Assembly: GCA_903882875.1 (NCBI GenBank)
Contig: CAIRYQ010000009.1
Coordinates: 1 to 63,587, forward strand
Direction of reading: 5' to 3'
Origin: an uncultured Spartobacteria bacterium
GTDB taxonomy: Bacteria; Verrucomicrobiota; Verrucomicrobiia; Chthoniobacterales; Chthoniobacteraceae
DNA: 63,587 nucleotides
Part shown: positions 1-63,587 of the stretch, in pieces
Layout of the letters: each line of letters starts with the position of its first letter
Numbering within the stretch: the stretch's first letter is position 1
Position numbers and translations under genes: made by a program
Notes under the pieces: model-generated
Told to the model about the DNA's origin: nothing
The model's input: only the letters and a program-made list of their open reading frames with translations
Databases searched by the model: none

Positions 1-111
1 TCTCTCGCCGACCTGCGCTCCAAGCTCATGCGCTACATCCGCCAATACAATAAAACGGCAACCCCAATCAAATGGACTTACTCCAATCCCAAACAAAGAA
101 TCAAACCGTAG
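1..111 (+). CDS. IS630-family transposase, C-terminal fragment
   Basis: This is the last 36 codons of an open frame that enters from the left edge and ends at TAG 109-111. The residues (RSKLMRYIRQYNK, then IKWTYSNPKQRIKP) resemble the C-terminus of IS630-type DDE transposases, where a helix precedes an 'IKWTY' segment. The DDE catalytic residues would lie upstream of the window. Whether the element is intact cannot be judged, and no terminal inverted repeat was identified just downstream. Confidence 0.7.
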   Translation, partial: SLADLRSKLMRYIRQYNKTATPIKWTYSNPKQRIKP

Positions 112-123
112 CTGATTCATGTG

Positions 124-303
124 TTACGTTGCACTAGTGCCTTTCCAGTTTTGCGCAATGGCGTCGGCCGTTATAGCTGAGGCAGCCTTCCTCACCTCTT
201 CCCGAAGGTCTGGTGGCACAAGGTCTCGAAGGTTTGTTTCCCTTTGCGGTGGCTTGGCAGGTTTGCTCGGCGATGAGCCGAAGAGTTTCTTCCAGAAGCT
301 CAT
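124..303 (-). CDS. small protein with MSFWKKLF N-terminus, unrecognised
   Basis: This is a 59-residue ORF read from ATG 303. It is charged and proline-rich at the start and helical at the end. I do not recognise it. Its first eight residues (MSFWKKLF) equal those of the upstream neighbour at 914, and 20 bases around the two start codons are identical, which suggests local duplication of a start region. A longer reading from ATG 414 overlaps the stop of the neighbour (ATGA, 411-414) and would allow translational coupling, so the true start is open. No clear ribosome binding site precedes ATG 303. Confidence 0.4.
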   Translation of the reverse strand: MSFWKKLFGSSPSKPAKPPQRETNLRDLVPPDLREEVRKAASAITADAIAQNWKGTSAT

Positions 304-410
304 GGTGTTGTTGTGTTGTTGTTTGGTTCGTTGTTGTGTGCGTGGAGAAACGCCGCCCCCCAAGCTTCTCAGCGACGGCGAGGCGTGGCGGCGCAAATTA
401 GACATTGCGG

Positions 411-914
411 TCATTTTGGTTTCCAGACGTGGGAACGTTTTATCTGCGTGTGTGGGTCAATCTGGATACCGAAATCTGCCCTTAAATGCAGAAGCATTTC
501 TGGGTGAAGATCGGGACACCAGAACAGGTGGTAGAAGTCACGGTTATTGCATGATGACGTTCCACATTGGCCGCCAAGAAGACGTTGTTTCGGGCCTCCA
601 CCAGCCCTGTCGGTCATAAATGAAATATGGCCTGCTCCGATTGCCGAATACGTGGCAAGTGACAACATCAGCCCACCGGCGCAATACTGACGGCACTCTG
701 GACAGACGCCCATTAGGCCGTTGTTGAACAGGTCTGTCATCTCCGAGTTTGGAACTCCGCGCGCCATCAATTCCTTGCTCAAACGTTCGGCCATGTCCGG
801 TATTTGAGTCAACGGGATGCGGCAATATGCGGCACCTACTGCCGCACTCGGAACGAACTCAGCAGGCGATGCTGTCCGCCAACTGGGCTTAAAAAGTTTC
901 TTCCAGAAGCTCAT
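411..914 (-). CDS. hypothetical cysteine-containing protein
   Basis: This 167-residue protein is not recognised. It has an MSFWKKLF start, a CPECRQYC stretch near residue 75 and a QCGTSSCNN stretch near residue 118, together a possible metal-binding set. It has no signal peptide or convincing membrane segment. It lies next to the transposase fragment, and base composition here is lower in GC than the housekeeping genes further right, so it may be acquired DNA. The following ORF on the same strand overlaps its stop codon. Confidence 0.45.
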   Translation of the reverse strand: MSFWKKLFKPSWRTASPAEFVPSAAVGAAYCRIPLTQIPDMAERLSKELMARGVPNSEMTDLFNNGLMGVCPECRQYCAGGLMLSLATYSAIGAGHISFMTDRAGGGPKQRLLGGQCGTSSCNNRDFYHLFWCPDLHPEMLLHLRADFGIQIDPHTQIKRSHVWKPK

Positions 915-1216
915 ATTGTTTTTCTGCTAGGAATTTGCTTTCGCGCCCGCCGCGCCGTGGACGGTCAGAACTCGGACGCGCGTCGGGGGAGTGAGGGGTT
1001 GAGAAAGGATGAAGCAGGCTTCCGGTGCTGCTCCGAGAGCCGGATTTCCGGGGGTGAGACTCCGTTGTGGCGGGATTCATGCGCTCAAGCGTTGTTTTCG
1101 AGCATGAGCATCCGCGCCGCTTTGCCAAGCATTGTTTCGGCAGCGGGCTTTGGTGGGGTGCTGTCATCCGTGCCTTGCCCCCCAAGGATCATGCGCCTAC
1201 CGTCTCATCGTATCCG
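915..1216. other. intergenic stretch, nothing recognised
   Basis: This is about 300 bases between the start of the minus-strand hypothetical gene and the start of the DUF1549/DUF1553 gene. Open frames run through it because of high GC, including an upstream extension of the next gene from 1067, but none looks like a protein. It should hold divergent promoters. No clear -35/-10 pair, hairpin or RNA gene was seen. Confidence 0.5.
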
Positions 1217-3412
1217 ATGAAGCGCCTGCTCCCCTTTTTCCTCACGTTCGCCCTTTCCTTGATGCCGCTCTGCGCGGCGGAAGTTTCATTTCGCAATCAC
1301 GTGCAGCCGATTCTCGCGAAGACGGGGTGTTCGTCGGGGGCTTGCCACGGGGCGGCGGCGGGGCAGGGGGGATTCAAGCTTTCGCTGCGCGGGTATGACA
1401 ATGAGGGGGACTGGCTCACGCTCACGCGCGGGGCGTTCGGGCGGCGCATCAGCACGACGGACCCGGCGCGGTCGCTGCTGCTGATGAAGACGACGGCGGC
1501 GGTGCCGCACAAGGGCGGGGAGCGGTTCAAGGTGCATTCGCCGGAGTGGGAGACGCTCGTGGAGTGGGTCGCGCAGGGCGCGCGCGGGCCGAGCGCGGAC
1601 GATGTGAAAATCGAGCGCATCGAGGTGCTGCCGCCGACGGTGCGGCTGAAGGCGGGGCAGGTGCAGCAGTTTGCGGTGAAGGCGCATTTTTCCGACGGAC
1701 ACGACGAGGACGTGACGCGCTATGCGAAATACACGGCGACGAATCAGACGGTGGTGAATGTGGACGACCTCGGCAAAGTGACGGTGGTCGGCCACGGCGA
1801 GAGCGCGGTGACGGCGTGGTTTTTGCAGAAGATCACGTTCGCGACGGTGGAGTCGCCGTTTGAAAACGAGGTCGCGCCGGAGGTGTTCACGGGTGCGCCG
1901 CGGCGGAACTGGATTGACGATCTCGTGCTGGAAAAATTGCGCGAACTGAACATCCCGCCGTCGGCGCGCTGCACGGATGAGGAGTTTCTGCGGCGCGTTT
2001 ATCTCGACACGATCGGCGTGCTGCCGACTGCCAGCGAGGTGCGCGCTTTTCTCGCGGACGTGAGCACGGGCAAGCGCGACCGCGTGATCGAGCAGGTGCT
2101 GAAGCGGCCGGAATTCACGGACTACTGGGCCTACAAATGGAGCGACCTTTTGCTCGTGACGAAGCGCAAGCTGCCGCTGCCGGCGGTGTGGGCGTATTAC
2201 AAATGGATCCGCGATCAGGTCGCGACGAACACGCCGTGGGATCAGTTTGCGCGGCGCCTGCTCATGGCGCGCGGGAGCACGCTGGAGAATGGCGCGGCGA
2301 ATTATTTCGTGATGACGCCCGACCCGCGCGATCTCTCGGAGAAGACTTCGGTGACTTTTCTCGGCATCTCGACGAACTGCGCGCGCTGCCACAATCACCC
2401 GATGGAGAAGTGGACGAACAACGACTACTACGGCTACGCCAATCTGTTCGCTCGGGTGCGGTTCAAAAATGGCACGGGCGGCGATGGCGACCGCATCGTG
2501 TTCGCCGCGGATGACGGGGACCTCGTGCAGCCGCTCACGGGCAAACCGCAAGTGCCGCGTCCGCTCGCGGGAAAGGCGCTCGCGCAGGATTTTTCCGGCG
2601 ACCGTCGCGAAGCACTCGTCGAGTGGCTGACTGCGCCTGAGAATCCGTATTTTTCGCGCGCGATCACGAACCGCGTGTGGGCGAATTTCTTCGGCGTCGG
2701 ACTGGTCGAGGCCGTGGACGATATCCGCGAGACGAACCCGGCGAGCAACGAGGCGCTCTTTTCCGCCGCGGCAAAATGGCTGCGTAACAACCGCTACGAT
2801 CTGCGCGCGCTGATGCGGGAGATTTTGCAGAGCGAGACCTACCAGCGCAGCAGTGTCGCGCTCGCCGGGAACAAGGACGACTCGCGCTTTTACTCGCGCT
2901 ACTATCCGAAGCGGCTCATGGCCGAGGTGCTGCACGACGCGGTCGCGCAGGTCACGCAGGTGCCGACGATTTTCAAGACGAAGGATCCCTACGTGAACAA
3001 CGACAAGGGCGACGTATTCCCCGCAGGCTGGCGCGCGGTGCAGTTGCCAGATGTGAACACGGACAGCTATTTCACGCGCGTCTTCGGCCGTCCGCTGCGC
3101 GAGCAGACCTGCGAGTGCGAACGCACCGAGGAGCCGAACGTGACGCAGGCGTTGCACCTCGCGAACGGTGACACGCTCAACGCGAAGCTGCGCGATGCGT
3201 CGAGCATCGCTGCGAAAATCATCTCATCGAACAAGCCGGTCGCGGAGTGGCTGGAGGACGCATATCTTGCCGCGCTCGGGCGCAAGCCGACTTCGGATGA
3301 AGTGCAGTCTGTCGAGAGTGCGCTGGCAGGTGCGAAAGAGGAGAAGCGTGCGGTCGTCGAGGATGTGCTCTGGGCGCTGATGAGCAGCCGGGAGTTCATT
3401 TTCAATCATTGA
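1217..3412 (+). CDS. secreted DUF1549/DUF1553 protein with cytochrome-like motif and Ig-like domain
   Basis: This is a 731-residue exported protein of the family abundant in Planctomycetes and Verrucomicrobia (often labelled PSD1/PSCyt). Start 1217 is chosen because it gives a signal peptide (MKRLLPFFLTFALSLMPLCA); the 50 upstream codons look spurious. An early CSSGACH element (about residue 39) resembles the cytochrome-like N-terminal region. Residues 130-215 look like a Big_2/Ig-like domain. DUF1549 follows and contains a perfect CARCH heme-type motif in NCARCHNHP, then DUF1553 at the C-terminus (YYPKRLMAEVLHDAV). The family function is not established, though it is often linked to polysaccharide use. 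The usual DUF1501 partner gene is not adjacent. Confidence 0.88.
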   Translation: MKRLLPFFLTFALSLMPLCAAEVSFRNHVQPILAKTGCSSGACHGAAAGQGGFKLSLRGYDNEGDWLTLTRGAFGRRISTTDPARSLLLMKTTAAVPHKGGERFKVHSPEWETLVEWVAQGARGPSADDVKIERIEVLPPTVRLKAGQVQQFAVKAHFSDGHDEDVTRYAKYTATNQTVVNVDDLGKVTVVGHGESAVTAWFLQKITFATVESPFENEVAPEVFTGAPRRNWIDDLVLEKLRELNIPPSARCTDEEFLRRVYLDTIGVLPTASEVRAFLADVSTGKRDRVIEQVLKRPEFTDYWAYKWSDLLLVTKRKLPLPAVWAYYKWIRDQVATNTPWDQFARRLLMARGSTLENGAANYFVMTPDPRDLSEKTSVTFLGISTNCARCHNHPMEKWTNNDYYGYANLFARVRFKNGTGGDGDRIVFAADDGDLVQPLTGKPQVPRPLAGKALAQDFSGDRREALVEWLTAPENPYFSRAITNRVWANFFGVGLVEAVDDIRETNPASNEALFSAAAKWLRNNRYDLRALMREILQSETYQRSSVALAGNKDDSRFYSRYYPKRLMAEVLHDAVAQVTQVPTIFKTKDPYVNNDKGDVFPAGWRAVQLPDVNTDSYFTRVFGRPLREQTCECERTEEPNVTQALHLANGDTLNAKLRDASSIAAKIISSNKPVAEWLEDAYLAALGRKPTSDEVQSVESALAGAKEEKRAVVEDVLWALMSSREFIFNH

Positions 3413-3599
3413 GCGGGCGGCGCACTCACTTCATTGCAGCGAGTGCATCGGTGGCGCGCAGAACGCCGGAACGCACTGCCCTTTGCAAGCTGGTTTGGGG
3501 TGCGCTGTGAGGATCCTTTTGAAAATGCGGGGATGCGGAAGATCGTGGCCGGGCTGATTCTGCTTGCCTTGGCATCCGGCTGGGTGCTCGCCTCGGCGC

Positions 3600-4076
3600 A
3601 TGGACGCTCCCGACACACCCACACCTCCGCCCGCAGATCAACCGGACAAGAAGGCACGGGCCACACGCATCGCCGAAAAGGCGAAGAACATCATCATCAT
3701 CATCGCGGTGCTCGTCGCGGTGCTGATTTACTTCGGCCAGAAAATCATGATGGGAAAGCGATACAAGGTGAGCGACAAGGAGTCGGTGAACTATTCGGAG
3801 AAGGCGACGGAGGAGGATGCGAAGAAGCTCGGCGAAATCCTCAAGACCGGCGGCTATTTTGACGGTTCAAAGGAGGTGGATGTTCTGCTGAAGAAAGGGG
3901 ACAAGGAAGGCACCGTGGTGTCATTCGTGATCAGCGGGCTCGGGAAGGACGACGCGATCGAAAAGGCGTTCAAGCTAATCGGCGAGGGCATCGCCGAAAA
4001 GGGATTTGGCAAGCCGATGACTGTCCGGCTGATTGATTCGCACCTGAACACCTTGAAGGACGTGAAGCTGGAGTAG
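3600..4076 (+). CDS. single-pass membrane protein, unrecognised
   Basis: This is a 158-residue protein. A proline-rich cytoplasmic-type N-terminus and a basic stretch (KKARATRIAEKAK) lead into one transmembrane helix with five consecutive isoleucines (IIIIIAVLVAVLIYFG, about residues 31-46), followed by a charged domain of about 110 residues. I chose ATG 3600 over 3564 because the longer start adds an unlikely segment. The soluble domain (YFDGSKEVDVLLKKGD) is not a family I can name. It lies about 190 bp after the DUF1549/DUF1553 gene on the same strand, and co-transcription is possible. Confidence 0.6.
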   Translation: MDAPDTPTPPPADQPDKKARATRIAEKAKNIIIIIAVLVAVLIYFGQKIMMGKRYKVSDKESVNYSEKATEEDAKKLGEILKTGGYFDGSKEVDVLLKKGDKEGTVVSFVISGLGKDDAIEKAFKLIGEGIAEKGFGKPMTVRLIDSHLNTLKDVKLE

Positions 4077-4339
4077 GTGCGCACGGTGCGCGCCAGCGGA
4101 GATTCCGCACTTCCACATCCGGCGGGCATCCATCTCGCGTCCCTTTTCATCGTGGCCGCGCTTCTTGTGACTTGCACGCGCACGGTGCCGAAGGTGCAGC
4201 TTCACGCTTGGCGATCCTTCCGCGTCGCCGCAGGTCACGCCGGATGCCGGTGCGTTGAATCGCACGATTGTCCATGTCGCGCATTGCCAAAGTGCGCGAA
4301 AGCAGCCTAGTTCGCGGCGAAATCCAACCCGTCACGATT

Positions 4340-4426
4340 ATGGCCAAAGGCAACAACAGTCACAAAAAGGAAACGAAGAAGCCGAAGAAGGAAAAGCCGA
4401 AGGCACCGCCCTCGACCCGCCGATAA
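4340..4426 (+). CDS. 28-residue lysine-rich small protein (MAKGNNS type)
   Basis: This is a very short ORF with product beginning MAKGNNSHKKETKKPKKEK. It is almost entirely Lys, Pro, Glu and polar residues. I recall short proteins of similar sequence ('MAKGNNSQK...') annotated in many unrelated bacteria, which makes a real gene more likely than chance. The composition suggests a disordered nucleic-acid-binding or chaperone-like peptide, but no function is known to me. It converges on the ABC binding-protein gene, whose stop lies 16 bp away. Confidence 0.55.
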   Translation: MAKGNNSHKKETKKPKKEKPKAPPSTRR

Positions 4427-4442
4427 GACAGGCTCCGCGCGG

Positions 4443-6059
4443 CTACTTTCCTGCGCGCGCGAGTTCCTCCGCGCGGCGGTAGGTCGTGCGAAAATGATCG
4501 GCGAGTTCCTTCGCAAGGCGCACCTGTGCGATTTTTGGCGCACCGCTCGCGACGGCGTCGCGGATGCGTGTCGAGACGGCTGCGTAGTCCACGGCGGTCA
4601 CATCCTCGAATGAGGCGAGCGCCTCGGGCGGAAATTTTCCGGTGCGTGCCCGAACGTCGCAGAGGGCCGACCATGCGGCGGTGAGTTCGCGGTGCGTGTC
4701 TATGCACATCACGCGGACGACGAATGCGATCGCATTGAAATAGGGAGCGGTGCGTTTGCCGACATAGGTGAAGTGCTTCGCGGCCTCGTAGGGCAGCACG
4801 TCGGGATCGCTGCGCCGCGCGCGAAAATTTTCACCGTAGAGTTCCGGCAGCATCGGGAGGCGGCGCAGCGAGCGCTGGCGCGGGCCGCCGGGTGCGCCGG
4901 CTTTCCAGCCCCAGATTTTCTGGCCGTCGGTCATGACGAACTCGATGAACTTTTTCCCAAGTTCCGGATGCGGTGCGCCGCGCAGGAGCGCGATGGGATC
5001 GGTGCCGTACGATGTGCCGCCTTTCGCATCGGTGTAGCCGATACGTGAGGAGCTGTCGGCGCGGCGGACGGTCTCGCTTTGGAAGCGTCCGTAGAAATCA
5101 ATCGTCATGCCCGCGGCGGCCTCGCCGGCTTCCACGTCGAGCGCGATTTTCGAGGAGGAGTCGGTGAAGTAGCGCGCATTTGCGCCGATGCGCTGGAGCA
5201 GACGCATGGCGCGGGTCCAGCCCTCATGCGTGATGCGCGTCTCGTCCGCACCGGGCTCCGTGGCGACGATGTTCATCTGTTGCTGCACGAGCATTTCGAG
5301 GGCTTTGTTCGCCGAGCCGCTTTGGACGGGATTCGCAATGGCGAGCGCGCGAAAGTAGCGCGGGTCTGCGAGGTCGCCCCATTCGTGCGGTTCGGGGAGG
5401 CCGAGGCGCGTGAGCTGGTCGCGGTTGTAGGCGATGCCGAAGGCGCCGAGCGTCGTGCCCAGCCAGCGGCCTTTCTCGTCGTAGTATGGCTCGCCGCCGA
5501 GGGTCGGCGGGATGGATTTTCCGACGCCGAAAATCTCCGGGTGCGCGGCGATGTAGCCGCAGTCCACGAGCAGGCCGACGGAGGCCATCTTGATGAAATC
5601 GTAAGAGCCGCCGCCGAAGAACACGTCAATCTTCGCGCCGACATTGGACGCGAGAAATGCGCGCCGGGCGGCCTGGCGCTGCGTGTCCGCGGCGGACGAA
5701 TCCGCGAGGACCGTGCGCGGGTCGAGGCAGCCTTCCTTCGCGTCGTTGTCCCACGTTTTTCCCAGCGCACCTTTCCAGTGCGCCTCGAATGCCGCGCCGT
5801 ATGCGCTGTTGAGATAGAGCGTGCTCTCGCTCGTGCCGCCGGGCGTGTACCATTCGACGACGACGGTGCGGCCCGTCTTTGCTCGATACCATACGCGGAA
5901 TGCCTCGCTGAATTCCGAGCGGATGGCCTCGTTGTGTGGCGTGATGATGGCGAGCGTGTCCTGCCCCTTGAGCCTCGCCTCGTCGCCACGCGGACGCATG
6001 AGGATTGGCCCGAGCACGACTGCGAGGAGCGCGGCGAGCAGCGCGAGATTCTTGCCCAT
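4443..6059 (-). CDS. ABC transporter substrate-binding protein, iron/polyamine type
   Basis: This 538-residue protein has an N-terminal hydrophobic segment (MGKNLALLAALLAVVLGPILM) that serves as a signal peptide or anchor. The rest is a family-1 type solute-binding fold (TLAIITPHNEAIRSEF, VFFGGGSYDF, GIAYNRDQL, AAGMTIDFYG), like the Fe(III)-binding AfuA/FbpA group, and is longer than the usual 330-350 residues. It starts one base after the stop of the ATPase gene, so the two form an operon. No permease gene follows; the next ORF is a tiny convergent one. The substrate cannot be deduced from sequence alone. Confidence 0.82.
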   Translation of the reverse strand: MGKNLALLAALLAVVLGPILMRPRGDEARLKGQDTLAIITPHNEAIRSEFSEAFRVWYRAKTGRTVVVEWYTPGGTSESTLYLNSAYGAAFEAHWKGALGKTWDNDAKEGCLDPRTVLADSSAADTQRQAARRAFLASNVGAKIDVFFGGGSYDFIKMASVGLLVDCGYIAAHPEIFGVGKSIPPTLGGEPYYDEKGRWLGTTLGAFGIAYNRDQLTRLGLPEPHEWGDLADPRYFRALAIANPVQSGSANKALEMLVQQQMNIVATEPGADETRITHEGWTRAMRLLQRIGANARYFTDSSSKIALDVEAGEAAAGMTIDFYGRFQSETVRRADSSSRIGYTDAKGGTSYGTDPIALLRGAPHPELGKKFIEFVMTDGQKIWGWKAGAPGGPRQRSLRRLPMLPELYGENFRARRSDPDVLPYEAAKHFTYVGKRTAPYFNAIAFVVRVMCIDTHRELTAAWSALCDVRARTGKFPPEALASFEDVTAVDYAAVSTRIRDAVASGAPKIAQVRLAKELADHFRTTYRRAEELARAGK

Positions 6060-6060
6060 G

Positions 6061-7122
6061 TCACGCGGGGAGCACGATCACGTCTGCGGGATCGGCGCTG
6101 GCAAAAAGCGCGCCCTGATCGTTGCCGAATGCGAAGCGCGGATTGAGTTCGAAAATCTTCAGCGTATGTTCGCCGGCGGCAAAGCGGTACTGCGCCATTT
6201 CGCCGAGATAGACGCGTTCGCGGATCGAGCCCGCGATGGAATTTTCCACCGGCGCAGCCGTGTGCAGCCGCAGGGCCTCGGGTCGGATGCTGAGGACGAC
6301 GTGCTGGCCTTTCGCGGGGAGCCATCCGTGCGCGCTGCCGGAGAAGCGACCAAGCGCGGTCTCCACCACGGGCGAGGAGCCCGCAGCCGTGACGGTGCCC
6401 TCGATGAAATTCGTCTCGCCCATGAAATCCGCGACGAAGCGCGAGGCCGGCTGGCGATAGACTTCCGCGGGCGCACCGGACTGGCGGATGTGCCCGCCTT
6501 CCATCACCGCGATGCGGTCGCCGACGCTGAGCGCCTCCTTTTGGTCGTGCGTGACGTAGATGGCCGTGAGCCCGGCCTCCTGGCAGATGCGGCGGATTTC
6601 GCCGCGCATCTCGATGCGGAGTTTCGTGTCGAGATTCGAGAGCGGTTCGTCGAGGAGCAGGCAGCGCGGACGGATGACCATCGCGCGGGCAAGCGCGACG
6701 CGCTGCTGCTGGCCGCCGGAGAGCTGGTTGATCTTGCGTGCGGCGTATTCGCCCATCCTTACCGAATCGAGCGCCGCGCGGACGCGCTGGTCGATTTCCA
6801 CGCGCGGCACTTTCCGCTCCTCGAGGCCGAACGCGACATTCTGCGCGACCGTCATGTGCGGCCACAGCGCGTAGCTCTGGAACATCATGCCCGTGTTGCG
6901 CCGGTGCGGCGGCAGCGAGGTCACATCCTCGTCGCCGAAGAAAATTTTCCCGCCGTCCGGGGGATAGAATCCCGCGATGCTGCGCAGGAGCGTCGTCTTT
7001 CCGCAGCCGCTTGGGCCGAGGAGGAAAAAAATCTCACCGGGATTGATGGTGAGGTTCAGCGAATGCAGCGCGATGCTGTCGCCGAAACGTTTGGTGAGAT
7101 TTTCGATACGGATGGAGATCAC
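6061..7122 (-). CDS. ABC transporter ATP-binding protein, FbpC/PotA type
   Basis: This is a 353-residue ATPase read from GTG 7122, where the family N-terminus ISIRIENLTKRFG begins; longer readings add unlikely sequence. It has Walker A GPSGCGKTTLL (about 37), signature LSGGQQQRVALARAM (about 135), Walker B CLLLDEPLSNLD, an H-loop THDQKEAL and a C-terminal TOBE-like region. It belongs to the spermidine/putrescine, iron and sulfate importer class. It is the first gene of a two-gene operon with the binding protein and would drive import through a permease that is not encoded nearby. Confidence 0.9.
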   Translation of the reverse strand: MISIRIENLTKRFGDSIALHSLNLTINPGEIFFLLGPSGCGKTTLLRSIAGFYPPDGGKIFFGDEDVTSLPPHRRNTGMMFQSYALWPHMTVAQNVAFGLEERKVPRVEIDQRVRAALDSVRMGEYAARKINQLSGGQQQRVALARAMVIRPRCLLLDEPLSNLDTKLRIEMRGEIRRICQEAGLTAIYVTHDQKEALSVGDRIAVMEGGHIRQSGAPAEVYRQPASRFVADFMGETNFIEGTVTAAGSSPVVETALGRFSGSAHGWLPAKGQHVVLSIRPEALRLHTAAPVENSIAGSIRERVYLGEMAQYRFAAGEHTLKIFELNPRFAFGNDQGALFASADPADVIVLPA

Positions 7123-7433
7123 GGGGTCCCGCGCTTGTAGCGGGGCATTTCGGAAATGGCAAACGCGCACGGCTCCGTTCGTGCGGCGTGAATTTCCGCG
7201 CCGCAGGATGCCGGTTCGCGTCGGCATTTGCGCTCTGTGCGCAAAAGGAGGGCGGTATTTGCGCGAGGAACAAAAAGATTTTCGGACCGTTTTGACGTGT
7301 CCAAAACCCGCTTTCACAGAGCTACGGCACGCCGTGTTTCCCCGGCGAACAATGGCCGCTCCTTATTAAAACACGGCAGCCGTGTCTTTTTCCTAGCAAG
7401 CGGGGGCGCTTCTCGCGTATTTCCTTCGGGCAG
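7123..7433. promoter_or_regulatory. divergent intergenic region
   Basis: This is about 310 bases between the minus-strand ABC operon and the plus-strand FAD oxidoreductase, so promoters for both must lie here. It is less GC-rich in the middle (around 7260-7400) than the genes. I could not identify a reliable promoter, operator or riboswitch in it. Confidence 0.4.
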
Positions 7434-8615
7434 ATGATTCGCCGCGAATACCTCATCGTCGGTGCTGGCGCTGCCGCGGTGGCAGCGTGTGAAGCCATTC
7501 GTTCACTTGACCAGCGCCGGAGTATCATGATGATCAGTGCCGAGCCGCACCCTGGTGTGCAGCGCCCGGAGCTGCTCCAAGGGTTGCTTGGCGCAAAGGC
7601 GTCGCCCGTCGAAAAACTGCTCGTGCATGACGCGGCGTGGTTTTCGCGGATGAAGGTGGACCTGCGGCTGAACACGCTGGTCACGCAGTTCAGCATCGAG
7701 CAGCGCGCCGCGGTGCTCGCGACGGGGCAGGCGGTGAAATTTGAAAAGGCCTTGCTCGCGACTGGCAGCCGCGCGCGGCGTCCCGCGGTGGCGGGTGCGA
7801 ACCTCGGCAATGTTTTCTACATTCGCACGGCGCGCGATCTCTCCGGCCTGCGCGAGGTCGTGGAGACGGAGAAAAATGTCGTCGTCGTCGGCGGCGGATT
7901 CGTCGCGGCGGAGACGGCCGTGCTGCTGCGCAAGCTGAAGCTGAACGTCACGCTCATCACGCGCTCCGCCGCGGTGTGGACGCGCTTTTTCGATCTCGAT
8001 ACGGCAAACTGGCTGACGAATTATCTCATCGGCAACGGCGTGAAAGTGATGGTGAACGAGCACCTCAACGGCTTCGAGGGCCGCACCGTCCTCCAGCGCG
8101 TGCAGACGAAGAGCGGGCAGCGGATTGACACGACCGTCGCCGTCGTCGCGATGGGGTCGGAGCCGAATCTGCAGCTCGTCTCTGCTTCGCCGCTCTGGTC
8201 GCAGAACGGCTGCCCGGTCACCGAGCGTCTCGAGAGCGACGAACTCGGCATTTTCGCCGCAGGCGACATCGCCCTCTATCCAAACCCCGTGATGGGCGGC
8301 ATGAGGCGCGAGGAGCACTGGGAGGCCGCGCTGGCGATGGGCGCCGCCGCCGGCTACAACATGGCCGCGAAGAAGATGGTGAACTTCACCTTCATCCCGT
8401 GGCACCGGAGCCGGGTGTTCGACTTGGATTTCGATTTCGTCGGCGACTTCACGCGTCCGCCCACGCGCGTCGAGATGGAGGGCGACCGCGAGAAGAAACG
8501 GAAGTTCACATTGAAGTGCTACCAGCTCAACAAGCTCACCGGCGTCGTCTTTTGCAACGAGGACGAGAAGAAGGTGAAGGCGGTGCGTGCGGACTTCGCG
8601 AAGATGATCAAGTAG
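7434..8615 (+). CDS. FAD/NAD(P)-dependent pyridine nucleotide-disulfide-type oxidoreductase
   Basis: This is a 393-residue flavoprotein. Residues 7-20 (LIVGAGAAAVAACEAI) form the FAD-binding Rossmann motif. A second dinucleotide motif for NAD(P)H (VVVVGGGFVAAETA) lies near residue 145, and GIFAAGDIALYPNP near 275 is the conserved second FAD-contact motif. The layout matches ferredoxin/rubredoxin reductase and AIF-like proteins. No CxxC redox-active disulfide is visible, so it is not a glutathione or thioredoxin reductase. The partner acceptor is unknown and no ferredoxin gene is adjacent. Confidence 0.85.
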   Translation: MIRREYLIVGAGAAAVAACEAIRSLDQRRSIMMISAEPHPGVQRPELLQGLLGAKASPVEKLLVHDAAWFSRMKVDLRLNTLVTQFSIEQRAAVLATGQAVKFEKALLATGSRARRPAVAGANLGNVFYIRTARDLSGLREVVETEKNVVVVGGGFVAAETAVLLRKLKLNVTLITRSAAVWTRFFDLDTANWLTNYLIGNGVKVMVNEHLNGFEGRTVLQRVQTKSGQRIDTTVAVVAMGSEPNLQLVSASPLWSQNGCPVTERLESDELGIFAAGDIALYPNPVMGGMRREEHWEAALAMGAAAGYNMAAKKMVNFTFIPWHRSRVFDLDFDFVGDFTRPPTRVEMEGDREKKRKFTLKCYQLNKLTGVVFCNEDEKKVKAVRADFAKMIK

Positions 8616-8643
8616 GGGCCGATGGCCGCACTGCCGCCGCGCT

Positions 8644-9702
8644 TCACTCTGCGCGCAGCACGGCCAGCACCTCGATCTCTGCGGTCTGCGGGAACATGTC
8701 GAGCGGGGTGACGGATTCGAGGCGATGGGTCGAGCGCAGTTCGCCGAGATCGCGTGCGAGCGTCGCAGGGTTGCACGAGACGTAGAGGATTTCCGAAGGC
8801 CGCGAGGCGGCGAGGAGTTCCGCCACGCGCGGGGTGATGCCGGTCGCGGGTGGATCGAGGATCACCGTGGTGCGATCCATCGGGTGAATGGAGAGGATTT
8901 CCGCGAGCAGCATCGAGACGTCACCGAGCAGGTGGCGCTCGTTTTCCGCGGCCCGGCCGCGGGCGCGTGTGACGGCGTGCTCGTTTTCCTCGATGCCGAT
9001 GACCTGCGTGAAAAGCGGCGCGAGGCGGTGCGCGAAAAATCCCGCGCCGGCGTAGGCGTCGAGGAGCAGCGACTGATCGCGGCGCACGGTCTGCTCGACG
9101 AGCGTGAGCAGCGCGGCGGCGACCTCGTCATTCGTCTGCTCGAAGAACTCGTTCCGGTCGCGCGCAAAGAGCGTGTAGTCGCCGTCGCGCGCGGGCGAGC
9201 GGCGCAGGTCGCGGAGCGAATCGTTCACCGCGTCGCGCGCGATCGCGCAGTGCGTGATCGGGATCAGCTCGTGCGAGCGGTGCGCGAAAAATCCCGCGCG
9301 CCCATCCTGCACATGCACGCGGATGCGGTTGCGGTACGCGTAGGGCTCGGGCGCGGGGACGATCGGGCGCATCGGGACTTCGGGAAGTTTTCCCACGCGC
9401 CGCAGGGTCTGCTCGACCTGCCGCTGTTTCAGTTCGAGCTGCTGCGCGTAGGCGATGTGCTGGTAGGCGCAGCCGCCGCAGCGGGTGAAGTATTCGCACT
9501 TTGGCTGCACGCGATCCGCGGACGGCGCGGTGATCGAGACGGCGGCAGCCTCGGAGAATTTCTTCTGCGCGCGCGTCACTTTCGCACGCACCGTATCGCC
9601 GGGCGCGGTGAAGGGGACGAAGTACACCTTGCCCTCGTGACGTGCGACGCCCGCGCCGCCAAACGCGATGTCGGTGATTTGGAGTTCGACAGTTTCAGCC
9701 AT
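8644..9702 (-). CDS. 23S rRNA (uracil-C5)-methyltransferase, RlmD/TrmA family
   Basis: This is a 352-residue enzyme read from ATG 9702. It has an N-terminal TRAM domain (about 1-55), an iron-sulfur cysteine set in CEYFTRCGGCAYQH (about 70-84) with a further Cys near the middle (PITHC), the SAM motif LDAYAGAGFFA, a DPPATG motif and the catalytic cysteine in YVSCNPATLARDL. It transfers methyl from SAM to C5 of a uracil in rRNA. Whether the target is U1939, U747 or both cannot be told. The start codon lies only eight bases past a terminator-like hairpin of the upstream gene, so no usual ribosome binding site fits. A longer open frame to 9909 overlaps that gene and is rejected. Confidence 0.9.
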   Translation of the reverse strand: MAETVELQITDIAFGGAGVARHEGKVYFVPFTAPGDTVRAKVTRAQKKFSEAAAVSITAPSADRVQPKCEYFTRCGGCAYQHIAYAQQLELKQRQVEQTLRRVGKLPEVPMRPIVPAPEPYAYRNRIRVHVQDGRAGFFAHRSHELIPITHCAIARDAVNDSLRDLRRSPARDGDYTLFARDRNEFFEQTNDEVAAALLTLVEQTVRRDQSLLLDAYAGAGFFAHRLAPLFTQVIGIEENEHAVTRARGRAAENERHLLGDVSMLLAEILSIHPMDRTTVILDPPATGITPRVAELLAASRPSEILYVSCNPATLARDLGELRSTHRLESVTPLDMFPQTAEIEVLAVLRAE

Positions 9703-9710
9703 AAAAAGAA

Positions 9711-9744
9711 CGAAGGCTTCCGCCCTTGACGACGGAAGCCTTCG
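9711..9744 (-). terminator. Rho-independent terminator of the TIGR04073-type gene
   Basis: A perfect 12-bp inverted repeat (cgaaggcttccg at 9711-9722, its complement at 9733-9744, 10-base loop) lies 20 bp beyond the stop of the gene at 9765-10172. On the minus strand the stem is followed by TTCTTTTTAT, a fair U tract. That tract is also the immediate leader of the methyltransferase gene. Confidence 0.75.
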
Positions 9745-9764
9745 CGGAAAAGTGCGGTCCGATT

Positions 9765-10172
9765 TTAGTAACGGTCGGATGTGGTCGTGTAGCGCCGCTT
9801 GGCCTGGAATCCCATTTCCGGCGGGAACTCGTCGTAGCCGCCGTTCACCCACGGGACATTCGGGCGGAGGATCGGGCGGTAGGAACGCTTGTAAACGGGG
9901 AAGGGCCACGTGATGAGCTCATACACGCCAGTGCCCATGCGGACGAACATGCGGCCGAAGCCCTTGACGACGCCGTACGACCCACCCGCGGAATCACCTT
10001 CGAGTTCGGTGACGCGCTGCACGGTGGTCGGCACTTCGGCGGAGGCGTAGAGAATGTTGGCCCATGCGCGGCCGAGCTTGCGGGCCGGAGTGTGATCATT
10101 CATCGGCGGATCCTGGATGTCAGCCATTGCAGGGCAGGCGAGGAGGGAGAGGGCGAGGAGGAGGCGTTTCAT
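9765..10172 (-). CDS. exosortase system-associated-type protein (TIGR04073-like)
   Basis: This is a 135-residue secreted protein. The start at 10172 gives a clean signal peptide (MKRLLLALSLLACPAMA). The mature part has KLGRAWANILYASAEVPTTV, then GGSYGVVKGFGRMFVRMGTGVYELITWPF and a tyrosine-rich end. This pattern matches small verrucomicrobial proteins modelled as TIGR04073, which are found in species with exosortase-type sorting. No exosortase gene or PEP-CTERM protein was seen in the window, and the function is unknown. It is transcribed alone and ends in a strong hairpin. Confidence 0.75.
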   Translation of the reverse strand: MKRLLLALSLLACPAMADIQDPPMNDHTPARKLGRAWANILYASAEVPTTVQRVTELEGDSAGGSYGVVKGFGRMFVRMGTGVYELITWPFPVYKRSYRPILRPNVPWVNGGYDEFPPEMGFQAKRRYTTTSDRY

Positions 10173-10305
10173 CGGTGACGTTTCTAAACACCTTCCGCGT
10201 GTGATTGCAAACGCCATTTTCAAAAGCGGATTGCCCGCGCGCACATTTAGTCAGCGAGCGATTCCTCCGCGCGCTTGGAATGATGCCGTGAGCCCGGCGC
10301 ATCGC

Positions 10306-11112
10306 TCATGGTTGCGGAGGCTCGGCAGCTTTCCGGGACGGCACCGTTCTCCAGCTCCACCATGCGCCGAGCAGAAAGAGCAGCACGGCAAGAGTCCACG
10401 GCACCCACTGCACCACGCCGCGCACCCACGGCGCGGCTGCTGCGAGAAGTGCCTCCAATTCCGCAGCGGGCATCGCGGTTTTTGCGGGCACGCCGAGCCA
10501 GCTGAGCACGCTCGGATCCTGGAAGATGATCTTCCCCGCGACATGCCCGAGCACGCCGCCGCCGAGCCAGATCACCCAGCGGAAGCGGTCCATCAGTTTC
10601 GAGATGAGCGCGCTCCCGCAGATCACGAGCGGGATCGAAAGCAGCAGGCCGAAGACGACCAGCCACATCTCGCCGTGCGGCGAATCGCTGCCTTCCTTCG
10701 CGATTTCCGCGATGGCGATCACATTGTCGAGGCTCATGATCACATCCGCGACGATGATGAGCCGCACGGCGTGCCAGAGCGAAGCCGCGTGCCGGTGCGC
10801 CTTCGCGGGATCAGCGGCGGCCTCCGGCGACTCCTCCTGCGGGCACACGAGCTTCCACGCGATCCACAGCAGCAGGATGCCCGCGAGCAGTTGCAGGATC
10901 GGGATGCGCGTGAGCCAGGTGATCAGAAAGACGAACAGCACGCGCAATCCCACCGCGCCGCCCGCGCCGAAGACCTGCCCCCACAAACGCTGCGATGCCG
11001 GCAGCGAACGCGTCGCCAGCGCGATCACCAGCGCGTTGTCCCCCGCGAGCACGAGGTCCGTGAGGACGATCTGCGCCAGCTTTGCAAAAGTGCCGGGCTC
11101 GGACCAGTTCAT
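10306..11112 (-). CDS. TerC/YjbE-family integral membrane protein
   Basis: This 268-residue protein has about seven hydrophobic segments. The family hallmark of paired acidic motifs in membrane helices is clear: LTDLVLAGDNALVIALA near residue 20 and DVIMSLDNVIAIA near residue 125. TerC-like proteins are implicated in metal-ion export (manganese in several species) and tellurite resistance; which applies here cannot be said. The C-terminus carries an extra helix (WTLAVLLFLLGAWW) and a short basic tail. It stands alone on the minus strand. Confidence 0.85.
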   Translation of the reverse strand: MNWSEPGTFAKLAQIVLTDLVLAGDNALVIALATRSLPASQRLWGQVFGAGGAVGLRVLFVFLITWLTRIPILQLLAGILLLWIAWKLVCPQEESPEAAADPAKAHRHAASLWHAVRLIIVADVIMSLDNVIAIAEIAKEGSDSPHGEMWLVVFGLLLSIPLVICGSALISKLMDRFRWVIWLGGGVLGHVAGKIIFQDPSVLSWLGVPAKTAMPAAELEALLAAAAPWVRGVVQWVPWTLAVLLFLLGAWWSWRTVPSRKAAEPPQP

Positions 11113-11160
11113 GCGTGGCGAGTGCGCAGGCTTGTCTGGCCGGCGGACTTCAGAGCCGCG

Positions 11161-11460
11161 TCACTCGAAATCGTACACCACCACGCGCGCGCAGTGGACC
11201 TTGAAGACCTTCTCCACAAAATCAATGTGCAGCGGATGCACCTGATAGTCGTCCTGCTGCTGCTTCGTGTCGAACACGAGGTTCAGCGCGACCTGGTAGC
11301 TCTGGTCCACCACCGGCCGGTGGCTCGGCACCATCTTGCCGATGTGGAAACTGCGCACGCCGGGAATCGGCCGCAGGTATTTCTCCGCCCCCGCGAGAAG
11401 CTCCGCGGCGGCGTTCGGGTTTTCGGGTTTGGTCCAAAAGATGACGACGTGACTGAACAT
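11161..11460 (-). CDS. Dabb (stress-responsive alpha-beta barrel) domain protein
   Basis: This is a 99-residue single-domain protein starting MFSHVVIFWTKPE and containing GVRSFHIGKMVPSHRP and a C-terminal HPLHIDFVEKVFK stretch. It is typical of dimeric ferredoxin-like Dabb proteins. These are small soluble proteins linked to stress response or to cyclase/monooxygenase-like chemistry in other lineages; no substrate can be inferred. The length matches the family. It is followed on the minus strand by the TerC-like gene about 50 bp downstream, and the two may be co-transcribed. Confidence 0.8.
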   Translation of the reverse strand: MFSHVVIFWTKPENPNAAAELLAGAEKYLRPIPGVRSFHIGKMVPSHRPVVDQSYQVALNLVFDTKQQQDDYQVHPLHIDFVEKVFKVHCARVVVYDFE

Positions 11461-11647
11461 AAGGCCGCAGTGCTTAGGGCCGCGCCGCCCCGCATGGCAA
11501 GCAGGCTTTGCCGCCGCAGCAGCAGGCGCAGAAAATCCGCTTGCACTTTGACACGGAATTCTATTTCACGTCGCCCAAGCAAGGCTCCCCAATGATCTCC
11601 ACGGTTCCAGATTTCAACGGCCCCGCAGCGCCACCGATACCGGATGG

Positions 11648-11706
11648 CGGAAACCGGATACTGGAAAGGGAGGGACGGTCGGCGGCGGGATTCTATCCGG
11701 TTTCCG
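11648..11706. repeat. 13-bp inverted repeat with CCGG core
   Basis: CGGAAACCGGATA (11648-11660) is exactly complementary in reverse to TATCCGGTTTCCG (11694-11706), with a 33-base loop. A further partial copy (ATCCGGTTTC) follows at 11716-11725. It lies in the gap between the Dabb gene and the 21-bp array. It could form a hairpin or mark a mobile repeat. The rest of 11461-11802 shows no gene. Confidence 0.6.
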
Positions 11707-11802
11707 GTTTCCGAAATCCGGTTTCAAACTTCGGCTCCACGGCTCAATTCCGCGCTGGGGCACACGGTGCGGCTTTCGCGATCTCCCATTCCAGAGGGCA
11801 TC

Positions 11803-12096
11803 TGGAGGTTTCCGGGCCTCAAATGGAGCCTTCCGGTTGGGAACTGGAGCGTTCCGGTTCAGACTTGGAGGGCTCCGGTTGCGAACTGGAGGGCTCCAGC
11901 TCAGACTTGGAGGGCTCCGGTTGGGAACTGGAGGGCTCCAGTTCAGACTTGGAGGGCTCCGGTTGTGAACTGGAGGGCTCCAGTTCGGACTTGGAGGGCT
12001 CCGGTTGCGAACTGGAGGGCTCCAGTTCGGACTTGGAGGGCTCCGGTTGTGAACTGGAGGGCTCCAGTTGGGAACCGGAGGGCTCCGGTTCAGAGC
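11803..12096. repeat. 21-bp tandem repeat array 1 (about 14 units)
   Basis: There are fourteen consecutive 21-base units without spacers. Units share TGGAGGGCTCC followed by GGTT or AGTT and then GGGAAC, GYGAAC or CAGACT. From about 11866 to 12054 two subtypes alternate, giving a 42-bp higher-order period. The first two or three units and the last are more diverged, as expected for decaying array edges. Because 21 is a multiple of three and few stops occur, several frames stay open on both strands and give heptad peptides (for example GSGCELE/GSSSDLE). I read the tract as DNA repeat, not as a gene. Confidence 0.85.
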
Positions 12097-12180
12097 CGGA
12101 ATGGGCCGTTTTCCGCGAAAACGGCTCATTTTGAGCAAAAAACGACTTTCAGCAGCAAACCCTCGAACCGAACGACCACC
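12097..12180. repeat. boundary element of array 1, with hairpin
   Basis: The array ends in a segment containing a perfect 9-bp hairpin, GCCGTTTTC-CGC-GAAAACGGC (12105-12125), then CATTTTGAGC, CGACTTTCAGCAGC and AAACCCTC. A related segment (cgtttttgtggcgaaaac, then ttttcgctgaaaccctc) sits at 24508-24546 beside the second array. It immediately precedes the start codon at 12181, so it may also be that gene's leader. Confidence 0.6.
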
Positions 12181-13392
12181 ATGCCTTACGACTTCATCCC
12201 GGATTCGCACGCGAACCGGCCCGCCTTTTTCACGAACTTGAAGCGGCAGTTCGCCACCAGCGCCGCCGCCCTCTGCCTCGTGCTCACCGCCGGCCTCGTC
12301 CGAAGTCATGCACAGGACACTCCTTCCGCCGCCGCCGCAGTGTCTGAAATGCAGAAGTGGATCGCCACGACGGATGAGCAGTGGCAGGCGGTGTTCAAGC
12401 GCGATGTGACCGATGTGCATCTCACGGAACTCGAAAAGCTGAAGCAGCAATATGTGGCTGCGCTCGAAGCAGCCGTCACCAAGGCCAGCAGCGCGGGGGA
12501 TCTCGACGGCGCGGTCGCATTGCGCAACGAGGAGAAGCGGTTCGCCGGGACGAACCTGCTCCCGGAGCAGGACGAGGCCACCGATGCCGCGACCGTGAAG
12601 CAGATCCGCGCGGCAGTGCGTGCGCAGATTGCGAAACTGGAAAAGGACACCGCAGCGCGCACGAAGGCGCTGCACGCGAAGTATGATGCCTATCTCGCCG
12701 ATGCACAGTCCCGCCTCACGAAGGCGCAGCACCTCGAAGATGCGCTGTTGGTGAAGGCCAAGCGCGATGAAGTCTCCGCCGCGTGGCTTACGCCTGGTAT
12801 TGCAGCCACCGCTGAGAAGCCAGTGCCGCCCGCGGTGAAAAGCACGCCGGTGCCAGTCAAGGCTCCTGCCAAAGTTCCTGTCGTCGCTGTCGCACCTGCC
12901 AAACCTGGAGTCCCGGAAATCGAACACGGCTCCAATTGGGACGCCATGCTTCAGAATCCCGCCAGTGTGGAAGTGGCGGATATGCAGGCGCAGCCTTTGA
13001 CCCAAGGCGAGGGCAAGGATGCGTGGACCGAGGTTCCCCAGAAGCTGCTGGCCAGCAAGGCGTCAATCTTCATGCCGTCCGGCAAGAGAATAAACTTCGC
13101 AGATTTCACCGTCACAGCAGATGGCTGGCTGCTCATCGCAGTCAACTACAGTTACCAGGGCAACAAAGGAGGCGGCTGGGAGGAGGGGCGGTGGCTGGGT
13201 AACGATTTCAAGGCCAAGGGCTGGCATCTGTTCAGCAAGCATGAGTTGGGTGGCGTTCTCGTCAAAGGCGAAAGCAAAGGCGAAGGCAAAGCCCAGGAGA
13301 TATACGGAAAGAAGGTCCAGAAAGGCTACCACGAGCGCATTCACTGCAATAAATACGACCCGCCGTATCTCATCCTGCTCGGCGGGAAGTAG
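12181..13392 (+). CDS. secreted coiled-coil protein, unrecognised
   Basis: This 403-residue protein has a long N-region, then a signal-peptide core (SAAALCLVLTAGLVRSHAQ, cleavage near residue 45). A TTG at 12238 would give a more typical signal start. Residues about 50-200 form charged coiled coil (LEKLKQQYVAALEAAVTKASSAGD), with an 'AGDLDGAVALRNEEKRF' pattern I associate with secreted verrucomicrobial proteins. A Pro/Ala/Val linker (about 205-240) leads to a C-terminal domain with FMPSGKRINFADFTVTADGW and many glycines and tryptophans. No family name is offered. It lies directly behind the first 21-bp array. Confidence 0.65.
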   Translation: MPYDFIPDSHANRPAFFTNLKRQFATSAAALCLVLTAGLVRSHAQDTPSAAAAVSEMQKWIATTDEQWQAVFKRDVTDVHLTELEKLKQQYVAALEAAVTKASSAGDLDGAVALRNEEKRFAGTNLLPEQDEATDAATVKQIRAAVRAQIAKLEKDTAARTKALHAKYDAYLADAQSRLTKAQHLEDALLVKAKRDEVSAAWLTPGIAATAEKPVPPAVKSTPVPVKAPAKVPVVAVAPAKPGVPEIEHGSNWDAMLQNPASVEVADMQAQPLTQGEGKDAWTEVPQKLLASKASIFMPSGKRINFADFTVTADGWLLIAVNYSYQGNKGGGWEEGRWLGNDFKAKGWHLFSKHELGGVLVKGESKGEGKAQEIYGKKVQKGYHERIHCNKYDPPYLILLGGK

Positions 13393-13496
13393 CGGAGGCA
13401 GACCCAGGAAAGCAGGAGCGATGCGTCTCGGGCAGTACGGGCATCCTGCCTGACGGTTCGGCCGTCTCGCCTGAACCCGGCGAACGCACGACAGGC

Positions 13497-13520
13497 GCCC
13501 CACTTGGGGCAAAGTGGGGC
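13497..13520. repeat. 9-bp inverted repeat upstream of the toxin-antitoxin-like pair
   Basis: GCCCCACTT (13497-13505) pairs with AAGTGGGGC (13512-13520) across six bases, 52 bp before the DUF433 start. It has no T-run, so it is not a convincing terminator of the preceding gene. An operator for autoregulation is possible but unproven. Confidence 0.4.
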
Positions 13521-13572
13521 CAAGGACCAGACTGATTATTGCACTCTCTCGTTGCGATGATACGCTCGCGAC

Positions 13573-13908
13573 ATGCCGACGACCTTCGATGAAATCCGCG
13601 ACGCGGTGCTTCACATGCCAAAAGGCGATCAGGTGCGGATTCTCTCGGCTGTCGCACTGGACGTGGCGGATGCGCATCCGGGGATTGATTTTCAGGAGAA
13701 CGTCTGCGGCGGTTCGGCGCGCATCATCCGCACCCGCATCCCCGTGTGGCTGCTCGAATCGCTGCGGCGTGGCGGCAGGACGGATGCGGAGCTGCTGGCA
13801 GCGTATCCTTCCCTCAACGCCGAGGATCTCGCAAACGCGTGGAACTATGCGCGAACCCACCGCGAGGAAATGGATCGTGAGATTGCCGCCAACGGCGACG
13901 ACTCATGA
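13573..13908 (+). CDS. DUF433 family antitoxin-like protein
   Basis: This is a 111-residue protein whose middle (VCGGSARIIRTRIPVWLLESLRRGG, then TDAELLAAYPSLNAEDLANAWNYARTH) is the DUF433 winged-helix-like module. Such proteins pair with PIN-like toxins and are thought to bind DNA and neutralise them. Its end overlaps the next start (ATGA, 13905-13908), which supports translational coupling. The N-terminus resembles a short domain about residues 1-35 of unknown role. Confidence 0.8.
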   Translation: MPTTFDEIRDAVLHMPKGDQVRILSAVALDVADAHPGIDFQENVCGGSARIIRTRIPVWLLESLRRGGRTDAELLAAYPSLNAEDLANAWNYARTHREEMDREIAANGDDS

Positions 13909-14246
13909 TCGCACGGCTCTATTCCAACGAAAACTTCCCGCTGCCGGTGGTGGAGGCGCTTCGTGAGAAGGGTCACGACGTCCTGACCACGAGTGACGCG
14001 GGCAGGTCGAACACAGGCATCTCGGATGATGAGGTGCTCAGGTTTGCCATCGAGAACCAGCGCGCGGTCATCACGCACAACCGGCAGGACTTCATCCGCC
14101 TCCATCGCACGATCCCCGATCACGAGGGCATCATCGTTTGCACGGAGAACGCGGACTTTTCCGCGCTTGCAGAAAAAGTTCACGCGCAACTGCAGCAGAC
14201 CGAATCCCTCAAGGGGCAGCTCTTGCGGGTCAATCGGGGAGCTTGA
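13905..14246 (+). CDS. DUF5615 PIN-like toxin-type protein
   Basis: This 113-residue protein begins MIARLYSNENFPLPVVEALREKGHDVLTT, the DUF5615/Mut7-C-like PIN fold start with an early Asn/Glu pair. It continues with a SDDEVLRFAIENQRAVITHNRQDF motif that carries conserved acidic and Asn/Asp residues of the active site. It is predicted to act as a ribonuclease toxin when unrestrained. Direct overlap with a DUF433 gene is the known arrangement for this module. Activity has not been shown for most members. Confidence 0.78.
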   Translation: MIARLYSNENFPLPVVEALREKGHDVLTTSDAGRSNTGISDDEVLRFAIENQRAVITHNRQDFIRLHRTIPDHEGIIVCTENADFSALAEKVHAQLQQTESLKGQLLRVNRGA

Positions 14247-14312
14247 GGCCGTCAATATTCCGCTTCGCTCCGGCCGCGGCTGTTTCCGAATTCGGAGACT
14301 GATGCGCCGCTT

Positions 14313-15911
14313 TTAACCCGCGACAGGATCGCGCGTGAGGGTGCCGTTCACCGTGCGTTGGATGCCGAGCGGGTTGGCATTTCGCAGGGCGTCGGGGAGC
14401 GAGCTTTCGGGGAAGCCTTGCAGGCAGAGCGGGCGGGCCCAGCGGGCGATGGCGGCGGTGCCGACGCTTGTGAAGCGCGAGTCGGTCGTGGCGGGGTAGG
14501 GGCCGCCGTGCTGCATCGCGGGGCACACTTCGACGCCGGGCGAGAAGCCGTTCACGAGGACGCGGCCGGCCTTTCGGTCGAGGATGCGGAGGAGATCGTT
14601 GAAATCGGTGAGATCCGTGCCGTCGGCGTGCAGCGTGGCGGTGAGCTGGCCGGGGAGCGCGTGTGCGGCGGCCTCGAGTTCCGTGACAGTGCGTGCGGAG
14701 ATGAGCAGCGTGTAGGGGCCGAAGATTTCCTCACGCAGCTCGCGGTGCCGGAGGAAGGTCTCCACGTCCGTCGCAAATGCGATCGGCTCGGCCTGCGTCT
14801 TCGCGGGGTCGGCGTCGGCGTCGGATTCGGCGAGCACGATCACGCCGGGGATGTTTTTCACGCGATCGAGGCCGGCGTGAAATGCGTCGCAGATGCCGTG
14901 GTGGAGCATGGTCGCGGGTGTCGTGCCGCGGACCTGTGTCTGGAACTGTTCGATGAATGCATTGAAGTCCACGCCGCCGAGGGCGAGCACGAGGCCGGGC
15001 TTTGTGCAGAACTGGCCGACGCCGATCGTGAATGCGGCCTTCAGTCCCTGCGCGATGGCGGCGGCGCGATTCTTCAGCGCACCGGGCAGGATGAAGAGGG
15101 GATTTGTGCTGCCCATTTCGGCGAAGACGGGAATCGGCTCGGGTCGCGCTGCCGCGGTGTCGAAGAGCGCGCGGCCTGCGCGTTCCGAGCCGGTGAAGCC
15201 GAGCGCGCGCGTGAGCGGATGGCGGACGAGTTCCTGCGCTACGTCCGCGCCGGTGCCGTGCAGCAGCGAGAAGGCGCCGGCTGGAACGTGGCTCGAAGCC
15301 ATCGCGCGGTAGATGGCGCGGGCGACGATTTCCGAGGTGCCGGGATGCGCCGGGTGCGCCTTCACCACGACGGGGCAGCCCGCAGCGAGCGCCGAGGCCG
15401 TGTCGCCGCCCGCGGTGGAAAATGCGAGGGGAAAATTGCTCGCGCCGAGTACGACGACCGGGCCGAGCGGCACGAGATGCCGGCGGATGTCCGGGCGCGG
15501 CATGGGCTGGCGATCGGGCAGCGCGGTGTCAATGCGCGCATCCACCCACGAGCCTTCGCGGATGAGCGCGGCGAAGGTTTTGAACTGGCCGCAGGTGCGC
15601 GCGCGTTCGCCTTGAAAACGCTCGATCGGCAGGCCGGATTCGGCGCTGGCGCGTTGGAGCAGTTCGTCGCCCGCCGCCATGATCTCCGTGGCGATGGCAT
15701 CGAGAAAATCCGCACGCGCGCCCGCGGGCATCTGCCGGAAAATCTCGAATGCCTCGTCGGCCCGCCGCATCGCGTGATCCACATCCGCGGAGGTGGCTTC
15801 GTGGAAATCAGGATCAAGCCGCGCGCCGGTGGCCGGGGCGATGGCGTGAAATTTTTTCGCGCGGGCGGGCGCGGGGTGGCCGGCGATCAAGGAAAGTCCG
15901 TCGAGTTGCAT
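14313..15911 (-). CDS. aldehyde dehydrogenase, 2,5-dioxovalerate (ketoglutarate semialdehyde) type
   Basis: This is a 532-residue NAD(P)-dependent dehydrogenase from ATG 15911; the longer start to 15980 lacks family similarity. Family features are GPVVVLGASNFPLAF (cofactor-binding entry), VVKAHPAHPGTSE, GFTGSERAGRALF, AEMGSTNPLFILP (general-base Glu) and a catalytic cysteine in VGQFCTKPGLVL. The length and these motifs match the KGSADH group, which oxidises alpha-ketoglutaric semialdehyde to 2-oxoglutarate in sugar-acid and hydroxyproline catabolism. It is not adjacent to other pathway genes, although an MFS-UxaA operon occurs at 56-60 kb. It converges on the DUF5615 gene. Confidence 0.85.
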   Translation of the reverse strand: MQLDGLSLIAGHPAPARAKKFHAIAPATGARLDPDFHEATSADVDHAMRRADEAFEIFRQMPAGARADFLDAIATEIMAAGDELLQRASAESGLPIERFQGERARTCGQFKTFAALIREGSWVDARIDTALPDRQPMPRPDIRRHLVPLGPVVVLGASNFPLAFSTAGGDTASALAAGCPVVVKAHPAHPGTSEIVARAIYRAMASSHVPAGAFSLLHGTGADVAQELVRHPLTRALGFTGSERAGRALFDTAAARPEPIPVFAEMGSTNPLFILPGALKNRAAAIAQGLKAAFTIGVGQFCTKPGLVLALGGVDFNAFIEQFQTQVRGTTPATMLHHGICDAFHAGLDRVKNIPGVIVLAESDADADPAKTQAEPIAFATDVETFLRHRELREEIFGPYTLLISARTVTELEAAAHALPGQLTATLHADGTDLTDFNDLLRILDRKAGRVLVNGFSPGVEVCPAMQHGGPYPATTDSRFTSVGTAAIARWARPLCLQGFPESSLPDALRNANPLGIQRTVNGTLTRDPVAG

Positions 15912-16003
15912 GGGAGGCGAATGGCCGAAGGCGAGTGCGAGCGCAATGCGGAAACGGCGGAAGCTCCGCCGAATGTCCACCGTTCAACTTTCCACGCGGA
16001 GCA

Positions 16004-16765
16004 TCACTTCGTGCGGGCGGCGACCCAGCGCACCGCGTGCTCGATGAAGCCTTCCATCCCGTCCGTCTGCTCGGGGTGCGGGCCGGACGAAATCACGCGG
16101 CCTTTTCCAAATGCTCCGCGCACGATCGCGGGTGAGCCGGTCATCGCGCCTTTCGGGGAATCATTTTCCGCAAGCTCCGTGCGGAAAAATGCGAGCGTCT
16201 CGAATGGCGCGATGCCTTCCTTTTTGTCCGAGGTGATGATCGGGCCGTTGGCGTAGCGGATCGTTTTCTTCCCCGCGTCGAGTCCCGCAGCTTCGCGCGC
16301 GGGCGGCAGGAATTCGATCTCCACGTTGCCCTTTCCGCGCTTCCATTTCGAGGACACGGTTTTCGCATTCAGCACGCCGACGCCCCACGAAAATCCCGTG
16401 CATGCGAGATACGCGCCCGCGCAGATTCCGATGTAGCCGCCGCCCTCGCGCACAAATTGCCGCACATTTTCGCGGCCCGCCTCGCCGATCGCGGCGGATT
16501 CCTTGCTGCCGCTGCCGCCGCTGAAAATCACGACGTCGAAATTCTTCAGCACGCCCGCGGCGATCTCCTTGCCGGTGACTTTCGTCACTGTGATGTCCGC
16601 GGTTTTTCCGAGCTGCTCGGTGATGCGCGGGATGCCGAGGCCGAATGCGCCATCGTCATTGTAAAGTGCGACGCGGATCGGTTTTGCGTCGGCGGCAACG
16701 AGCGCGGATGCGGTTGCGAGCAGGGAGATTCCGGCGAGGAGGTAAATGGCGGCGGTCCATATCAG
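16004..16765 (-). CDS. secreted BPL-N domain (glutamine amidotransferase-like) protein, start uncertain
   Basis: The recognisable protein runs from a signal-peptide-like region (IYLLAGISLLATASALVAA) through RVALYNDDGAFGLGI and VVIFSGGSGSK to the nucleophile motif YIGICAGAYLA and a GRVISSGPHPEQTDG end. This is the N-terminal domain type of biotin-protein ligase, a class I glutaminase-like fold. No ATG, GTG or TTG lies in frame before the signal region; the listed start is a CTG at 16765. An ATG at 16760 is in another frame, so a recent one-base indel or sequence error is possible. A GTG at 16588 would delete the signal and first strand. It overlaps or abuts the upstream small gene. Confidence 0.65.
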   Translation of the reverse strand: MIWTAAIYLLAGISLLATASALVAADAKPIRVALYNDDGAFGLGIPRITEQLGKTADITVTKVTGKEIAAGVLKNFDVVIFSGGSGSKESAAIGEAGRENVRQFVREGGGYIGICAGAYLACTGFSWGVGVLNAKTVSSKWKRGKGNVEIEFLPPAREAAGLDAGKKTIRYANGPIITSDKKEGIAPFETLAFFRTELAENDSPKGAMTGSPAIVRGAFGKGRVISSGPHPEQTDGMEGFIEHAVRWVAARTK

Positions 16766-16773
16766 GGAGATAG

Positions 16774-16986
16774 CTAGAGGAGGCTCGTGTCGTCGCGCTT
16801 TTCCAGCCGCATGGTCTGCTTCTTCACGACTTCGACGTTCTTGGTGATTTCAAAAAGCGCCTTCACGATTTCGCCTTTCGTCGCGTCATCGCCGAGGGCG
16901 TTGAGCAGCGGGTGCATCTTCATCACGGCGAGGGAGACGGTGTTGCAGTGGTCGCGGAGTTCTTTGCTGGCGGTGGCTCGGTCCAT
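16774..16986 (-). CDS. small helical protein, unrecognised
   Basis: This 70-residue protein begins MDRATASKELRDHCNTVSL and continues VMKMHPLLNALGDDATKGEIVKALF, ending in a charged helix (VEVVKKQTMRLEKRDD). It is clearly protein-like, mostly alpha-helical, with no signal or membrane segment. An alternative ATG three codons upstream (16995) is equally possible; longer frames run into the divergent CoaB-like gene. It immediately precedes the BPL-N gene on the same strand, so an operon is likely. I do not know the family. Confidence 0.55.
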   Translation of the reverse strand: MDRATASKELRDHCNTVSLAVMKMHPLLNALGDDATKGEIVKALFEITKNVEVVKKQTMRLEKRDDTSLL

Positions 16987-17061
16987 GCCGCGCATGGTGC
17001 GCGGTGCGGGCGTGTCGGCAAGCCTTGAGCGCGCGCGCGGTGCCGCGTAGGGTCGGGGGAA

Positions 17062-17703
17062 ATGCGAGTGATCATCACATGCGGGCCGAGCTATGAGCCG
17101 ATTGACGGCGTGCGGCGGCTCACGAATTTCTCCACCGGCGAACTCGGCCTGCTGCTCGCGGCGGAGCTTTCGCGTGCGGGGCATGACGCGGTGTGCCTGA
17201 AAGGCGAGGGCGCGGTTTCGCGCGTGGAGCCGGGTGCTGCGCAGGTGATTCCTTTTTCGACGAATGCGGATCTGCTCGCAAGGTTGCGCGAACTTGGCGG
17301 CGGCGCGGACGCGGTTTTCCACGCAGCGGCGCTGTGCGATTACGAAGTGCAGGCGGCGCGCGCTGCCGACGGCACGCCGCTTTCCGCAAAGAAAATCCCG
17401 ACGCTCGCCGGCGAACTGACTCTCACGCTCAGCCCCGCGCTGAAGCTGCTGCCCGCGCTGCACGGCATTTTTCCAGGCGCAAAAATCGTGGGATGGAAAT
17501 ATGAACTCGACGGGGATCGCGCCGCGGCCGAGGCGAAGGGGCGCACGCAGATTTTCGCGAACGGCACGGATGCGTGTGTCGTGAACGGCGCGGCGTGGGG
17601 CGCAGGTTTCGGTTTCATTCAGCCGGGGCGTGACACTGTCTTAATCGCGGACAAGCCTGCGCTGTGCGCGTTCCTGGTTCGGTGGCTCGGTACCCGGAAA
17701 TAA
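17062..17703 (+). CDS. phosphopantothenoylcysteine synthetase (CoaB)-like domain protein
   Basis: This is a 213-residue stand-alone protein beginning MRVIITCGPSYEPIDGVRRLTNFSTGELG, which matches the nucleotide-binding start of the CoaB half of CoaBC (usual form GPTREPIDPVRFISNRSSG). It also has ADAVFHAAALCDYEV and AKKIPT, the position of the conserved Lys-Ile-Lys region. The decarboxylase half (CoaC) is absent, and the protein is about the size of CoaB alone. It may make 4'-phosphopantothenoylcysteine for coenzyme A, or be a paralogue; the usual N-terminal partner should be sought elsewhere in the genome. Confidence 0.72.
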   Translation: MRVIITCGPSYEPIDGVRRLTNFSTGELGLLLAAELSRAGHDAVCLKGEGAVSRVEPGAAQVIPFSTNADLLARLRELGGGADAVFHAAALCDYEVQAARAADGTPLSAKKIPTLAGELTLTLSPALKLLPALHGIFPGAKIVGWKYELDGDRAAAEAKGRTQIFANGTDACVVNGAAWGAGFGFIQPGRDTVLIADKPALCAFLVRWLGTRK

Positions 17704-17740
17704 GCGCACAACTTTTGCGTGGCGGCGGGTTGTATCGGCG

Positions 17741-18796
17741 ATGAACCGTCAGAAATCACTGATTTGTGCGACCATTCTGGTCGCTGTCCTTGGCATCGCG
17801 TACTGGATCTGGTCGAACTGGGGACTGATCACGGTGGATGCGGACGGCAAGCCGCTGGCCGAGGTGATTCGCAGCATCGAAAAGCAGGGCCACATCGTGC
17901 TGAAGACGAACATGGACCCGGCAAAACCGGTGAAGATGCACATCCACAAGGTGCCGCTCACCGAGGCGCTTGCGACGCTCGCGGACGTGACGGATTCGAG
18001 GTGGCGGCTGGGGTATTTTTTCGGGCCGGACGCGGCAACGCTGAAGACGGCGTATGAATCCATCGCAGGCGGCAAGCGGCCCGAGGGTTGGAAGAATTTC
18101 GACGTTCCGATTTTTGGCGGCCCGAGAGAGACGGGCTCGCGTGGTGAGCCGATGGATCCGCGGCGCGATCTTTGGAATGTGCTGGAGCCGGCGGAGAAGA
18201 CGCTTCAGGCTTTCATGCAGGCTGCGGCGACCGGCGTGTCGGCATCGTTCACCTGCCCGGAGCAGTTCAATCCCGCGGTGGCGAAGACACCATCGAGCGG
18301 CGAGATCCGGAAGCTCGCGCCGCAGATCGCAAAGGCCGCGGGCGCGAAATGGGAGGAAGTTTTCCTGCTCATGGGCCGTCCTCCGTCCGCAGAGACTGCG
18401 GATACGAGGCGCGGGGATGATGGGGACGATTTTGGTTTCGGCGGCGGCGGGCCGCGCGGACGCGGTGGTTCCGGCACCCCCGGTGGGCGAGGGCCGGATT
18501 TCAAGCTCATGCGTGAACGTCAGCTCGCGGAGATTGCAAAACTTCCCGCGAGCGAGCAGCCCGCAGCGAAGGCGGAGATGGACGCGCGGGAGAAATTTTT
18601 CGCATCGCTCAGGGATCTGACGGATGAGGAGCGCCGCGCGAAGCTCGCCGAATACGCCAGCAACCCTGCGAATCAGGACAAGATGGCTGACCGGCAGATG
18701 AATGGCAATGAGCGCAAGACTCCCGAGCAGCGCCTCGCAAAATACCAGAGCTACGTGGCGAGGAAGCAGGCGGTTCTGAGTTCGAGGCAGCAATGA
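17741..18796 (+). CDS. membrane-anchored protein with secretin N-domain-like segment
   Basis: This 351-residue protein has one N-terminal transmembrane helix (ICATILVAVLGIAYWIW). Residues about 35-90 (PLAEVIRSIEKQGHIVLKTNM, then VPLTEALATLADVTDSRW) resemble the STN/secretin short domain found in secretins and FecR/TonB systems. A glycine/arginine-rich low-complexity stretch (about 225-250) separates it from a charged helical C-terminus rich in Lys and Glu. It overlaps the pseudopilin gene by ATGA (18793-18796), suggesting a shared role at a type II/IV-like apparatus. I cannot assign a precise function. Confidence 0.6.
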   Translation: MNRQKSLICATILVAVLGIAYWIWSNWGLITVDADGKPLAEVIRSIEKQGHIVLKTNMDPAKPVKMHIHKVPLTEALATLADVTDSRWRLGYFFGPDAATLKTAYESIAGGKRPEGWKNFDVPIFGGPRETGSRGEPMDPRRDLWNVLEPAEKTLQAFMQAAATGVSASFTCPEQFNPAVAKTPSSGEIRKLAPQIAKAAGAKWEEVFLLMGRPPSAETADTRRGDDGDDFGFGGGGPRGRGGSGTPGGRGPDFKLMRERQLAEIAKLPASEQPAAKAEMDAREKFFASLRDLTDEERRAKLAEYASNPANQDKMADRQMNGNERKTPEQRLAKYQSYVARKQAVLSSRQQ

Positions 18797-19392
18797 TGAG
18801 GCGAGGCGTTCTTTCTCCGGCGCACGGTTTCACGCTCATCGAACTGCTCTGCGTGATCTCGATCATCGCGATCCTCGCCGGCTTGTTGTTGTCCTCGATG
18901 GGAAGTTTCCACGAGAAGGGCGACGGTGTGAAATGCACGCAGAACCTCCGATCGATCGCCGCGGCGGTTCAGCTCTACGTCGGCTCGAACGACGGGCAGT
19001 TCCCGGAAATCCAGACCGACCCGAACAACCCGACTTATCCGCCGCCGTCCACTGCGGTGGGAATGCTGGCCACGCTCGCGCCGTTCGGATTGATTCAGGA
19101 TTCGGTGAAGTGTCCCGCCGACGTGCGGTATCCGCAGTTCAACTATTTCGTGAAATACGGAACGAGCTACGAGTGGGCGCCGTACGTGGACGATGAGTTG
19201 CAGGCTGCGCCGCAGCTCTTCACACGTCGGGGGCAGTTCACAATGCCGCTGTCGAAAATCGTCGTGTGCTTCGACGTGGAGCGGGTGCATGGGCTGAACG
19301 GCGCGTTCACGAGCAAAAAAAACTACCTGTATGCCGACGGCCACGTCCGCAATTATTGGGATACCGCGCCGCGCGGAAGGCCGAAAAATTAG
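18793..19392 (+). CDS. type II secretion/pilin-like protein with prepilin cleavage site
   Basis: This 199-residue protein has a class III signal: HGFTLIELLCVISIIAILAGLLLSSM, with cleavage after Gly and the +5 Glu present. Downstream are VKCTQNLRSIAAAVQLYVGSNDGQFPE and a C-terminal NYLYADGHVRNYW, the 'DG' tail of the large verrucomicrobial/planctomycete pseudopilin set. Such proteins are numerous in these phyla and often not linked to a complete secretion operon. The ATGA overlap with the STN-like membrane protein indicates co-expression. Confidence 0.85.
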   Translation: MMRRGVLSPAHGFTLIELLCVISIIAILAGLLLSSMGSFHEKGDGVKCTQNLRSIAAAVQLYVGSNDGQFPEIQTDPNNPTYPPPSTAVGMLATLAPFGLIQDSVKCPADVRYPQFNYFVKYGTSYEWAPYVDDELQAAPQLFTRRGQFTMPLSKIVVCFDVERVHGLNGAFTSKKNYLYADGHVRNYWDTAPRGRPKN

Positions 19393-19492
19393 TGGCTGGA
19401 AATCGCGCGCAGGACACGCGAAAGTGAATTGTTCCGCGGCATCCCTCCCAGACTAACAAGCCTCCGGGTGCCGGGTAAAATCACACCACACC

Positions 19493-20998
19493 ATGGACAT
19501 TTTCATCATCCGCGAAGGCCGTCAGACCGGCCCGTTCAGCGAAGACGCCGTGAAGGCATTTCTCACCGAAGGCACCGCGCGCCCGGCCGACATGGGCTGG
19601 GCCAAGGGCATGGCTGAATGGCGACCGTTGAGCGAAGTCCTCAAGCCCTCACCCGAACGGATGAATGGCGCTGCGGGTGCTGTGGCGAACGGGAGCGCCG
19701 CGAGGCCGCCGAGCCCTTCTGAAGCCGCGCAGGAAACTCCCGCCACCGCGAAGCAGAAGGCATTTCTGAAATACCTCGGCGCGGAATTCGGAGAGAACCT
19801 CACCAAACAGCGGGCCGCGCTCGCCGTGAGCGACGCGCTCGAAACGCCGAAGCTCCAGCCGCGCATCCGCAAATGGCACGACGACAAGCTGCGCCTTCAC
19901 GAGGACATTTTTCAGGACGAGATTGACTACCGCCGCGCGAACCGCACGAACCGCTACCTCGAACGCATCCAGACCGAAGGTGCCAACGTTCTCAAGGACG
20001 TGACGAAGGCGCATGTGCAGGTGCTCGTGGAGTCGCTCGATAAGAAAAAGCCGGGCTGGGAATCCGACCCCGAAGCCGCGCTGTGGGATCACCTCCTGCC
20101 CGCCATCGGCGGTCACTTTCCCCAGCTCGTGCTGCCCGCGCACAAGCACCTGATGAAGTCCGCCGCCGGATCGCGGATCGCAAAAGCGGCGACGCGCGGA
20201 CTCTCCGCAGCCGCGGCAGTCGTCATGCCGCGTCCGCAGACGGGCACGCTCGGCGCCATGCTCCGCGGCGTGATCCTCGGCGTGATCGCGCTCGGCGGAA
20301 TTCTCCTCGGCCACCACTATTGGCAGAAATCCCGCGGCGATAGCACGTCGGTGACTCCTGCTCCGCCGGAGAAAAGAGAGACCCCTCCCGCATCGGTCGC
20401 TTCAAATGATCAGCCGCCAAAAGATCCCGCACCGAAAGTTCCTGCGCTGGAGCCACCGGGAAAATTGATCGTCGAAAACAAGCTGCCCGAACTGCCGCCC
20501 GACAAGCCCGCCGCCGATCCAGCCCCCGTTTCTCCTGCGGCACCCGTTCCGAACGATCCTCCTGCTCCGGTGCCGGCAATGAGCACCGAGAAGCCCGCCG
20601 TTCCCGCGGCTCCCGAGGAAAAGCCCGCAGTGCCGCCACCCGCCGCACCGACAATGACTCCCGAGGCCCCCGCGTCTCCCGCCCCCGCTGCGGTCACGCC
20701 TCCGCCCGTCTCCGTGCCGCGCACCGCTGTGACGCTCAGTCAAAACATCGGAGTCATGCTGCAAAATGGGCAGGTCACACTTCCCGCGGGCACCGCGCTC
20801 CGCTACCTCGCCACCGAGGGGGCAAATGTCCGCGTTTCGTGGAACAACAACATTTTCTTCGTCCCCGCCGCCGCCACGAATGTGAATGAACCCGTCGTCG
20901 CGCCAGCGGATCCCGGCATGGCACCCGCAGCGCCCGGCACCCAGCCGCCCGCAGCCCCGGGAATTGCGAAGCCGAAGAAGCCGGCAGACGATCTTTAG
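19493..20998 (+). CDS. GYF_2 domain membrane protein with proline-rich tail
   Basis: This 501-residue protein opens with a GYF_2 (DUF4339) domain: FIIREGRQTGPFSEDAVKAFL, then ADMGWAKGMAEWRPLSEVL, with the typical Gly-Pro-Phe and Trp residues. A charged helical region (about 85-220) follows, then one transmembrane helix (MLRGVILGVIALGGILLGHHYW, about 257-278). After it is a roughly 150-residue Pro/Ala/Glu-rich, probably disordered and exported segment, and a C-terminal SH3-like stretch (VTLSQNIGVMLQNGQVTLPAGTAL). The role is unknown; GYF domains usually bind proline-rich peptides. Confidence 0.72.
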   Translation: MDIFIIREGRQTGPFSEDAVKAFLTEGTARPADMGWAKGMAEWRPLSEVLKPSPERMNGAAGAVANGSAARPPSPSEAAQETPATAKQKAFLKYLGAEFGENLTKQRAALAVSDALETPKLQPRIRKWHDDKLRLHEDIFQDEIDYRRANRTNRYLERIQTEGANVLKDVTKAHVQVLVESLDKKKPGWESDPEAALWDHLLPAIGGHFPQLVLPAHKHLMKSAAGSRIAKAATRGLSAAAAVVMPRPQTGTLGAMLRGVILGVIALGGILLGHHYWQKSRGDSTSVTPAPPEKRETPPASVASNDQPPKDPAPKVPALEPPGKLIVENKLPELPPDKPAADPAPVSPAAPVPNDPPAPVPAMSTEKPAVPAAPEEKPAVPPPAAPTMTPEAPASPAPAAVTPPPVSVPRTAVTLSQNIGVMLQNGQVTLPAGTALRYLATEGANVRVSWNNNIFFVPAAATNVNEPVVAPADPGMAPAAPGTQPPAAPGIAKPKKPADDL

Positions 20999-21123
20999 CG
21001 ATCACGCGTCCGGCGCTTCGAGTGCGGTGTGCGGCACGCCGGGATCGTGGCGCATAGGTTGGATGTTCCTACCAACTTCCACTTGCGGCATGTGCGCACC
21101 CCGCGCATAAGTCTCGCCTTTTT

Positions 21124-22437
21124 ATGGAACTCTGCATCATCGGTTCGGGTTACGTCGGCCTCGTCTCAGGCGCCTGCTTCGCCGAAGTCGGCCACCACGT
21201 CATCTGCGTGGACAACGATCAGCGCAAGGTGGACATGCTCCAGGCGGGCAAGATCCCGATCTACGAACCCGGACTTGAGGAACTCGTGCATCGCAACGTC
21301 GGCGCGAAGCGGCTCCGCTTCACCACCTCCACGCAGGAGGGCGTGGACAACAGCCAGGTCGTCTTCATCGCAGTGCCCACGCCGCCGCAGTCGGATGGCT
21401 CGGTGGATCTCACTTTCATCGAAAAGGTCGCCCGCGAAGTTTCCTCCGCGCTGAAGCCGGGGCAATATCGCGTCGTCGTGGACAAGAGCACCGTGCCCGT
21501 GAAGACCGGCGAGCGTGTCGCCGCGACGATCCGACGCTACAATCCCGCCGCCGAGTTCGACGTCGTCTCGAACCCCGAATTCCTCCGCGAAGGCTGCGCC
21601 GTGCCCGACCTCATGAAGCCCGACCGCATCGTCATCGGCGCATCGAGTGACCGCGCCGCCGACCTCATGCGCCGGGTGTATGATCCTTTCAAGGCACCCG
21701 TGCTCGTGACCGACCTGAACAGCGCCGAGCTGATCAAGCACGCCGCGAACTCATTCCTTTCGCTCAAAATCAGCTACGTGAACGCCCTCTCCGCCATCTG
21801 CGAGGCCGCGGGCGCGGATGTCGAACTCGTCGCCGACGGCATCGGCATGGACAAGCGCATCGGCCGCCAGTTCTTGAATGCCGGCCTCGGCTACGGCGGC
21901 TCCTGTTTCCCGAAGGACGTAAAGGCCTTCATCGCCATCGCCGACGAACTCGGCGTCCCGTTCACCCTGCTCAAGGAAGTCGAGCGCATCAACGCCGCGC
22001 AGATGGAGCGCTTCCTCAAGAAACTCCGCGACGCCCTCTGGGTGCTGAAGGAAAAGCACATCGCCGTGTGGGGCCTCACCTTCAAGCCCGACACCGACGA
22101 CGTCCGCAACTCCCTCGCCATTGACCTCGTGAACCGCCTCGTCGCCGAGGGCGCGCACGTCACCGCCTACGACCCGAAGGGCATGGAAAAGGCCGTCGAG
22201 TGGAAGCTCATTCCCGCCAGCGTGAAGCTCGCGAAGACCCCGCTCGAAGCCGCCACCGGAGCCGAGGCCCTCGTCCTCGCCACCGAGTGGAAGGAATTCG
22301 CCAACGAGGATCTCTCCGCCGTGAAAGCCGCCATGCACACCTCGCTCGTCTTCGACGGCCGCAATCTCTTCGACCCCGCGACGATGAAGCAGCTCGGCTT
22401 CCTCTACCACGGCATCGGCCGGCAGCCGGTGAAATAG
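21124..22437 (+). CDS. ugd: UDP-glucose 6-dehydrogenase
   Basis: This is a 437-residue NAD-dependent enzyme that makes UDP-glucuronate from UDP-glucose for exopolysaccharide and cell-envelope sugars. N-terminal Rossmann motif CIIGSGYVGLVSGACFAEVGH, substrate region KSTVPVKTG, NPEFLREGCAVPD, and the catalytic cysteine in GYGGSCFPKDVKAF (about 257-270) are all present, as is the C-terminal FKPDTDDVRNS. The length is normal. It stands alone, with no polysaccharide cluster beside it. GDP-mannose dehydrogenase is a less likely alternative given its closeness to Ugd-type motifs. Confidence 0.92.
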   Translation: MELCIIGSGYVGLVSGACFAEVGHHVICVDNDQRKVDMLQAGKIPIYEPGLEELVHRNVGAKRLRFTTSTQEGVDNSQVVFIAVPTPPQSDGSVDLTFIEKVAREVSSALKPGQYRVVVDKSTVPVKTGERVAATIRRYNPAAEFDVVSNPEFLREGCAVPDLMKPDRIVIGASSDRAADLMRRVYDPFKAPVLVTDLNSAELIKHAANSFLSLKISYVNALSAICEAAGADVELVADGIGMDKRIGRQFLNAGLGYGGSCFPKDVKAFIAIADELGVPFTLLKEVERINAAQMERFLKKLRDALWVLKEKHIAVWGLTFKPDTDDVRNSLAIDLVNRLVAEGAHVTAYDPKGMEKAVEWKLIPASVKLAKTPLEAATGAEALVLATEWKEFANEDLSAVKAAMHTSLVFDGRNLFDPATMKQLGFLYHGIGRQPVK

Positions 22438-22549
22438 TGATCAAAGGTGCCCGAGCAACGTCATGCCCTGCATGGCTGCTGCTTCTGAAGACATCTCGCG
22501 GGAGGTGATTGTCTGAGTGACATACTTTGCCCAAGAGAAAAGCCTGTTG

Positions 22550-23143
22550 TCATTTGTGGTATCCTTTGGCACCGGTTATTGGATTGATGTTTCCAGTGTG
22601 AGACCAGTTGTTATAGGTTGTCGTGTCAGCTTTTGTACGCAAATACGGTGAGAGGTATGTACCGTTGGAACGAAGGTAGCCAGAAACTCTTGTAGTCGAG
22701 GAGCCGTAATTACCGCCTAAATTCAGCATTGGGTAATTGTGCGGCATGGAATAGATGGTTGGCACGAAATAATCTTTCCGCATAGGGTAAGACTCTAGGA
22801 TCGGAGGCGAACTAAAAGTAGTCTCCTGAATAAATGCCAACTGCGCGTTGTGTAACTCGTCGTGGTATCGTGTCGCTTCCCTGTTGAATGCGTCTACGGC
22901 AGCCACGTCAGCAAGATTGAGGGCGGCGCGGTGAGAGGTGAGGAGTTGATATGAGTCACGAAGTTGGACGAAACGCTGCTCAGTAGAAGGCTGTGGGATT
23001 TTGGCAGGTACGGAGACGCTCGAAGTCTGACTAGCAGGCGGCAGCACCTTGGGAGCAGGTTTCGGTTGGTCATTTCTAATGGCGGACGCAAAGGCCAGAC
23101 CAATGCAAGCGACGACTTGGAGAAGTTTTTGGCCTGCGGTCAT
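22550..23143 (-). CDS. secreted protein with C-terminal NNWSxxGNxNPxTG motif
   Basis: This is a 197-residue exported protein with signal MTAGQKLLQVVACIGLAFASA. A Pro/Ser-rich linker and a helical segment (QLRDSYQLLTSHRAALNLAD) are followed by a C-terminal module: VSGYLRSNGTYLSPYLRTKA, then TYNNWSHTGNINPITGAKG. I recall this 'GYxRxNGTYVxPxxRTxxD...NNxSxxGNxNPxTG' module in many small bacterial secreted proteins of unknown role. GC is near 50%, below the neighbouring ugd gene, so acquisition is likely. Confidence 0.65.
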   Translation of the reverse strand: MTAGQKLLQVVACIGLAFASAIRNDQPKPAPKVLPPASQTSSVSVPAKIPQPSTEQRFVQLRDSYQLLTSHRAALNLADVAAVDAFNREATRYHDELHNAQLAFIQETTFSSPPILESYPMRKDYFVPTIYSMPHNYPMLNLGGNYGSSTTRVSGYLRSNGTYLSPYLRTKADTTTYNNWSHTGNINPITGAKGYHK

Positions 23144-23227
23144 ATTCTTCGATTCGGAATGTGCTTAGCAACGCCAACCTCAACATTAGGCGTTGTGTGC
23201 ATAAGCACCTGGTTGTATTCGTGATGC

Positions 23228-23791
23228 TTACTCATCGTCATCTTCCGTCGGTAAATCGTTGGTAAGCGAACGCAAGGACATCTGGCCCGTGAATACGAGG
23301 CTCATGTATGAGGTTAGAAGACGTTCGTCGTAATTTACGCGATCAGTTAAATGCGTGCGGGCTAATATTGGCATGAGAGCCGCAAAGTGTTCCTTCATGC
23401 TCTGCGTCTTAATTGTATTTGGACGCTGCCAGAGTCGGAAGATGCCCAGCTTCGGGCCATTTTTTCGGATGCAGGCGGCGATACGCTCCTCGTCAGACAT
23501 TTCTCCGCCTGGCATAGTCGTGAGAGGAATGCGCGAAACGTACAAGGAAGCCAGTGACTCCTTCGGACCAGACACGCACAGCTGTTGATACTCAAAAAAG
23601 TCTGAAAAATCCTTTAGGAGCCATTTGCTGCGTTTGCTTTTGAAGCGGGTTAATCCGATCAGTCGTGCAAGGTGCTTCCTTTTAATGCACACCCCATCTA
23701 ACTTCAGAATCCAGCATTGAAGCGCCGCAAAAAGCGCAACTGCTCTGTGCTGTCTGCGAGCACCTTCTTCGATTTCGATTTGTTTACTCAT
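23228..23791 (-). CDS. hypothetical protein, unrecognised, lower GC
   Basis: This 187-residue protein, read from ATG 23791 (MSKQIEIEEGARRQHRAVALF), is basic in its first half (RLIGLTRFKSKRSKWLLKDF) and ends in an acidic tail (DLPTEDDDE). It has no signal peptide, membrane helix or motif I can name. Codon use is less GC-biased than flanking genes, as in the gene at 22550. An upstream extension to 23983 runs into hairpin repeats and is rejected. It sits at the left end of the repeat-rich island. Confidence 0.5.
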   Translation of the reverse strand: MSKQIEIEEGARRQHRAVALFAALQCWILKLDGVCIKRKHLARLIGLTRFKSKRSKWLLKDFSDFFEYQQLCVSGPKESLASLYVSRIPLTTMPGGEMSDEERIAACIRKNGPKLGIFRLWQRPNTIKTQSMKEHFAALMPILARTHLTDRVNYDERLLTSYMSLVFTGQMSLRSLTNDLPTEDDDE

Positions 23792-23915
23792 TGGTATTTT
23801 TGCGAAAGCGGAAACCGCCTCTGGGCGATACCCGTCGAGCAAATCCCACGCCTGACCCCGTCCATGCATGTTCCTTTGCTCCAACCCGCGACGCCCGAGG
23901 CGTTGATGGGATGGT

Positions 23916-24288
23916 GGAACGCGCGCTCCGCGCGCGTTTCCGAAGCGCGAGGGTGCAGCCGGATGCAGAAAGTGTTTCGGCACTCATGAAGGGCCGAAGG
24001 CCCGCTTCCATACCAGCCTGGGGCGACGCCCCAGGAATCAGGCAATGACGAACGGGAGGGCTGAAAGCCCGATCCATTGGCGGATCGGTGGTGCGGAATG
24101 GGGCGGGCTTTCAGCCCTTTTGCGCACCTTGTCCGCGGTTCCTTGGGCGGTGCCCAAGGCTGGTATGGAGCGCGCCTTTGGCGCTCACGCATCATCAGAG
24201 GTTCGGTCCACTCTCCCAGAAGCGTGTGCGGAGCGCCCGCTCCGCCGAATCCCGCCCGCCGGCGGTCATGCGCCCCGGATGGGGGCGC
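23916..24288. repeat. hairpin-rich repeat element with large palindrome
   Basis: At least nine short perfect or near-perfect hairpins follow one another: 23916-23942, 23988-24008, 24017-24035 (CCTGGGGCGACGCCCCAGG), 24058-24070 (GGGCTGAAAGCCC), 24071-24086, 24105-24117, 24141-24159, 24168-24186, 24228-24245 and 24270-24288. The middle is itself a long imperfect palindrome: CCATACCAGCC (24008-24018) faces GGCTGGTATGG (24159-24169), and GGGCTGAAAGCCC faces GGGCTTTCAGCCC, centred near 24088. I recall similar text ('gggctgaaagccc', 'gggcgacgcccc') in other Verrucomicrobia and Planctomycetes intergenic regions. No protein is convincing here. Confidence 0.75.
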
Positions 24289-24310
24289 GTGCTTTGGCGG
24301 TTTCACGGAA

Positions 24311-24445
24311 TCCATTGAATCCTGCCAAACTTGATCCTCCTGTCCAAGAACCGCCCCGCCGCCCGGAGACAGGATTGCACTCCGGCACCAGACTCCGGGG
24401 ATTTTGAGGACAGGATTGGCAGGATTTTCAGGATTCACGGGATTA
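24311..24445. repeat. CAGGATT-type repeat in inverted pair
   Basis: A run of 9-10-base steps ACAGGATT-GGCAGGATT-TTCAGGATT-CACGGGATT (24410-24445) is mirrored by an opposite-strand copy at 24313-24344 (GAATCCTGCC, then GATCCTCCTGTCC). About 65 bases separate them. Such 'aggatt' runs occur between genes in many unrelated bacteria; function unknown to me. They can fold as a long stem. Confidence 0.6.
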
Positions 24446-24464
24446 CGCGCTGCGTGAGCGGGAG

Positions 24465-24556
24465 TGGCCTCCGTTTGGAAATGGGTGGCCTCCGCATGGA
24501 AAATGGTCGTTTTTGTGGCGAAAACACCGATTTTCGCTGAAACCCTCCCTTTTTGT
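24465..24556. repeat. two 21-bp units plus boundary element of array 2
   Basis: Two 21-base units (TGGCCTCCG...GGAAATGGG at 24465-24485 and TGGCCTCCG...GGAAAATGG at 24486-24506) lead into a boundary segment, CGTTTTTGTGGCGAAAAC, then TTTTCGCTGAAACCCTC (24508-24546). The same order, G-rich 21-mers then this kind of boundary, is found at 12076-12166. Confidence 0.6.
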
Positions 24557-24955
24557 GCGGCATCTTTAATTAAAAACGTCGCATCCCTAATTAAGTCTGT
24601 CGCATCTTCAGTTAAGTGTGTGACGTTTTTAGTTAAATCCGTCGCATCTCTAATTGAAAACGTGGCATCCCTAATTAAAGACGTGACGTCTTCAACCAGG
24701 TCTGTCGCATCTTTAATTAGGTCCGTGACGAAGTGGGTTAAGTCCGTGACGTTTTTAATCAAGTCTGTCGCATCCTTGGTTAAGGATGGGGCATCTCTCA
24801 TTAAATCCGTGACGCCCTTGATTAAATCCACCGCATCGTCAACCAAGTCCGTGGCGTCTTTGGTTGGGGCCGTCGCATCGTTCATGAAATCTGCGACGGA
24901 ATGGGCTAAATCCCTCGCGGAGCGTATGAAGTCCGCCACGCAAGCGGTGAGGGGC
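24557..24955. repeat. 21-bp tandem repeat array 2 (about 19 units)
   Basis: There are nineteen contiguous 21-base units that typically read GTCGCATC-YTTAATTAAG-TCC. They are more AT-rich and more diverged than array 1, with identity falling toward the right end. The period keeps frames open on both strands: on the plus strand the heptad is like SLIKSVA, on the minus strand like DLIKDAT. The minus-strand reading starts with an ATG at 24960 and would give a roughly 135-residue heptad-repeat, coiled-coil-like peptide, so translation cannot be fully excluded. I favour a DNA repeat. Confidence 0.8.
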
Positions 24956-25017
24956 ATCATGGAAAGGGGGATGTCTGCGCCAGACTGGCCCGCCTCCGGA
25001 GCGGAGAGGGGGCTTCT

Positions 25018-25338
25018 GTGATGGAAGCCACTTCTTTCGTCGTGGATTTGGTTGCCTCAGGGCCAAAGGCAACAGCCTCCATGCCTTCCTTTCTGGAGTT
25101 CAGGCCCGGCTACGGACCGTATGAGGGAAACAGTCCCGGCTATCCTGCTTCCCACGGCTGCGTCCGCCTGTCGTCGCGGATGGCGAAGCAGTTTTACAAT
25201 GCCAGTCAGATTGGAACGTCCGCTACGTCCCCTCTCCTTGTTTTCATTGCGGCGTTGGACTCACCGGCGGGGCGGCACTTATTAGCGTATTTTGGATGCG
25301 GGCGTTCCTGCCAAGAGAGCGGCCTTTATTTGCGGTAG
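25018..25338 (+). pseudogene. L,D-transpeptidase (YkuD) C-terminal remnant
   Basis: An open frame of 106 codons contains GYGPYEGNSPGYPASHGCVRLSS and then MAKQFYNASQIGTSATSPL, which is the catalytic HGCVRLS motif of YkuD-type L,D-transpeptidases and the family C-terminus. The N-terminal half of the domain and any signal peptide are missing: upstream is repeat array 2. It is therefore likely a remnant of a gene cut by repeat insertion or deletion. The last 40 residues are not family-like. Confidence 0.65.
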
Positions 25339-25445
25339 CCTGTGCTGGTCGTTGTCTGGGATGTCTGCGTGCTCGCGTCGTGATGAGCGCAGGAGGCGAA
25401 AGCCAGGGTCGTGATGATCAGGAGGAGTGCGGTGATGTGTTTCAT
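25326..25445 (-). CDS. 39-residue lipoprotein-type peptide
   Basis: The short ORF gives MKHITALLLIITTLAFASCAHHD, a clear signal with lipobox FASC and predicted lipidated Cys near residue 19, then a Ser/Thr/Gln-rich tail of 20 residues ending GYRK. Similar tiny lipoproteins with His-His and Thr-rich tails are common in this phylum in my recollection. Its stop overlaps the end of the transpeptidase remnant on the other strand. Function unknown. Confidence 0.6.
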   Translation of the reverse strand: MKHITALLLIITTLAFASCAHHDASTQTSQTTTSTGYRK

Positions 25446-25498
25446 TTTGGAAATCAGTGGTGAAAAAGATGATGCGCGTTCCGCGTGGGACGAGGCGC

Positions 25499-25660
25499 TT
25501 AGTATGCCCGGACTCCCGCTGACACGCCGTTCTCGGTGCTTCCTTTCGCGGAGACGCCGTGGCGGTCGCCATCATGCCCGATGGAAGCACCTGCGCGAGT
25601 GGTGCAGCCGGATTGAACGATGACGAGTGCAGCGGCGATGAGTGCGAGGATGGTTTTCAT
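25499..25660 (-). CDS. small lipoprotein, paralogue of the one at 27532
   Basis: This is a 53-residue protein with signal MKTILALIAAALVIVQSGC (lipobox QSGC), then a short glycine-rich tail (ASIGHDGDRHGVSAKGST, ending VRAY). It is the paralogue of the protein at 27532-27696: the tails match at most positions (GASxGHDGxRHG, then GSTExGVSA, RAY). Upstream DNA of both contains tcgtatgatt about 40 bases from the start (25691-25700 and 27725-27734), suggesting a shared promoter. Function unknown; probably an outer- or inner-membrane anchored peptide. Confidence 0.65.
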   Translation of the reverse strand: MKTILALIAAALVIVQSGCTTRAGASIGHDGDRHGVSAKGSTENGVSAGVRAY

Positions 25661-25884
25661 ACCTTCCATTCGCGAGCCGCGGTTCTTCGGTCGTATGATT
25701 TTTCGTCAACGCAGGAAAAAGCGGGCTGCATGGCTTTGCAAAACGGGCTGCGACTGTGCATCCGCCGTGCAGGCACAGCCGTGTAGCATCACGCTTCCGT
25801 GGTAAGCGGTTGCGTGCATGCGGCAAATGCGGCGATGGCAGCGGCGGCACGGCGGAGATCGGGATCCGCGCGCCGCAAGTGATG

Positions 25885-26109
25885 CTATGCTTTTGAGCGT
25901 GACGGAATGACGAGCACACTCGCACCGCAAGCGATCAGCACCCAGCCGAGCCACGGCGGCACTGGAATAGTTTTCGTCCTTTCGGCAGTGGCCTTGATCG
26001 GCCCGACATCAAGCACGGTCTCGGTCGTCTTGTAGCTGAAATGCCCATAGGCCAGGATGGCCGCACCGATGAGGATAGGGATGATGCCGAGGATGAGTTT
26101 GTTTTTCAT
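25885..26109 (-). CDS. small two-helix membrane protein
   Basis: This 74-residue protein has helix one KLILGIIPILIGAAILAYG and helix two PPWLGWVLIACGASVLVI, separated by a periplasmic-type loop TTETVLDVGPIKATAERTKTIPV. The 'VLDVGPIxATAExxKTIPxPP' loop is a recurrent pattern in short DUF3185-like membrane proteins. Length is typical. Function is unknown; it belongs to a run of minus-strand small envelope genes. Confidence 0.65.
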   Translation of the reverse strand: MKNKLILGIIPILIGAAILAYGHFSYKTTETVLDVGPIKATAERTKTIPVPPWLGWVLIACGASVLVIPSRSKA

Positions 26110-26124
26110 GGAGTGTGCCGAGCC

Positions 26125-26907
26125 TCAGTCGCGCAGGCCGGGGATGCGCGCATAGCCGATGAAGGTGGCGCGCTGTTCGTCCGCGATGGGCGTGCGCGGC
26201 ATCGTGAAGTCGAACACGCTGACGCCATTTCGCTTTTTGCCGCGATAGGTGCGGCCATCGCTGGAGCCGATCATAATTTTCGCACCGCCGGATTTTTCCG
26301 TGCCGAGGTAAAGCATCGTGTGCGTGATCGGCGGATCGTTTTCAGTCGCGTACGTGCCGCTCCAAAAAAGCAGATCACCGGGAAGCAGTTCGTCCAGCTC
26401 GAAGCTGTCCGGCTTGCGGCTGACGACTGCGCGGAAGCCATGTGCCTTGCGCACCCAAACGTAGAGCCCGCTGGAATCGCGCGGCACCTGCGTCAGCCCG
26501 TGGTGACGCAGCACATAGTAGATAAAGCCCGAGCAATCGAGCCCTCCAATTGCCGGGTCAGCGGAGCCGAATGTGTAGGTGAGATTTTGCCGTGCGAGCT
26601 CGAGGGCGGACTCGATGAGCTTGCGCACACTCGCGGGCTGCGCGTGATATTCCAGAATCTCCTCGGGAGTGATGCTGGCGTTTGGCGCTGTCGCCGATTT
26701 CGTGGACGGCGAAGCTTCCGATTGCACGTCGGGCGTGCTGCTTTTTTTCTTCGGCGGCGCAGTCTCGGAAACTTCCGCTTTCTTCTTGGGTTTCGTCTGC
26801 GCTAAAGCGGATGAAACGGTCACCAATGCAAGCGAGCCCGCAAGCAAGCGAACCAGCGCTGGCAAGGTTCCCAAGATGGCTGCATGACGCGCTCTGCTCA
26901 TTTTCAA
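26125..26907 (-). CDS. secreted NlpC/P60 (C40) peptidase
   Basis: This 260-residue protein has an N-terminal hydrophobic signal (LVRLLAGSLALVTVSSALAQ) and a Lys/Pro/Ser-rich linker to about residue 75. The C40 domain follows: catalytic Cys in GGLDCSGFIYYVLRHHG, LPGDLLFWSG, and the His in PPITHTMLYLG. These enzymes cleave peptide links in peptidoglycan stems. It starts 8 bases before the LpxR-like stop on the same strand, so the envelope genes 26125-27503 are probably co-transcribed. Confidence 0.85.
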   Translation of the reverse strand: MKMSRARHAAILGTLPALVRLLAGSLALVTVSSALAQTKPKKKAEVSETAPPKKKSSTPDVQSEASPSTKSATAPNASITPEEILEYHAQPASVRKLIESALELARQNLTYTFGSADPAIGGLDCSGFIYYVLRHHGLTQVPRDSSGLYVWVRKAHGFRAVVSRKPDSFELDELLPGDLLFWSGTYATENDPPITHTMLYLGTEKSGGAKIMIGSSDGRTYRGKKRNGVSVFDFTMPRTPIADEQRATFIGYARIPGLRD

Positions 26908-26915
26908 GCCGTGCG

Positions 26916-27503
26916 TCAGAACACGACGTTCACGGACACTGTGCCGAAGTCGCGTTCATAGACTCCCACGACGCTGAGTTCGTTGTGGAGCTGGTTGGCC
27001 CATCCGTTCGGATGATCCAGCCCGCGGATATCATGCACGAGCCGCTGCGCCTCCTGTGCATAGGACCACGGGCCGACCACGCCGATGTTGAGAATGAGCG
27101 AATTTCGCACCGCCGCGTCCTTCCACACCACGCCTACGCCGAGATAGAGCCAGCCGGCGTAGGGGCGATCCCCTTTGACCGGATCGTAAGCCTCCGTGTT
27201 GTCCGGCGTGTCCATGTTTTGTCCGATCGCGAAGACGAGATTCTTCTGGTATTCCTTCCCGTTGATGAACGGCAGGATATTGAACAGCGGGAGGAACGGG
27301 CTGGCGTAGATTGAGGCGCTGTAGTCCGCGAGATCGGGCGAACTCCACGCGATCTTTACGCCATTAGTATAATAGCGATCCGTGCCTGCGAACATGTCAT
27401 TCTCAAAGTAAAGGCTGAGAGTCCCACCAGAAACCTTGTCTTCGCCTCGCGCCAGCGGAAGAAGTGTCAGCAATGCGGACGCAAGGAGCAGTGAAGTGCG
27501 CAT
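26916..27503 (-). CDS. LpxR-family outer-membrane protein, internally shortened
   Basis: This 195-residue exported protein (signal MRTSLLLASALLTLLPLARG) has the LpxR/DUF2219 start: TLSLYFENDMFAGTDRYYTNGVKI, with the catalytic-type Asn-Asp pair, DRPYAGWLYLG and a His in AQRLVHDIRG before GWANQLHNE. Normal LpxR (lipid A 3'-O-deacylase) is about 320 residues. Here, right after YERDF, the sequence jumps to a C-terminal beta-strand ending in Phe (GTVSVNVVF). That looks like loss of roughly 120 internal residues while keeping the outer-membrane insertion signal. It may be a degraded gene or a minimal barrel. Confidence 0.7.
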   Translation of the reverse strand: MRTSLLLASALLTLLPLARGEDKVSGGTLSLYFENDMFAGTDRYYTNGVKIAWSSPDLADYSASIYASPFLPLFNILPFINGKEYQKNLVFAIGQNMDTPDNTEAYDPVKGDRPYAGWLYLGVGVVWKDAAVRNSLILNIGVVGPWSYAQEAQRLVHDIRGLDHPNGWANQLHNELSVVGVYERDFGTVSVNVVF

Positions 27504-27531
27504 ATCGGATGAATGATTCGATTGCTCAGTA

Positions 27532-27696
27532 TTAATAGGCACGGATGCGTGCGGAGACACCGTCTTCTGTGCTTCCTCTTGCTGCGATGCCGTGGCGTTC
27601 GCCATCGTGGCCAACGGAAGCGCCGACGCGGCTTGTACAGCCGGATACAATAAGACCGACGAGAGTGAGTGCGATGAGTGCAATGATGCTTTTCAT
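27532..27696 (-). CDS. small lipoprotein, paralogue of the one at 25499
   Basis: This 54-residue protein has signal MKSIIALIALTLVGLIVSGC (lipobox VSGC), then a tail GASVGHDGERHGIAARGST ending IRAY that matches the protein at 25499. It lies 28 bases upstream of the LpxR-like start on the same strand, so it may lead that operon. The flanking tcgtatgatt sequence is shared with its paralogue. Larger frames covering it are shadows. Confidence 0.65.
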   Translation of the reverse strand: MKSIIALIALTLVGLIVSGCTSRVGASVGHDGERHGIAARGSTEDGVSARIRAY

Positions 27697-27921
27697 GAAC
27701 ACCCAATCGCGAGGCGAAGAATGTCCGCTCGTATGATTCGCCGAAAATTTCGGCTTTCCCATTCTGCGGGACGAGTCCGTGGCGCTTGGAGAAACGGAGG
27801 AGGGGGCAAGTTCTTTGCAAGCGAGCGCGGGTGTGAAGACTGCGTGGGCCAGGCGTGCAGGAGGACGGGACGGGCTGGAGCGAGCCCCGACGTGCGGTGA
27901 TTTAAGATTCTCCTGTCCGCC

Positions 27922-28797
27922 GTGGCGGGCGGCGATAGGTTCGCCCGCGTGAAGCCTTGGCAACGGGAACTGAAGAATGCCGCCCTCATCGTCGCCGCGA
28001 TTTTTTCGGCGGGGATGGGCATCCATGGCTTCCTGCTTTCGAGCCGCTTCATTGATGGCGGCGTGACGGGCATCTCCATGCTGCTCTCCAACGTCTTCGG
28101 CTGGCCGCTGCCGGTGCTGATTGCCGTCATCAACATCCCCTTCATCGTCCTGGGCTACGGGTTTATCGGGCGCGCGTTCGCCGTGCGCAGCGTGCTCGCC
28201 ATCGCCGGGCTTTCGGTGTGCCTCGCGACGGTGCATTTTCCCGATGTCACGCCGGACAAGCTGCTCACTGCGGTGTTCGGCGGGTTTTTCCTCGGCGCGG
28301 GAATCGGCCTCGCGATCCGCGGAGGGGCCGTGCTCGACGGCACGGAGATCGCCGCGCTGGTCGTGAGCCGGAAGGTGCAGATGCTGCGCGTGGCGGATGT
28401 GATTCTCGGGCTGAACATCATCATCTTCCTCACCGCCGCATTCGTCCTCGGCGCGGAGTCGGCGATGTATTCCATCCTCACCTATTTCGCGGCATCGAGG
28501 ACGCTCGATTTCATCCTGCACGGGCTGGAGGAGTTCACGGCCATCACCATCATGTCGGAAAAGAGCGAGGCGATCCGCAAGGGCATCACGGAAGGGCTGC
28601 GGCGCGGGCTGACGATTTACAAGGGGCGCGGCGGAGTGAGCGGTGCGGAGCAGGAAATCCTGATGTGCGTCGTCACCCGGCTGGAGATTGGAAAGGTGAA
28701 GGCCATCGCCATCGAATACGATCCGGGGGCCTTCATCATGTTCCATCCGCTCTCGGATGTTTCCGGCGGCGTCCACCGGAAGAAGAGCCATTTCTGA
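27922..28797 (+). CDS. YitT family membrane protein (DUF2179)
   Basis: This is a 291-residue protein with a YitT-type membrane part of about five helices (AALIVAAIFSAGMGIHGFLL, GGVTGISMLLSNVFGWPLPV, KLLTAVFGGFFLGAGIGLAIRGG) and a C-terminal cytoplasmic DUF2179 domain (ITIMSEKSEAIRKGI, then IEYDPGAFIMFHPLSDVSGG). The role is undefined in most species. The start is a GTG at 27922; a GTG at 27949 is also plausible. It is followed 94 bp later by the DUF302 gene on the same strand. Confidence 0.85.
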   Translation: MAGGDRFARVKPWQRELKNAALIVAAIFSAGMGIHGFLLSSRFIDGGVTGISMLLSNVFGWPLPVLIAVINIPFIVLGYGFIGRAFAVRSVLAIAGLSVCLATVHFPDVTPDKLLTAVFGGFFLGAGIGLAIRGGAVLDGTEIAALVVSRKVQMLRVADVILGLNIIIFLTAAFVLGAESAMYSILTYFAASRTLDFILHGLEEFTAITIMSEKSEAIRKGITEGLRRGLTIYKGRGGVSGAEQEILMCVVTRLEIGKVKAIAIEYDPGAFIMFHPLSDVSGGVHRKKSHF

Positions 28798-28891
28798 TTT
28801 TGCCCGTCGCCGGGGAGCGGATTTCGCCGCCTGCGTTCCTTCCGGCGGATTGAATGCGGGACGGGTTCTGCTAATCTCCGCGTCCGCCGCC

Positions 28892-29476
28892 ATGAAAATC
28901 ATCGCCCTTGTCCTGACGCTGCTGTGCTTTCAAACCAAAGCCTCCGCGCAAAACGAAACGAATCAGTCGCCTCCAGCCGTGAGCCATCCCATCACCGTCC
29001 AGCACATCACCGCGGCATCCCGCAGGGATTTCGCCACGACCGTCCGCGCGTTTGAAAGCCGGCTGGGGACATTCGATCCCGAAGCCGTGAAGCCTCTGTC
29101 TTCGCCGAATCCCGACGTGGAGTCCGTCCGGTCGAAGCTGGAGGCGATGGCCGGCAGCAGCGGCTTCATGCGTTTCGGGCCTGTGCGGGCGATGGGCGAA
29201 TTGCTGCCATTGGTCGGCAAGCCGGTCGTCCGGGCGAACCAATACCTCGTCGGCAATCCGCTGTTTGCCGTGCAGATGATTCAGTATCATCCCGGCGCGG
29301 GATTGTATGCGCCGCTGAGGATTCTCATCCGCGAGGACGAGGCCGGAGTCACGCATTTCGAATACGATCTGCCTTCGTCGCTCTTCGGTCAGTTTCAGGA
29401 TGAGCGGATCACGAAGATCGCGCTCATGCTGGACAGGAAACTGGAGGATTTGGTCACTGCGGCCATCGGGCGCTGA
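28892..29476 (+). CDS. secreted DUF302 protein
   Basis: This is a 194-residue protein with signal MKIIALVLTLLCFQTKASA; the ATG at 28892 is preferred to the longer frame from 28757. The mature part has FATTVRAFESRLGTFDPEAVKPL, MRFGPVRAMGELLPLVGKP, VRANQYLVGNPLFAVQMI and APLRILIREDE, the DUF302 pattern of an alpha-beta sandwich. A secreted form is common in environmental bacteria. Function unknown. Confidence 0.8.
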   Translation: MKIIALVLTLLCFQTKASAQNETNQSPPAVSHPITVQHITAASRRDFATTVRAFESRLGTFDPEAVKPLSSPNPDVESVRSKLEAMAGSSGFMRFGPVRAMGELLPLVGKPVVRANQYLVGNPLFAVQMIQYHPGAGLYAPLRILIREDEAGVTHFEYDLPSSLFGQFQDERITKIALMLDRKLEDLVTAAIGR

Positions 29477-29576
29477 GAAACTGATCCGTTCAATGCCTCG
29501 CATGGGCGGCGTCGTGAAGCATCCATCCCGGACGAGCCTGAATCCCACAGCGCATCATCCGATCGGCGTTCCCTGC

Positions 29577-29759
29577 TTACCTCCAGATGTAATGACCCGC
29601 CACCCAATGGCGATGATGGCGGAGCCAGACGTAATGGCCCGGCACCCAGTGCCGATGACGATGGCAGAGGGTCGTGACCTTGTGTGTTTCGGCGCTTGCA
29701 GTGGTGATGCTGCCAGAGCAGAGGGTGATTCCGAGCAGGAGTGCGAGTGATGTTTTCAT
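29577..29759 (-). CDS. small secreted His/Trp-rich repeat protein
   Basis: This is a 60-residue protein with signal MKTSLALLLGITLCSGSITTASA, then two copies of HRHWVPGHYVW / HRHWVAGHYIW, the second ending in Arg. It belongs to the 'W-V-x-G-H-Y' repeat group of tiny exported proteins, which may bind metal or cell-wall material through His and aromatic residues; this is inference. It is transcribed toward the DUF302 gene. Confidence 0.6.
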   Translation of the reverse strand: MKTSLALLLGITLCSGSITTASAETHKVTTLCHRHRHWVPGHYVWLRHHRHWVAGHYIWR

Positions 29760-30169
29760 TGGAGTGTGGAGTTGAATCGCGTGATGCGTGATTTTTGGTC
29801 GGATTTCAATCGAATATTATTCGATTGTTTCCGGAATTTTCCGCCCCGAACCGGCCTCGCCATTTCGAGGGAAGCGGTGCGACCTAGCGATCTGGTGGTG
29901 GCTCAATTTGAATTTCACCGCAACGGGTTCTGGCACGCGAAGAGGATTCAGTGCGGGAAAAAGGCCGGGATACTTTCATGCGCGCGGCGTTTGTGCGTCT
30001 CGCAGTTCGCATGGAGCCACGGAGGGAGAGCCCGCCGCGGTGGCTGGAGCCGGGCTGAAGAATCGGAAGGGGACAGTCCCGGCCTCGTGCGGAGACGGAA
30101 AGTCAATTTTGTAATGTCCAAGGGACGTGCGTTTGCGGTATTATCGTTGCACAACCCCGCACCGACCTC
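29760..30169. other. intergenic stretch, no gene supported
   Basis: This is about 410 bases with mixed GC (AT-rich at 29790-29840). Two overlapping plus-strand frames (29766 and 29788) look like chance. A short palindrome GGGACAGTCCC at 30068-30078 is of a kind often seen near mobile sequences. No RNA gene, CRISPR or terminator was recognised. Confidence 0.45.
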
Positions 30170-30475
30170 ATGAAACGTCTCATCCTCTGCATCACTCTCC
30201 TGAGCCTATCCTTCGCAGGCATCAATTCTGCAAATGCCGCTCGTCATCGGAAGATCTTCAAGACCGAGACGACGATCTCCGCGGTTTCCAGCACTTCGAT
30301 CTCCCTGAAGTCCGGCAGCGCGACCCACATCTACAAGATTTCCAGCCACACGGTGATCCATGTGGACGGGGTGAAGGCGGAAGCGAAGGATTTGCAAAAG
30401 GGGATGCGCGCCGAAGTGACCACGAGCCAGCTCGAGCCCGGCACCGCAAGCGCGGTTGAGGCCAGCCGTCCATGA
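30170..30475 (+). CDS. small secreted protein, DUF5666-like
   Basis: This 101-residue protein has signal MKRLILCITLLSLSFAGINSANA. The mature domain has TISAVSSTSISLKSGSATHIYKIS, then VIHVDGVKAEAKDLQKGMRAEVTTS, an OB-like beta pattern typical of DUF5666/YdeI-like small exported proteins ('I-T-A-V-S-x-x-S-I-T-L... A-x-D-L-K-x-G-M-R'). Function unknown. It precedes glyQS by 214 bp without clear link. Confidence 0.7.
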   Translation: MKRLILCITLLSLSFAGINSANAARHRKIFKTETTISAVSSTSISLKSGSATHIYKISSHTVIHVDGVKAEAKDLQKGMRAEVTTSQLEPGTASAVEASRP

Positions 30476-30689
30476 GGAGGCTGGGCTGCTGATTGCTGCC
30501 GGGACGGGTGCTCCTCGGTGGCGTTGGATCCGGTGGTTCCGTTCGTTTCTCACTCCCGCCGTCGTCGTATCGTCTCCACGGGACACTGCCTCGTGCCCAG
30601 CGCGCGTGCTCGCTGAAATTCCGCCTTCGTCATTCGCCTTGCCCACTGCGCGTGCGCTTCGCATCTTCGCCGCCCTTTTCGCAAATCCT

Positions 30690-32639
30690 ATGAGCCAGAC
30701 CAAAGAAATCCCGCTGATGGAAAAAATCGTGAGCCTGTGCAAGCGGCGCGGCTTCATTTTCCAAAGCTCGGAAATCTACGGCGGCATCAATGGCTTCTGG
30801 GACTACGGCCCGCTCGGCGCGGAGCTGAAGCGCAACCTGCGCGACACGTGGTGGCGCGCGATGACGCGCGAACGCGAGGATGTCGTCGGCCTCGATGCGA
30901 CGATCATCATGCACCCGGCGATTTGGAAGGCGTCGGGCCACGTGGATACGTTCAGCGATCCGATGAGCGACTGCCGCGTGACGAAGAAGCGCTTCCGTTC
31001 GGATCACGTCGAGCCGCAGTCGGGGATCGTTCATTACTTCCGAGCAGCGGCTCCGGCTGAGTATCGCCATGCCGCCGCCATTTTGAATCGCTACTTTGCT
31101 GTTCGTCCTTCTAGTAGAACTGAAGAATCCGACGCAGTCATTTTAGCAGATCAGGCTCGTATCTACGTTCTGGAGAATCGCGATACGATCGAACCGAGAG
31201 TAAGTGACGAGCAGATTGACGGCTTCACGCAACATCACCTCAGGGTGGCCAAAGCCGTTCTGCAAAACTCTGAACCGTTTGCGGTGTTGCGCACTGAGGG
31301 CAAACCACCCGAGAGCGCGCGTAAAGTTGCTGTTCATTTTTACGAACAGCGAGGCATGAAGAACCCAATTCTCCTTGGCGAGACGATGGAGAAGGTCGAA
31401 AACTCCCGCGCCTTCAACCCCGAGAACGGTGCGCAGCTTACGGAGCCGAAGCCGTTCAACCTCATGTTTCACACCTACGTCGGCGCGACGGCTTCCGAGG
31501 ACGACAAGGCGTATCTGCGCCCCGAGACGGCGCAGGCGATCTTCGCGCAGTTCAAGAACGTCGTGGATTCCACGCGGCAGAAAGTCCCGTTCGGCATCTG
31601 CCAAATCGGCAAGGCGTTTCGCAACGAGGTCACGCCGCGCAACTTCACCTTCCGCTCGCGCGAGTTCGAGCAGATGGAGCTGGAGTTTTTCATCAAGCCC
31701 GACGAGGCCATCGAGGCCGTGTGCGGCAGCGTCGCGCAGTGGAGCGAAGGCGCCGACCTTTCCGCGCCGCTGCCAAACTGGGGCTGGGAAATGTGGCATC
31801 GCTACTGGGTCGCGCAGCGCACGGCCTACTACGCGGGCATCGGCCTCGGCGCGGATGTGCTGGATTATTTCTGGCAGGGCAAAGGCGACCTCGCGCACTA
31901 CGCCCGCGCGTGCGTGGACATCCTGTTCAAGTTTCCGTTCGGCACCGAGGAGCTGGAGGGCATCGCCGCGCGCGGTGACTTCGACCTCACCGCGCATCAG
32001 AACGCCAGCAAGAAGCCGCTCGAAGTCTTCGACGAGGAAGTGAAGCTCGCATTTGTAAAATGGACCGATGAGCAACGCGCCGCGCTCATCGCCCGTAAGC
32101 AGGCCGAAAATTCCGCGAAGGAAAAGGGCGTGCTGCCCGCGGAGAAAATCGCCGAGTGGTGCGAGCGGCTGTTCAAGGGCTTCTACGTCCCGCACGTCAT
32201 CGAGCCCAGCGCCGGACTCGACCGGCTCGCGCTCGCCGTGCTCACGCTCGCCTACACCGAGATAGAAAAGACCGACGCGAAGGGCAACAAGGAGACGCAG
32301 ATCGTCATGCGCTTCCACCCGCGCATCGCGCCGAAGAAAGTCGCCGTCTTCCCGCTGCTGAAGAACAAGCCCGAACTCGTCGCCAAGGCCCGCGCCATCT
32401 ACGACACGCTGAAAAAACACGTCGCCGCCGACTATGACGAAGGCGGCAGCATCGGCAAACGCTACGCCCGCCAGGACGAGGCCGGCACGCCGTTCTGCGT
32501 CACCGTGGACTTCGACACGCTCGGCGAAAAAGGTCCCGAACTGCTCGACACCATCACGCTCCGCCACCGCGACGACGGCTCGCAGGAGCGCGTGAAAATC
32601 AGCGACCTGCTGGGCCGGCTGCTGCCGCTGGTGTCGTAG
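30690..32639 (+). CDS. glyQS: glycyl-tRNA synthetase (alpha2 type), with a divergent insert
   Basis: This is a 649-residue class II synthetase charging tRNA-Gly; ATG 30690 gives the family start KEIPLMEKIVSLCKRRGF. Motifs: GGINGFWDYGPLG, motif 2 in FRNEVTPRNFTFRSREFEQMELEFF, motif 3 in VIEPSAGLDRLAL, and a C-terminal anticodon domain (PKKVAVFPLLKNKPELV). Between DCRVTKKRFRSD (about residue 100) and ENGAQLTEPKPFNLMF (about 255) lies a long insert. Its first two thirds (31030-31330) is near 50% GC, against about 70% in flanking stretches, with different codon use. The usual zinc-type Cys pairs of many orthologues are not evident there. Confidence 0.92.
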   Translation: MSQTKEIPLMEKIVSLCKRRGFIFQSSEIYGGINGFWDYGPLGAELKRNLRDTWWRAMTREREDVVGLDATIIMHPAIWKASGHVDTFSDPMSDCRVTKKRFRSDHVEPQSGIVHYFRAAAPAEYRHAAAILNRYFAVRPSSRTEESDAVILADQARIYVLENRDTIEPRVSDEQIDGFTQHHLRVAKAVLQNSEPFAVLRTEGKPPESARKVAVHFYEQRGMKNPILLGETMEKVENSRAFNPENGAQLTEPKPFNLMFHTYVGATASEDDKAYLRPETAQAIFAQFKNVVDSTRQKVPFGICQIGKAFRNEVTPRNFTFRSREFEQMELEFFIKPDEAIEAVCGSVAQWSEGADLSAPLPNWGWEMWHRYWVAQRTAYYAGIGLGADVLDYFWQGKGDLAHYARACVDILFKFPFGTEELEGIAARGDFDLTAHQNASKKPLEVFDEEVKLAFVKWTDEQRAALIARKQAENSAKEKGVLPAEKIAEWCERLFKGFYVPHVIEPSAGLDRLALAVLTLAYTEIEKTDAKGNKETQIVMRFHPRIAPKKVAVFPLLKNKPELVAKARAIYDTLKKHVAADYDEGGSIGKRYARQDEAGTPFCVTVDFDTLGEKGPELLDTITLRHRDDGSQERVKISDLLGRLLPLVS

Positions 32640-32671
32640 CGCTAAGCCCTACGCACTCCGAGCGTCTGCAA

Positions 32672-33397
32672 TCACATGAACTTCTTCCTTCGTCGAAATG
32701 CTTTGATGTCCGCAGAGTCGAGATCAAACCACTCAGCGTCTTTCCTGAGACGCTTGGCGGCGAAGCGATTGTGCCAATAGGCTTCGATGCCAACTGGATC
32801 GTCCGTGCGGACTACATGCACGTGGTTCGCTGCCTCTGGGAGTTGAATCTGAAGTTCGCGTTCACGCCGACCAGCCGCGTTACTTCTGCCGATCTTGTAG
32901 TATTTTCCTGACTTCAACAGATAGACGAATCCAATCTCAAACTCGTCCTCAGAATCATCTTCTGTTGGCCGCTCCATTTTGCAGAGCGGTTCGCAAATCG
33001 CAATCACATCATCAAATTCGCCTTTGCTTTTGCAGTGACTCACAATCTTTGACGCGAGTTGTGCTTTTGCGCCGAGGCCAGGGAAAACATTGTGACTTGG
33101 AAAGCTGGAATCTGAGCGCCTCTTGAGCTTCAGTTCACTTCTAACAGGAAAGCGGCCAAGCTCACGAATAAACGCCGTGAGCTTTTCCAGCACATGCGAT
33201 TCATTGAAAGCCTCCTGCAAAGTGTTGGGTTCATAACCTGCCTCGCGAACAGCGTCACCCCACCTTGCCCAGTATTTCCCCTCCCAGTCTGATCTCGTGA
33301 TACCCATTTCTTGCGTGAATCGTCCCTCGCCAAGAGGCTTCCCTTGGTTCGCTTCAGCGGTCCGCTTGATTTCATCCAAGATGCGTTGCTTCGTCAT
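32672..33397 (-). CDS. GIY-YIG nuclease-like protein (T5orf172/MUG113 type)
   Basis: This 241-residue protein starts at ATG 33397 (MTKQRILDEIKRTAEANQ). The N-terminal half carries 'GITRSDWEGKYWARWGDAVREAGYEPN', like homing-endonuclease-associated helical repeats. The C-terminal domain (IGFVYLLKSGKYYKIGRSNAAGRRERELQ, GIEAYWHNRFAAKR, DAEWFDLD) is the MUG113/T5orf172 branch of GIY-YIG nucleases, with the Tyr, Arg and Glu expected. Function is unclear; members are frequent in phage and mobile DNA. GC is about 50%, so it is likely a transferred gene. Confidence 0.75.
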   Translation of the reverse strand: MTKQRILDEIKRTAEANQGKPLGEGRFTQEMGITRSDWEGKYWARWGDAVREAGYEPNTLQEAFNESHVLEKLTAFIRELGRFPVRSELKLKRRSDSSFPSHNVFPGLGAKAQLASKIVSHCKSKGEFDDVIAICEPLCKMERPTEDDSEDEFEIGFVYLLKSGKYYKIGRSNAAGRRERELQIQLPEAANHVHVVRTDDPVGIEAYWHNRFAAKRLRKDAEWFDLDSADIKAFRRRKKFM

Positions 33398-33531
33398 TGC
33401 CGTAAAATATGCGCGCGATGTAGCAGCACGATGCACGGATGGCGAGGGCGGACAATGCACTCGCCAGTGCGCGGGACGCGTGCTTGGGTGCGGTGTTGCA
33501 TCGCACCCCACACCGGACTAGCCTATGGCCG

Positions 33532-33774
33532 ATGAAACTCCGAACCGACCTGCTGGAGCACCTGACGATGGACGACATCGCGGAGGTGGCGCTGTCGAAC
33601 AATCCCCGCTACAAGCCCGAGCCGCTTTTTTCAAAAACTGGGACTGGGAGTCTGTCGCCAACCTCAACCGAAGACTCTGCGCGCGAGGTGGCGCACAACA
33701 CGGAGTTAATTCGGAAAGTGGAGGCGCGGCAGGCGCAGGCTGGGAAGCCGGACGCGGAACCGAACGGACGCTAG
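33532..33774 (+). CDS. small hypothetical protein upstream of 33783
   Basis: This is an 80-residue ORF, MKLRTDLLEHLTMDDIAEVALSNNP at the start and a charged helix (REVAHNTELIRKVEARQAQAG) at the end. Composition is natural, unlike the overlapping frame from 33525. It ends 8 bases before the TTG proposed as the start of the next protein, so the two are likely coupled. A run of six T at 33628-33633 could permit slippage that would fuse the frames. Family unknown. Confidence 0.5.
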   Translation: MKLRTDLLEHLTMDDIAEVALSNNPRYKPEPLFSKTGTGSLSPTSTEDSAREVAHNTELIRKVEARQAQAGKPDAEPNGR

Positions 33775-33782
33775 GCGAGGCG

Positions 33783-34151
33783 TTGGACGAATTGCGCGCA
33801 TTTCACCGGCGCGCGCCATTCCTGTTCTTCAACGGGAACACCTTTGCGGACATCGGGCGCGGACTCGCGGCGCTGCTCTTCCGCGATCTGCCGCCGATGC
33901 GACTCAAGGAGGTGACCTCCGCGGTCGCGCACTTCGTCGCGGGCGTGCTGGATCGCGAGGCGATGGTGCAAATCGTGGACGAACTCTGCCGCGCGGCGGA
34001 CCTCGTGCCGGGGCAGCGGGTGAAATCACTGCGCGGTTCGCTGCACGGGATCATCACGCGAGTGCTCGACGATGGCCGCGTGGCGGTGCGGCCCGATGGA
34101 TCGAGCAGTGAGATGATTTCACTGCCGGAGAATCTGCTGCCGGAGGACTGA
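33783..34151 (+). CDS. conserved-looking soluble protein, unrecognised
   Basis: This is a protein of about 122 residues read from TTG 33783: RAFHRRAPFLFFNGNTFADIGRGL, LKEVTSAVAHFVAGVLDREAM, then a C-terminal SH3-like stretch (LVPGQRVKSLRGSLHGIITRVLDDGRVAVRPDG). The last part resembles KOW/SH3-type barrels. The open frame extends upstream to 33525, but that extension overlaps a better ORF and is low in protein-like character. A GCGAGG sequence precedes the TTG. Function unknown. Confidence 0.5.
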   Translation: MDELRAFHRRAPFLFFNGNTFADIGRGLAALLFRDLPPMRLKEVTSAVAHFVAGVLDREAMVQIVDELCRAADLVPGQRVKSLRGSLHGIITRVLDDGRVAVRPDGSSSEMISLPENLLPED

Positions 34152-34291
34152 GGTGCGCTACTCCGCCACTTCCTCCGCCTTCCACGGCACGCATTCGGCC
34201 ACGGACCTTTTGCAGAACTCCGCGAAGGTGCGAGCTTCGATATGTGCGCGGATGCAGGAGTGCGCACGTCCGCTCGGGGCGTCCGAAAATC

Positions 34292-34328
34292 AAAAAGCCC
34301 GCGGGTGTGGAAACCCGGCGGGCTTTTG
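34292..34328. terminator. bidirectional Rho-independent terminator
   Basis: AAAAAGCCCGCGGGT and ACCCGGCGGGCTTTT form a GC-rich stem with A and T runs on each side. It lies about 45 bases past the rpsU stop (minus strand) and 140 bases past the plus-strand gene ending at 34151, so it can serve both. Confidence 0.75.
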
Positions 34329-34373
34329 ATGAGTGAGGAATGCGCGGCGGAAGAAACGCCGCGTTCCCGGAGC

Positions 34374-34571
34374 CTAGCTCACGTTGAAGCGGAACTTCGC
34401 TTTCGCGCGCTTGGCGTTGGCTTTCGCCTTGCGCTTGGTGCGCTGCGTGGGCGTCTCAAAGGCGCGCAAACGGCGAACTTCGTCCATGATTCCTTCGGCT
34501 TCGAGCTTGCTTTTCAGCCGCTTGAGCGCGCGGTCAATGGGTTCTCCTTTGCGGACGGCAACTTCGGGCAT
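34374..34571 (-). CDS. rpsU: 30S ribosomal protein bS21
   Basis: This is a 65-residue basic protein, MPEVAVRKGEPIDRALKRLKSK at the start and a Lys/Arg/Ala-rich tail (RTKRKAKANAKRAKAKF), the standard bS21 layout that binds the small subunit near the anti-Shine-Dalgarno end of 16S rRNA. A strong Shine-Dalgarno (AGGAGG, six bases before ATG) is present, unusual for this window. It is followed by a clear terminator and transcribed alone. Confidence 0.95.
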   Translation of the reverse strand: MPEVAVRKGEPIDRALKRLKSKLEAEGIMDEVRRLRAFETPTQRTKRKAKANAKRAKAKFRFNVS

Positions 34572-34896
34572 TTTTTTCCTCCTGTCTGGTTCAATGGTTT
34601 CGGTGAGTGGTTCCCTTTTTGAAAAGGGGCCGGGAAACTAGGGGCCGGGTGCCTGTGCGTCAATGGTTCGTTTCCGCGGGCAGCGGATTCATCTGCCGGC
34701 GGCGGAGTTTTCAGTTTTGTCCTGCTCCTGCTCGCGGTGTCGCAATGCGGTGTCTCGTGAGCAAGCGCAGGAGCACCACGAGAGGTGGAATCCCAGACTG
34801 AGCCGCAGCCTTTCCGCGATTTTCCGTGGCGTTTGTCTTCGGGTGGGGTTGACGCCGCTGCGTGTGCCGCGTACGTTCCGCGCAGCGCCCAGAAAA
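34572..34896. promoter_or_regulatory. divergent intergenic region upstream of rpsU
   Basis: This is about 325 bases between rpsU (minus) and the Minf_1886-type gene (plus). It contains the rpsU ribosome binding site (AGGAGG on the minus strand, 34578-34583) and a direct repeat GGGGCCGGG (34626-34634 and 34641-34649). No further gene is supported; a plus-strand frame from 34663 is an upstream extension. Confidence 0.45.
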
Positions 34897-35328
34897 ATGC
34901 AAAAACTCGATTTCTCCGAAGCGGTCACGATGCTCACAGACGCGGATTCCCGGTATCACGCAGACGCCTATTTTTTCCTCCGTGATGGGCTCGATCAGGC
35001 GGTGAAGCTGCGCAAGCGGCAGCAGGGCGAGAGCGGCCATGTCACCGGGCAGCAGCTCTGCGAGGGCATCCGTCAGCTCGCGATCAAGGCGTTCGGCCCG
35101 ATGGTGCCGACGGTCTTTGAATACTGGGGCATCCGCAAGACGGACGACTTCGGCGAGATGGTCTGGCGGCTGATTGACCTCGGCGTCTTCGGGCGCACGG
35201 AGAATGATTCGCGCGAGGATTTCAAAAACGTGTACTCATTCCGCGAGGCATTCGTGGAGCCGTTCCTGCCCGGCAGGCAGCCGGCTGCGGCACGCAAGGC
35301 GAAACCCGGCGCAGAAGTGCGAAACTGA
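34897..35328 (+). CDS. Minf_1886-type conserved protein (TIGR04138-like)
   Basis: This 143-residue soluble protein starts MQKLDFSEAVTMLTDADSRYHADAYFFLRDGLDQAV and contains GHVTGQQLCEGIRQLAIKAFGPM, GIRKTDDFGEMVWRLID and a Ser-Arg-Glu-Asp-Phe motif. This matches the small protein family named after Minf_1886 and restricted mainly to Verrucomicrobia and Planctomycetes. Function unknown. Start 34897 is chosen because the upstream extension is low-complexity. It supports the phylum assignment. Confidence 0.75.
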   Translation: MQKLDFSEAVTMLTDADSRYHADAYFFLRDGLDQAVKLRKRQQGESGHVTGQQLCEGIRQLAIKAFGPMVPTVFEYWGIRKTDDFGEMVWRLIDLGVFGRTENDSREDFKNVYSFREAFVEPFLPGRQPAAARKAKPGAEVRN

Positions 35329-35415
35329 CGGGATGGCGCGGCGACGGTCGGATTTTGTGCGATCTCCGGATCGCGTGTGCGGCGCTTCACCGGAGGCGTG
35401 CGCGTGAAAGGCGCG

Positions 35416-37944
35416 ATGGACGCGATGCTCCCGCCTCCGAGCGAGGCACAAGTTCTGAATTTTCCGAACGGGCTCGAACTCATCGTCCTCGAAGATGCCG
35501 CCGCGCCCGTCGCGAGCGTGCAGGCGTGGGTGCGCACGGGCAGCATCCACGAGGGCCGCTGGCTCGGCGCGGGGATGTCGCATTTCCTCGAGCACATGCT
35601 TTTCAAGGGCACGGAAAAGCGCGGGCCGCAGGATTTCGCGAGGGAGATTCAGGAAAAGGGCGGCTACATCAATGCGTACACGTCGTTCGAGCAGACGGTC
35701 TATTGGGTGGACATCCCGTCGCGTAACGCAACAGTCGCGGTCGAGCTGCTTGCGGACGCCGTGATGAACTCTGCGCTGCCCGAGGCGGAGTTTGCAAAGG
35801 AGCAGGAGGTCATCCGCCGCGAGTTTGCGATGGGCAACGACGACCCGGACTCGGTGGCCGGAAAGCAGATGTTCGCGACCGCGTTTGCCGAGCATCCGTT
35901 CCGGCATCCTGTCATCGGCTACCGCGATATTTTCGACCGTCTCACGCGCGACGATCTCCACGCGTACTACCGCGCGCGCTATGTGCCGAACAACGTCTTC
36001 TTCGTCATCGTGGGCGATGTGAAGGCCGATGAAATCCGCGCGCAGCTCGGCGAGATTTTCGCGACGCAGCCGCGCCGCCCGCTGCCCGATGTGCCCGTCC
36101 CGCGCGAGCCCGTGCAGATGGGCCGCCGCGAGCAGCGCACGGAATTCGACACGCAGCTCGCGCGCCTCGGCCTCGCGTGGCACGCGCCGGAAATCACCCA
36201 TCGCGACGTGCCCTCGCTCGATCTGCTCGCGTCCGTGCTCGGCAGCGGACGCAGCTCGCGATTTTACCGCCGCCTCCGCGAAGGCCTCGCCGTCGTCCAC
36301 GGCGCGGATGCGTGGTGCTACACGACTTCGACCGCGGGGCTTTTCGGCGTGGACGCGGTGCTCGATGGAGACAAGCTGGATCGGACCATCTCCGAGGTGC
36401 TGCGGATGCTTGGCGAAATCCAGCAGCACGGCATCACCGCGGCGGAGCTGGAAAAGGCGCGGCGGCAATTTCTCAGCCACCAGTTCCACTCGCTCACTAC
36501 AATGCGCGGCAAGGCGAGCAGCCTCGGCTCGAACTGGCTCCACGCGCGCGACGTGAATTTCAACCAGAGCTATCTCGCCGCGATCCAGCGCGTGACTTCG
36601 GACGAACTCATCCGCGTCTCCCGCGCGCATCTCACGTCGGAAAATCTCACCGTCTCCACGCTCGTGCCGCAGGGTGCCGCGCGGAAGCGATCCTCCGGCG
36701 TTGCATCGCATCGCGCAGGCGTGGTGGAGGAATTCCAGCTCTCGAACGGTCTCCGCCTCCTTGTGCGCGAGGACGACCGGCTCCCGCTCGTCTCGATGGT
36801 CGCGACTTTCAAAGGCGGCCTGCTCGCGGAGACGCCAGCCGACAACGGCATCGCGCGCCTTTTTGCACGCACGCTGCTCAAAGGCACGGCGACAAAATCC
36901 GCGGACGAAATCGCGGAGTCCATCGAGTCCGTCGGCGGCGCGCTCGGCTCCGACAGCGGGAACAATAGCGTGAGCATTTCCGCGCGCGTCCTGCGCCCCG
37001 ATCTCGCGCACGGCCTTGGCTTGCTCGCGGACATTTTGGTGAACGCAACTTTCCCCGCTGCCGCGCTCTGGCGCGAGCGCGACGCACAGCTCGCGAGCAT
37101 CAAGGCCGACGACGAGGAAATCACCAGCAACGCCCGTAATCTGCTCCGCGCGCAGCTTTTTTCCGGCCACCCGTTCGCGATGCCGCTCCTCGGCACGCCG
37201 GAGACTCTCGCCGCGCTGAAGCCCGCCGATCTCATCGCATTCCGCGACCGCCACATCGTCGCCTCGAACGGCGTGCTCTCCGTCTTCGGGGCGGTGAACG
37301 CGCGCGAAATCCGCGACCTCTCCGAGAGCGCTCTCGCGGCGCTGCCAGTCGGCGCACCGGCGTTGCAGAAAATCCCGCAGCCGACATTTTCCACCGCAAG
37401 CAGCGAGCACACGGTAATCAAGCCGAAGGAGCAGGCGGTCATCATGGTCGGTTTCCCCGGCGTGGATCTCTTCAGCGAGGACGCCGTCGCGCTGGAGCTG
37501 ATTGACGAGGCGTGCAGCGATCTCGGCTCGCGAATGTTCAACCGCATCCGCGAGGAGATGGGCCTCGCGTACTTCGTCGGCAGCAGCAATCTCGCCGGCC
37601 TCGCGCGCGGCGCATTCAGCTTCTACGTCGGTACCGATCCCGCGAAGGTCGCGGAAGTCCGTGCCGCGCTCGCCGACGAAATTCGCAAGCTTGCTGAGGA
37701 CGGAATCACGCAGGGCGAACTCGAACGCTCGAAGGCAAAGCTCCTCGGCGCGCAGGCCATCCGCAACCAGAGCAACGACGCGCTCGCCTTCGCCTGTGCG
37801 CTCGACGAACTCTACGGCCTCGGTGCGCGCCACTACGAGAGCCTGTCCCAGCGCGTCGAAGCCGTGACGCTCGCGCAGGTGCGCGATGCCGCGCGCCGCT
37901 ATTTCACGCAGGCGCACGTCACCGCGATCGTGCGTCCCGCGTGA
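35416..37944 (+). CDS. M16 family zinc metallopeptidase (double-domain)
   Basis: This protein of about 842 residues is made of two M16 halves. The first half has the inverted zinc site HFLEH in GMSHFLEHMLFKGTEKRG and a distal Glu in AKEQEVIRREF, so it is catalytic. The second half (from about residue 445, LRLLVREDDRLPLVSM) replaces the site with NGIARLFARTLLKGT and is structural, as in pitrilysin-like fusions. GTG starts at 35377 and 35404 are alternatives; no signal peptide is evident. It probably degrades peptides or processes exported proteins. The stop overlaps an upstream extension of the next frame. Confidence 0.88.
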   Translation: MDAMLPPPSEAQVLNFPNGLELIVLEDAAAPVASVQAWVRTGSIHEGRWLGAGMSHFLEHMLFKGTEKRGPQDFAREIQEKGGYINAYTSFEQTVYWVDIPSRNATVAVELLADAVMNSALPEAEFAKEQEVIRREFAMGNDDPDSVAGKQMFATAFAEHPFRHPVIGYRDIFDRLTRDDLHAYYRARYVPNNVFFVIVGDVKADEIRAQLGEIFATQPRRPLPDVPVPREPVQMGRREQRTEFDTQLARLGLAWHAPEITHRDVPSLDLLASVLGSGRSSRFYRRLREGLAVVHGADAWCYTTSTAGLFGVDAVLDGDKLDRTISEVLRMLGEIQQHGITAAELEKARRQFLSHQFHSLTTMRGKASSLGSNWLHARDVNFNQSYLAAIQRVTSDELIRVSRAHLTSENLTVSTLVPQGAARKRSSGVASHRAGVVEEFQLSNGLRLLVREDDRLPLVSMVATFKGGLLAETPADNGIARLFARTLLKGTATKSADEIAESIESVGGALGSDSGNNSVSISARVLRPDLAHGLGLLADILVNATFPAAALWRERDAQLASIKADDEEITSNARNLLRAQLFSGHPFAMPLLGTPETLAALKPADLIAFRDRHIVASNGVLSVFGAVNAREIRDLSESALAALPVGAPALQKIPQPTFSTASSEHTVIKPKEQAVIMVGFPGVDLFSEDAVALELIDEACSDLGSRMFNRIREEMGLAYFVGSSNLAGLARGAFSFYVGTDPAKVAEVRAALADEIRKLAEDGITQGELERSKAKLLGAQAIRNQSNDALAFACALDELYGLGARHYESLSQRVEAVTLAQVRDAARRYFTQAHVTAIVRPA

Positions 37945-37994
37945 CCCGAGGGTTTGGTTCGCCAAGCGCGGAGCCGTGTGATTTTCTCCATTGC

Positions 37995-38723
37995 ATGAAG
38001 CTCCTCCTTCTTCTTCTCCCCGTCTTCGCACTTTTTGCCACCGCACTCGCCGACGATGCGCCGAATCCGCCGTCGCCGCGTTACGAGACGCGCGAGCTGC
38101 ACGACCGGAACGGCATCGGGAAATTTTACATGGGCCGCGAGATCGCGCACGTCATGGGCCATCAGGCCGCCGACTGGCTTGAGCGTCCCGAGCGCGAGCA
38201 GGAAGAGCGTACGGACAAGATGGTCGCCGCGCTCGGCCTGAAACCCGGCTTGGTCGTCGCCGACATCGGCTGCGGCAGCGGCTACCTTTCCGAGCGCATC
38301 GCGCCGCACATCGGCCCGCGCGGCACGGTGCTCGGCGTGGACATCCAGCAGGAGATGCTCGATCTGCTCGTGAAAAAGATGAAGGCCAAGGGCATCGAAA
38401 ACGTGAAGCCAATCCTCGGTGCGGAGGCCGATCCGAAGCTCGATCCCGCGAGCTGCGACATGATGGTGATGGTGGACGTGTACCACGAGTTCGAGTTCCC
38501 GTACGAGATGATGCGCAAGATGGTCGCCGCGCTGAAACGGGGAGGGCAGATCGTGTTCGTGGAGTTCCGTGGCGAGGATCCCAATGTGCCCATCAAGCTC
38601 ATCCACAAGATGACCGAGGCGCAGGTGAAAAAGGAGATGGCCGTGCATCCCGAGATGGAGTGGGTGGAGACGAAAAAGGAACTGCCGCAGCAGCACATGA
38701 TCTTTTTCAAGAGGAAGCCGTGA
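37995..38723 (+). CDS. exported SAM-dependent methyltransferase
   Basis: This 242-residue protein has a class I methyltransferase core: motif I VVADIGCGSGYLSERIA, acidic loop GVDIQQEMLDLLV, motif IV-like ASCDMMVMVDVYHEFEFPYEM and GGQIVFVEFRGED. Yet it begins MKLLLLLLPVFALFATALADD, a standard signal peptide. SAM is cytoplasmic, so secretion would be surprising; the N-terminus may instead anchor the enzyme. Similar signal-bearing methyltransferases are annotated in Verrucomicrobia and Planctomycetes to my recollection. The substrate is unknown. Confidence 0.78.
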   Translation: MKLLLLLLPVFALFATALADDAPNPPSPRYETRELHDRNGIGKFYMGREIAHVMGHQAADWLERPEREQEERTDKMVAALGLKPGLVVADIGCGSGYLSERIAPHIGPRGTVLGVDIQQEMLDLLVKKMKAKGIENVKPILGAEADPKLDPASCDMMVMVDVYHEFEFPYEMMRKMVAALKRGGQIVFVEFRGEDPNVPIKLIHKMTEAQVKKEMAVHPEMEWVETKKELPQQHMIFFKRKP

Positions 38724-38753
38724 GAAAACTGCCAGTGGTGTGAGCGCGCGATT

Positions 38754-39662
38754 TTGATGAAGACCGGCAGCACTACAAAAACGATCAGCTCGCCTCCTTC
38801 CATCGGCGGCTGCGGAAAGACGACACGCTTCGTGTGGCGGAAGCTCGCGACGGTGAAGTGGGAGGACGTGTGGTGGGAGCGCCTCGGCTGGCTCGGGCAG
38901 CAGCTCGTCATGTTTTCGCTGCCGAATTCCCGCGCGCTGCGCATCGAGGCGTACCACGTCACGCGCACTGAGGCGGACGCGCTCGTGAGCGCATTCGGCG
39001 GCACGCTGCGCGTCGCGCGTCCGCTCACGAAGAAGGAACTTGAACCGAAACCGCGCCCGCCGCTGCGCGTGCGCGGAAAGCTGCTCGTCGTCTCGACGGA
39101 AAAGGAACTCGCGCTTGCGAAAAAGCAGCACGCGAAAGTCCCCGCGCTGCTCATTCCCGCGACCGTCGCATTCGGCACCGGCGAACACGCGACGACGGCT
39201 ACGTGCCTGCGGCTGCTCGCGGATGTCGCACACGAGCTGCGCGGCACGGAATGGGACGCCCTCGACCTCGGCACCGGCAGCGGCATCCTCGCATTCGCCG
39301 CGCGAATCTTTGGCGCGCGGAAAGTGGAGGCCGGCGACTTCGATGCGACCGCGGTGCGCGTTGCGAAGGAGAATGCCGCGGCAAACAAGATCACCGGCAT
39401 CCGCTTCGTCCGCTCCGATCTGCTGAAGTGGACTGCACCGCGTCAGTGGCCTGTCGTGCTCGCGAATGTCTTCAGCACCACGCTCATCGCCGCCGCACCG
39501 CGCATCGCGAGTGCAGTCCAGAAAGGAGGACGTCTCATCCTCAGTGGCATCCTGCGTACGCAGGAAGGCGAAGTGCTCGCCGCATTCCGCAAACGGGGCT
39601 GCCGCCTCGAACGCGCCGTGCGCAAGGGCAAGTGGGTGACGCTGCTCACGCATCGCCCGTAG
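38754..39662 (+). CDS. prmA: ribosomal protein L11 methyltransferase-type (PrmA)
   Basis: This is a protein of about 302 residues that trimethylates ribosomal protein L11 in its known form. Key features: FVWRKLATVKWEDVWWERL near the start, AFGTGEHATTATCLRLL, motif I ALDLGTGSGILAFAA, GDFDATAVRVAKENAAANK, and VVLANVFSTTLIAAAP in place of the usual N-I-L-A. The first 26 residues before FVWRK have no family similarity, so the true start may be a later codon. It follows the exported methyltransferase by 30 bases. Confidence 0.82.
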   Translation: MMKTGSTTKTISSPPSIGGCGKTTRFVWRKLATVKWEDVWWERLGWLGQQLVMFSLPNSRALRIEAYHVTRTEADALVSAFGGTLRVARPLTKKELEPKPRPPLRVRGKLLVVSTEKELALAKKQHAKVPALLIPATVAFGTGEHATTATCLRLLADVAHELRGTEWDALDLGTGSGILAFAARIFGARKVEAGDFDATAVRVAKENAAANKITGIRFVRSDLLKWTAPRQWPVVLANVFSTTLIAAAPRIASAVQKGGRLILSGILRTQEGEVLAAFRKRGCRLERAVRKGKWVTLLTHRP

Positions 39663-39710
39663 CTGCGCCCGTGCGACCGATTTGATCAGCCCGCGCTTTG
39701 ACAGGCGCGG

Positions 39711-41879
39711 CTACGTTTCGCAGTCCACCCAGTGCACGAGCGGCGCGAGCACCGGCTGGCCGTCGTGGTGCCAGTCCAGCGGCGGCGACTGCATCTTGCC
39801 GATCGCGCAGATGCGCGTGAAACCGAGCGCAGCCGCGAGGTCGCGGTTCCCGGCGTTCACGGGCCAGATGCCGCAGGTGCTGAGGTGTGCGATATGCCCC
39901 TCGAAAAGCCTGCCCAGATTGCGCGGCAGCGGCTTCACGAACACCACGCGATTGCCCGGCGAGATCGTCAGCCGTTCCGTGCGGTCCGCGATCACGGTCC
40001 ACTCGGTGCCCTTGCTCGCGAGCAGTGTGAGCGGTTCGCCATTCGCCGCGCGGAACGCGATCTCATCGCGCAGCGTGCGGATGCTGTTCGCCTCGCTGAG
40101 CGTCAGCGCGCCGCGAGGGGTGTGCTTTTCAAATCGCGCAAGCGCGTGTGCAAGCCGCTGCGCGTAATTTTCCGCCATGAACCCGCCGTTTTCCCTCACG
40201 AGGATCGCCTGCGGCGAGAGGCAGCCTTGCTGGTCGAAGGTGGCGATGTCGCGCGCCGCACCGTTCACGCTGCGGAAATGCAGATCGCCGGACACGATTG
40301 CGACACTCAGCCTGTGCCCGTGAGCGAGGACGGGAATCCCAGGACGCAGCAGCGGGCGCAGCGCGGCGATGGTTTCGTCGCGGCCGAAAATCACCGCGGC
40401 ATCCGCGCGGAAGAGCCAGGATGCCGACAGTTCGCGCGAGAGCTGCACGTTTTGCGAGAGGGCGCGCGGGAGTCGCGATACAAACTCCTCCACTTCCGGG
40501 ATGCCGCCGGCTGGCAGCTTGCAGAGATTTTCCGAGCCAATCAGCAGACCTCGCAGGATCGTCTGCAATGCTGCGGCGGGTGTGTTGCCGCTGAGCACAT
40601 GCAGGATGCGCGGAGCCGAGATGGCGCGGACGTAGCGGCGGCCCCGCGGAACAAAACAGTCGAGCACGGACGCATGGCCGAGTTCCGACGCGACGAGCGC
40701 GAGGAGCCCGCGCGCCGTGACTTTGCCGAGAAAAGGGAATGCCGCCGCGGCCTTCGCCAGCGAGCGTGCGCGCGATGCTGTGTCCGGCAGTTGGAAATTG
40801 ATCGGCTTCCGTGGTGCCGCGTCCGCGGCACGCATCGCACGAACTGCAGGCACGGGCACGCTCGGGCGCCCGAGCAACTCGTCCGCGCGCCGCGAGCAGC
40901 CGCGCGGCACGGCGGCGGGATCGCGGCCGAGCAACCCGAAGCCGTCGGCGCGGCGCACCGCGAGGTCGGCGGTCTGGATCGCGAGCACGCTTCCGACATT
41001 CGCGAGGTCGAAGAGCCGCAGCACACCGCTCCCGCCGACGGGCACCTCCGCGCCCGTCTCCGGATTGATCACGATTGCGCGCAGCCACGGCGGGGCGGTG
41101 TGCGGACGCCCGAGGCCGTGCGTGTAGGCCTGCGAGGACAGCTCCGTCATCCCGTATTCGTTCCACACGGAATCCGCCCGGAGACCGAGATGTGTTAAAA
41201 ATTTAACATAAAGTTCCGTCTTCGGAATGTCGCGTCCGCTGCCCTTGTAGCCGCCGGTCTCGAAGGCGAAGCTCCCGCGCGGTAACTTCACGCGCGCATC
41301 GCCCATCCGCTCGAACAAGGCGAGGAATGCCAGCGCCGTCCCGAAGATCGCGCACGGCCCGCGCGCGGCGAGTTTGCGCAGTGCGTCCGCATCCGCGCGT
41401 ATGTCGAATTTTGCCCGCGTTACTGCGCGCCGTGCGAGTGTGCCGAACATGTGTGTGAGCGATGAATCCGGCACTTCATCCGGTGTCTGTGCGAGGAAGA
41501 GCGCGGGCAGCTTCGGCAGGCGCAGGCGCTGCCAGCCTGCGAGGATGCTCGCCTCGTAGAGCGCGGTGTCGGCAAAGTGATGCTCGCCGCGTGTCTCGCC
41601 GGTCGTGCCGCTGGTGCGGAATGTCACCGGCGTGAGTTTTGGCGGAAAGCATGAGAGGCGGAACCGCTTGAACATCGCCTGCGGTACGGAGGGGATTTCG
41701 CGCCATGACTTCGGCTCCGGCAGCGTGGCGCACCAGCGTGCGAAAGGCGCGTTGCTTTGGCGCTGGAAGGCGTGGATGCGGAGCGCGAGACCGTTGAATT
41801 CCTCTTCGGACAAATCGTCGCGCAGCGACGCGAGCACGCGCGCGGCGAGCGCGAGGTATTCATTGTGGGACGATTTCAC
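39711..41879 (-). CDS. LuxE-LuxC fusion: acyl-protein synthetase plus acyl-CoA reductase
   Basis: This is a protein of about 722 residues. Residues 1-330 are LuxE/PaaK-like: KLTPVTFRTSGTTGETRGEHHF (AMP-binding P-loop-like), FETGGYKGSGRDI, SVWNEYGMTELSSQAY. Residues about 375-720 are LuxC: ILHVLSGNTPAAALQTILRGLLIGSENLCKLP, ATFDQQGCLSPQAILV with the acyl-accepting cysteine, and GIWPVNAGNRDLA. Together the halves form the activating and reducing parts of a fatty-acid reductase that yields aldehyde. Start is GTG 41879 (MKSSHNEYLALAARV); a TTG at 41915 is possible. No luciferase (luxAB) lies nearby. Confidence 0.85.
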   Translation of the reverse strand: MKSSHNEYLALAARVLASLRDDLSEEEFNGLALRIHAFQRQSNAPFARWCATLPEPKSWREIPSVPQAMFKRFRLSCFPPKLTPVTFRTSGTTGETRGEHHFADTALYEASILAGWQRLRLPKLPALFLAQTPDEVPDSSLTHMFGTLARRAVTRAKFDIRADADALRKLAARGPCAIFGTALAFLALFERMGDARVKLPRGSFAFETGGYKGSGRDIPKTELYVKFLTHLGLRADSVWNEYGMTELSSQAYTHGLGRPHTAPPWLRAIVINPETGAEVPVGGSGVLRLFDLANVGSVLAIQTADLAVRRADGFGLLGRDPAAVPRGCSRRADELLGRPSVPVPAVRAMRAADAAPRKPINFQLPDTASRARSLAKAAAAFPFLGKVTARGLLALVASELGHASVLDCFVPRGRRYVRAISAPRILHVLSGNTPAAALQTILRGLLIGSENLCKLPAGGIPEVEEFVSRLPRALSQNVQLSRELSASWLFRADAAVIFGRDETIAALRPLLRPGIPVLAHGHRLSVAIVSGDLHFRSVNGAARDIATFDQQGCLSPQAILVRENGGFMAENYAQRLAHALARFEKHTPRGALTLSEANSIRTLRDEIAFRAANGEPLTLLASKGTEWTVIADRTERLTISPGNRVVFVKPLPRNLGRLFEGHIAHLSTCGIWPVNAGNRDLAAALGFTRICAIGKMQSPPLDWHHDGQPVLAPLVHWVDCET

Positions 41880-42055
41880 TGCGCAAACGTGTGCCGGAAT
41901 CCGCCCCCGGTGCAAGTCTTGCGGGTTGCCGGAGCGTCATCGTTTGAATGCTCGCCGGTGCGGAATTGGAAATGCACGAAAGGGTTCAAGAAGAACCGAC
42001 CACGGTGTCTGAGACAGCCGTGATCGCATCTTTTTCGGCTGAACAACTCAGCGTC

Positions 42056-42553
42056 CTACCCGAGCACCTTGTTCCACTTGTCGAGGTTCGCCTTTTGCGC
42101 GGCGAAGAGGGCGTCGGTGGAGTCGAGCACTTCGATGCCCTTGATGGCGTCGCCCTGCGCGATCTTGTTCACGATGTCCTGGCCCTTCGTCACTTCGCCG
42201 AAGACGGCGTGCTTGCCGTCGAGGTGCGGGGTGGGGAGGTGGGTGATGAAGAACTGGCTGCCGTTCGTGCCGGGGCCTGCGTTGGCCATCGAGAAGATGC
42301 CGGCCTTCGTGTGCTTGAGCGACTTGTCGATCTCGTCGGCGAACTTGTAGCCGGGGCCGCCCGAGCCGGTGCCGGTCGGGTCGCCGCCCTGGATCATGAA
42401 GTCCTTGATGACGCGGTGGAACTTGACGCCGTCGTAGTAGCCGCGCTTGGCGAGGTTGAGGAAATTGGCTGCGGTCATGGGCACCTTGCTGGCGAAGAGG
42501 GTCGCCTCAATGTTGCCCTTGCTGGTCTTGAGGATGATGCGGATGTCGGACAT
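42056..42553 (-). CDS. cytoplasmic cyclophilin-type peptidyl-prolyl isomerase
   Basis: This is a 165-residue enzyme from ATG 42553, without signal peptide. Cyclophilin motifs are complete: [30 protein letters not shown] (active-site Arg, Phe, Gln), [20 protein letters not shown] and [12 protein letters not shown]. It catalyses cis-trans isomerisation of X-Pro bonds. It is divergent from the exported paralogue starting at 42726, sharing a 172-bp promoter region. Confidence 0.93.
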
Positions 42554-42725
42554 AAGGGCGCGGAAGCTGGCGGGTGAGCGGGAACGGCGCAAGCGATTTG
42601 CGAGGGCGGTGCGCGTTCCGTTTTCGTCGCGATGAAATGCACCGCGAAAATGCGCGCACGTATTTCTGCGGAAGTCACCATTTCTCCGCGTGACAGAAAT
42701 CGCGTCGCGTGTATTGCTCGCCGCG

Positions 42726-43295
42726 ATGAAAAATTTCTCCTCCATCCTCAGTCTCATTCTCGCAGTCACACTCAGCGTCCGCACATCTGCGGCAGACGAT
42801 GAAGTCGCCGTGGTCAAGACGAACTTGGGCACCATGGTGCTCGAATTCTGGCCCGACGTTGCCCCGGGCCACGTCGAGAATTTCAAGAAGCTTGCGAAAA
42901 AGGGATTCTACGACGGCACCGCATTTCACCGCGTGATCAAGAACTTCATGATCCAAGGAGGCGATCCACTCACGAAGGACGACGCGAACGAAGCGCGCTG
43001 GGGCACGGGCGATCCGGGATACAAGATCAAGGCGGAATTCAACAACAAGAAGCATGTGCGGGGGGTGCTCAGCATGGCGCGCTCGCAGGATCCGGATTCG
43101 GCGGGCAGCCAGTTCTTCATCTGCCACGGCAGTCCGGGTTTTCTCGATGGAAAATACACGGCATTCGGCAAGCTGATCAAAGGCGATGACGTGCTGGAAA
43201 AGATTGCCACGACGGAGACTCAGCCGGGCGACCGCCCCGTGAAGCGGGTGAATGTCGAGAGCGTAAAGATCGTCCCGCGCGCTGCGGCCAAGTAG
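42726..43295 (+). CDS. exported cyclophilin-type peptidyl-prolyl isomerase
   Basis: This is a 189-residue protein with signal [23 protein letters not shown]. Cyclophilin core: [49 protein letters not shown] and [13 protein letters not shown]. It likely assists folding in the periplasm. The longer frame from 42690 adds residues before the signal and is rejected. It is a divergent paralogue of the gene at 42056. Confidence 0.92.
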
Positions 43296-43387
43296 TTTTT
43301 TCCCGCGCCGCCATACGAGCACGGCGTGCATGATGCACACCGAAGGCCACGCATTTTTTCGTAACCCACCACCGCCTGAAGCACGAC

Positions 43388-44266
43388 ATGTCGAAAGTCA
43401 CGCTCGGCCTCATCCAGACCGCCGTCGGCCCTGATCCGAAGGCGAACGTCGAGAAGGCCATCGCGAAGACGATTGAGGCTGCGAAGGCCGGCGCGCAGAT
43501 CGTGTGTTTGCAGGAGCTTTTCCGAAGCTGCTATTTTTGCCAGGTCGAGGATCACAAATACTTCGGTCTGGCAGAGGAGATTCCGGGGCCGAGCACCGCG
43601 GCATTTTGCAAAGTGGCGAAGGAACACGGCATCGTGATCGTGGCGTCGCTTTTTGAAAAACGAGCGGCGGGGCTGTATCACAACACGGCGGCGATCATTG
43701 ACGCGGGCGGCGAATACCTCGGCAAGTACCGCAAGATGCACATTCCGGACGACCCGCTTTTTTACGAGAAGTTCTACTTCACGCCCGGCGATCTCGGCTT
43801 CCGCGCGTGGCAGACGAAGTTTGGAAAAATCGGCGTTTGCGTGTGCTGGGATCAGTGGTATCCCGAGGCCGCGCGGCTCACGGCGATGCAGGGTGCGCAG
43901 ATTCTTTTCTACCCGACGGCGATCGGCTGGCATCCTTCGGAAAAGGCGCAGTTTGGCGAGCGGCAGCATTCGTCGTGGGAGACGATCCAGCGCGGGCACG
44001 CGATTGCGAACGGCTGCTACGTCGCCGCGGTGAACCGCATCGGCCACGAAGCGCCCGACGGTGGTGCGGGCTTGGAATTTTGGGGCCAGAGTTTTGTTGC
44101 GGATCCAACTGGCATGATTTTGAAAAAGGCGAGCGTGGACCGCGAGGAGAACCTGCTCGTGCAGGTGGATCTCGATGCCGTGGATACGCAGCGGACGCAC
44201 TGGCCGTTCCTACGCGACCGGCGCATTGACGCCTACGGCGAAATCACGAAACGCTATCTGGACTAA
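43388..44266 (+). CDS. aguB: N-carbamoylputrescine amidase
   Basis: This is a 292-residue nitrilase-superfamily enzyme. The catalytic triad is visible: Glu in IVCLQELFRSCYFCQ, Lys in YLGKYRKMHIPDDP, Cys in IGVCVCWDQWYPEAARL. LFYPTAIGW and FWGQSFVADPTG complete the family pattern. It converts N-carbamoylputrescine to putrescine, CO2 and ammonia. The stop (TAA, 44264-44266) is followed at once by the aguA start, so the two are one operon. Confidence 0.92.
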   Translation: MSKVTLGLIQTAVGPDPKANVEKAIAKTIEAAKAGAQIVCLQELFRSCYFCQVEDHKYFGLAEEIPGPSTAAFCKVAKEHGIVIVASLFEKRAAGLYHNTAAIIDAGGEYLGKYRKMHIPDDPLFYEKFYFTPGDLGFRAWQTKFGKIGVCVCWDQWYPEAARLTAMQGAQILFYPTAIGWHPSEKAQFGERQHSSWETIQRGHAIANGCYVAAVNRIGHEAPDGGAGLEFWGQSFVADPTGMILKKASVDREENLLVQVDLDAVDTQRTHWPFLRDRRIDAYGEITKRYLD

Positions 44267-45403
44267 ATGGGAAACATGAAGACGACGAAGGAAACGCCGG
44301 AGGTTCCGGCAGCGCGGGGATATCGGATGCCGGCGGAATGGGAGCCGCACGCTGCGACGTGGCTCTCGTGGCCGCGCCGCGAGGGCATCAGCTTTCCGGG
44401 CAAGGGCGCGTACGACAAGGCCGCGCTGGCGATTGCGAAAATGGTCCACGCGCTCGCGGATTCGGAGCCGGTGAACATCAGCGTCTGCGACGCCGCGCAC
44501 GAGGCGGACGTGAAGAAAATCCTCACCAAGGTCGGCGCGAAGCACGCGCATGTGACTTTTCACTGCATCGAGATCAATGAGCCGTGGTGCCGCGATCACG
44601 GTCCGATTTTTGTCACACGCAAGGACGCGCCGAAGTCGCTCATCCTCGACTGGGGCTACAATGCTTGGGGCTGCAAGTATCCGCCGTTCGATGACGACGA
44701 TTACGTTCCGACTGCGATCGCGGAAAAACTGAAGCTGCCCGTCGAGTATCCCGGCATGATTTTGGAAGGTGGCTCGATTGACGTGAATGGCGAGGGCCTG
44801 CTGCTCACCTCGCGAAGCTGCCTGCTGAATCCGAACCGCAATCCGGATCTGAAGCAGGCTCAGATCGAGCAGCGCCTGCGCGATTTCCTCGGCGTGAAGG
44901 AAATCATCTGGCTCGGCGACGGCATCGAGGGTGACGACACCGACGGGCACATTGACGACATCGCGCGCTTCGTGGACGCAGACACAATCGTGTGTGCATT
45001 CGAGGAGGATGAAAACGACGCGAACTACGAGCCGCTGAAGGCAAACCACGATTTGCTGGCGAGCTTCACGACCGATGCGGAAGACGGTGCAAGAGACGAC
45101 GACGAGGATGACGAGGAAGATCCCGGTGGCGACGGGAAGCTCCCGCGTTTCCAAGTCGTGAAGCTCCCGATGCCTCGCAAGATCGTGCGTGACGGCCAGC
45201 GTCTGCCTGCGAGCTATGCAAACTTCTATGTCGCAAACAAAGTCGTGCTGCTCCCGATTTTTTCGGACACAAACGACAAATGGGCGGCGGCGATTTTGGA
45301 GAAGGCATTCCCCGGACGGAAGGTGATCGGCATTGATTGCCGCGAACTCATCTGGGGCCTCGGCGCGTTCCACTGCCTCACGCAGCAGCAGCCCGCGGTG
45401 TGA
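44267..45403 (+). CDS. aguA: agmatine deiminase
   Basis: This is a 378-residue enzyme converting agmatine to N-carbamoylputrescine. Active-site residues appear in EINEPWCRDHGPIFV, GDDTDGHIDDIARFVD and the C-terminal catalytic Cys in GAFHCLTQQQPA. Between about residues 268 and 286 there is an acidic low-complexity insert (DGARDDDEDDEEDPGGDG) not usual for the family. With aguB it completes arginine-derived putrescine synthesis from agmatine; no arginine decarboxylase lies in the window. Confidence 0.92.
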   Translation: MGNMKTTKETPEVPAARGYRMPAEWEPHAATWLSWPRREGISFPGKGAYDKAALAIAKMVHALADSEPVNISVCDAAHEADVKKILTKVGAKHAHVTFHCIEINEPWCRDHGPIFVTRKDAPKSLILDWGYNAWGCKYPPFDDDDYVPTAIAEKLKLPVEYPGMILEGGSIDVNGEGLLLTSRSCLLNPNRNPDLKQAQIEQRLRDFLGVKEIIWLGDGIEGDDTDGHIDDIARFVDADTIVCAFEEDENDANYEPLKANHDLLASFTTDAEDGARDDDEDDEEDPGGDGKLPRFQVVKLPMPRKIVRDGQRLPASYANFYVANKVVLLPIFSDTNDKWAAAILEKAFPGRKVIGIDCRELIWGLGAFHCLTQQQPAV

Positions 45404-45411
45404 GTGCGCCG

Positions 45412-46668
45412 ATGAAAGTCCTCGTCATCGGCAGCGGCGGGCGCGAGCACGCGCTGGTCTGGAAACTGAAGCGGTCGCCGCGCGTCTCGGAGATTTTTTG
45501 TGCGCCGGGAAATGGCGGCATCTCGCAGATCGCGGAGTGCGTGCCGCTGAAAATTTCCGACCACGACGCGCTCGTGAAATTTGCGAAGGAGCGCGGCATC
45601 GGCCTCACCGTGGTCGGCCCGGACGATGCGCTCGCAGCGGGAATTGCGGATCGTTTTCAGCGCGAAGGGCTGCGCACTTTCGGCCCCACGCAGAGTGCGG
45701 CGCGGCTCGAATCCTCGAAGGTCTTCGCCAAGGAATTCATGCTGCGCCACGGCATCCCGACTGCGGCGAGCGGACAATTTTCCAATGCGGATGATGCGCG
45801 CGCATTCGTCGCGAAGATGAGCGTGCCGATCGTCGTGAAGGCCAGCGGCCTCGCGTTCGGCAAGGGCGTGATCATCGCGCAAACACATGCCGAGGCTGAG
45901 ACGGCGATCCGCGAAATCATGGAGGAGCGGAAGTTCGGCGACGCGGGCGCGGAGGTCGTGGTCGAGGAATTTCTCGAAGGCGAGGAGTGCAGCATCCACG
46001 CGCTCGTGGATGGACGCAGCTACCTGCTTTTTCCCAGCGCGCAGGATCACAAGCGCGCACTCGACGGCGACCTCGGACTGAACACCGGCGGCATGGGCAC
46101 GTTCTCGCCCGCGGCCAAAGTGCTGCCGCCCGCACTCGAACAGCGCGTGTGCATCGAAGTGTTGGATCGTTTCATCGCTGGCCTGAGCAAAGACGGCCTC
46201 GACTATCGCGGGATGCTTTTCCCCGGCCTCATGATCACGCGCGACGGAATCAAGGTGCTCGAATTCAACTGCCGCTTCGGCGACCCGGAGACTCAGGTGC
46301 TGCTCACGCGCCTCGAAAGTGATCTGCTCGATCTGCTCGAAGCCACAATCGATCAGCGCCTCGACACCGCGGTCGCACGCTGGCGGCCCGAGGCGGCGGT
46401 GTGCGTGATCCTCGCGAGCGGCGGCTATCCCGGCAGCTACGCGGGCGGGAAAAAGATTACCGGCTTGGAGAAAAGTGACGTGACGGTTTTTCACGCGGGC
46501 ACGAAGCGCGAAGGCGGGGACTTTCTTACTGCGGGCGGTCGTGTGCTCGGCGTGACGGCGCTGGCACCGACGCTTGCGGAGGCGAAGTCGCGCGCGTACG
46601 CGGCGGTCGCGGGGATTCACTTCGAGGGGATGCAGTTTCGTTCGGACATTGCGGCGAAGGGACTGTGA
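45412..46668 (+). CDS. purD: phosphoribosylamine-glycine ligase
   Basis: This is a 418-residue ATP-grasp enzyme of purine synthesis joining phosphoribosylamine and glycine. It starts MKVLVIGSGGREHALVWKL. GVIIAQTHAEAE, VVVEEFLEGEECSIHALVDG, LNTGGMGTFSPA and GLMITRDGIKVLEFNCRFGDPETQ are characteristic. The length is normal. It starts 9 bases after aguA on the same strand, so read-through transcription is likely. Confidence 0.95.
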   Translation: MKVLVIGSGGREHALVWKLKRSPRVSEIFCAPGNGGISQIAECVPLKISDHDALVKFAKERGIGLTVVGPDDALAAGIADRFQREGLRTFGPTQSAARLESSKVFAKEFMLRHGIPTAASGQFSNADDARAFVAKMSVPIVVKASGLAFGKGVIIAQTHAEAETAIREIMEERKFGDAGAEVVVEEFLEGEECSIHALVDGRSYLLFPSAQDHKRALDGDLGLNTGGMGTFSPAAKVLPPALEQRVCIEVLDRFIAGLSKDGLDYRGMLFPGLMITRDGIKVLEFNCRFGDPETQVLLTRLESDLLDLLEATIDQRLDTAVARWRPEAAVCVILASGGYPGSYAGGKKITGLEKSDVTVFHAGTKREGGDFLTAGGRVLGVTALAPTLAEAKSRAYAAVAGIHFEGMQFRSDIAAKGL

Positions 46669-46685
46669 GGCTACGGTCGTCGCGC

Positions 46686-47879
46686 ATGAAGAAATCCGCC
46701 CTCCTTGCCGCCGTGCTCGCGCTTGTGTTCGCGGGCGCGCAGGCGCAGCAGAAGCTGCCCGACCCAGTGAACGACGCGGGCGCAAAGCCAGCGGCTCCGG
46801 GGGAAAGCGGCGAGCCGGCTGTTGAAAAATCGGGCGACGCAGCCGCGCCTGCGGAGCCCGTGGCGCGGCAGCTTTCATCGCATGAGGCGGCTGATGCGCT
46901 GAGCGAGGATGAGCTGAAGCAGATCCTCGAAATCCTCCGCGGAAATTACGTGAATCCCGACGCGCTGAACGAAGTCTCGCTGGCACGCGCGGGAATGCAG
47001 GGACTGCTCGACCGTCTCGGCGCAGGCGCGCGCATTTTTTCCGCTGCGAAAAAGGCGGACGACCGCGTCGGGCTGTTTCGCTCGGAACTGCTCGAAGGCG
47101 CGGTCGGCTACCTGCGCCTCGGCGCGCTCACGGCGGAAAATATCGCCGCGCTCGACGCCGCGCTGGAGGGCTTCGCCGCGAAGCCGCCGACGGCGCTCGT
47201 GCTCGATCTGCGCGCGACGCCGCACAGCACTGATTTTGAACTCGCAGCCGAGTGCAGCCGCCGCTTTTCGCCGAAGGGCCGCGTGCTTTTTTCGATCAAA
47301 AAGCCGAAGGCCAACGACGAGGAAATCCTGACTTCGCGCGAAAACCCGCGGTGGCGCGGCCTGCTCACCTTGCTCGTGGATGGCAACACCGCCGGTGCCG
47401 GCGAGGTGATCGCCGCCGTGCTGCACACGCATTTGCGCGCCTACGTAATCGGCCAGCAGACGAAGGGCGAGGCTGCGCAATTTGAGGAAGTCCCGCTCGC
47501 GGGCGGGCGCGTGCTGCGTGTGGCAGTCGGCGAGGTCACGCTGCCGGATGCGACCCCCGTCTTCCCCGGCGGCCTCACGCCGGATCTCACGGTGAATGTC
47601 CCGCAGGAAAAGACGGACGAAGTGCTGCAACTCGCGATGAACGGCGCCGGAGTCGCGCCGCTCGTGTTCGACAAGGCGCGCGCACGGATGAACGAGGCCG
47701 CGCTCGTCGCAGGCACGAATCCCGAACTCGACGAAGTGCAGGAAATCCAGAAGCGCCGCGCAGTCGGCGAAGCGCCCGCCAAGCCCGTGCGCGACGAGGT
47801 GCTCCAGCGCGCGCTCGACTACATCGCGAGCGTGCGCGTGTACGAGAGCCGGGAGAACGCTGCCGGCGGCGTTCGTTGA
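46686..47879 (+). CDS. secreted S41-like protein, probably inactive protease
   Basis: This is a 397-residue exported protein (signal MKKSALLAAVLALVFAGAQA) with an Ala/Pro-rich linker and an S41 C-terminal-processing-protease fold: AVGYLRLGALTAENIAALD, ALVLDLRATPHSTDFE, LTLLVDGNTAGAGEVIAAVL, VIGQQTKGEAAQFEEVPL. In active members the serine sits in a TASASE-type motif and the lysine in a GxxTFGKG motif. Here the aligned residues read TAGAGE and QTKGE, so both catalytic residues appear lost. No PDZ domain is obvious. It may be a binding or scaffold protein. Confidence 0.72.
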   Translation: MKKSALLAAVLALVFAGAQAQQKLPDPVNDAGAKPAAPGESGEPAVEKSGDAAAPAEPVARQLSSHEAADALSEDELKQILEILRGNYVNPDALNEVSLARAGMQGLLDRLGAGARIFSAAKKADDRVGLFRSELLEGAVGYLRLGALTAENIAALDAALEGFAAKPPTALVLDLRATPHSTDFELAAECSRRFSPKGRVLFSIKKPKANDEEILTSRENPRWRGLLTLLVDGNTAGAGEVIAAVLHTHLRAYVIGQQTKGEAAQFEEVPLAGGRVLRVAVGEVTLPDATPVFPGGLTPDLTVNVPQEKTDEVLQLAMNGAGVAPLVFDKARARMNEAALVAGTNPELDEVQEIQKRRAVGEAPAKPVRDEVLQRALDYIASVRVYESRENAAGGVR

Positions 47880-47972
47880 ACATCCCTCTCAATCTGCAAA
47901 TGAGGTCAGGCTGGCAGACGGCTCTCGATTTTCGGATGAGTCGCGAAATTGGGATGCTTGGAAAAGGGTTGT

Positions 47973-49124
47973 TCAACCCGCCATACGGATCGCCTCGCCG
48001 AAGGGGAAGCGCGCGAGGTCGAGGCCGCCGGGGGTGACGACCCAGAGTGTCGGCATTTCAACGGGCGCGGCGGGGAAGGTGCCGTGGCCGTCGGTGAGAT
48101 AGACGGCGAGCGCGGTCTCTCCCGGATCGGCGTTGGTGGCGAGCCAGTCGAAGAATGGGACAAAGCTGGTGCCTCCGCCGCCGACAGGCGCGGGCAGGGG
48201 CGAGTCGGCGTGCAGGCGCAGGGGGCCGTGCAGTGCGGCGTCGGCGAAGAACAGGTCGCAGACGATGTGCGGGTAGGCGCTGAGGATGGCGCGGATTTCG
48301 CCGAGGAAGGTGGCGAGCTGGTCGCTGCCGATCGAGCCGCTGGTATCCACACACACATACACGCGGACACTTTCACCCTGAAGCGCCTCGAGGTAGAGGC
48401 CGCGGCCGATGAACCGGCGGTCGAACCCCGAGTAGTCCGTGGGGGTCTGGATGAGGAAACGCCAGAGCCAAGCGCGCCAGTCGAGCCGGCCCGGTGCGAG
48501 CGCGCCGAGTTCGCGGGCGAGGCCGGCGGGTGCGCTGCCGCCGAGCGAGCTGGCGATGGTCTGTGCGCGCTGCATGGCGGAACGCCAGTGGCCTTCGAGC
48601 TGCACGCGGCGGACTTCTTCGAGGCTGGTCTGGCCGTTGTCCTGCGAGCCGGGCGGGGCATCGAGGAGGTCGGCCATCGTGAGCGGCGGGAGCTTGGAAA
48701 TGTCGCGCTGGAGCAGCTCATACACTTCCTCGGTGCTGAACTGTGCGAGCCGGTCGTCGCGCATCCCACCCGCGGGGAGCGCGCCGCCGGGCTGCGCGAG
48801 GATCATGGAATTGATGACGATGTCGGCGGCGATGTTCCAGAGCTGTGGCTCGCGGACTCCGCGGCGGGTGCAGTGACCGAGCGCGGCATGAAGCACCTCG
48901 TGCAGGAGCAGACCGTCCTGCTCGGCGGGCGTGAGCGGCGCCCAGAAGTCGGGGTTCACGAAAACGGTGAGCCCGTCCGTCGCGGCGGTCGGCACTGAGC
49001 GGGTGATTTCATAGCGCGCGAAAAGCGCGAGCGCGGCGAGAAACGGCTGCCGCACGCGGAGGCGCAGCAGCGTGGCGCTGAGCGTGGGGTCGGTGATTTC
49101 CGCGGGGGCGATGGCGTCGCTCAT
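47973..49124 (-). CDS. DUF2201 metallopeptidase-like and VWA-like domain protein
   Basis: This 383-residue protein begins MSDAIAPAEITDP; ATG 49124 overlaps the ATPase stop (ATGA). The N-terminal part has a zinc-peptidase signature HEVLHAALGH (about 76-85). The C-terminal VWA-like domain has the MIDAS start CVDTSGSIGSDQLATF and a later GGGGTSFVPFFDWLA. This is the DUF2201 type that accompanies MoxR ATPases; such pairs are thought to act as chaperone-like or metal-insertion systems. It is the last gene of the three-gene operon. Confidence 0.87.
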   Translation of the reverse strand: MSDAIAPAEITDPTLSATLLRLRVRQPFLAALALFARYEITRSVPTAATDGLTVFVNPDFWAPLTPAEQDGLLLHEVLHAALGHCTRRGVREPQLWNIAADIVINSMILAQPGGALPAGGMRDDRLAQFSTEEVYELLQRDISKLPPLTMADLLDAPPGSQDNGQTSLEEVRRVQLEGHWRSAMQRAQTIASSLGGSAPAGLARELGALAPGRLDWRAWLWRFLIQTPTDYSGFDRRFIGRGLYLEALQGESVRVYVCVDTSGSIGSDQLATFLGEIRAILSAYPHIVCDLFFADAALHGPLRLHADSPLPAPVGGGGTSFVPFFDWLATNADPGETALAVYLTDGHGTFPAAPVEMPTLWVVTPGGLDLARFPFGEAIRMAG

Positions 49125-50122
49125 CCGGCGAGGAGCTTCTGGTAGTCGGCGAGAAACTGTCGGAGCTGCGCGTCCTCCTGCACGAAGCGCGCGAACTCTC
49201 CCATGCGGCCGAGTGCGCGCATCTTTTTGAAAAGGTCCACCGCGTAGAGCTGGATCCACTCGGCGGGCGCCTTGAGCGCGAGCCATTGGAATCCGCGGTA
49301 GCCGCGCGCGGGATCGGTCGCGCGCACGGTGAGGCCGATGGTCGCCGCGTAGCGGGCCGAGGGCTCCGCGGGGAAGGCGACGTTCTCGCCCTTGCCCTCG
49401 AAGATCGGATCGAGATCCGGCAGCGACTGGTAGAGCTGGATGTAGGACAGGAATTCGCCCGCGACCGCCGCGCCCACGACCGGCGCGATGTCGAGAGCCG
49501 CACCGTGCAGCCTGCTCGCCGTGCTCCACGCGCGCGGCGAGGGCCACGCCGGCTTGTGCGGATCGATCTGGTGCAGGAGATTTGGGCGGAAGGCGAGAAA
49601 TGCGATGACCTGCTCATGCACCCCGGCATTCAGCGCGTGCGCCTTCCAGCTTTCCCAATGCGGCTCGACATCGAGATGGAGGAAGCGGTTCGCGAGCGGC
49701 GCGGGCATGTCGAAGACGGACGCGCGATCCTCCTTGCGGTTGCCCGCAGCCCAGATGAACCAGCCGTCCGGCAACTCGTAGCTGCCCACGCGCCGGTCGA
49801 GAATGAGCTGCTGCGCCATGCCCTGCATCGCCGGCGGGGCCATGTTCAGCTCGTCGAGAAAGAAAATGCCGCGGCCTTCGCGCGGCAGGAATTCCGGCGG
49901 ATACCAGCGCGACACGCCGCCCTCGGCGACGGGCAGCCCGCGCAGGTCGGTGGGCGCGAGCTGCGAGAGGCGGACATCAATCAGGTCGAGCCCCTTCGCC
50001 GCGGCCGTCTGCGCGACGATGCTCGATTTGCCGATCCCCGGCGGCCCCCAGATCATGGTGGAGAGCTTGAGATCGTTTTCGACGAGCGATTCGAGGTAGG
50101 TGGCGAGGGCTTCGGGTGTCAT
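49121..50122 (-). CDS. MoxR-family AAA ATPase
   Basis: This is a 333-residue ATPase. Walker A TMIWGPPGIGKSSIV (about 22-37), Walker B GIFFLDELNMAP, sensor-1 FIWAAGNRKED and the arginine-finger region PLANRFLHLDVE are clear. ATG 50122 overlaps the stop of the upstream repeat-protein gene. It is expected to remodel a client in concert with the downstream VWA protein, as RavA/ViaA pairs do; the client is unknown. Confidence 0.92.
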   Translation of the reverse strand: MTPEALATYLESLVENDLKLSTMIWGPPGIGKSSIVAQTAAAKGLDLIDVRLSQLAPTDLRGLPVAEGGVSRWYPPEFLPREGRGIFFLDELNMAPPAMQGMAQQLILDRRVGSYELPDGWFIWAAGNRKEDRASVFDMPAPLANRFLHLDVEPHWESWKAHALNAGVHEQVIAFLAFRPNLLHQIDPHKPAWPSPRAWSTASRLHGAALDIAPVVGAAVAGEFLSYIQLYQSLPDLDPIFEGKGENVAFPAEPSARYAATIGLTVRATDPARGYRGFQWLALKAPAEWIQLYAVDLFKKMRALGRMGEFARFVQEDAQLRQFLADYQKLLAG

Positions 50123-52620
50123 GATTCTTCGGCGCTGAACCGCGCCTGCCACTGCGAGCGCGCGGCATCGCGCACGGCGATGTTCGCGTCCTCGCGCAGG
50201 AGCGCCAGTAGATCGCGCGGGCATTTCGGATTTTGCGCCACGGAATAGCGCTCGGTCCACGTGCCGTCAAAGGCCGCGCGCCGCAGCGAGGCGAGCGGGG
50301 CATCGGGATGCGTGAGCGCGCAGACCCTCCCGAGGAGTGAAGAACTCCGCGCCGTCTCGCCAACGGCATGCTGCGCGCGGATCGCGCGGGCTTCCGGCGG
50401 TGTGTTGGGATTGTTCAGCGCCGCGAGCCGCACGCGCTTGTTCCAATACTGCGCCAGTTCCGCGAGCAATGCGGGCGGTGTGCGCGGGTGCGCGGCGATC
50501 ATCGCGAGCGATCCGCCGCGATGCGCACGCGAGCGACGGTAGCCGCGGGGTGATTCAGGCAACATCTGCCGGCGAGCGAGGGTATCGAGGACGTGCGGGG
50601 TGATGTGCTGGTATTCGAGCAGCGCGCGATAGACGCGCTCACGCCAGAACCCGTATTGGTCATCGGTCGTCTCCGTGAGCTGAAGCATCTGCTCGTCCGT
50701 GAGCGGCGGCAGGTTTTCGTGGCGGCCCGAATAGCGCAATGTGTGGATGAAGTTGGTGCGCCCATGGTTGTCGAGGAGCGAGATGATCCTGCTGCGCACC
50801 GCTGCGGACTGGTGGTGCCTGATTCCATAGGCCTTGGCAAGATCCGGGCGCTGATCGATCAGCCAGAGAACGGTCTGTTCGGGCAGCGAATTCGAGCAGT
50901 GCAGGATATGTTTCGCGAACTCATCCGAAAGCTGCGCACGGACGAATGGATCAATCCATTCGGGCGGCAGATGCGGGTTCAGCAGCAATCTCCAGCGCAC
51001 TTCGATCTCAGGATCCTGCGAAAGCCGATCAAAGATATCTCGCGAGATGGCTTGATACTGACTCACACCGGCGCGGACCCACATTTCGACATCGCCCGAG
51101 AGCTGCGCATGCACGCCAGGCGGGGTTGTCGGATTGTGGGCGATCGTCTGCCTCACCTGCTTCGCCGTGTCCGACGCCAGCAAGGCCAGCGTTTCAGGCG
51201 GTGTGTTTTTGTCCCGTGCCGCACGCTCGCGCAGAGTCACGTCATCGTGAGCGGCATCCGCCGCGAGTTGGGATGGATTCGCCTGCCGCTGCTCGCGTGA
51301 TACGAAGATTTCCGGCGGCACTTCCGAATCTGGGACATCAAGCACTGACGGCACCTTGGCGGCGTCGCTCCACGATCCCTCGTGCTTGCCCAAGAGCCAG
51401 CGGAGCTTGCGTTCGTTGCGCTCCCGGTCGGGAAAGTTCGCGTTGTCCACCGCTCGGATGCGCACATAGGCACTCGCGTCCTTGCTGAGCAGCCTGAGAA
51501 TTTCGAGAGGGCAACCTGCGCGTTGAGCCAGGCTCTGCCGTACGTCCTGCTCCTTGTCCTGCGCGAGCGAAGTCAGCGTCGCGAGATCCGTGGACGGATT
51601 GAATGCGACCTTGGTGCGCACTTCCTCATCCGCGTCCTGCGCGAGTCGGGCGAGGGCGGCGGGAGGCGTGTTGCGATTGGCCGCGACACGGCGGCGGAAA
51701 TCAACCTCGGGTGCCGTGGCGAGCTGCTCAAGTGCGGCGGACGGTGTCGAGGCGTTCCGCAGCACGGCGGCGCGCATCGCCTTGTCGCCAGTCATCGCCA
51801 GCGAGAGCAGCGCAGTTGGCGGCGTGGCCCGGTTCTTTGCCGCGAAGCGGCGGACCACCGGTGGCTGCGATGGATCGCCGGCGAGGCGCTGGAGCACCTC
51901 GGGTGGCGTCGCGCGGTTCTTGGCCGCGAGCCGCCGGGCGAAGACGCCGCCTTCCGCCAGCGTGGCCATTTTCTCGGGCGTTACGTGATGTGCGTCTTCT
52001 TTCCGTGGTTTGCGCGTGCCGAGCCATTCGAGCCAGCGAAGCAGGCGTGCGTGTGCCTGCAGTGACTCGTCGCCGCTTGCCAGCGCTTGCGTCCACGCTT
52101 GCTCTCGCAGCGCCTTCGATGCGCTTTCCATCGCCCATCGCAGCAGCCACGGAGGGACAAGGCCGACGCTGAGCAATTCACGCAATGCCAGTCCCGATCC
52201 CTTTGCCGACTCCAGCCTCGCGATGAGCGGGTTGTCCGTGACTTTCAAGCCCGCCCGCCGGTGAAGGCGCGCCGCATCGCGCACCTCGGGATCGTCGTGG
52301 CGCTGAAGCGTGCGAAGGAACTCTGCCGGCGGTTCGTCCTGGCGCAGGAGCGCGAGCAGCGCCTGTGTTGGCAGGCGGAGCGGCAGGCCGGGATCTTCGA
52401 GAAGCAGCAGCGGCAGGACCGGATTCGTGAGGAATGCCTCCCAGCAGGAACCCGCCAGCCACAGCAGCGTGTTCGTCGGAGTGTTCGGATTCGCCGCGAC
52501 GGCATTCGCCACCTCGCCGCGCACCTGCGAAAGTTCCCAAAGTCGTTTCGGGGTGGTTTGCGGATTACGGGCTTCTTCCAGCGGATTGATTCCGGCAGAT
52601 GCGGGAGGAGACGCACTCAT
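50119..52620 (-). CDS. large leucine-rich-repeat-variant (LRV/HEAT-like) repeat protein
   Basis: This is an 833-residue protein of repeated helical units, most ending in a pattern like 'A-x-N-P-x-T-P-P-x-x-L-x-x-L-A' ([60 protein letters not shown]). At least a dozen units are spread over the length. It has no catalytic motif, signal or membrane helix. LRV/HEAT-like arrays bind proteins. It is first in the operon with the MoxR ATPase and DUF2201/VWA protein (ATGA overlaps), so it may be their adaptor or client sensor. Confidence 0.85.
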
Positions 52621-52765
52621 GGCGTCCTCGCAAATACCGGAAATTTTTTGCAACGCCAAGATCACCGTTAGCTACTTTTTCTACGCATCCCCATTGCCCG
52701 GCGGGAACCCGGCTGCTACACCGCGCGGGCTTTTACCTTTTCACCAAATTTCTTTCGCCGCGCTC

Positions 52766-56116
<3,351 letters not shown>

Positions 56117-56364
56117 CAAGGCAGGCGAGATTGCAATCTTCGGACGGGCGAATCATGATGAGAGCGTGTGGCGACGCGCATCGCGGCGTGAAGCCGTATG
56201 AAGCGGCTGCCGCCAGCGGCGAGGCGGTCAATGGTTCTGAGTGCGTGGAAAAAGGGCTGTGTTCATGGCTCCATCCCGATAGTGACAAGGTGTTCCCCAA
56301 AAATGAAAATCACGAGACGACTGCGCTCATGCCCTTTCGCTGAACCCGTCGCATCCGGCAGGCG

Positions 56365-57621
56365 ATGATCGCTCCGCCGAACACGGGAGGCATCCACGCG
56401 CGTTTTTCCCGTACGCTGTGGATCATTGCCGTGCTCATGGTCCTGTCGGTGGCGATCAACTACATAGACCGCGGCAGCCTCTCGACCGCCGGGCCGCTGC
56501 TGAAACGCGAATTGAAGATCGATCCCGCGTCCTTCGGCTGGCTGCTCTCGGCATTTTTCTGGCCGTATGCGCTGCTCCAGATTCCCGCCGGCTGGCTCGC
56601 GGATCGCTACCCGGTGAAATGGGTGATGGCGGCGGGCTTTCTCGTGTGGTCGCTCGCGACGGCTGCGACGGGATGGGTGGGATCGTTCGGTGTGCTGCTC
56701 GCCTGCCGCCTGGTGCTCGGTGTCGGCGAGTCGGTCGCGTACCCGTGCTATTCAAAAATCATCGCGGCGCATTTTCACGAGCATCAGCGCGGACTGGCGA
56801 ACAGCCTCATTGATGCCGGCACGAAATTCGGCCCGGCACTCGGGATTCTCGCGGGCGGAATGCTCATGGCGCGGCACGGCTGGCGTCCCGTCTTTGTCGT
56901 CCTCGGCCTCGGCAGCCTGCTGTGGCTGCCCGCGTGGTTTCGATGGATGCCGCGCACGCAGGTTCGCGCTGGTGAAGGCAAGGACGAAGGACCGGGCTTC
57001 CGCGAGATCATGTCGCACCGTGCATTGTGGACGACGTGCGCCGGGCACTTTTGCGGAAACTACTTCTGGTATTTCCTGCTGACGTGGCTGCCGAACTACC
57101 TCGTGGACGAGCGCGGTTTCTCGATGGACGGCATGTCGAAGTTCAGTGCGATCGCATTTTGCGTGACCGGCGTGGCGACGACGATCACGGGCTGGCTCGC
57201 CGACTGCGCAATTGCCGAAGGCGTCGCACCGACGCGCGTTCGCAAGATGTGCGCCGCCTGCGGCCTCGCCTCGGCGACGGTGGTCATCGGTGTCGTTTGC
57301 GTGGACAGTGAGGCAGGCGCAAAGGCGTTCCTCATCCTCGCGTGTGTCGGCTATGGCGTCTTTGCGTCGAGCCACTGGGCCATCCCTCAGACGATCGCGG
57401 GACCGATGGCCACGGGCCGCTGGTCGGGGCTGCAGAACTGCATCGCAAATATGGCGGGGATCGTCGCTCCTGCGCTCACCGGAATTGTCGTGAAAAAGAC
57501 CGGTCACTTTTTCTGGGCCTTTGCAGTCGCCGCGATCGTCGTGCTCACAGGCGCCGCGATTTATGCCTTTCTGGTCGGGCCGGTGGAGCCGATTGTGTGG
57601 CCTGCACGCAGACAAAAATGA
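56365..57621 (+). CDS. MFS transporter, anion:cation symporter (ACS) type
   Basis: This 418-residue protein has about twelve hydrophobic segments. The first helix carries NYIDRGSLSTAGPLL, a hallmark of the ACS family (glucarate, galactonate and hexuronate uptake). GWLADRYPVKWVMA is the usual loop 2-3 motif, and TKFGPALGILAGG is typical of helix 5. Its stop overlaps the start of the UxaA-type dehydratase (ATGA, 57618-57621), so it likely imports a sugar acid for that enzyme. Confidence 0.9.
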   Translation: MIAPPNTGGIHARFSRTLWIIAVLMVLSVAINYIDRGSLSTAGPLLKRELKIDPASFGWLLSAFFWPYALLQIPAGWLADRYPVKWVMAAGFLVWSLATAATGWVGSFGVLLACRLVLGVGESVAYPCYSKIIAAHFHEHQRGLANSLIDAGTKFGPALGILAGGMLMARHGWRPVFVVLGLGSLLWLPAWFRWMPRTQVRAGEGKDEGPGFREIMSHRALWTTCAGHFCGNYFWYFLLTWLPNYLVDERGFSMDGMSKFSAIAFCVTGVATTITGWLADCAIAEGVAPTRVRKMCAACGLASATVVIGVVCVDSEAGAKAFLILACVGYGVFASSHWAIPQTIAGPMATGRWSGLQNCIANMAGIVAPALTGIVVKKTGHFFWAFAVAAIVVLTGAAIYAFLVGPVEPIVWPARRQK

Positions 57622-60359
57622 TCCGACAAACGAACACGCCCGCGCCAGTTTCCCTCGACGCCATCGCGCGGCTTCCCGCACCGGGCGACAACGTCGCCAT
57701 CGCGACGCGCCGCATCGAGGCCGGCACTGCGATCACGCTGGATGGCGCGACGTGCGTATTCGCGCACACGGTTCTCGAAGGCCATCGCTTTGCCGTGCGA
57801 AAGATCGCCGCGGGCGAGGCGCTGCTGTCGTGGGGGCTTCCTTTTGGGCTCGCGCTCGCAGACATCGCGGCGGGCGAATATGTTTGCAATGAGTCCATGC
57901 TGGGTGCGCTCGCCGTGCGGCAACTCGACGGCGCACTGCTCCCCGCAGCGCCAAATTTTTCAGACGTTCTTGCGCCATTCGATCTCGATGAGAAATCTTT
58001 CCGCGCCGGAGCCGCCGTCGATCGCGTGGAGACGCCCGCGAGATTTTTCGGTTTCCGGCGTCCGGGTCGGCGCGGTGTCGGCACCCGCAATTTCATTGTC
58101 ATCCTCGGCACCACGTCGCGCACGGCGAGCTTCGCGCGGCAGCTCACTGCGCGGCTCCAGCCGCTTGCGCGGGTGCATCCGTCGCTCGATGGAATCGTCG
58201 CCATCGCGCATACCGAAGGCGGCGGCAGTGGCGAGCCGCACAATGCCGCCGAGGTGCTGCGCGCGCTCGCGGGTTTCATGGTGCATCCGAATGTCGGCGC
58301 GGTGCTCGCACTCGACTACGGCGTGGAGCCGATCACGAATGCGCGGCTGCGCGACTTCATGCTGGAGCACGGCTATCCGCTCGCCGATGTGCCTCACGCA
58401 TTTCTCACGTTGCGCGGCGGACTCGCCGCCGGTCTTGCCGAAGGTGAACGCATCGTGTGCGGCTGGCTGCCGGAAATTTCCGCGCAGCGGCGAACCGATG
58501 AGCCGGTCAGCGAATTGCGGATCGCGCTCCAGTGTGGCGGCTCGGACGCCTTTTCAGGCGTCTCGGGAAATCCGCTCGCGGGAAACATCGTTCACGAGGT
58601 CATCCGGCACGGCGGCACCGGCGTGCTCACCGAGACGGACGAGGTCGTGGGCGCGGAGGCTTACATCCTGCGCAATGTGCGAGACCTCGCGACGGCGCGC
58701 GCATTTCTCGATGCGATCGAAAGGTTCAAGGCTTACCTCTCGTGGCACGGCGTCACTTTCGAGAGCAACCCGAGCGGAGGAAACAAATTCCGCGGACTCT
58801 ACAACATCGCGCTGAAATCCGTCGGCGCAGTCCACAAGAAGGATCCGCGCACGCGGCTCGACACGATCATCGAATACGCGCAGCCGCTGCGCGAGATTGC
58901 CGAGCCGGGCTTCACGTTCATGAACGGACCGGGAAATGATCTTGAGGGTATCGCCGGGCAGGTCGCGTCCGGCTGCAACCTGATCCTCTTCGTCACGGGC
59001 AACGGCTCGGTCACGAATTTCCCGTTTGTCCCCACGCTGAAAATCACGACGACCACGCGGCGGCATGAGCTGCTCATCCACGAGATGGACATCAACGCCG
59101 GTCGCTATCTCGACGGCGAGCCGATGGAGACGCTGGCGGCGGAATCCTTCGCACTCACGCTCGCGACTGCATCGGGCCGCAGGACGAAGGGCGAGCACGC
59201 CGGTCACTCGCAGGTTTCGCTGTGGCGCAACTGGCAGCAGACCGACACGTCACGGCTCGCCGAACTGCGTACGAGAGCGGTGCCGGACGGAATTCCGTTG
59301 TTCCGCGCGGAGGCATCGCGACCTGCGGATCAAAAAGGAACGCCGTTGAAAATGTTCCGCGCCGGCGCCGGTTTTGCGACCGAGCGCATCGGCCTCGTGC
59401 TGCCGACGAGTCTTTGCTCCGCGCAAATCTCACGGCTCGCCGCGGATCGCCTGAACGAAAAGCAGATCGGCCGTGAGCAGGGGATCTCCCGCTTTGTCGC
59501 GCTCGCGCACACCGAGGCGTGCGGCTCCTCCGGTGATGCGCTTTTCCGAATGCTCGGACGGGCATACCGCGGCTACATCACGCACCCGAATGTCGCCGCC
59601 GCGCTGCTGCTCGAACACGGCTGCGAAAAAATCACGAACGATGTGATGCACCATGAGATCAAATCCGCCGGTCTGTCCGCGGAACGATTCGGATGGGCGA
59701 GCGTGCAGCTCGACGGCGGCATCGCGAAGGCGCTCGACAAGATCGAGGCGTGGTTTGCCGCAAAGCTGGCATCGCTTGCGCCTGTCACGGAGGACGCCGC
59801 CGATCTTGGTACGCTCACTATCGGTCTCATGACAGCCGCGCCTGTCGCGGATGCGACGGCGGCTGCGCTCTCAGCGGTCACGCAGAGCATCGTCGCGCTC
59901 GGCGGTTCGGTGCTGATTCCTGAAAGTGATCCGCTGCTTGCACATGCAAATTTCCGCCGCAGCGTCCTCGGCCCGATCGTCCCGCGTGCCACGCTCGCGT
60001 ACGGCCAGGCGCTGGTGCATCCGGGCCTGCACATCGTCGCGAGCGAGACCGATCACTGGGTCGAAAATCTCACCGGCCTCGGCGCGTGCGGCGTGCATCT
60101 CGCGCTCACGGTTGTGAGCGGGCACGCCCGGCAGGGGCACCCGATGTTTCCGGTGATCCAAGTCGCGGAATCCTCGGAGCGTGCCGCGATTGCCGCCCAG
60201 GATGTTGATTTTTTCCTCAGCGGGGATGCGGCAAGCGATCAGACTGCGCTGGAAAAAATCGTCATCGAGACCGCGTGCCGCAAGCGTGCCGCAGTCGCGA
60301 GCGCACATGGGTTCGTGGATTTCCAATTCACGCGCGGACTGCTCGGCGTGACATCCTAG
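57618..60359 (+). CDS. UxaA/GarD-type sugar-acid dehydratase, double-length
   Basis: This is a 913-residue protein. Residues about 15-105 form an SAF-type domain (EGHRFAVRKIAAGEALLSWGLP); about 145-285 a UxaA second domain (GIVAIAHTEGGGSGEPHNAAEVLRALA); about 290-530 the catalytic core (LQCGGSDAFSGVSGNPLAG, NPSGGNKFRG, TFMNGPGNDLEGIAGQ). After a linker, residues about 585-720 repeat the second-domain pattern (FVALAHTEACGSSGDALFRMLG, ITHPNVAAALLLEHGCEKITNDV), followed by an extra C-terminal part. Altronate or galactarate dehydratases are about 500 residues, so this one has a fused or duplicated module. It forms an operon with the MFS gene. Confidence 0.85.
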   Translation: MIRQTNTPAPVSLDAIARLPAPGDNVAIATRRIEAGTAITLDGATCVFAHTVLEGHRFAVRKIAAGEALLSWGLPFGLALADIAAGEYVCNESMLGALAVRQLDGALLPAAPNFSDVLAPFDLDEKSFRAGAAVDRVETPARFFGFRRPGRRGVGTRNFIVILGTTSRTASFARQLTARLQPLARVHPSLDGIVAIAHTEGGGSGEPHNAAEVLRALAGFMVHPNVGAVLALDYGVEPITNARLRDFMLEHGYPLADVPHAFLTLRGGLAAGLAEGERIVCGWLPEISAQRRTDEPVSELRIALQCGGSDAFSGVSGNPLAGNIVHEVIRHGGTGVLTETDEVVGAEAYILRNVRDLATARAFLDAIERFKAYLSWHGVTFESNPSGGNKFRGLYNIALKSVGAVHKKDPRTRLDTIIEYAQPLREIAEPGFTFMNGPGNDLEGIAGQVASGCNLILFVTGNGSVTNFPFVPTLKITTTTRRHELLIHEMDINAGRYLDGEPMETLAAESFALTLATASGRRTKGEHAGHSQVSLWRNWQQTDTSRLAELRTRAVPDGIPLFRAEASRPADQKGTPLKMFRAGAGFATERIGLVLPTSLCSAQISRLAADRLNEKQIGREQGISRFVALAHTEACGSSGDALFRMLGRAYRGYITHPNVAAALLLEHGCEKITNDVMHHEIKSAGLSAERFGWASVQLDGGIAKALDKIEAWFAAKLASLAPVTEDAADLGTLTIGLMTAAPVADATAAALSAVTQSIVALGGSVLIPESDPLLAHANFRRSVLGPIVPRATLAYGQALVHPGLHIVASETDHWVENLTGLGACGVHLALTVVSGHARQGHPMFPVIQVAESSERAAIAAQDVDFFLSGDAASDQTALEKIVIETACRKRAAVASAHGFVDFQFTRGLLGVTS

Positions 60360-60461
60360 CGCGGCAGGGTGGGGTGGGCGTCGAGACCGCTGTGCTTTCC
60401 ACCGTCAGCATTCCTGACTGACGGATGCATGTTTGATCCGTTCCAAAACTTGCGGCAGTCG

Positions 60462-63236
60462 CTACCCCGTCGTCCGCAGCCCGCTGGCGATCGCGTTGAT
60501 GCTCAGGAGCAGATCGGGAAGCATCGTGGCGGCGGCTGCTTCGTCGCCGGAGGCGCGCAGTCCGCGCCAGCGTTTCAGCAGGGCGATCTGCTGGATGTGC
60601 AGGATGCGCAGCGCCTCGGCGCGGAGGTTGAGCGTCTTCGACATCCGGGGGCGGCGCACCGTCATCGCACCGCCGCGCAACCGCTCGATCATCGCGCGCG
60701 TGAGATCCCATTCGGCGAGGATGATGCCGGAAACTTTTTCCCGCACCGCAGGATCCGTGACGAGCGATGAGTAGGCGAGCATCAGCTCGCGGTCGCTGCT
60801 CGCGAGCGAGGATTCCACATTCGTGAGCAGATAGTGCAGGAACGGCCAGCCGCGCACGTCCGCGGCGAGGCGCGCAAATTCATCCGCATCGAGCGACGCG
60901 AGCGCGGTGCCCGCGCCGTACCAGCCGGGCAGGTAGAAGCGCGACTGGTTCCACGAAAACACCCACGGGATCGCGCGCAGATCCGCGAGGCTCGCCTGCC
61001 CGGTGCGGCGCGACGGACGCGACCCGATGCGGCTCTGCTCAAGCGCATCAATCGGCGTCGCCTCGCGGTAGAATGGGAAGAATCCCTCGTGCTCGACGAG
61101 CGCGCGGTAGGCGGCACGGCTCGCATCCGAGAGCTTCGCGACGATCGGCGCGAGCGGATGCGCGGCCTCCGTGGGCCGCCCCGCGCGGGACGTCGTGGAC
61201 GTTACGCCCGCGAGCAGCAGTTCGAGATTGTATGCGGCGGTCGAGAGGTTCGCGAATTTCTGCGCGATGGTCTCGCCCTGTTCGGTGAGGCGGATGTCGC
61301 CGCCGAGCGAACCTTGCGGCAGCGCGTCGAGAAAACGGTGCGTCGGCCCCGCGCCGCGGCTCACCGTGCCGCCGCGCCCGTGGAAAAAGCGGATGCCCAC
61401 GCCGGTCTGCGCGCCGACTGCGGCGAGCCGCGCCTGCGCGCAATGCAGCGCCCACTGGCTCGCGATGATGCCCGCGTCCTTGTTGCTGTCGCTGTAGCCC
61501 ACCATCACCTGCTGCACGATCTCGCCGGGACGGCCCTCGCGCTTCGCGTGGAATTCCAGGCTGCGCCGCGTGACCGGTTCCTCGATGAATGCACGCAGCA
61601 TGTCCGGCCCCGCTTCGAGGTCATCCGCCGTCTCGAAAAGCGGCACGACCGGCAGCAGGCACACGATGCCCTCGGGGAAGCTCCGCAGCAGCCCCGCCTC
61701 GCGGGCGAGGACGTACACCACGAGCAGATCGGAAAGCCGCCGCGTCATGCTCACGATGAGCGCGCCGATTCCGTCCGCGCCGAATTTTCCGAGGTGCTGC
61801 GCGAGCACGCGGTAGCAGCCGAGCACTGCATCCGCCTCCGGCCCCGCGCTCGCGGCGGGATGCAAAAATGGCCGCGGCGAACGCAGCTCGCGCTCAAGGA
61901 AACGCAGCCGGTCATTTTCGCTCCACTCCTCCCAGTCGCTGCCATCGAGCCCCGCCGCGCCCATGAGCTGCGAGAGCGCCTTGGCGTGGAATGCGGAGTT
62001 CTGCCGCACGTCGAGATGTGCGAGGTGGAAGCCGAAGACCTCCAGCGCGCGCTGGATCGGCTCGACGTCCGATTCCGCGAGACGCCGCGCGCCCGCGGCC
62101 ACGAGTGAGTCGTGCAGGGTCGCAAGATCCGCGGCGAGTTCGCGGCGCTCGCGGTACGACTCCGGGCCGTCGCGGAGCTGCGCGTTCTGGCCCTGCGGCA
62201 AATCAATCGGGATGCGCGCGAGCATCAGCTCGGCGAACTGCCGCCACGGTTCGTCCGCATGGCTCGCGAGCAGCGGCTTCGCGGCTTCGCCGAGCAGCGC
62301 GGAGAGCCGCGCGATTCCCGCGAGCAGCGGCTCCGGCGGTGGCTGCATCCATGTCGTGAGCGTGAGCTTTTCCGCGAGCGCGGCGAGGCTGCGGCGATGG
62401 ACGAGCAGCGCGTTCGTGCGCAGGCGCTCGAGCGTTTCATGCGTCACCTCGGCGGTCACGCCGGGATGCCCGTCGCGGTCGCCGCCGACCCAGGTGCCGA
62501 AGCACAGCCGCGGCATCGCGCCCGGCTTGCGCAGCGGCGCGACGTCGAGGCCCGCGCCTTCCCACGCGATGCGCAGCCGCTCGTCGAGCACCGGCAGCAC
62601 CGCGGGGAAGACCTCGCGCAGATAGTGCATCACATTGCGGCGCTCGTCGGTGAGCGTCGGCTTTTCCAAAAGGATCTCGCCCGTGCGCCAGAGCCGCTCG
62701 AGCGCGGAGCGCATCTCGTCCGCGATGCGGCGCACGCCCGTCGCCGTGCGCGGCTCGCGGACGGAGCGTTGCAGCAGCGCGAAAAGCAGCCGGTGATGAT
62801 CGAGCACCGAGAGCCGTTTCGCCTCCGTGGGATGCGCCGTGAGCACGGGCTCCACACGCACGCGCGGGAGCAGCGACGCGATCGTTTCCTGCGACACGCC
62901 GGACTGGCGGAGCCGCGCGAGCTGGTTGCCCCACAGCCCGTGTTCCGCGGCGAGTCCCTCGTGCTCCTCGCGCAGCTCGCGCACGGTGCCCGCGGCATTT
63001 TCCTCCACCATGTTCAGGAGCTGGAATGCGACCGAGTACGCGAGCCCGAGGCGCTCGGGCAATCGCTCCGGATCCCACGGCGGCAGTGGCCTGCCGGTCC
63101 ACGGCAGATGGTCCGCAAGTTCAGTATGCCCCAGCCCGCGCAGCACGTCCGCGAACGCCTCGATGAGGAGGCCGAGATCGCGGTCAATCTGCTCGAAGCC
63201 AATGGCCAGATAGTCCGGCGTGGTGGTTCCCTGCAT
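60462..63236 (-). CDS. ppc: phosphoenolpyruvate carboxylase
   Basis: This is a 924-residue enzyme forming oxaloacetate from PEP and bicarbonate. Catalytic elements: VLTAHPTEAKR (His), GDRDGHPGV, VMVGYSDSNKDAG, FFHGRGGTVSRGAGPTH and the C-terminal INAIASGLRTTG. Start 63236 (MQGTTTPDYLAIGF) matches the family; 15 residues upstream in frame look spurious. It replenishes the TCA cycle. It stands alone and converges with the UxaA operon. Confidence 0.95.
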   Translation of the reverse strand: MQGTTTPDYLAIGFEQIDRDLGLLIEAFADVLRGLGHTELADHLPWTGRPLPPWDPERLPERLGLAYSVAFQLLNMVEENAAGTVRELREEHEGLAAEHGLWGNQLARLRQSGVSQETIASLLPRVRVEPVLTAHPTEAKRLSVLDHHRLLFALLQRSVREPRTATGVRRIADEMRSALERLWRTGEILLEKPTLTDERRNVMHYLREVFPAVLPVLDERLRIAWEGAGLDVAPLRKPGAMPRLCFGTWVGGDRDGHPGVTAEVTHETLERLRTNALLVHRRSLAALAEKLTLTTWMQPPPEPLLAGIARLSALLGEAAKPLLASHADEPWRQFAELMLARIPIDLPQGQNAQLRDGPESYRERRELAADLATLHDSLVAAGARRLAESDVEPIQRALEVFGFHLAHLDVRQNSAFHAKALSQLMGAAGLDGSDWEEWSENDRLRFLERELRSPRPFLHPAASAGPEADAVLGCYRVLAQHLGKFGADGIGALIVSMTRRLSDLLVVYVLAREAGLLRSFPEGIVCLLPVVPLFETADDLEAGPDMLRAFIEEPVTRRSLEFHAKREGRPGEIVQQVMVGYSDSNKDAGIIASQWALHCAQARLAAVGAQTGVGIRFFHGRGGTVSRGAGPTHRFLDALPQGSLGGDIRLTEQGETIAQKFANLSTAAYNLELLLAGVTSTTSRAGRPTEAAHPLAPIVAKLSDASRAAYRALVEHEGFFPFYREATPIDALEQSRIGSRPSRRTGQASLADLRAIPWVFSWNQSRFYLPGWYGAGTALASLDADEFARLAADVRGWPFLHYLLTNVESSLASSDRELMLAYSSLVTDPAVREKVSGIILAEWDLTRAMIERLRGGAMTVRRPRMSKTLNLRAEALRILHIQQIALLKRWRGLRASGDEAAAATMLPDLLLSINAIASGLRTTG

Positions 63237-63435
63237 AAATTTCCCTGCGCGTCTTCTGCCGTGCCTCCGCCCGCTGCGCAAATGAAAAGTCGTGCCGACG
63301 GTATCAGTTCAAAAGCGGCCAGTCACATTCCCACGAGCCCCCTGCGCCTGCGCAGCACGCCTGTACCGAGCAGCGCCCTGCCGTTTGCCCTTGTCTGCGG
63401 CGCGGGTGTTTGCGAGAAGGCGCGAAATCCCGGCC

Positions 63436-63587
63436 ATGTCCGCCGAACCCACAACGCACACCGCACCGGGCAGTCCCGACACTGCCTCGCGCATTGCGGT
63501 GCTGATTTTCAGCGACCTCGTGGGCTCCACGGCGCTGCCTGGGAAATTTGGCGCGGCTGCGTACGCGGCGGCGCTGCGGATGCACAA
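63436..63587 (+). CDS. class III adenylate/guanylate cyclase, N-terminal fragment
   Basis: A frame starting ATG 63436 runs off the right edge after 50 codons. After a Ser/Thr/Pro-rich lead, IAVLIFSDLVGSTALPGKFG is the start of a class III nucleotidyl cyclase domain (first metal-binding Asp in F-S-D-L-V-G-S-T). Whether more domains follow, such as a TPR or AAA part, cannot be seen. It is divergent from ppc. Confidence 0.8.
   Translation, partial: MSAEPTTHTAPGSPDTASRIAVLIFSDLVGSTALPGKFGAAAYAAALRMH

Follow-up and report, generated by a model that had tools for sequence, protein, structure and literature searches.

Arrays of 21-bp tandem repeats with a recurrent edge element stand upstream of an Fn3-domain gene family in two bacterial phyla

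Introduction

Iterons are tandem, helically phased sites of common sequence, recognized by a single Rep protein. REP and BIME elements occur as many intergenic palindromic copies per genome, and these also share a sequence. At phase-variable promoters, tandem repeats lie upstream of members of multi-copy gene families. PARCEL elements (PMC2996958) are protein-coding tandem repeats of 25 residues (75 nt); they show dyad symmetry and occur in scattered, unrelated microbes.

The arrays described in this study consist of 21-bp units and share features with each of these systems. Like PARCEL elements, they are tandem, dyad-symmetric, and scattered over unrelated microbes, but their period is 21 and 70 of 72 lack codon-phase bias, so we do not class them as PARCEL elements. 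They have the helical phasing and internal symmetry of iterons and operators (period 21, with a significant dyad in 44 of 75 arrays), but each locus has a unit sequence unlike the others. They are like REP and BIME in having many intergenic palindromic copies, and differ in sharing period and position instead of sequence. As with phase-variable promoter repeats, they stand upstream of multi-copy family members, and a whole-unit difference was seen once; however, they differ in being built of 21-bp units that keep one period in two phyla. They are not CRISPR arrays, as their units are contiguous head to tail.

Results and Discussion

Two array loci in the window

The window, i.e. the whole 63,587-nucleotide stretch of DNA that was analyzed, contains two loci with 21-bp arrays, with the following features:

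11700-12260, plus strand: stretch common to the window and G000:C117, covering the array, the element, and the start of the gene; 11830-12176 match at 88%
11832-12090, no strand: array 1, about 12 dyad-symmetric tandem 21-mers (TRF period 21/42, with a 42-bp higher order)
12095-12143, plus strand: boundary element copy 1, matched by profile R1 at E = 2.7e-9 (training copy)
12181-13392, plus strand: gene after array 1, with about 51 N-terminal residues resembling the type B protein described below and the rest not
24464-24505, plus strand: two G-rich 21-mers to the left of the second element (repeat family D2, 81% alike)
24495-24544, plus strand: boundary element copy 2, matched by R1 at E = 4.9e-9 (training copy)
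24560-24960, no strand: array 2, about 19 AT-rich 21-mers (GCATCTTTAATTAAA...) from tandem-repeat analysis, fading near 24960

A preliminary description of this DNA had G-rich 21-mers running into a shared segment at both loci, with a gene following at array 1 and AT-rich 21-mers at array 2. We found this layout as described: the 21-mers occupy 11832-12090 at the first locus and begin at 24464 at the second, the segment after array 1 spans about 12095-12166 and ends at an ORF with its ATG at 12181, and the AT-rich units begin at 24560. One half of the segment, CGTTTT...GCGAAAAC, is aligned in both copies. The other half, AAACCCTC, is out of register, being shifted downstream by about 17 bp in copy 1, and its homology is doubtful because of that offset. 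The alignment of 12076-12166 with 24465-24550 scores above shuffled sequence, its score being reached by 2/2000 and 0/2000 dinucleotide-shuffled pairs under two scoring schemes; the same test on the element alone gave 7/2000 and 2/2000. Copy 1 also contains a 14-bp inverted repeat at 12100-12130.

Both arrays are dyad-symmetric (array 1, z = 4.0, P = 0.002; array 2, z = 3.2, P = 0.005). Codon-phase bias is absent from array 1 (P = 0.53) and weak in array 2 (P = 0.036). Over the ranges aligned, array 1 and its C117 copy differ by exactly one 21-bp unit. The type B-like start of the following gene is based on 54% identity between window positions 12184-12336 and the type B gene on C117, and the gene has no Pfam family at E ≤ 0.01.

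Recurrence of the boundary element

We built profile R1 from sequence alone, using four copies of the element: the two in the window, the one on C117, where array 1 recurs together with its flanks, and a fourth on C18. Over the 5.78-Mb genome, R1 returned 26 rows at E ≤ 10, and 15 of these were new places. Most are weak alone, with four at E < 0.01 and the others up to 1.7. Fourteen of the 15 adjoin a 21- or 42-bp tandem array, defined as an identity of at least 0.6 in a 63-bp window within 400 bp, and the fifteenth reaches 0.56. By the same definition, arrays adjoin 36 of 1,500 random genome points (2.4%), and at control lags of 17-20 and 22-25 the identity at the R1 places is at most 0.54. 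A column-shuffled R1, with its gap-free columns reordered and built and searched alike, had zero matches in the genome. The earlier suggestion of a repeated modular element, possibly undescribed, thus gained support: the element recurs next to arrays, and no description of it or of the arrays was found in the open-access literature searched, including passages of PMC4210602, PMC4060949, and PMC2996958.

R1 found only its training copies in 461 kb made up of the window and sampled stretches, so many arrays are without an element that is visible to this profile. Among the loci fetched from relatives, the best R1 matches were array-adjacent in four of five from the same genus and in none of 24 from the other genera of the family. 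By sequence, the boundary element is mainly a genus-level feature. In 63 loci of other genomes, R1 matched three places, all at array edges. Where present, the element occupies one array edge or lies between two arrays (window 24464-24960, L068, and L079).

Plain DNA similarity was also tried across 197 genomes of the order. It gave matches of 21-31 bp to the element in four other genomes, and none of those loci had a 21-bp array.

Predicted curvature of the element and array edges

The element copies have a common pattern, GGAAAA-n-GGCCG-TTTTT-n-GCG, repeated, in which A- and T-runs alternate every 10-11 bp (about 10.5). Because of this alternation, the element amounts to about two diverged 21-mers. 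It looks like the edge of the array itself, not like something foreign to the arrays.

The copies tested are predicted to be strongly curved. We applied a wedge model to 14 of them, namely L172 and 13 of the 19 places known in this genome, and the predicted bend was 51-109 degrees over 53 bp, against 21.5 ± 11.6 for random genome windows; copies 1 and 2 in the window reached 98.8 and 76.8 degrees over 53 bp. Each tested copy was predicted to be more curved than its own shuffles (P ≤ 0.04), a result that is partly built in, since most copies were picked by a profile that contains A/T runs. The Verrucomicrobiota loci described below were instead found by gene similarity. We took 38 of the 42 arrays there, leaving out near copies, and predicted curvature exceeded shuffles at P < 0.05 on the distal array flank in 17, on the proximal flank in five, and inside the gene in one. 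The side of the curved edge is not fixed, because in this genus most elements flank the array toward the gene and the excess of predicted curvature is distal elsewhere. For whole arrays, predicted curvature did not exceed that obtained after column permutation (median P = 0.52 over 68 arrays), and the predicted curvature therefore belongs to the edges.

The 21-bp arrays

Period 21 predominates. A scan of 461 kb returned 11 runs at lag 21, four of them known beforehand, and no more than three at each of the other lags between 8 and 41. Six arrays lie in 319.5 kb of contigs that had come from chance short matches and were not chosen for arrays; these data suggest something like 100 arrays genome-wide, with a wide error.

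The consensus units are unlike between loci. The palindromic tendency reached P < 0.05 in 44 of the 75 arrays tested and P < 0.01 in 32, and the remaining 31 have no significant dyad. There is no general coding signature: codon-phase bias appeared at P < 0.05 in two of 72 arrays, one of which was array 2 of the window, and the median P was 0.60. In the 52 arrays that had six or more units and a dyad of 12 or more columns, double changes were compensatory on the dyad in 183 of 2,265 cases, compared with 1,555 of 19,900 off the dyad. As this is no excess, base pairing is not what is kept. The dyad, codon-phase, compensation, and whole-array curvature tests were run with the near copies L207, L209, L212, L217, L149, L151, L152, and L153 left out.

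Five orthologous arrays on five MAG contigs aligned over 444 columns without a gap and had the same copy number. Within them, the GGTA/TACC arms vary in 16 of 96 columns vs. 53 of 148 for the centers and spacers (P = 0.0013). For copy number, we thus have one paralogous pair that is one unit apart and five orthologues that are identical.

Arrays also occur beside other genes, including a sulfatase (L065 and L077) and a BD-FAE-type esterase (L066 and L072).

A gene family downstream of the arrays

After masking the arrays, we compared the ORFs of 43 array loci and found recurrent ORFs of two kinds, type A in eight loci and type B in five, both with an Fn3-like end. This genome has type A in nine places and type B in six, the window match to type B being the N-terminal 51 residues only. 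An array lies within a kilobase upstream of 14 of these 15 places and downstream of none; the fifteenth place has 258 bp of contig upstream, and one place has only 32 bp downstream.

Scanning genome contigs with type B yielded 114 relatives, of which 80 were kept. They are mostly from Verrucomicrobiota MAGs, with others from MAGs titled Methylococcaceae/Methylococcales, Gallionella, Thiodictyon, and Nitrosomonadales, and one from Lentisphaerae. The seed genes had been met through arrays, and the other homologues were found by protein similarity alone. For the upstream count, 14 of 77 tabled loci were dropped for having less than 400 bp upstream (L225-L227, with partial genes, were not tabled). 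A lag-21/-42 array stood upstream of 51 of the remaining 63 homologues, some of which are close relatives. By phylum, the counts were 42 of 49 in Verrucomicrobiota, 0 of 1 in Lentisphaerae, and 9 of 13 in Proteobacteria, where a single short unit, 490-585 bp upstream, recurs in four of the nine arrays and leaves five independent strong ones. At control lags, upstream arrays numbered one (20|40), two (22|44), zero (24|48), and zero (18|36) among the 63, and arrays were found downstream of 4 of 61 homologues. Thus, the arrays stand upstream of a gene family with a helical part and an Fn3 domain in two phyla.

The arrays sit a median of 169 bp upstream of the matched start. A promoter scan of 16 loci returned Sigma70-like sites in the interval from array to gene at two of them, L222 (P = 0.01) and L214 (0/200 shuffles). 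This signal is weak, with two of 16 loci at P ≤ 0.01, none convincing in Verrucomicrobiota, and the other 14 uninformative.

Two loci upstream of a type B gene, L220 and L205, have arrays of period 40 and 41, not 21/42. Near other type B genes (L135, L141, L143, L144, and L147), 8-bp tandem repeats such as (GGAGCGTC)n are present besides the 21-bp arrays.

The type B protein begins with a W-rich, in-frame N-terminal stretch; a helical part comes next, and the C-terminal domain is of the Fn3 type. Two or more W occur in the stretch at 33 of the 51 loci that have arrays. The Fn3 fold was recognized in a predicted structure (AF2 pLDDT 91.6), in which residues 138-231 aligned to Fn3 structures with a VIA-align Z of 10.8 and an rmsd of 2.3-2.4 over 86 aligned positions. 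Foldseek alone gave no match at E ≤ 0.001, structure search matches were confined to the Fn3 part, and one type A relative matched Pfam fn3 (E = 1.6e-5). The representative type B protein had no Pfam, PHROGs, or PADLOC family at E ≤ 0.01, its alignment had no PDB sequence match at E ≤ 0.1, and NCBIfam returned nothing convincing for other family members. Library matches of the type A protein were weak (PHROG tail fibre, E = 0.0031; PADLOC Csm6, E = 0.0089). The family is like other Fn3-domain proteins in its C-terminal domain and differs in its W-rich tail and helical N-terminal part, a combination for which we found no described family in the libraries searched.

Just before the type B gene, the W-rich tails take forms such as MNWDxGxWDSGxWDQP or MALWSxGxLWxSGxLWGP (L148-L224).

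Interpretation of the arrays

In the interpretation that we favor, with a probability of roughly 45%, the arrays are regulatory platforms at the DNA level, each one a tandem set of palindromic, putative protein-binding sites with a predicted curved edge, upstream of a gene. An array would offer 4 to about 30 palindromic sites to a two-fold symmetric DNA-binding protein, and one site per 21 bp, or two helical turns, would place all of them on the same face. The predicted curved edge, which carries phased A/T runs and either terminates an array or separates two unlike ones, may aid loading or looping. Binding could then set or switch expression of the gene downstream, often a member of the W-rich/helical/Fn3 family. 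Each locus would have its own unit sequence, homogenized via gain and loss of whole 21-bp units. We favor this platform because of the two-turn spacing, the two-fold symmetry, the constrained arms, the lack of base-pair compensation, and the upstream position. One protein could not be sequence-specific for all arrays, since unit sequences differ between loci. We count against the platform the 31 of 75 arrays without a significant dyad, the weak promoter signal, the lack of excess predicted curvature in whole arrays, the variable side of the edge, and the arrays beside other genes.

The main rival is neutral: slippage may build non-adaptive satellite DNA with a 21-bp unit at permissive intergenic sites, and the palindromes and gene association would be by-products. 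Units that are unlike at each locus, the one-unit difference between array 1 and its C117 copy, and the arrays beside unrelated genes all agree with this. It is nonetheless unlikely in our judgment, given arrays upstream of 51 of 63 homologues in two phyla but downstream of only 4 of 61, the rarity of other periods, arms that vary less than spacers, and a copy number that is the same in five MAGs over 444 gap-free columns. The segment can be re-used: in the window, array 1, the element, and a type B gene start precede a different protein. This observation, together with the many dispersed copies and a patchy presence in two phyla, would suit a recombination or mobility module, in which array and element move promoter modules between genes. 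At E ≤ 1e-5, neither phage nor plasmid records contain a match to the type B protein, and viral contigs gave no confirmed one; we regard such a module as rather improbable.

If the arrays were instead transcribed as a structured RNA leader, each unit would be a small hairpin. The dyad symmetry seen in 44 of 75 arrays would fit such hairpins, and a median of 169 bp upstream of the matched start is where a leader could be. RNA hairpins are ruled against by the absent excess of compensatory change; moreover, 31 of 75 arrays have no significant dyad, the window has no Rfam match at gathering score, and two loci have promoter-like sites downstream of the array and ahead of the gene. A leader is improbable on these grounds. 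Very improbable indeed is the proposal that the arrays encode heptad repeats, 21 bp being seven codons. Frames are open over both window arrays, array 2 reads as VASLIKS-like heptads with a codon-phase P of 0.036, and one search match, L020, looked like a true coding repeat. As a general explanation, however, coding is rejected by the codon-phase test, in which two of the 72 arrays reached P < 0.05 and the median P was 0.60, and by the frame test, in which the gene's frame was open across the whole array in 15 of 51 loci, and the array translations match on both strands.

Extended beyond single loci, the regulatory-platform interpretation would define a class of cis-acting DNA elements in which helical period and position are conserved and sequence is not. 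It is possible, at somewhat less than even odds, that each Fn3-family gene copy in the two phyla has a private palindromic 21-bp array with an intrinsically bent edge, which would serve its own locus as a platform for regulation or heritable switching. If so, an element defined by its period would be missed by similarity-based annotation. The arrays also mark a multi-copy gene family that has no convincing library name and is common to Verrucomicrobiota and Proteobacteria MAGs, and they offer a direct handle on what binds them and on what the genes of this family do.

Additional observations in the window

On the plus strand at 13573-14246, a DUF433 gene (Pfam E = 1.3e-16) precedes a DUF5615 gene (E = 1.9e-26), and the pair resembles a toxin-antitoxin module. 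After array 2, at 25018-25338 on the plus strand, a short ORF with an SHGCVRL motif appears by eye to be a fragment of a putative L,D-transpeptidase.
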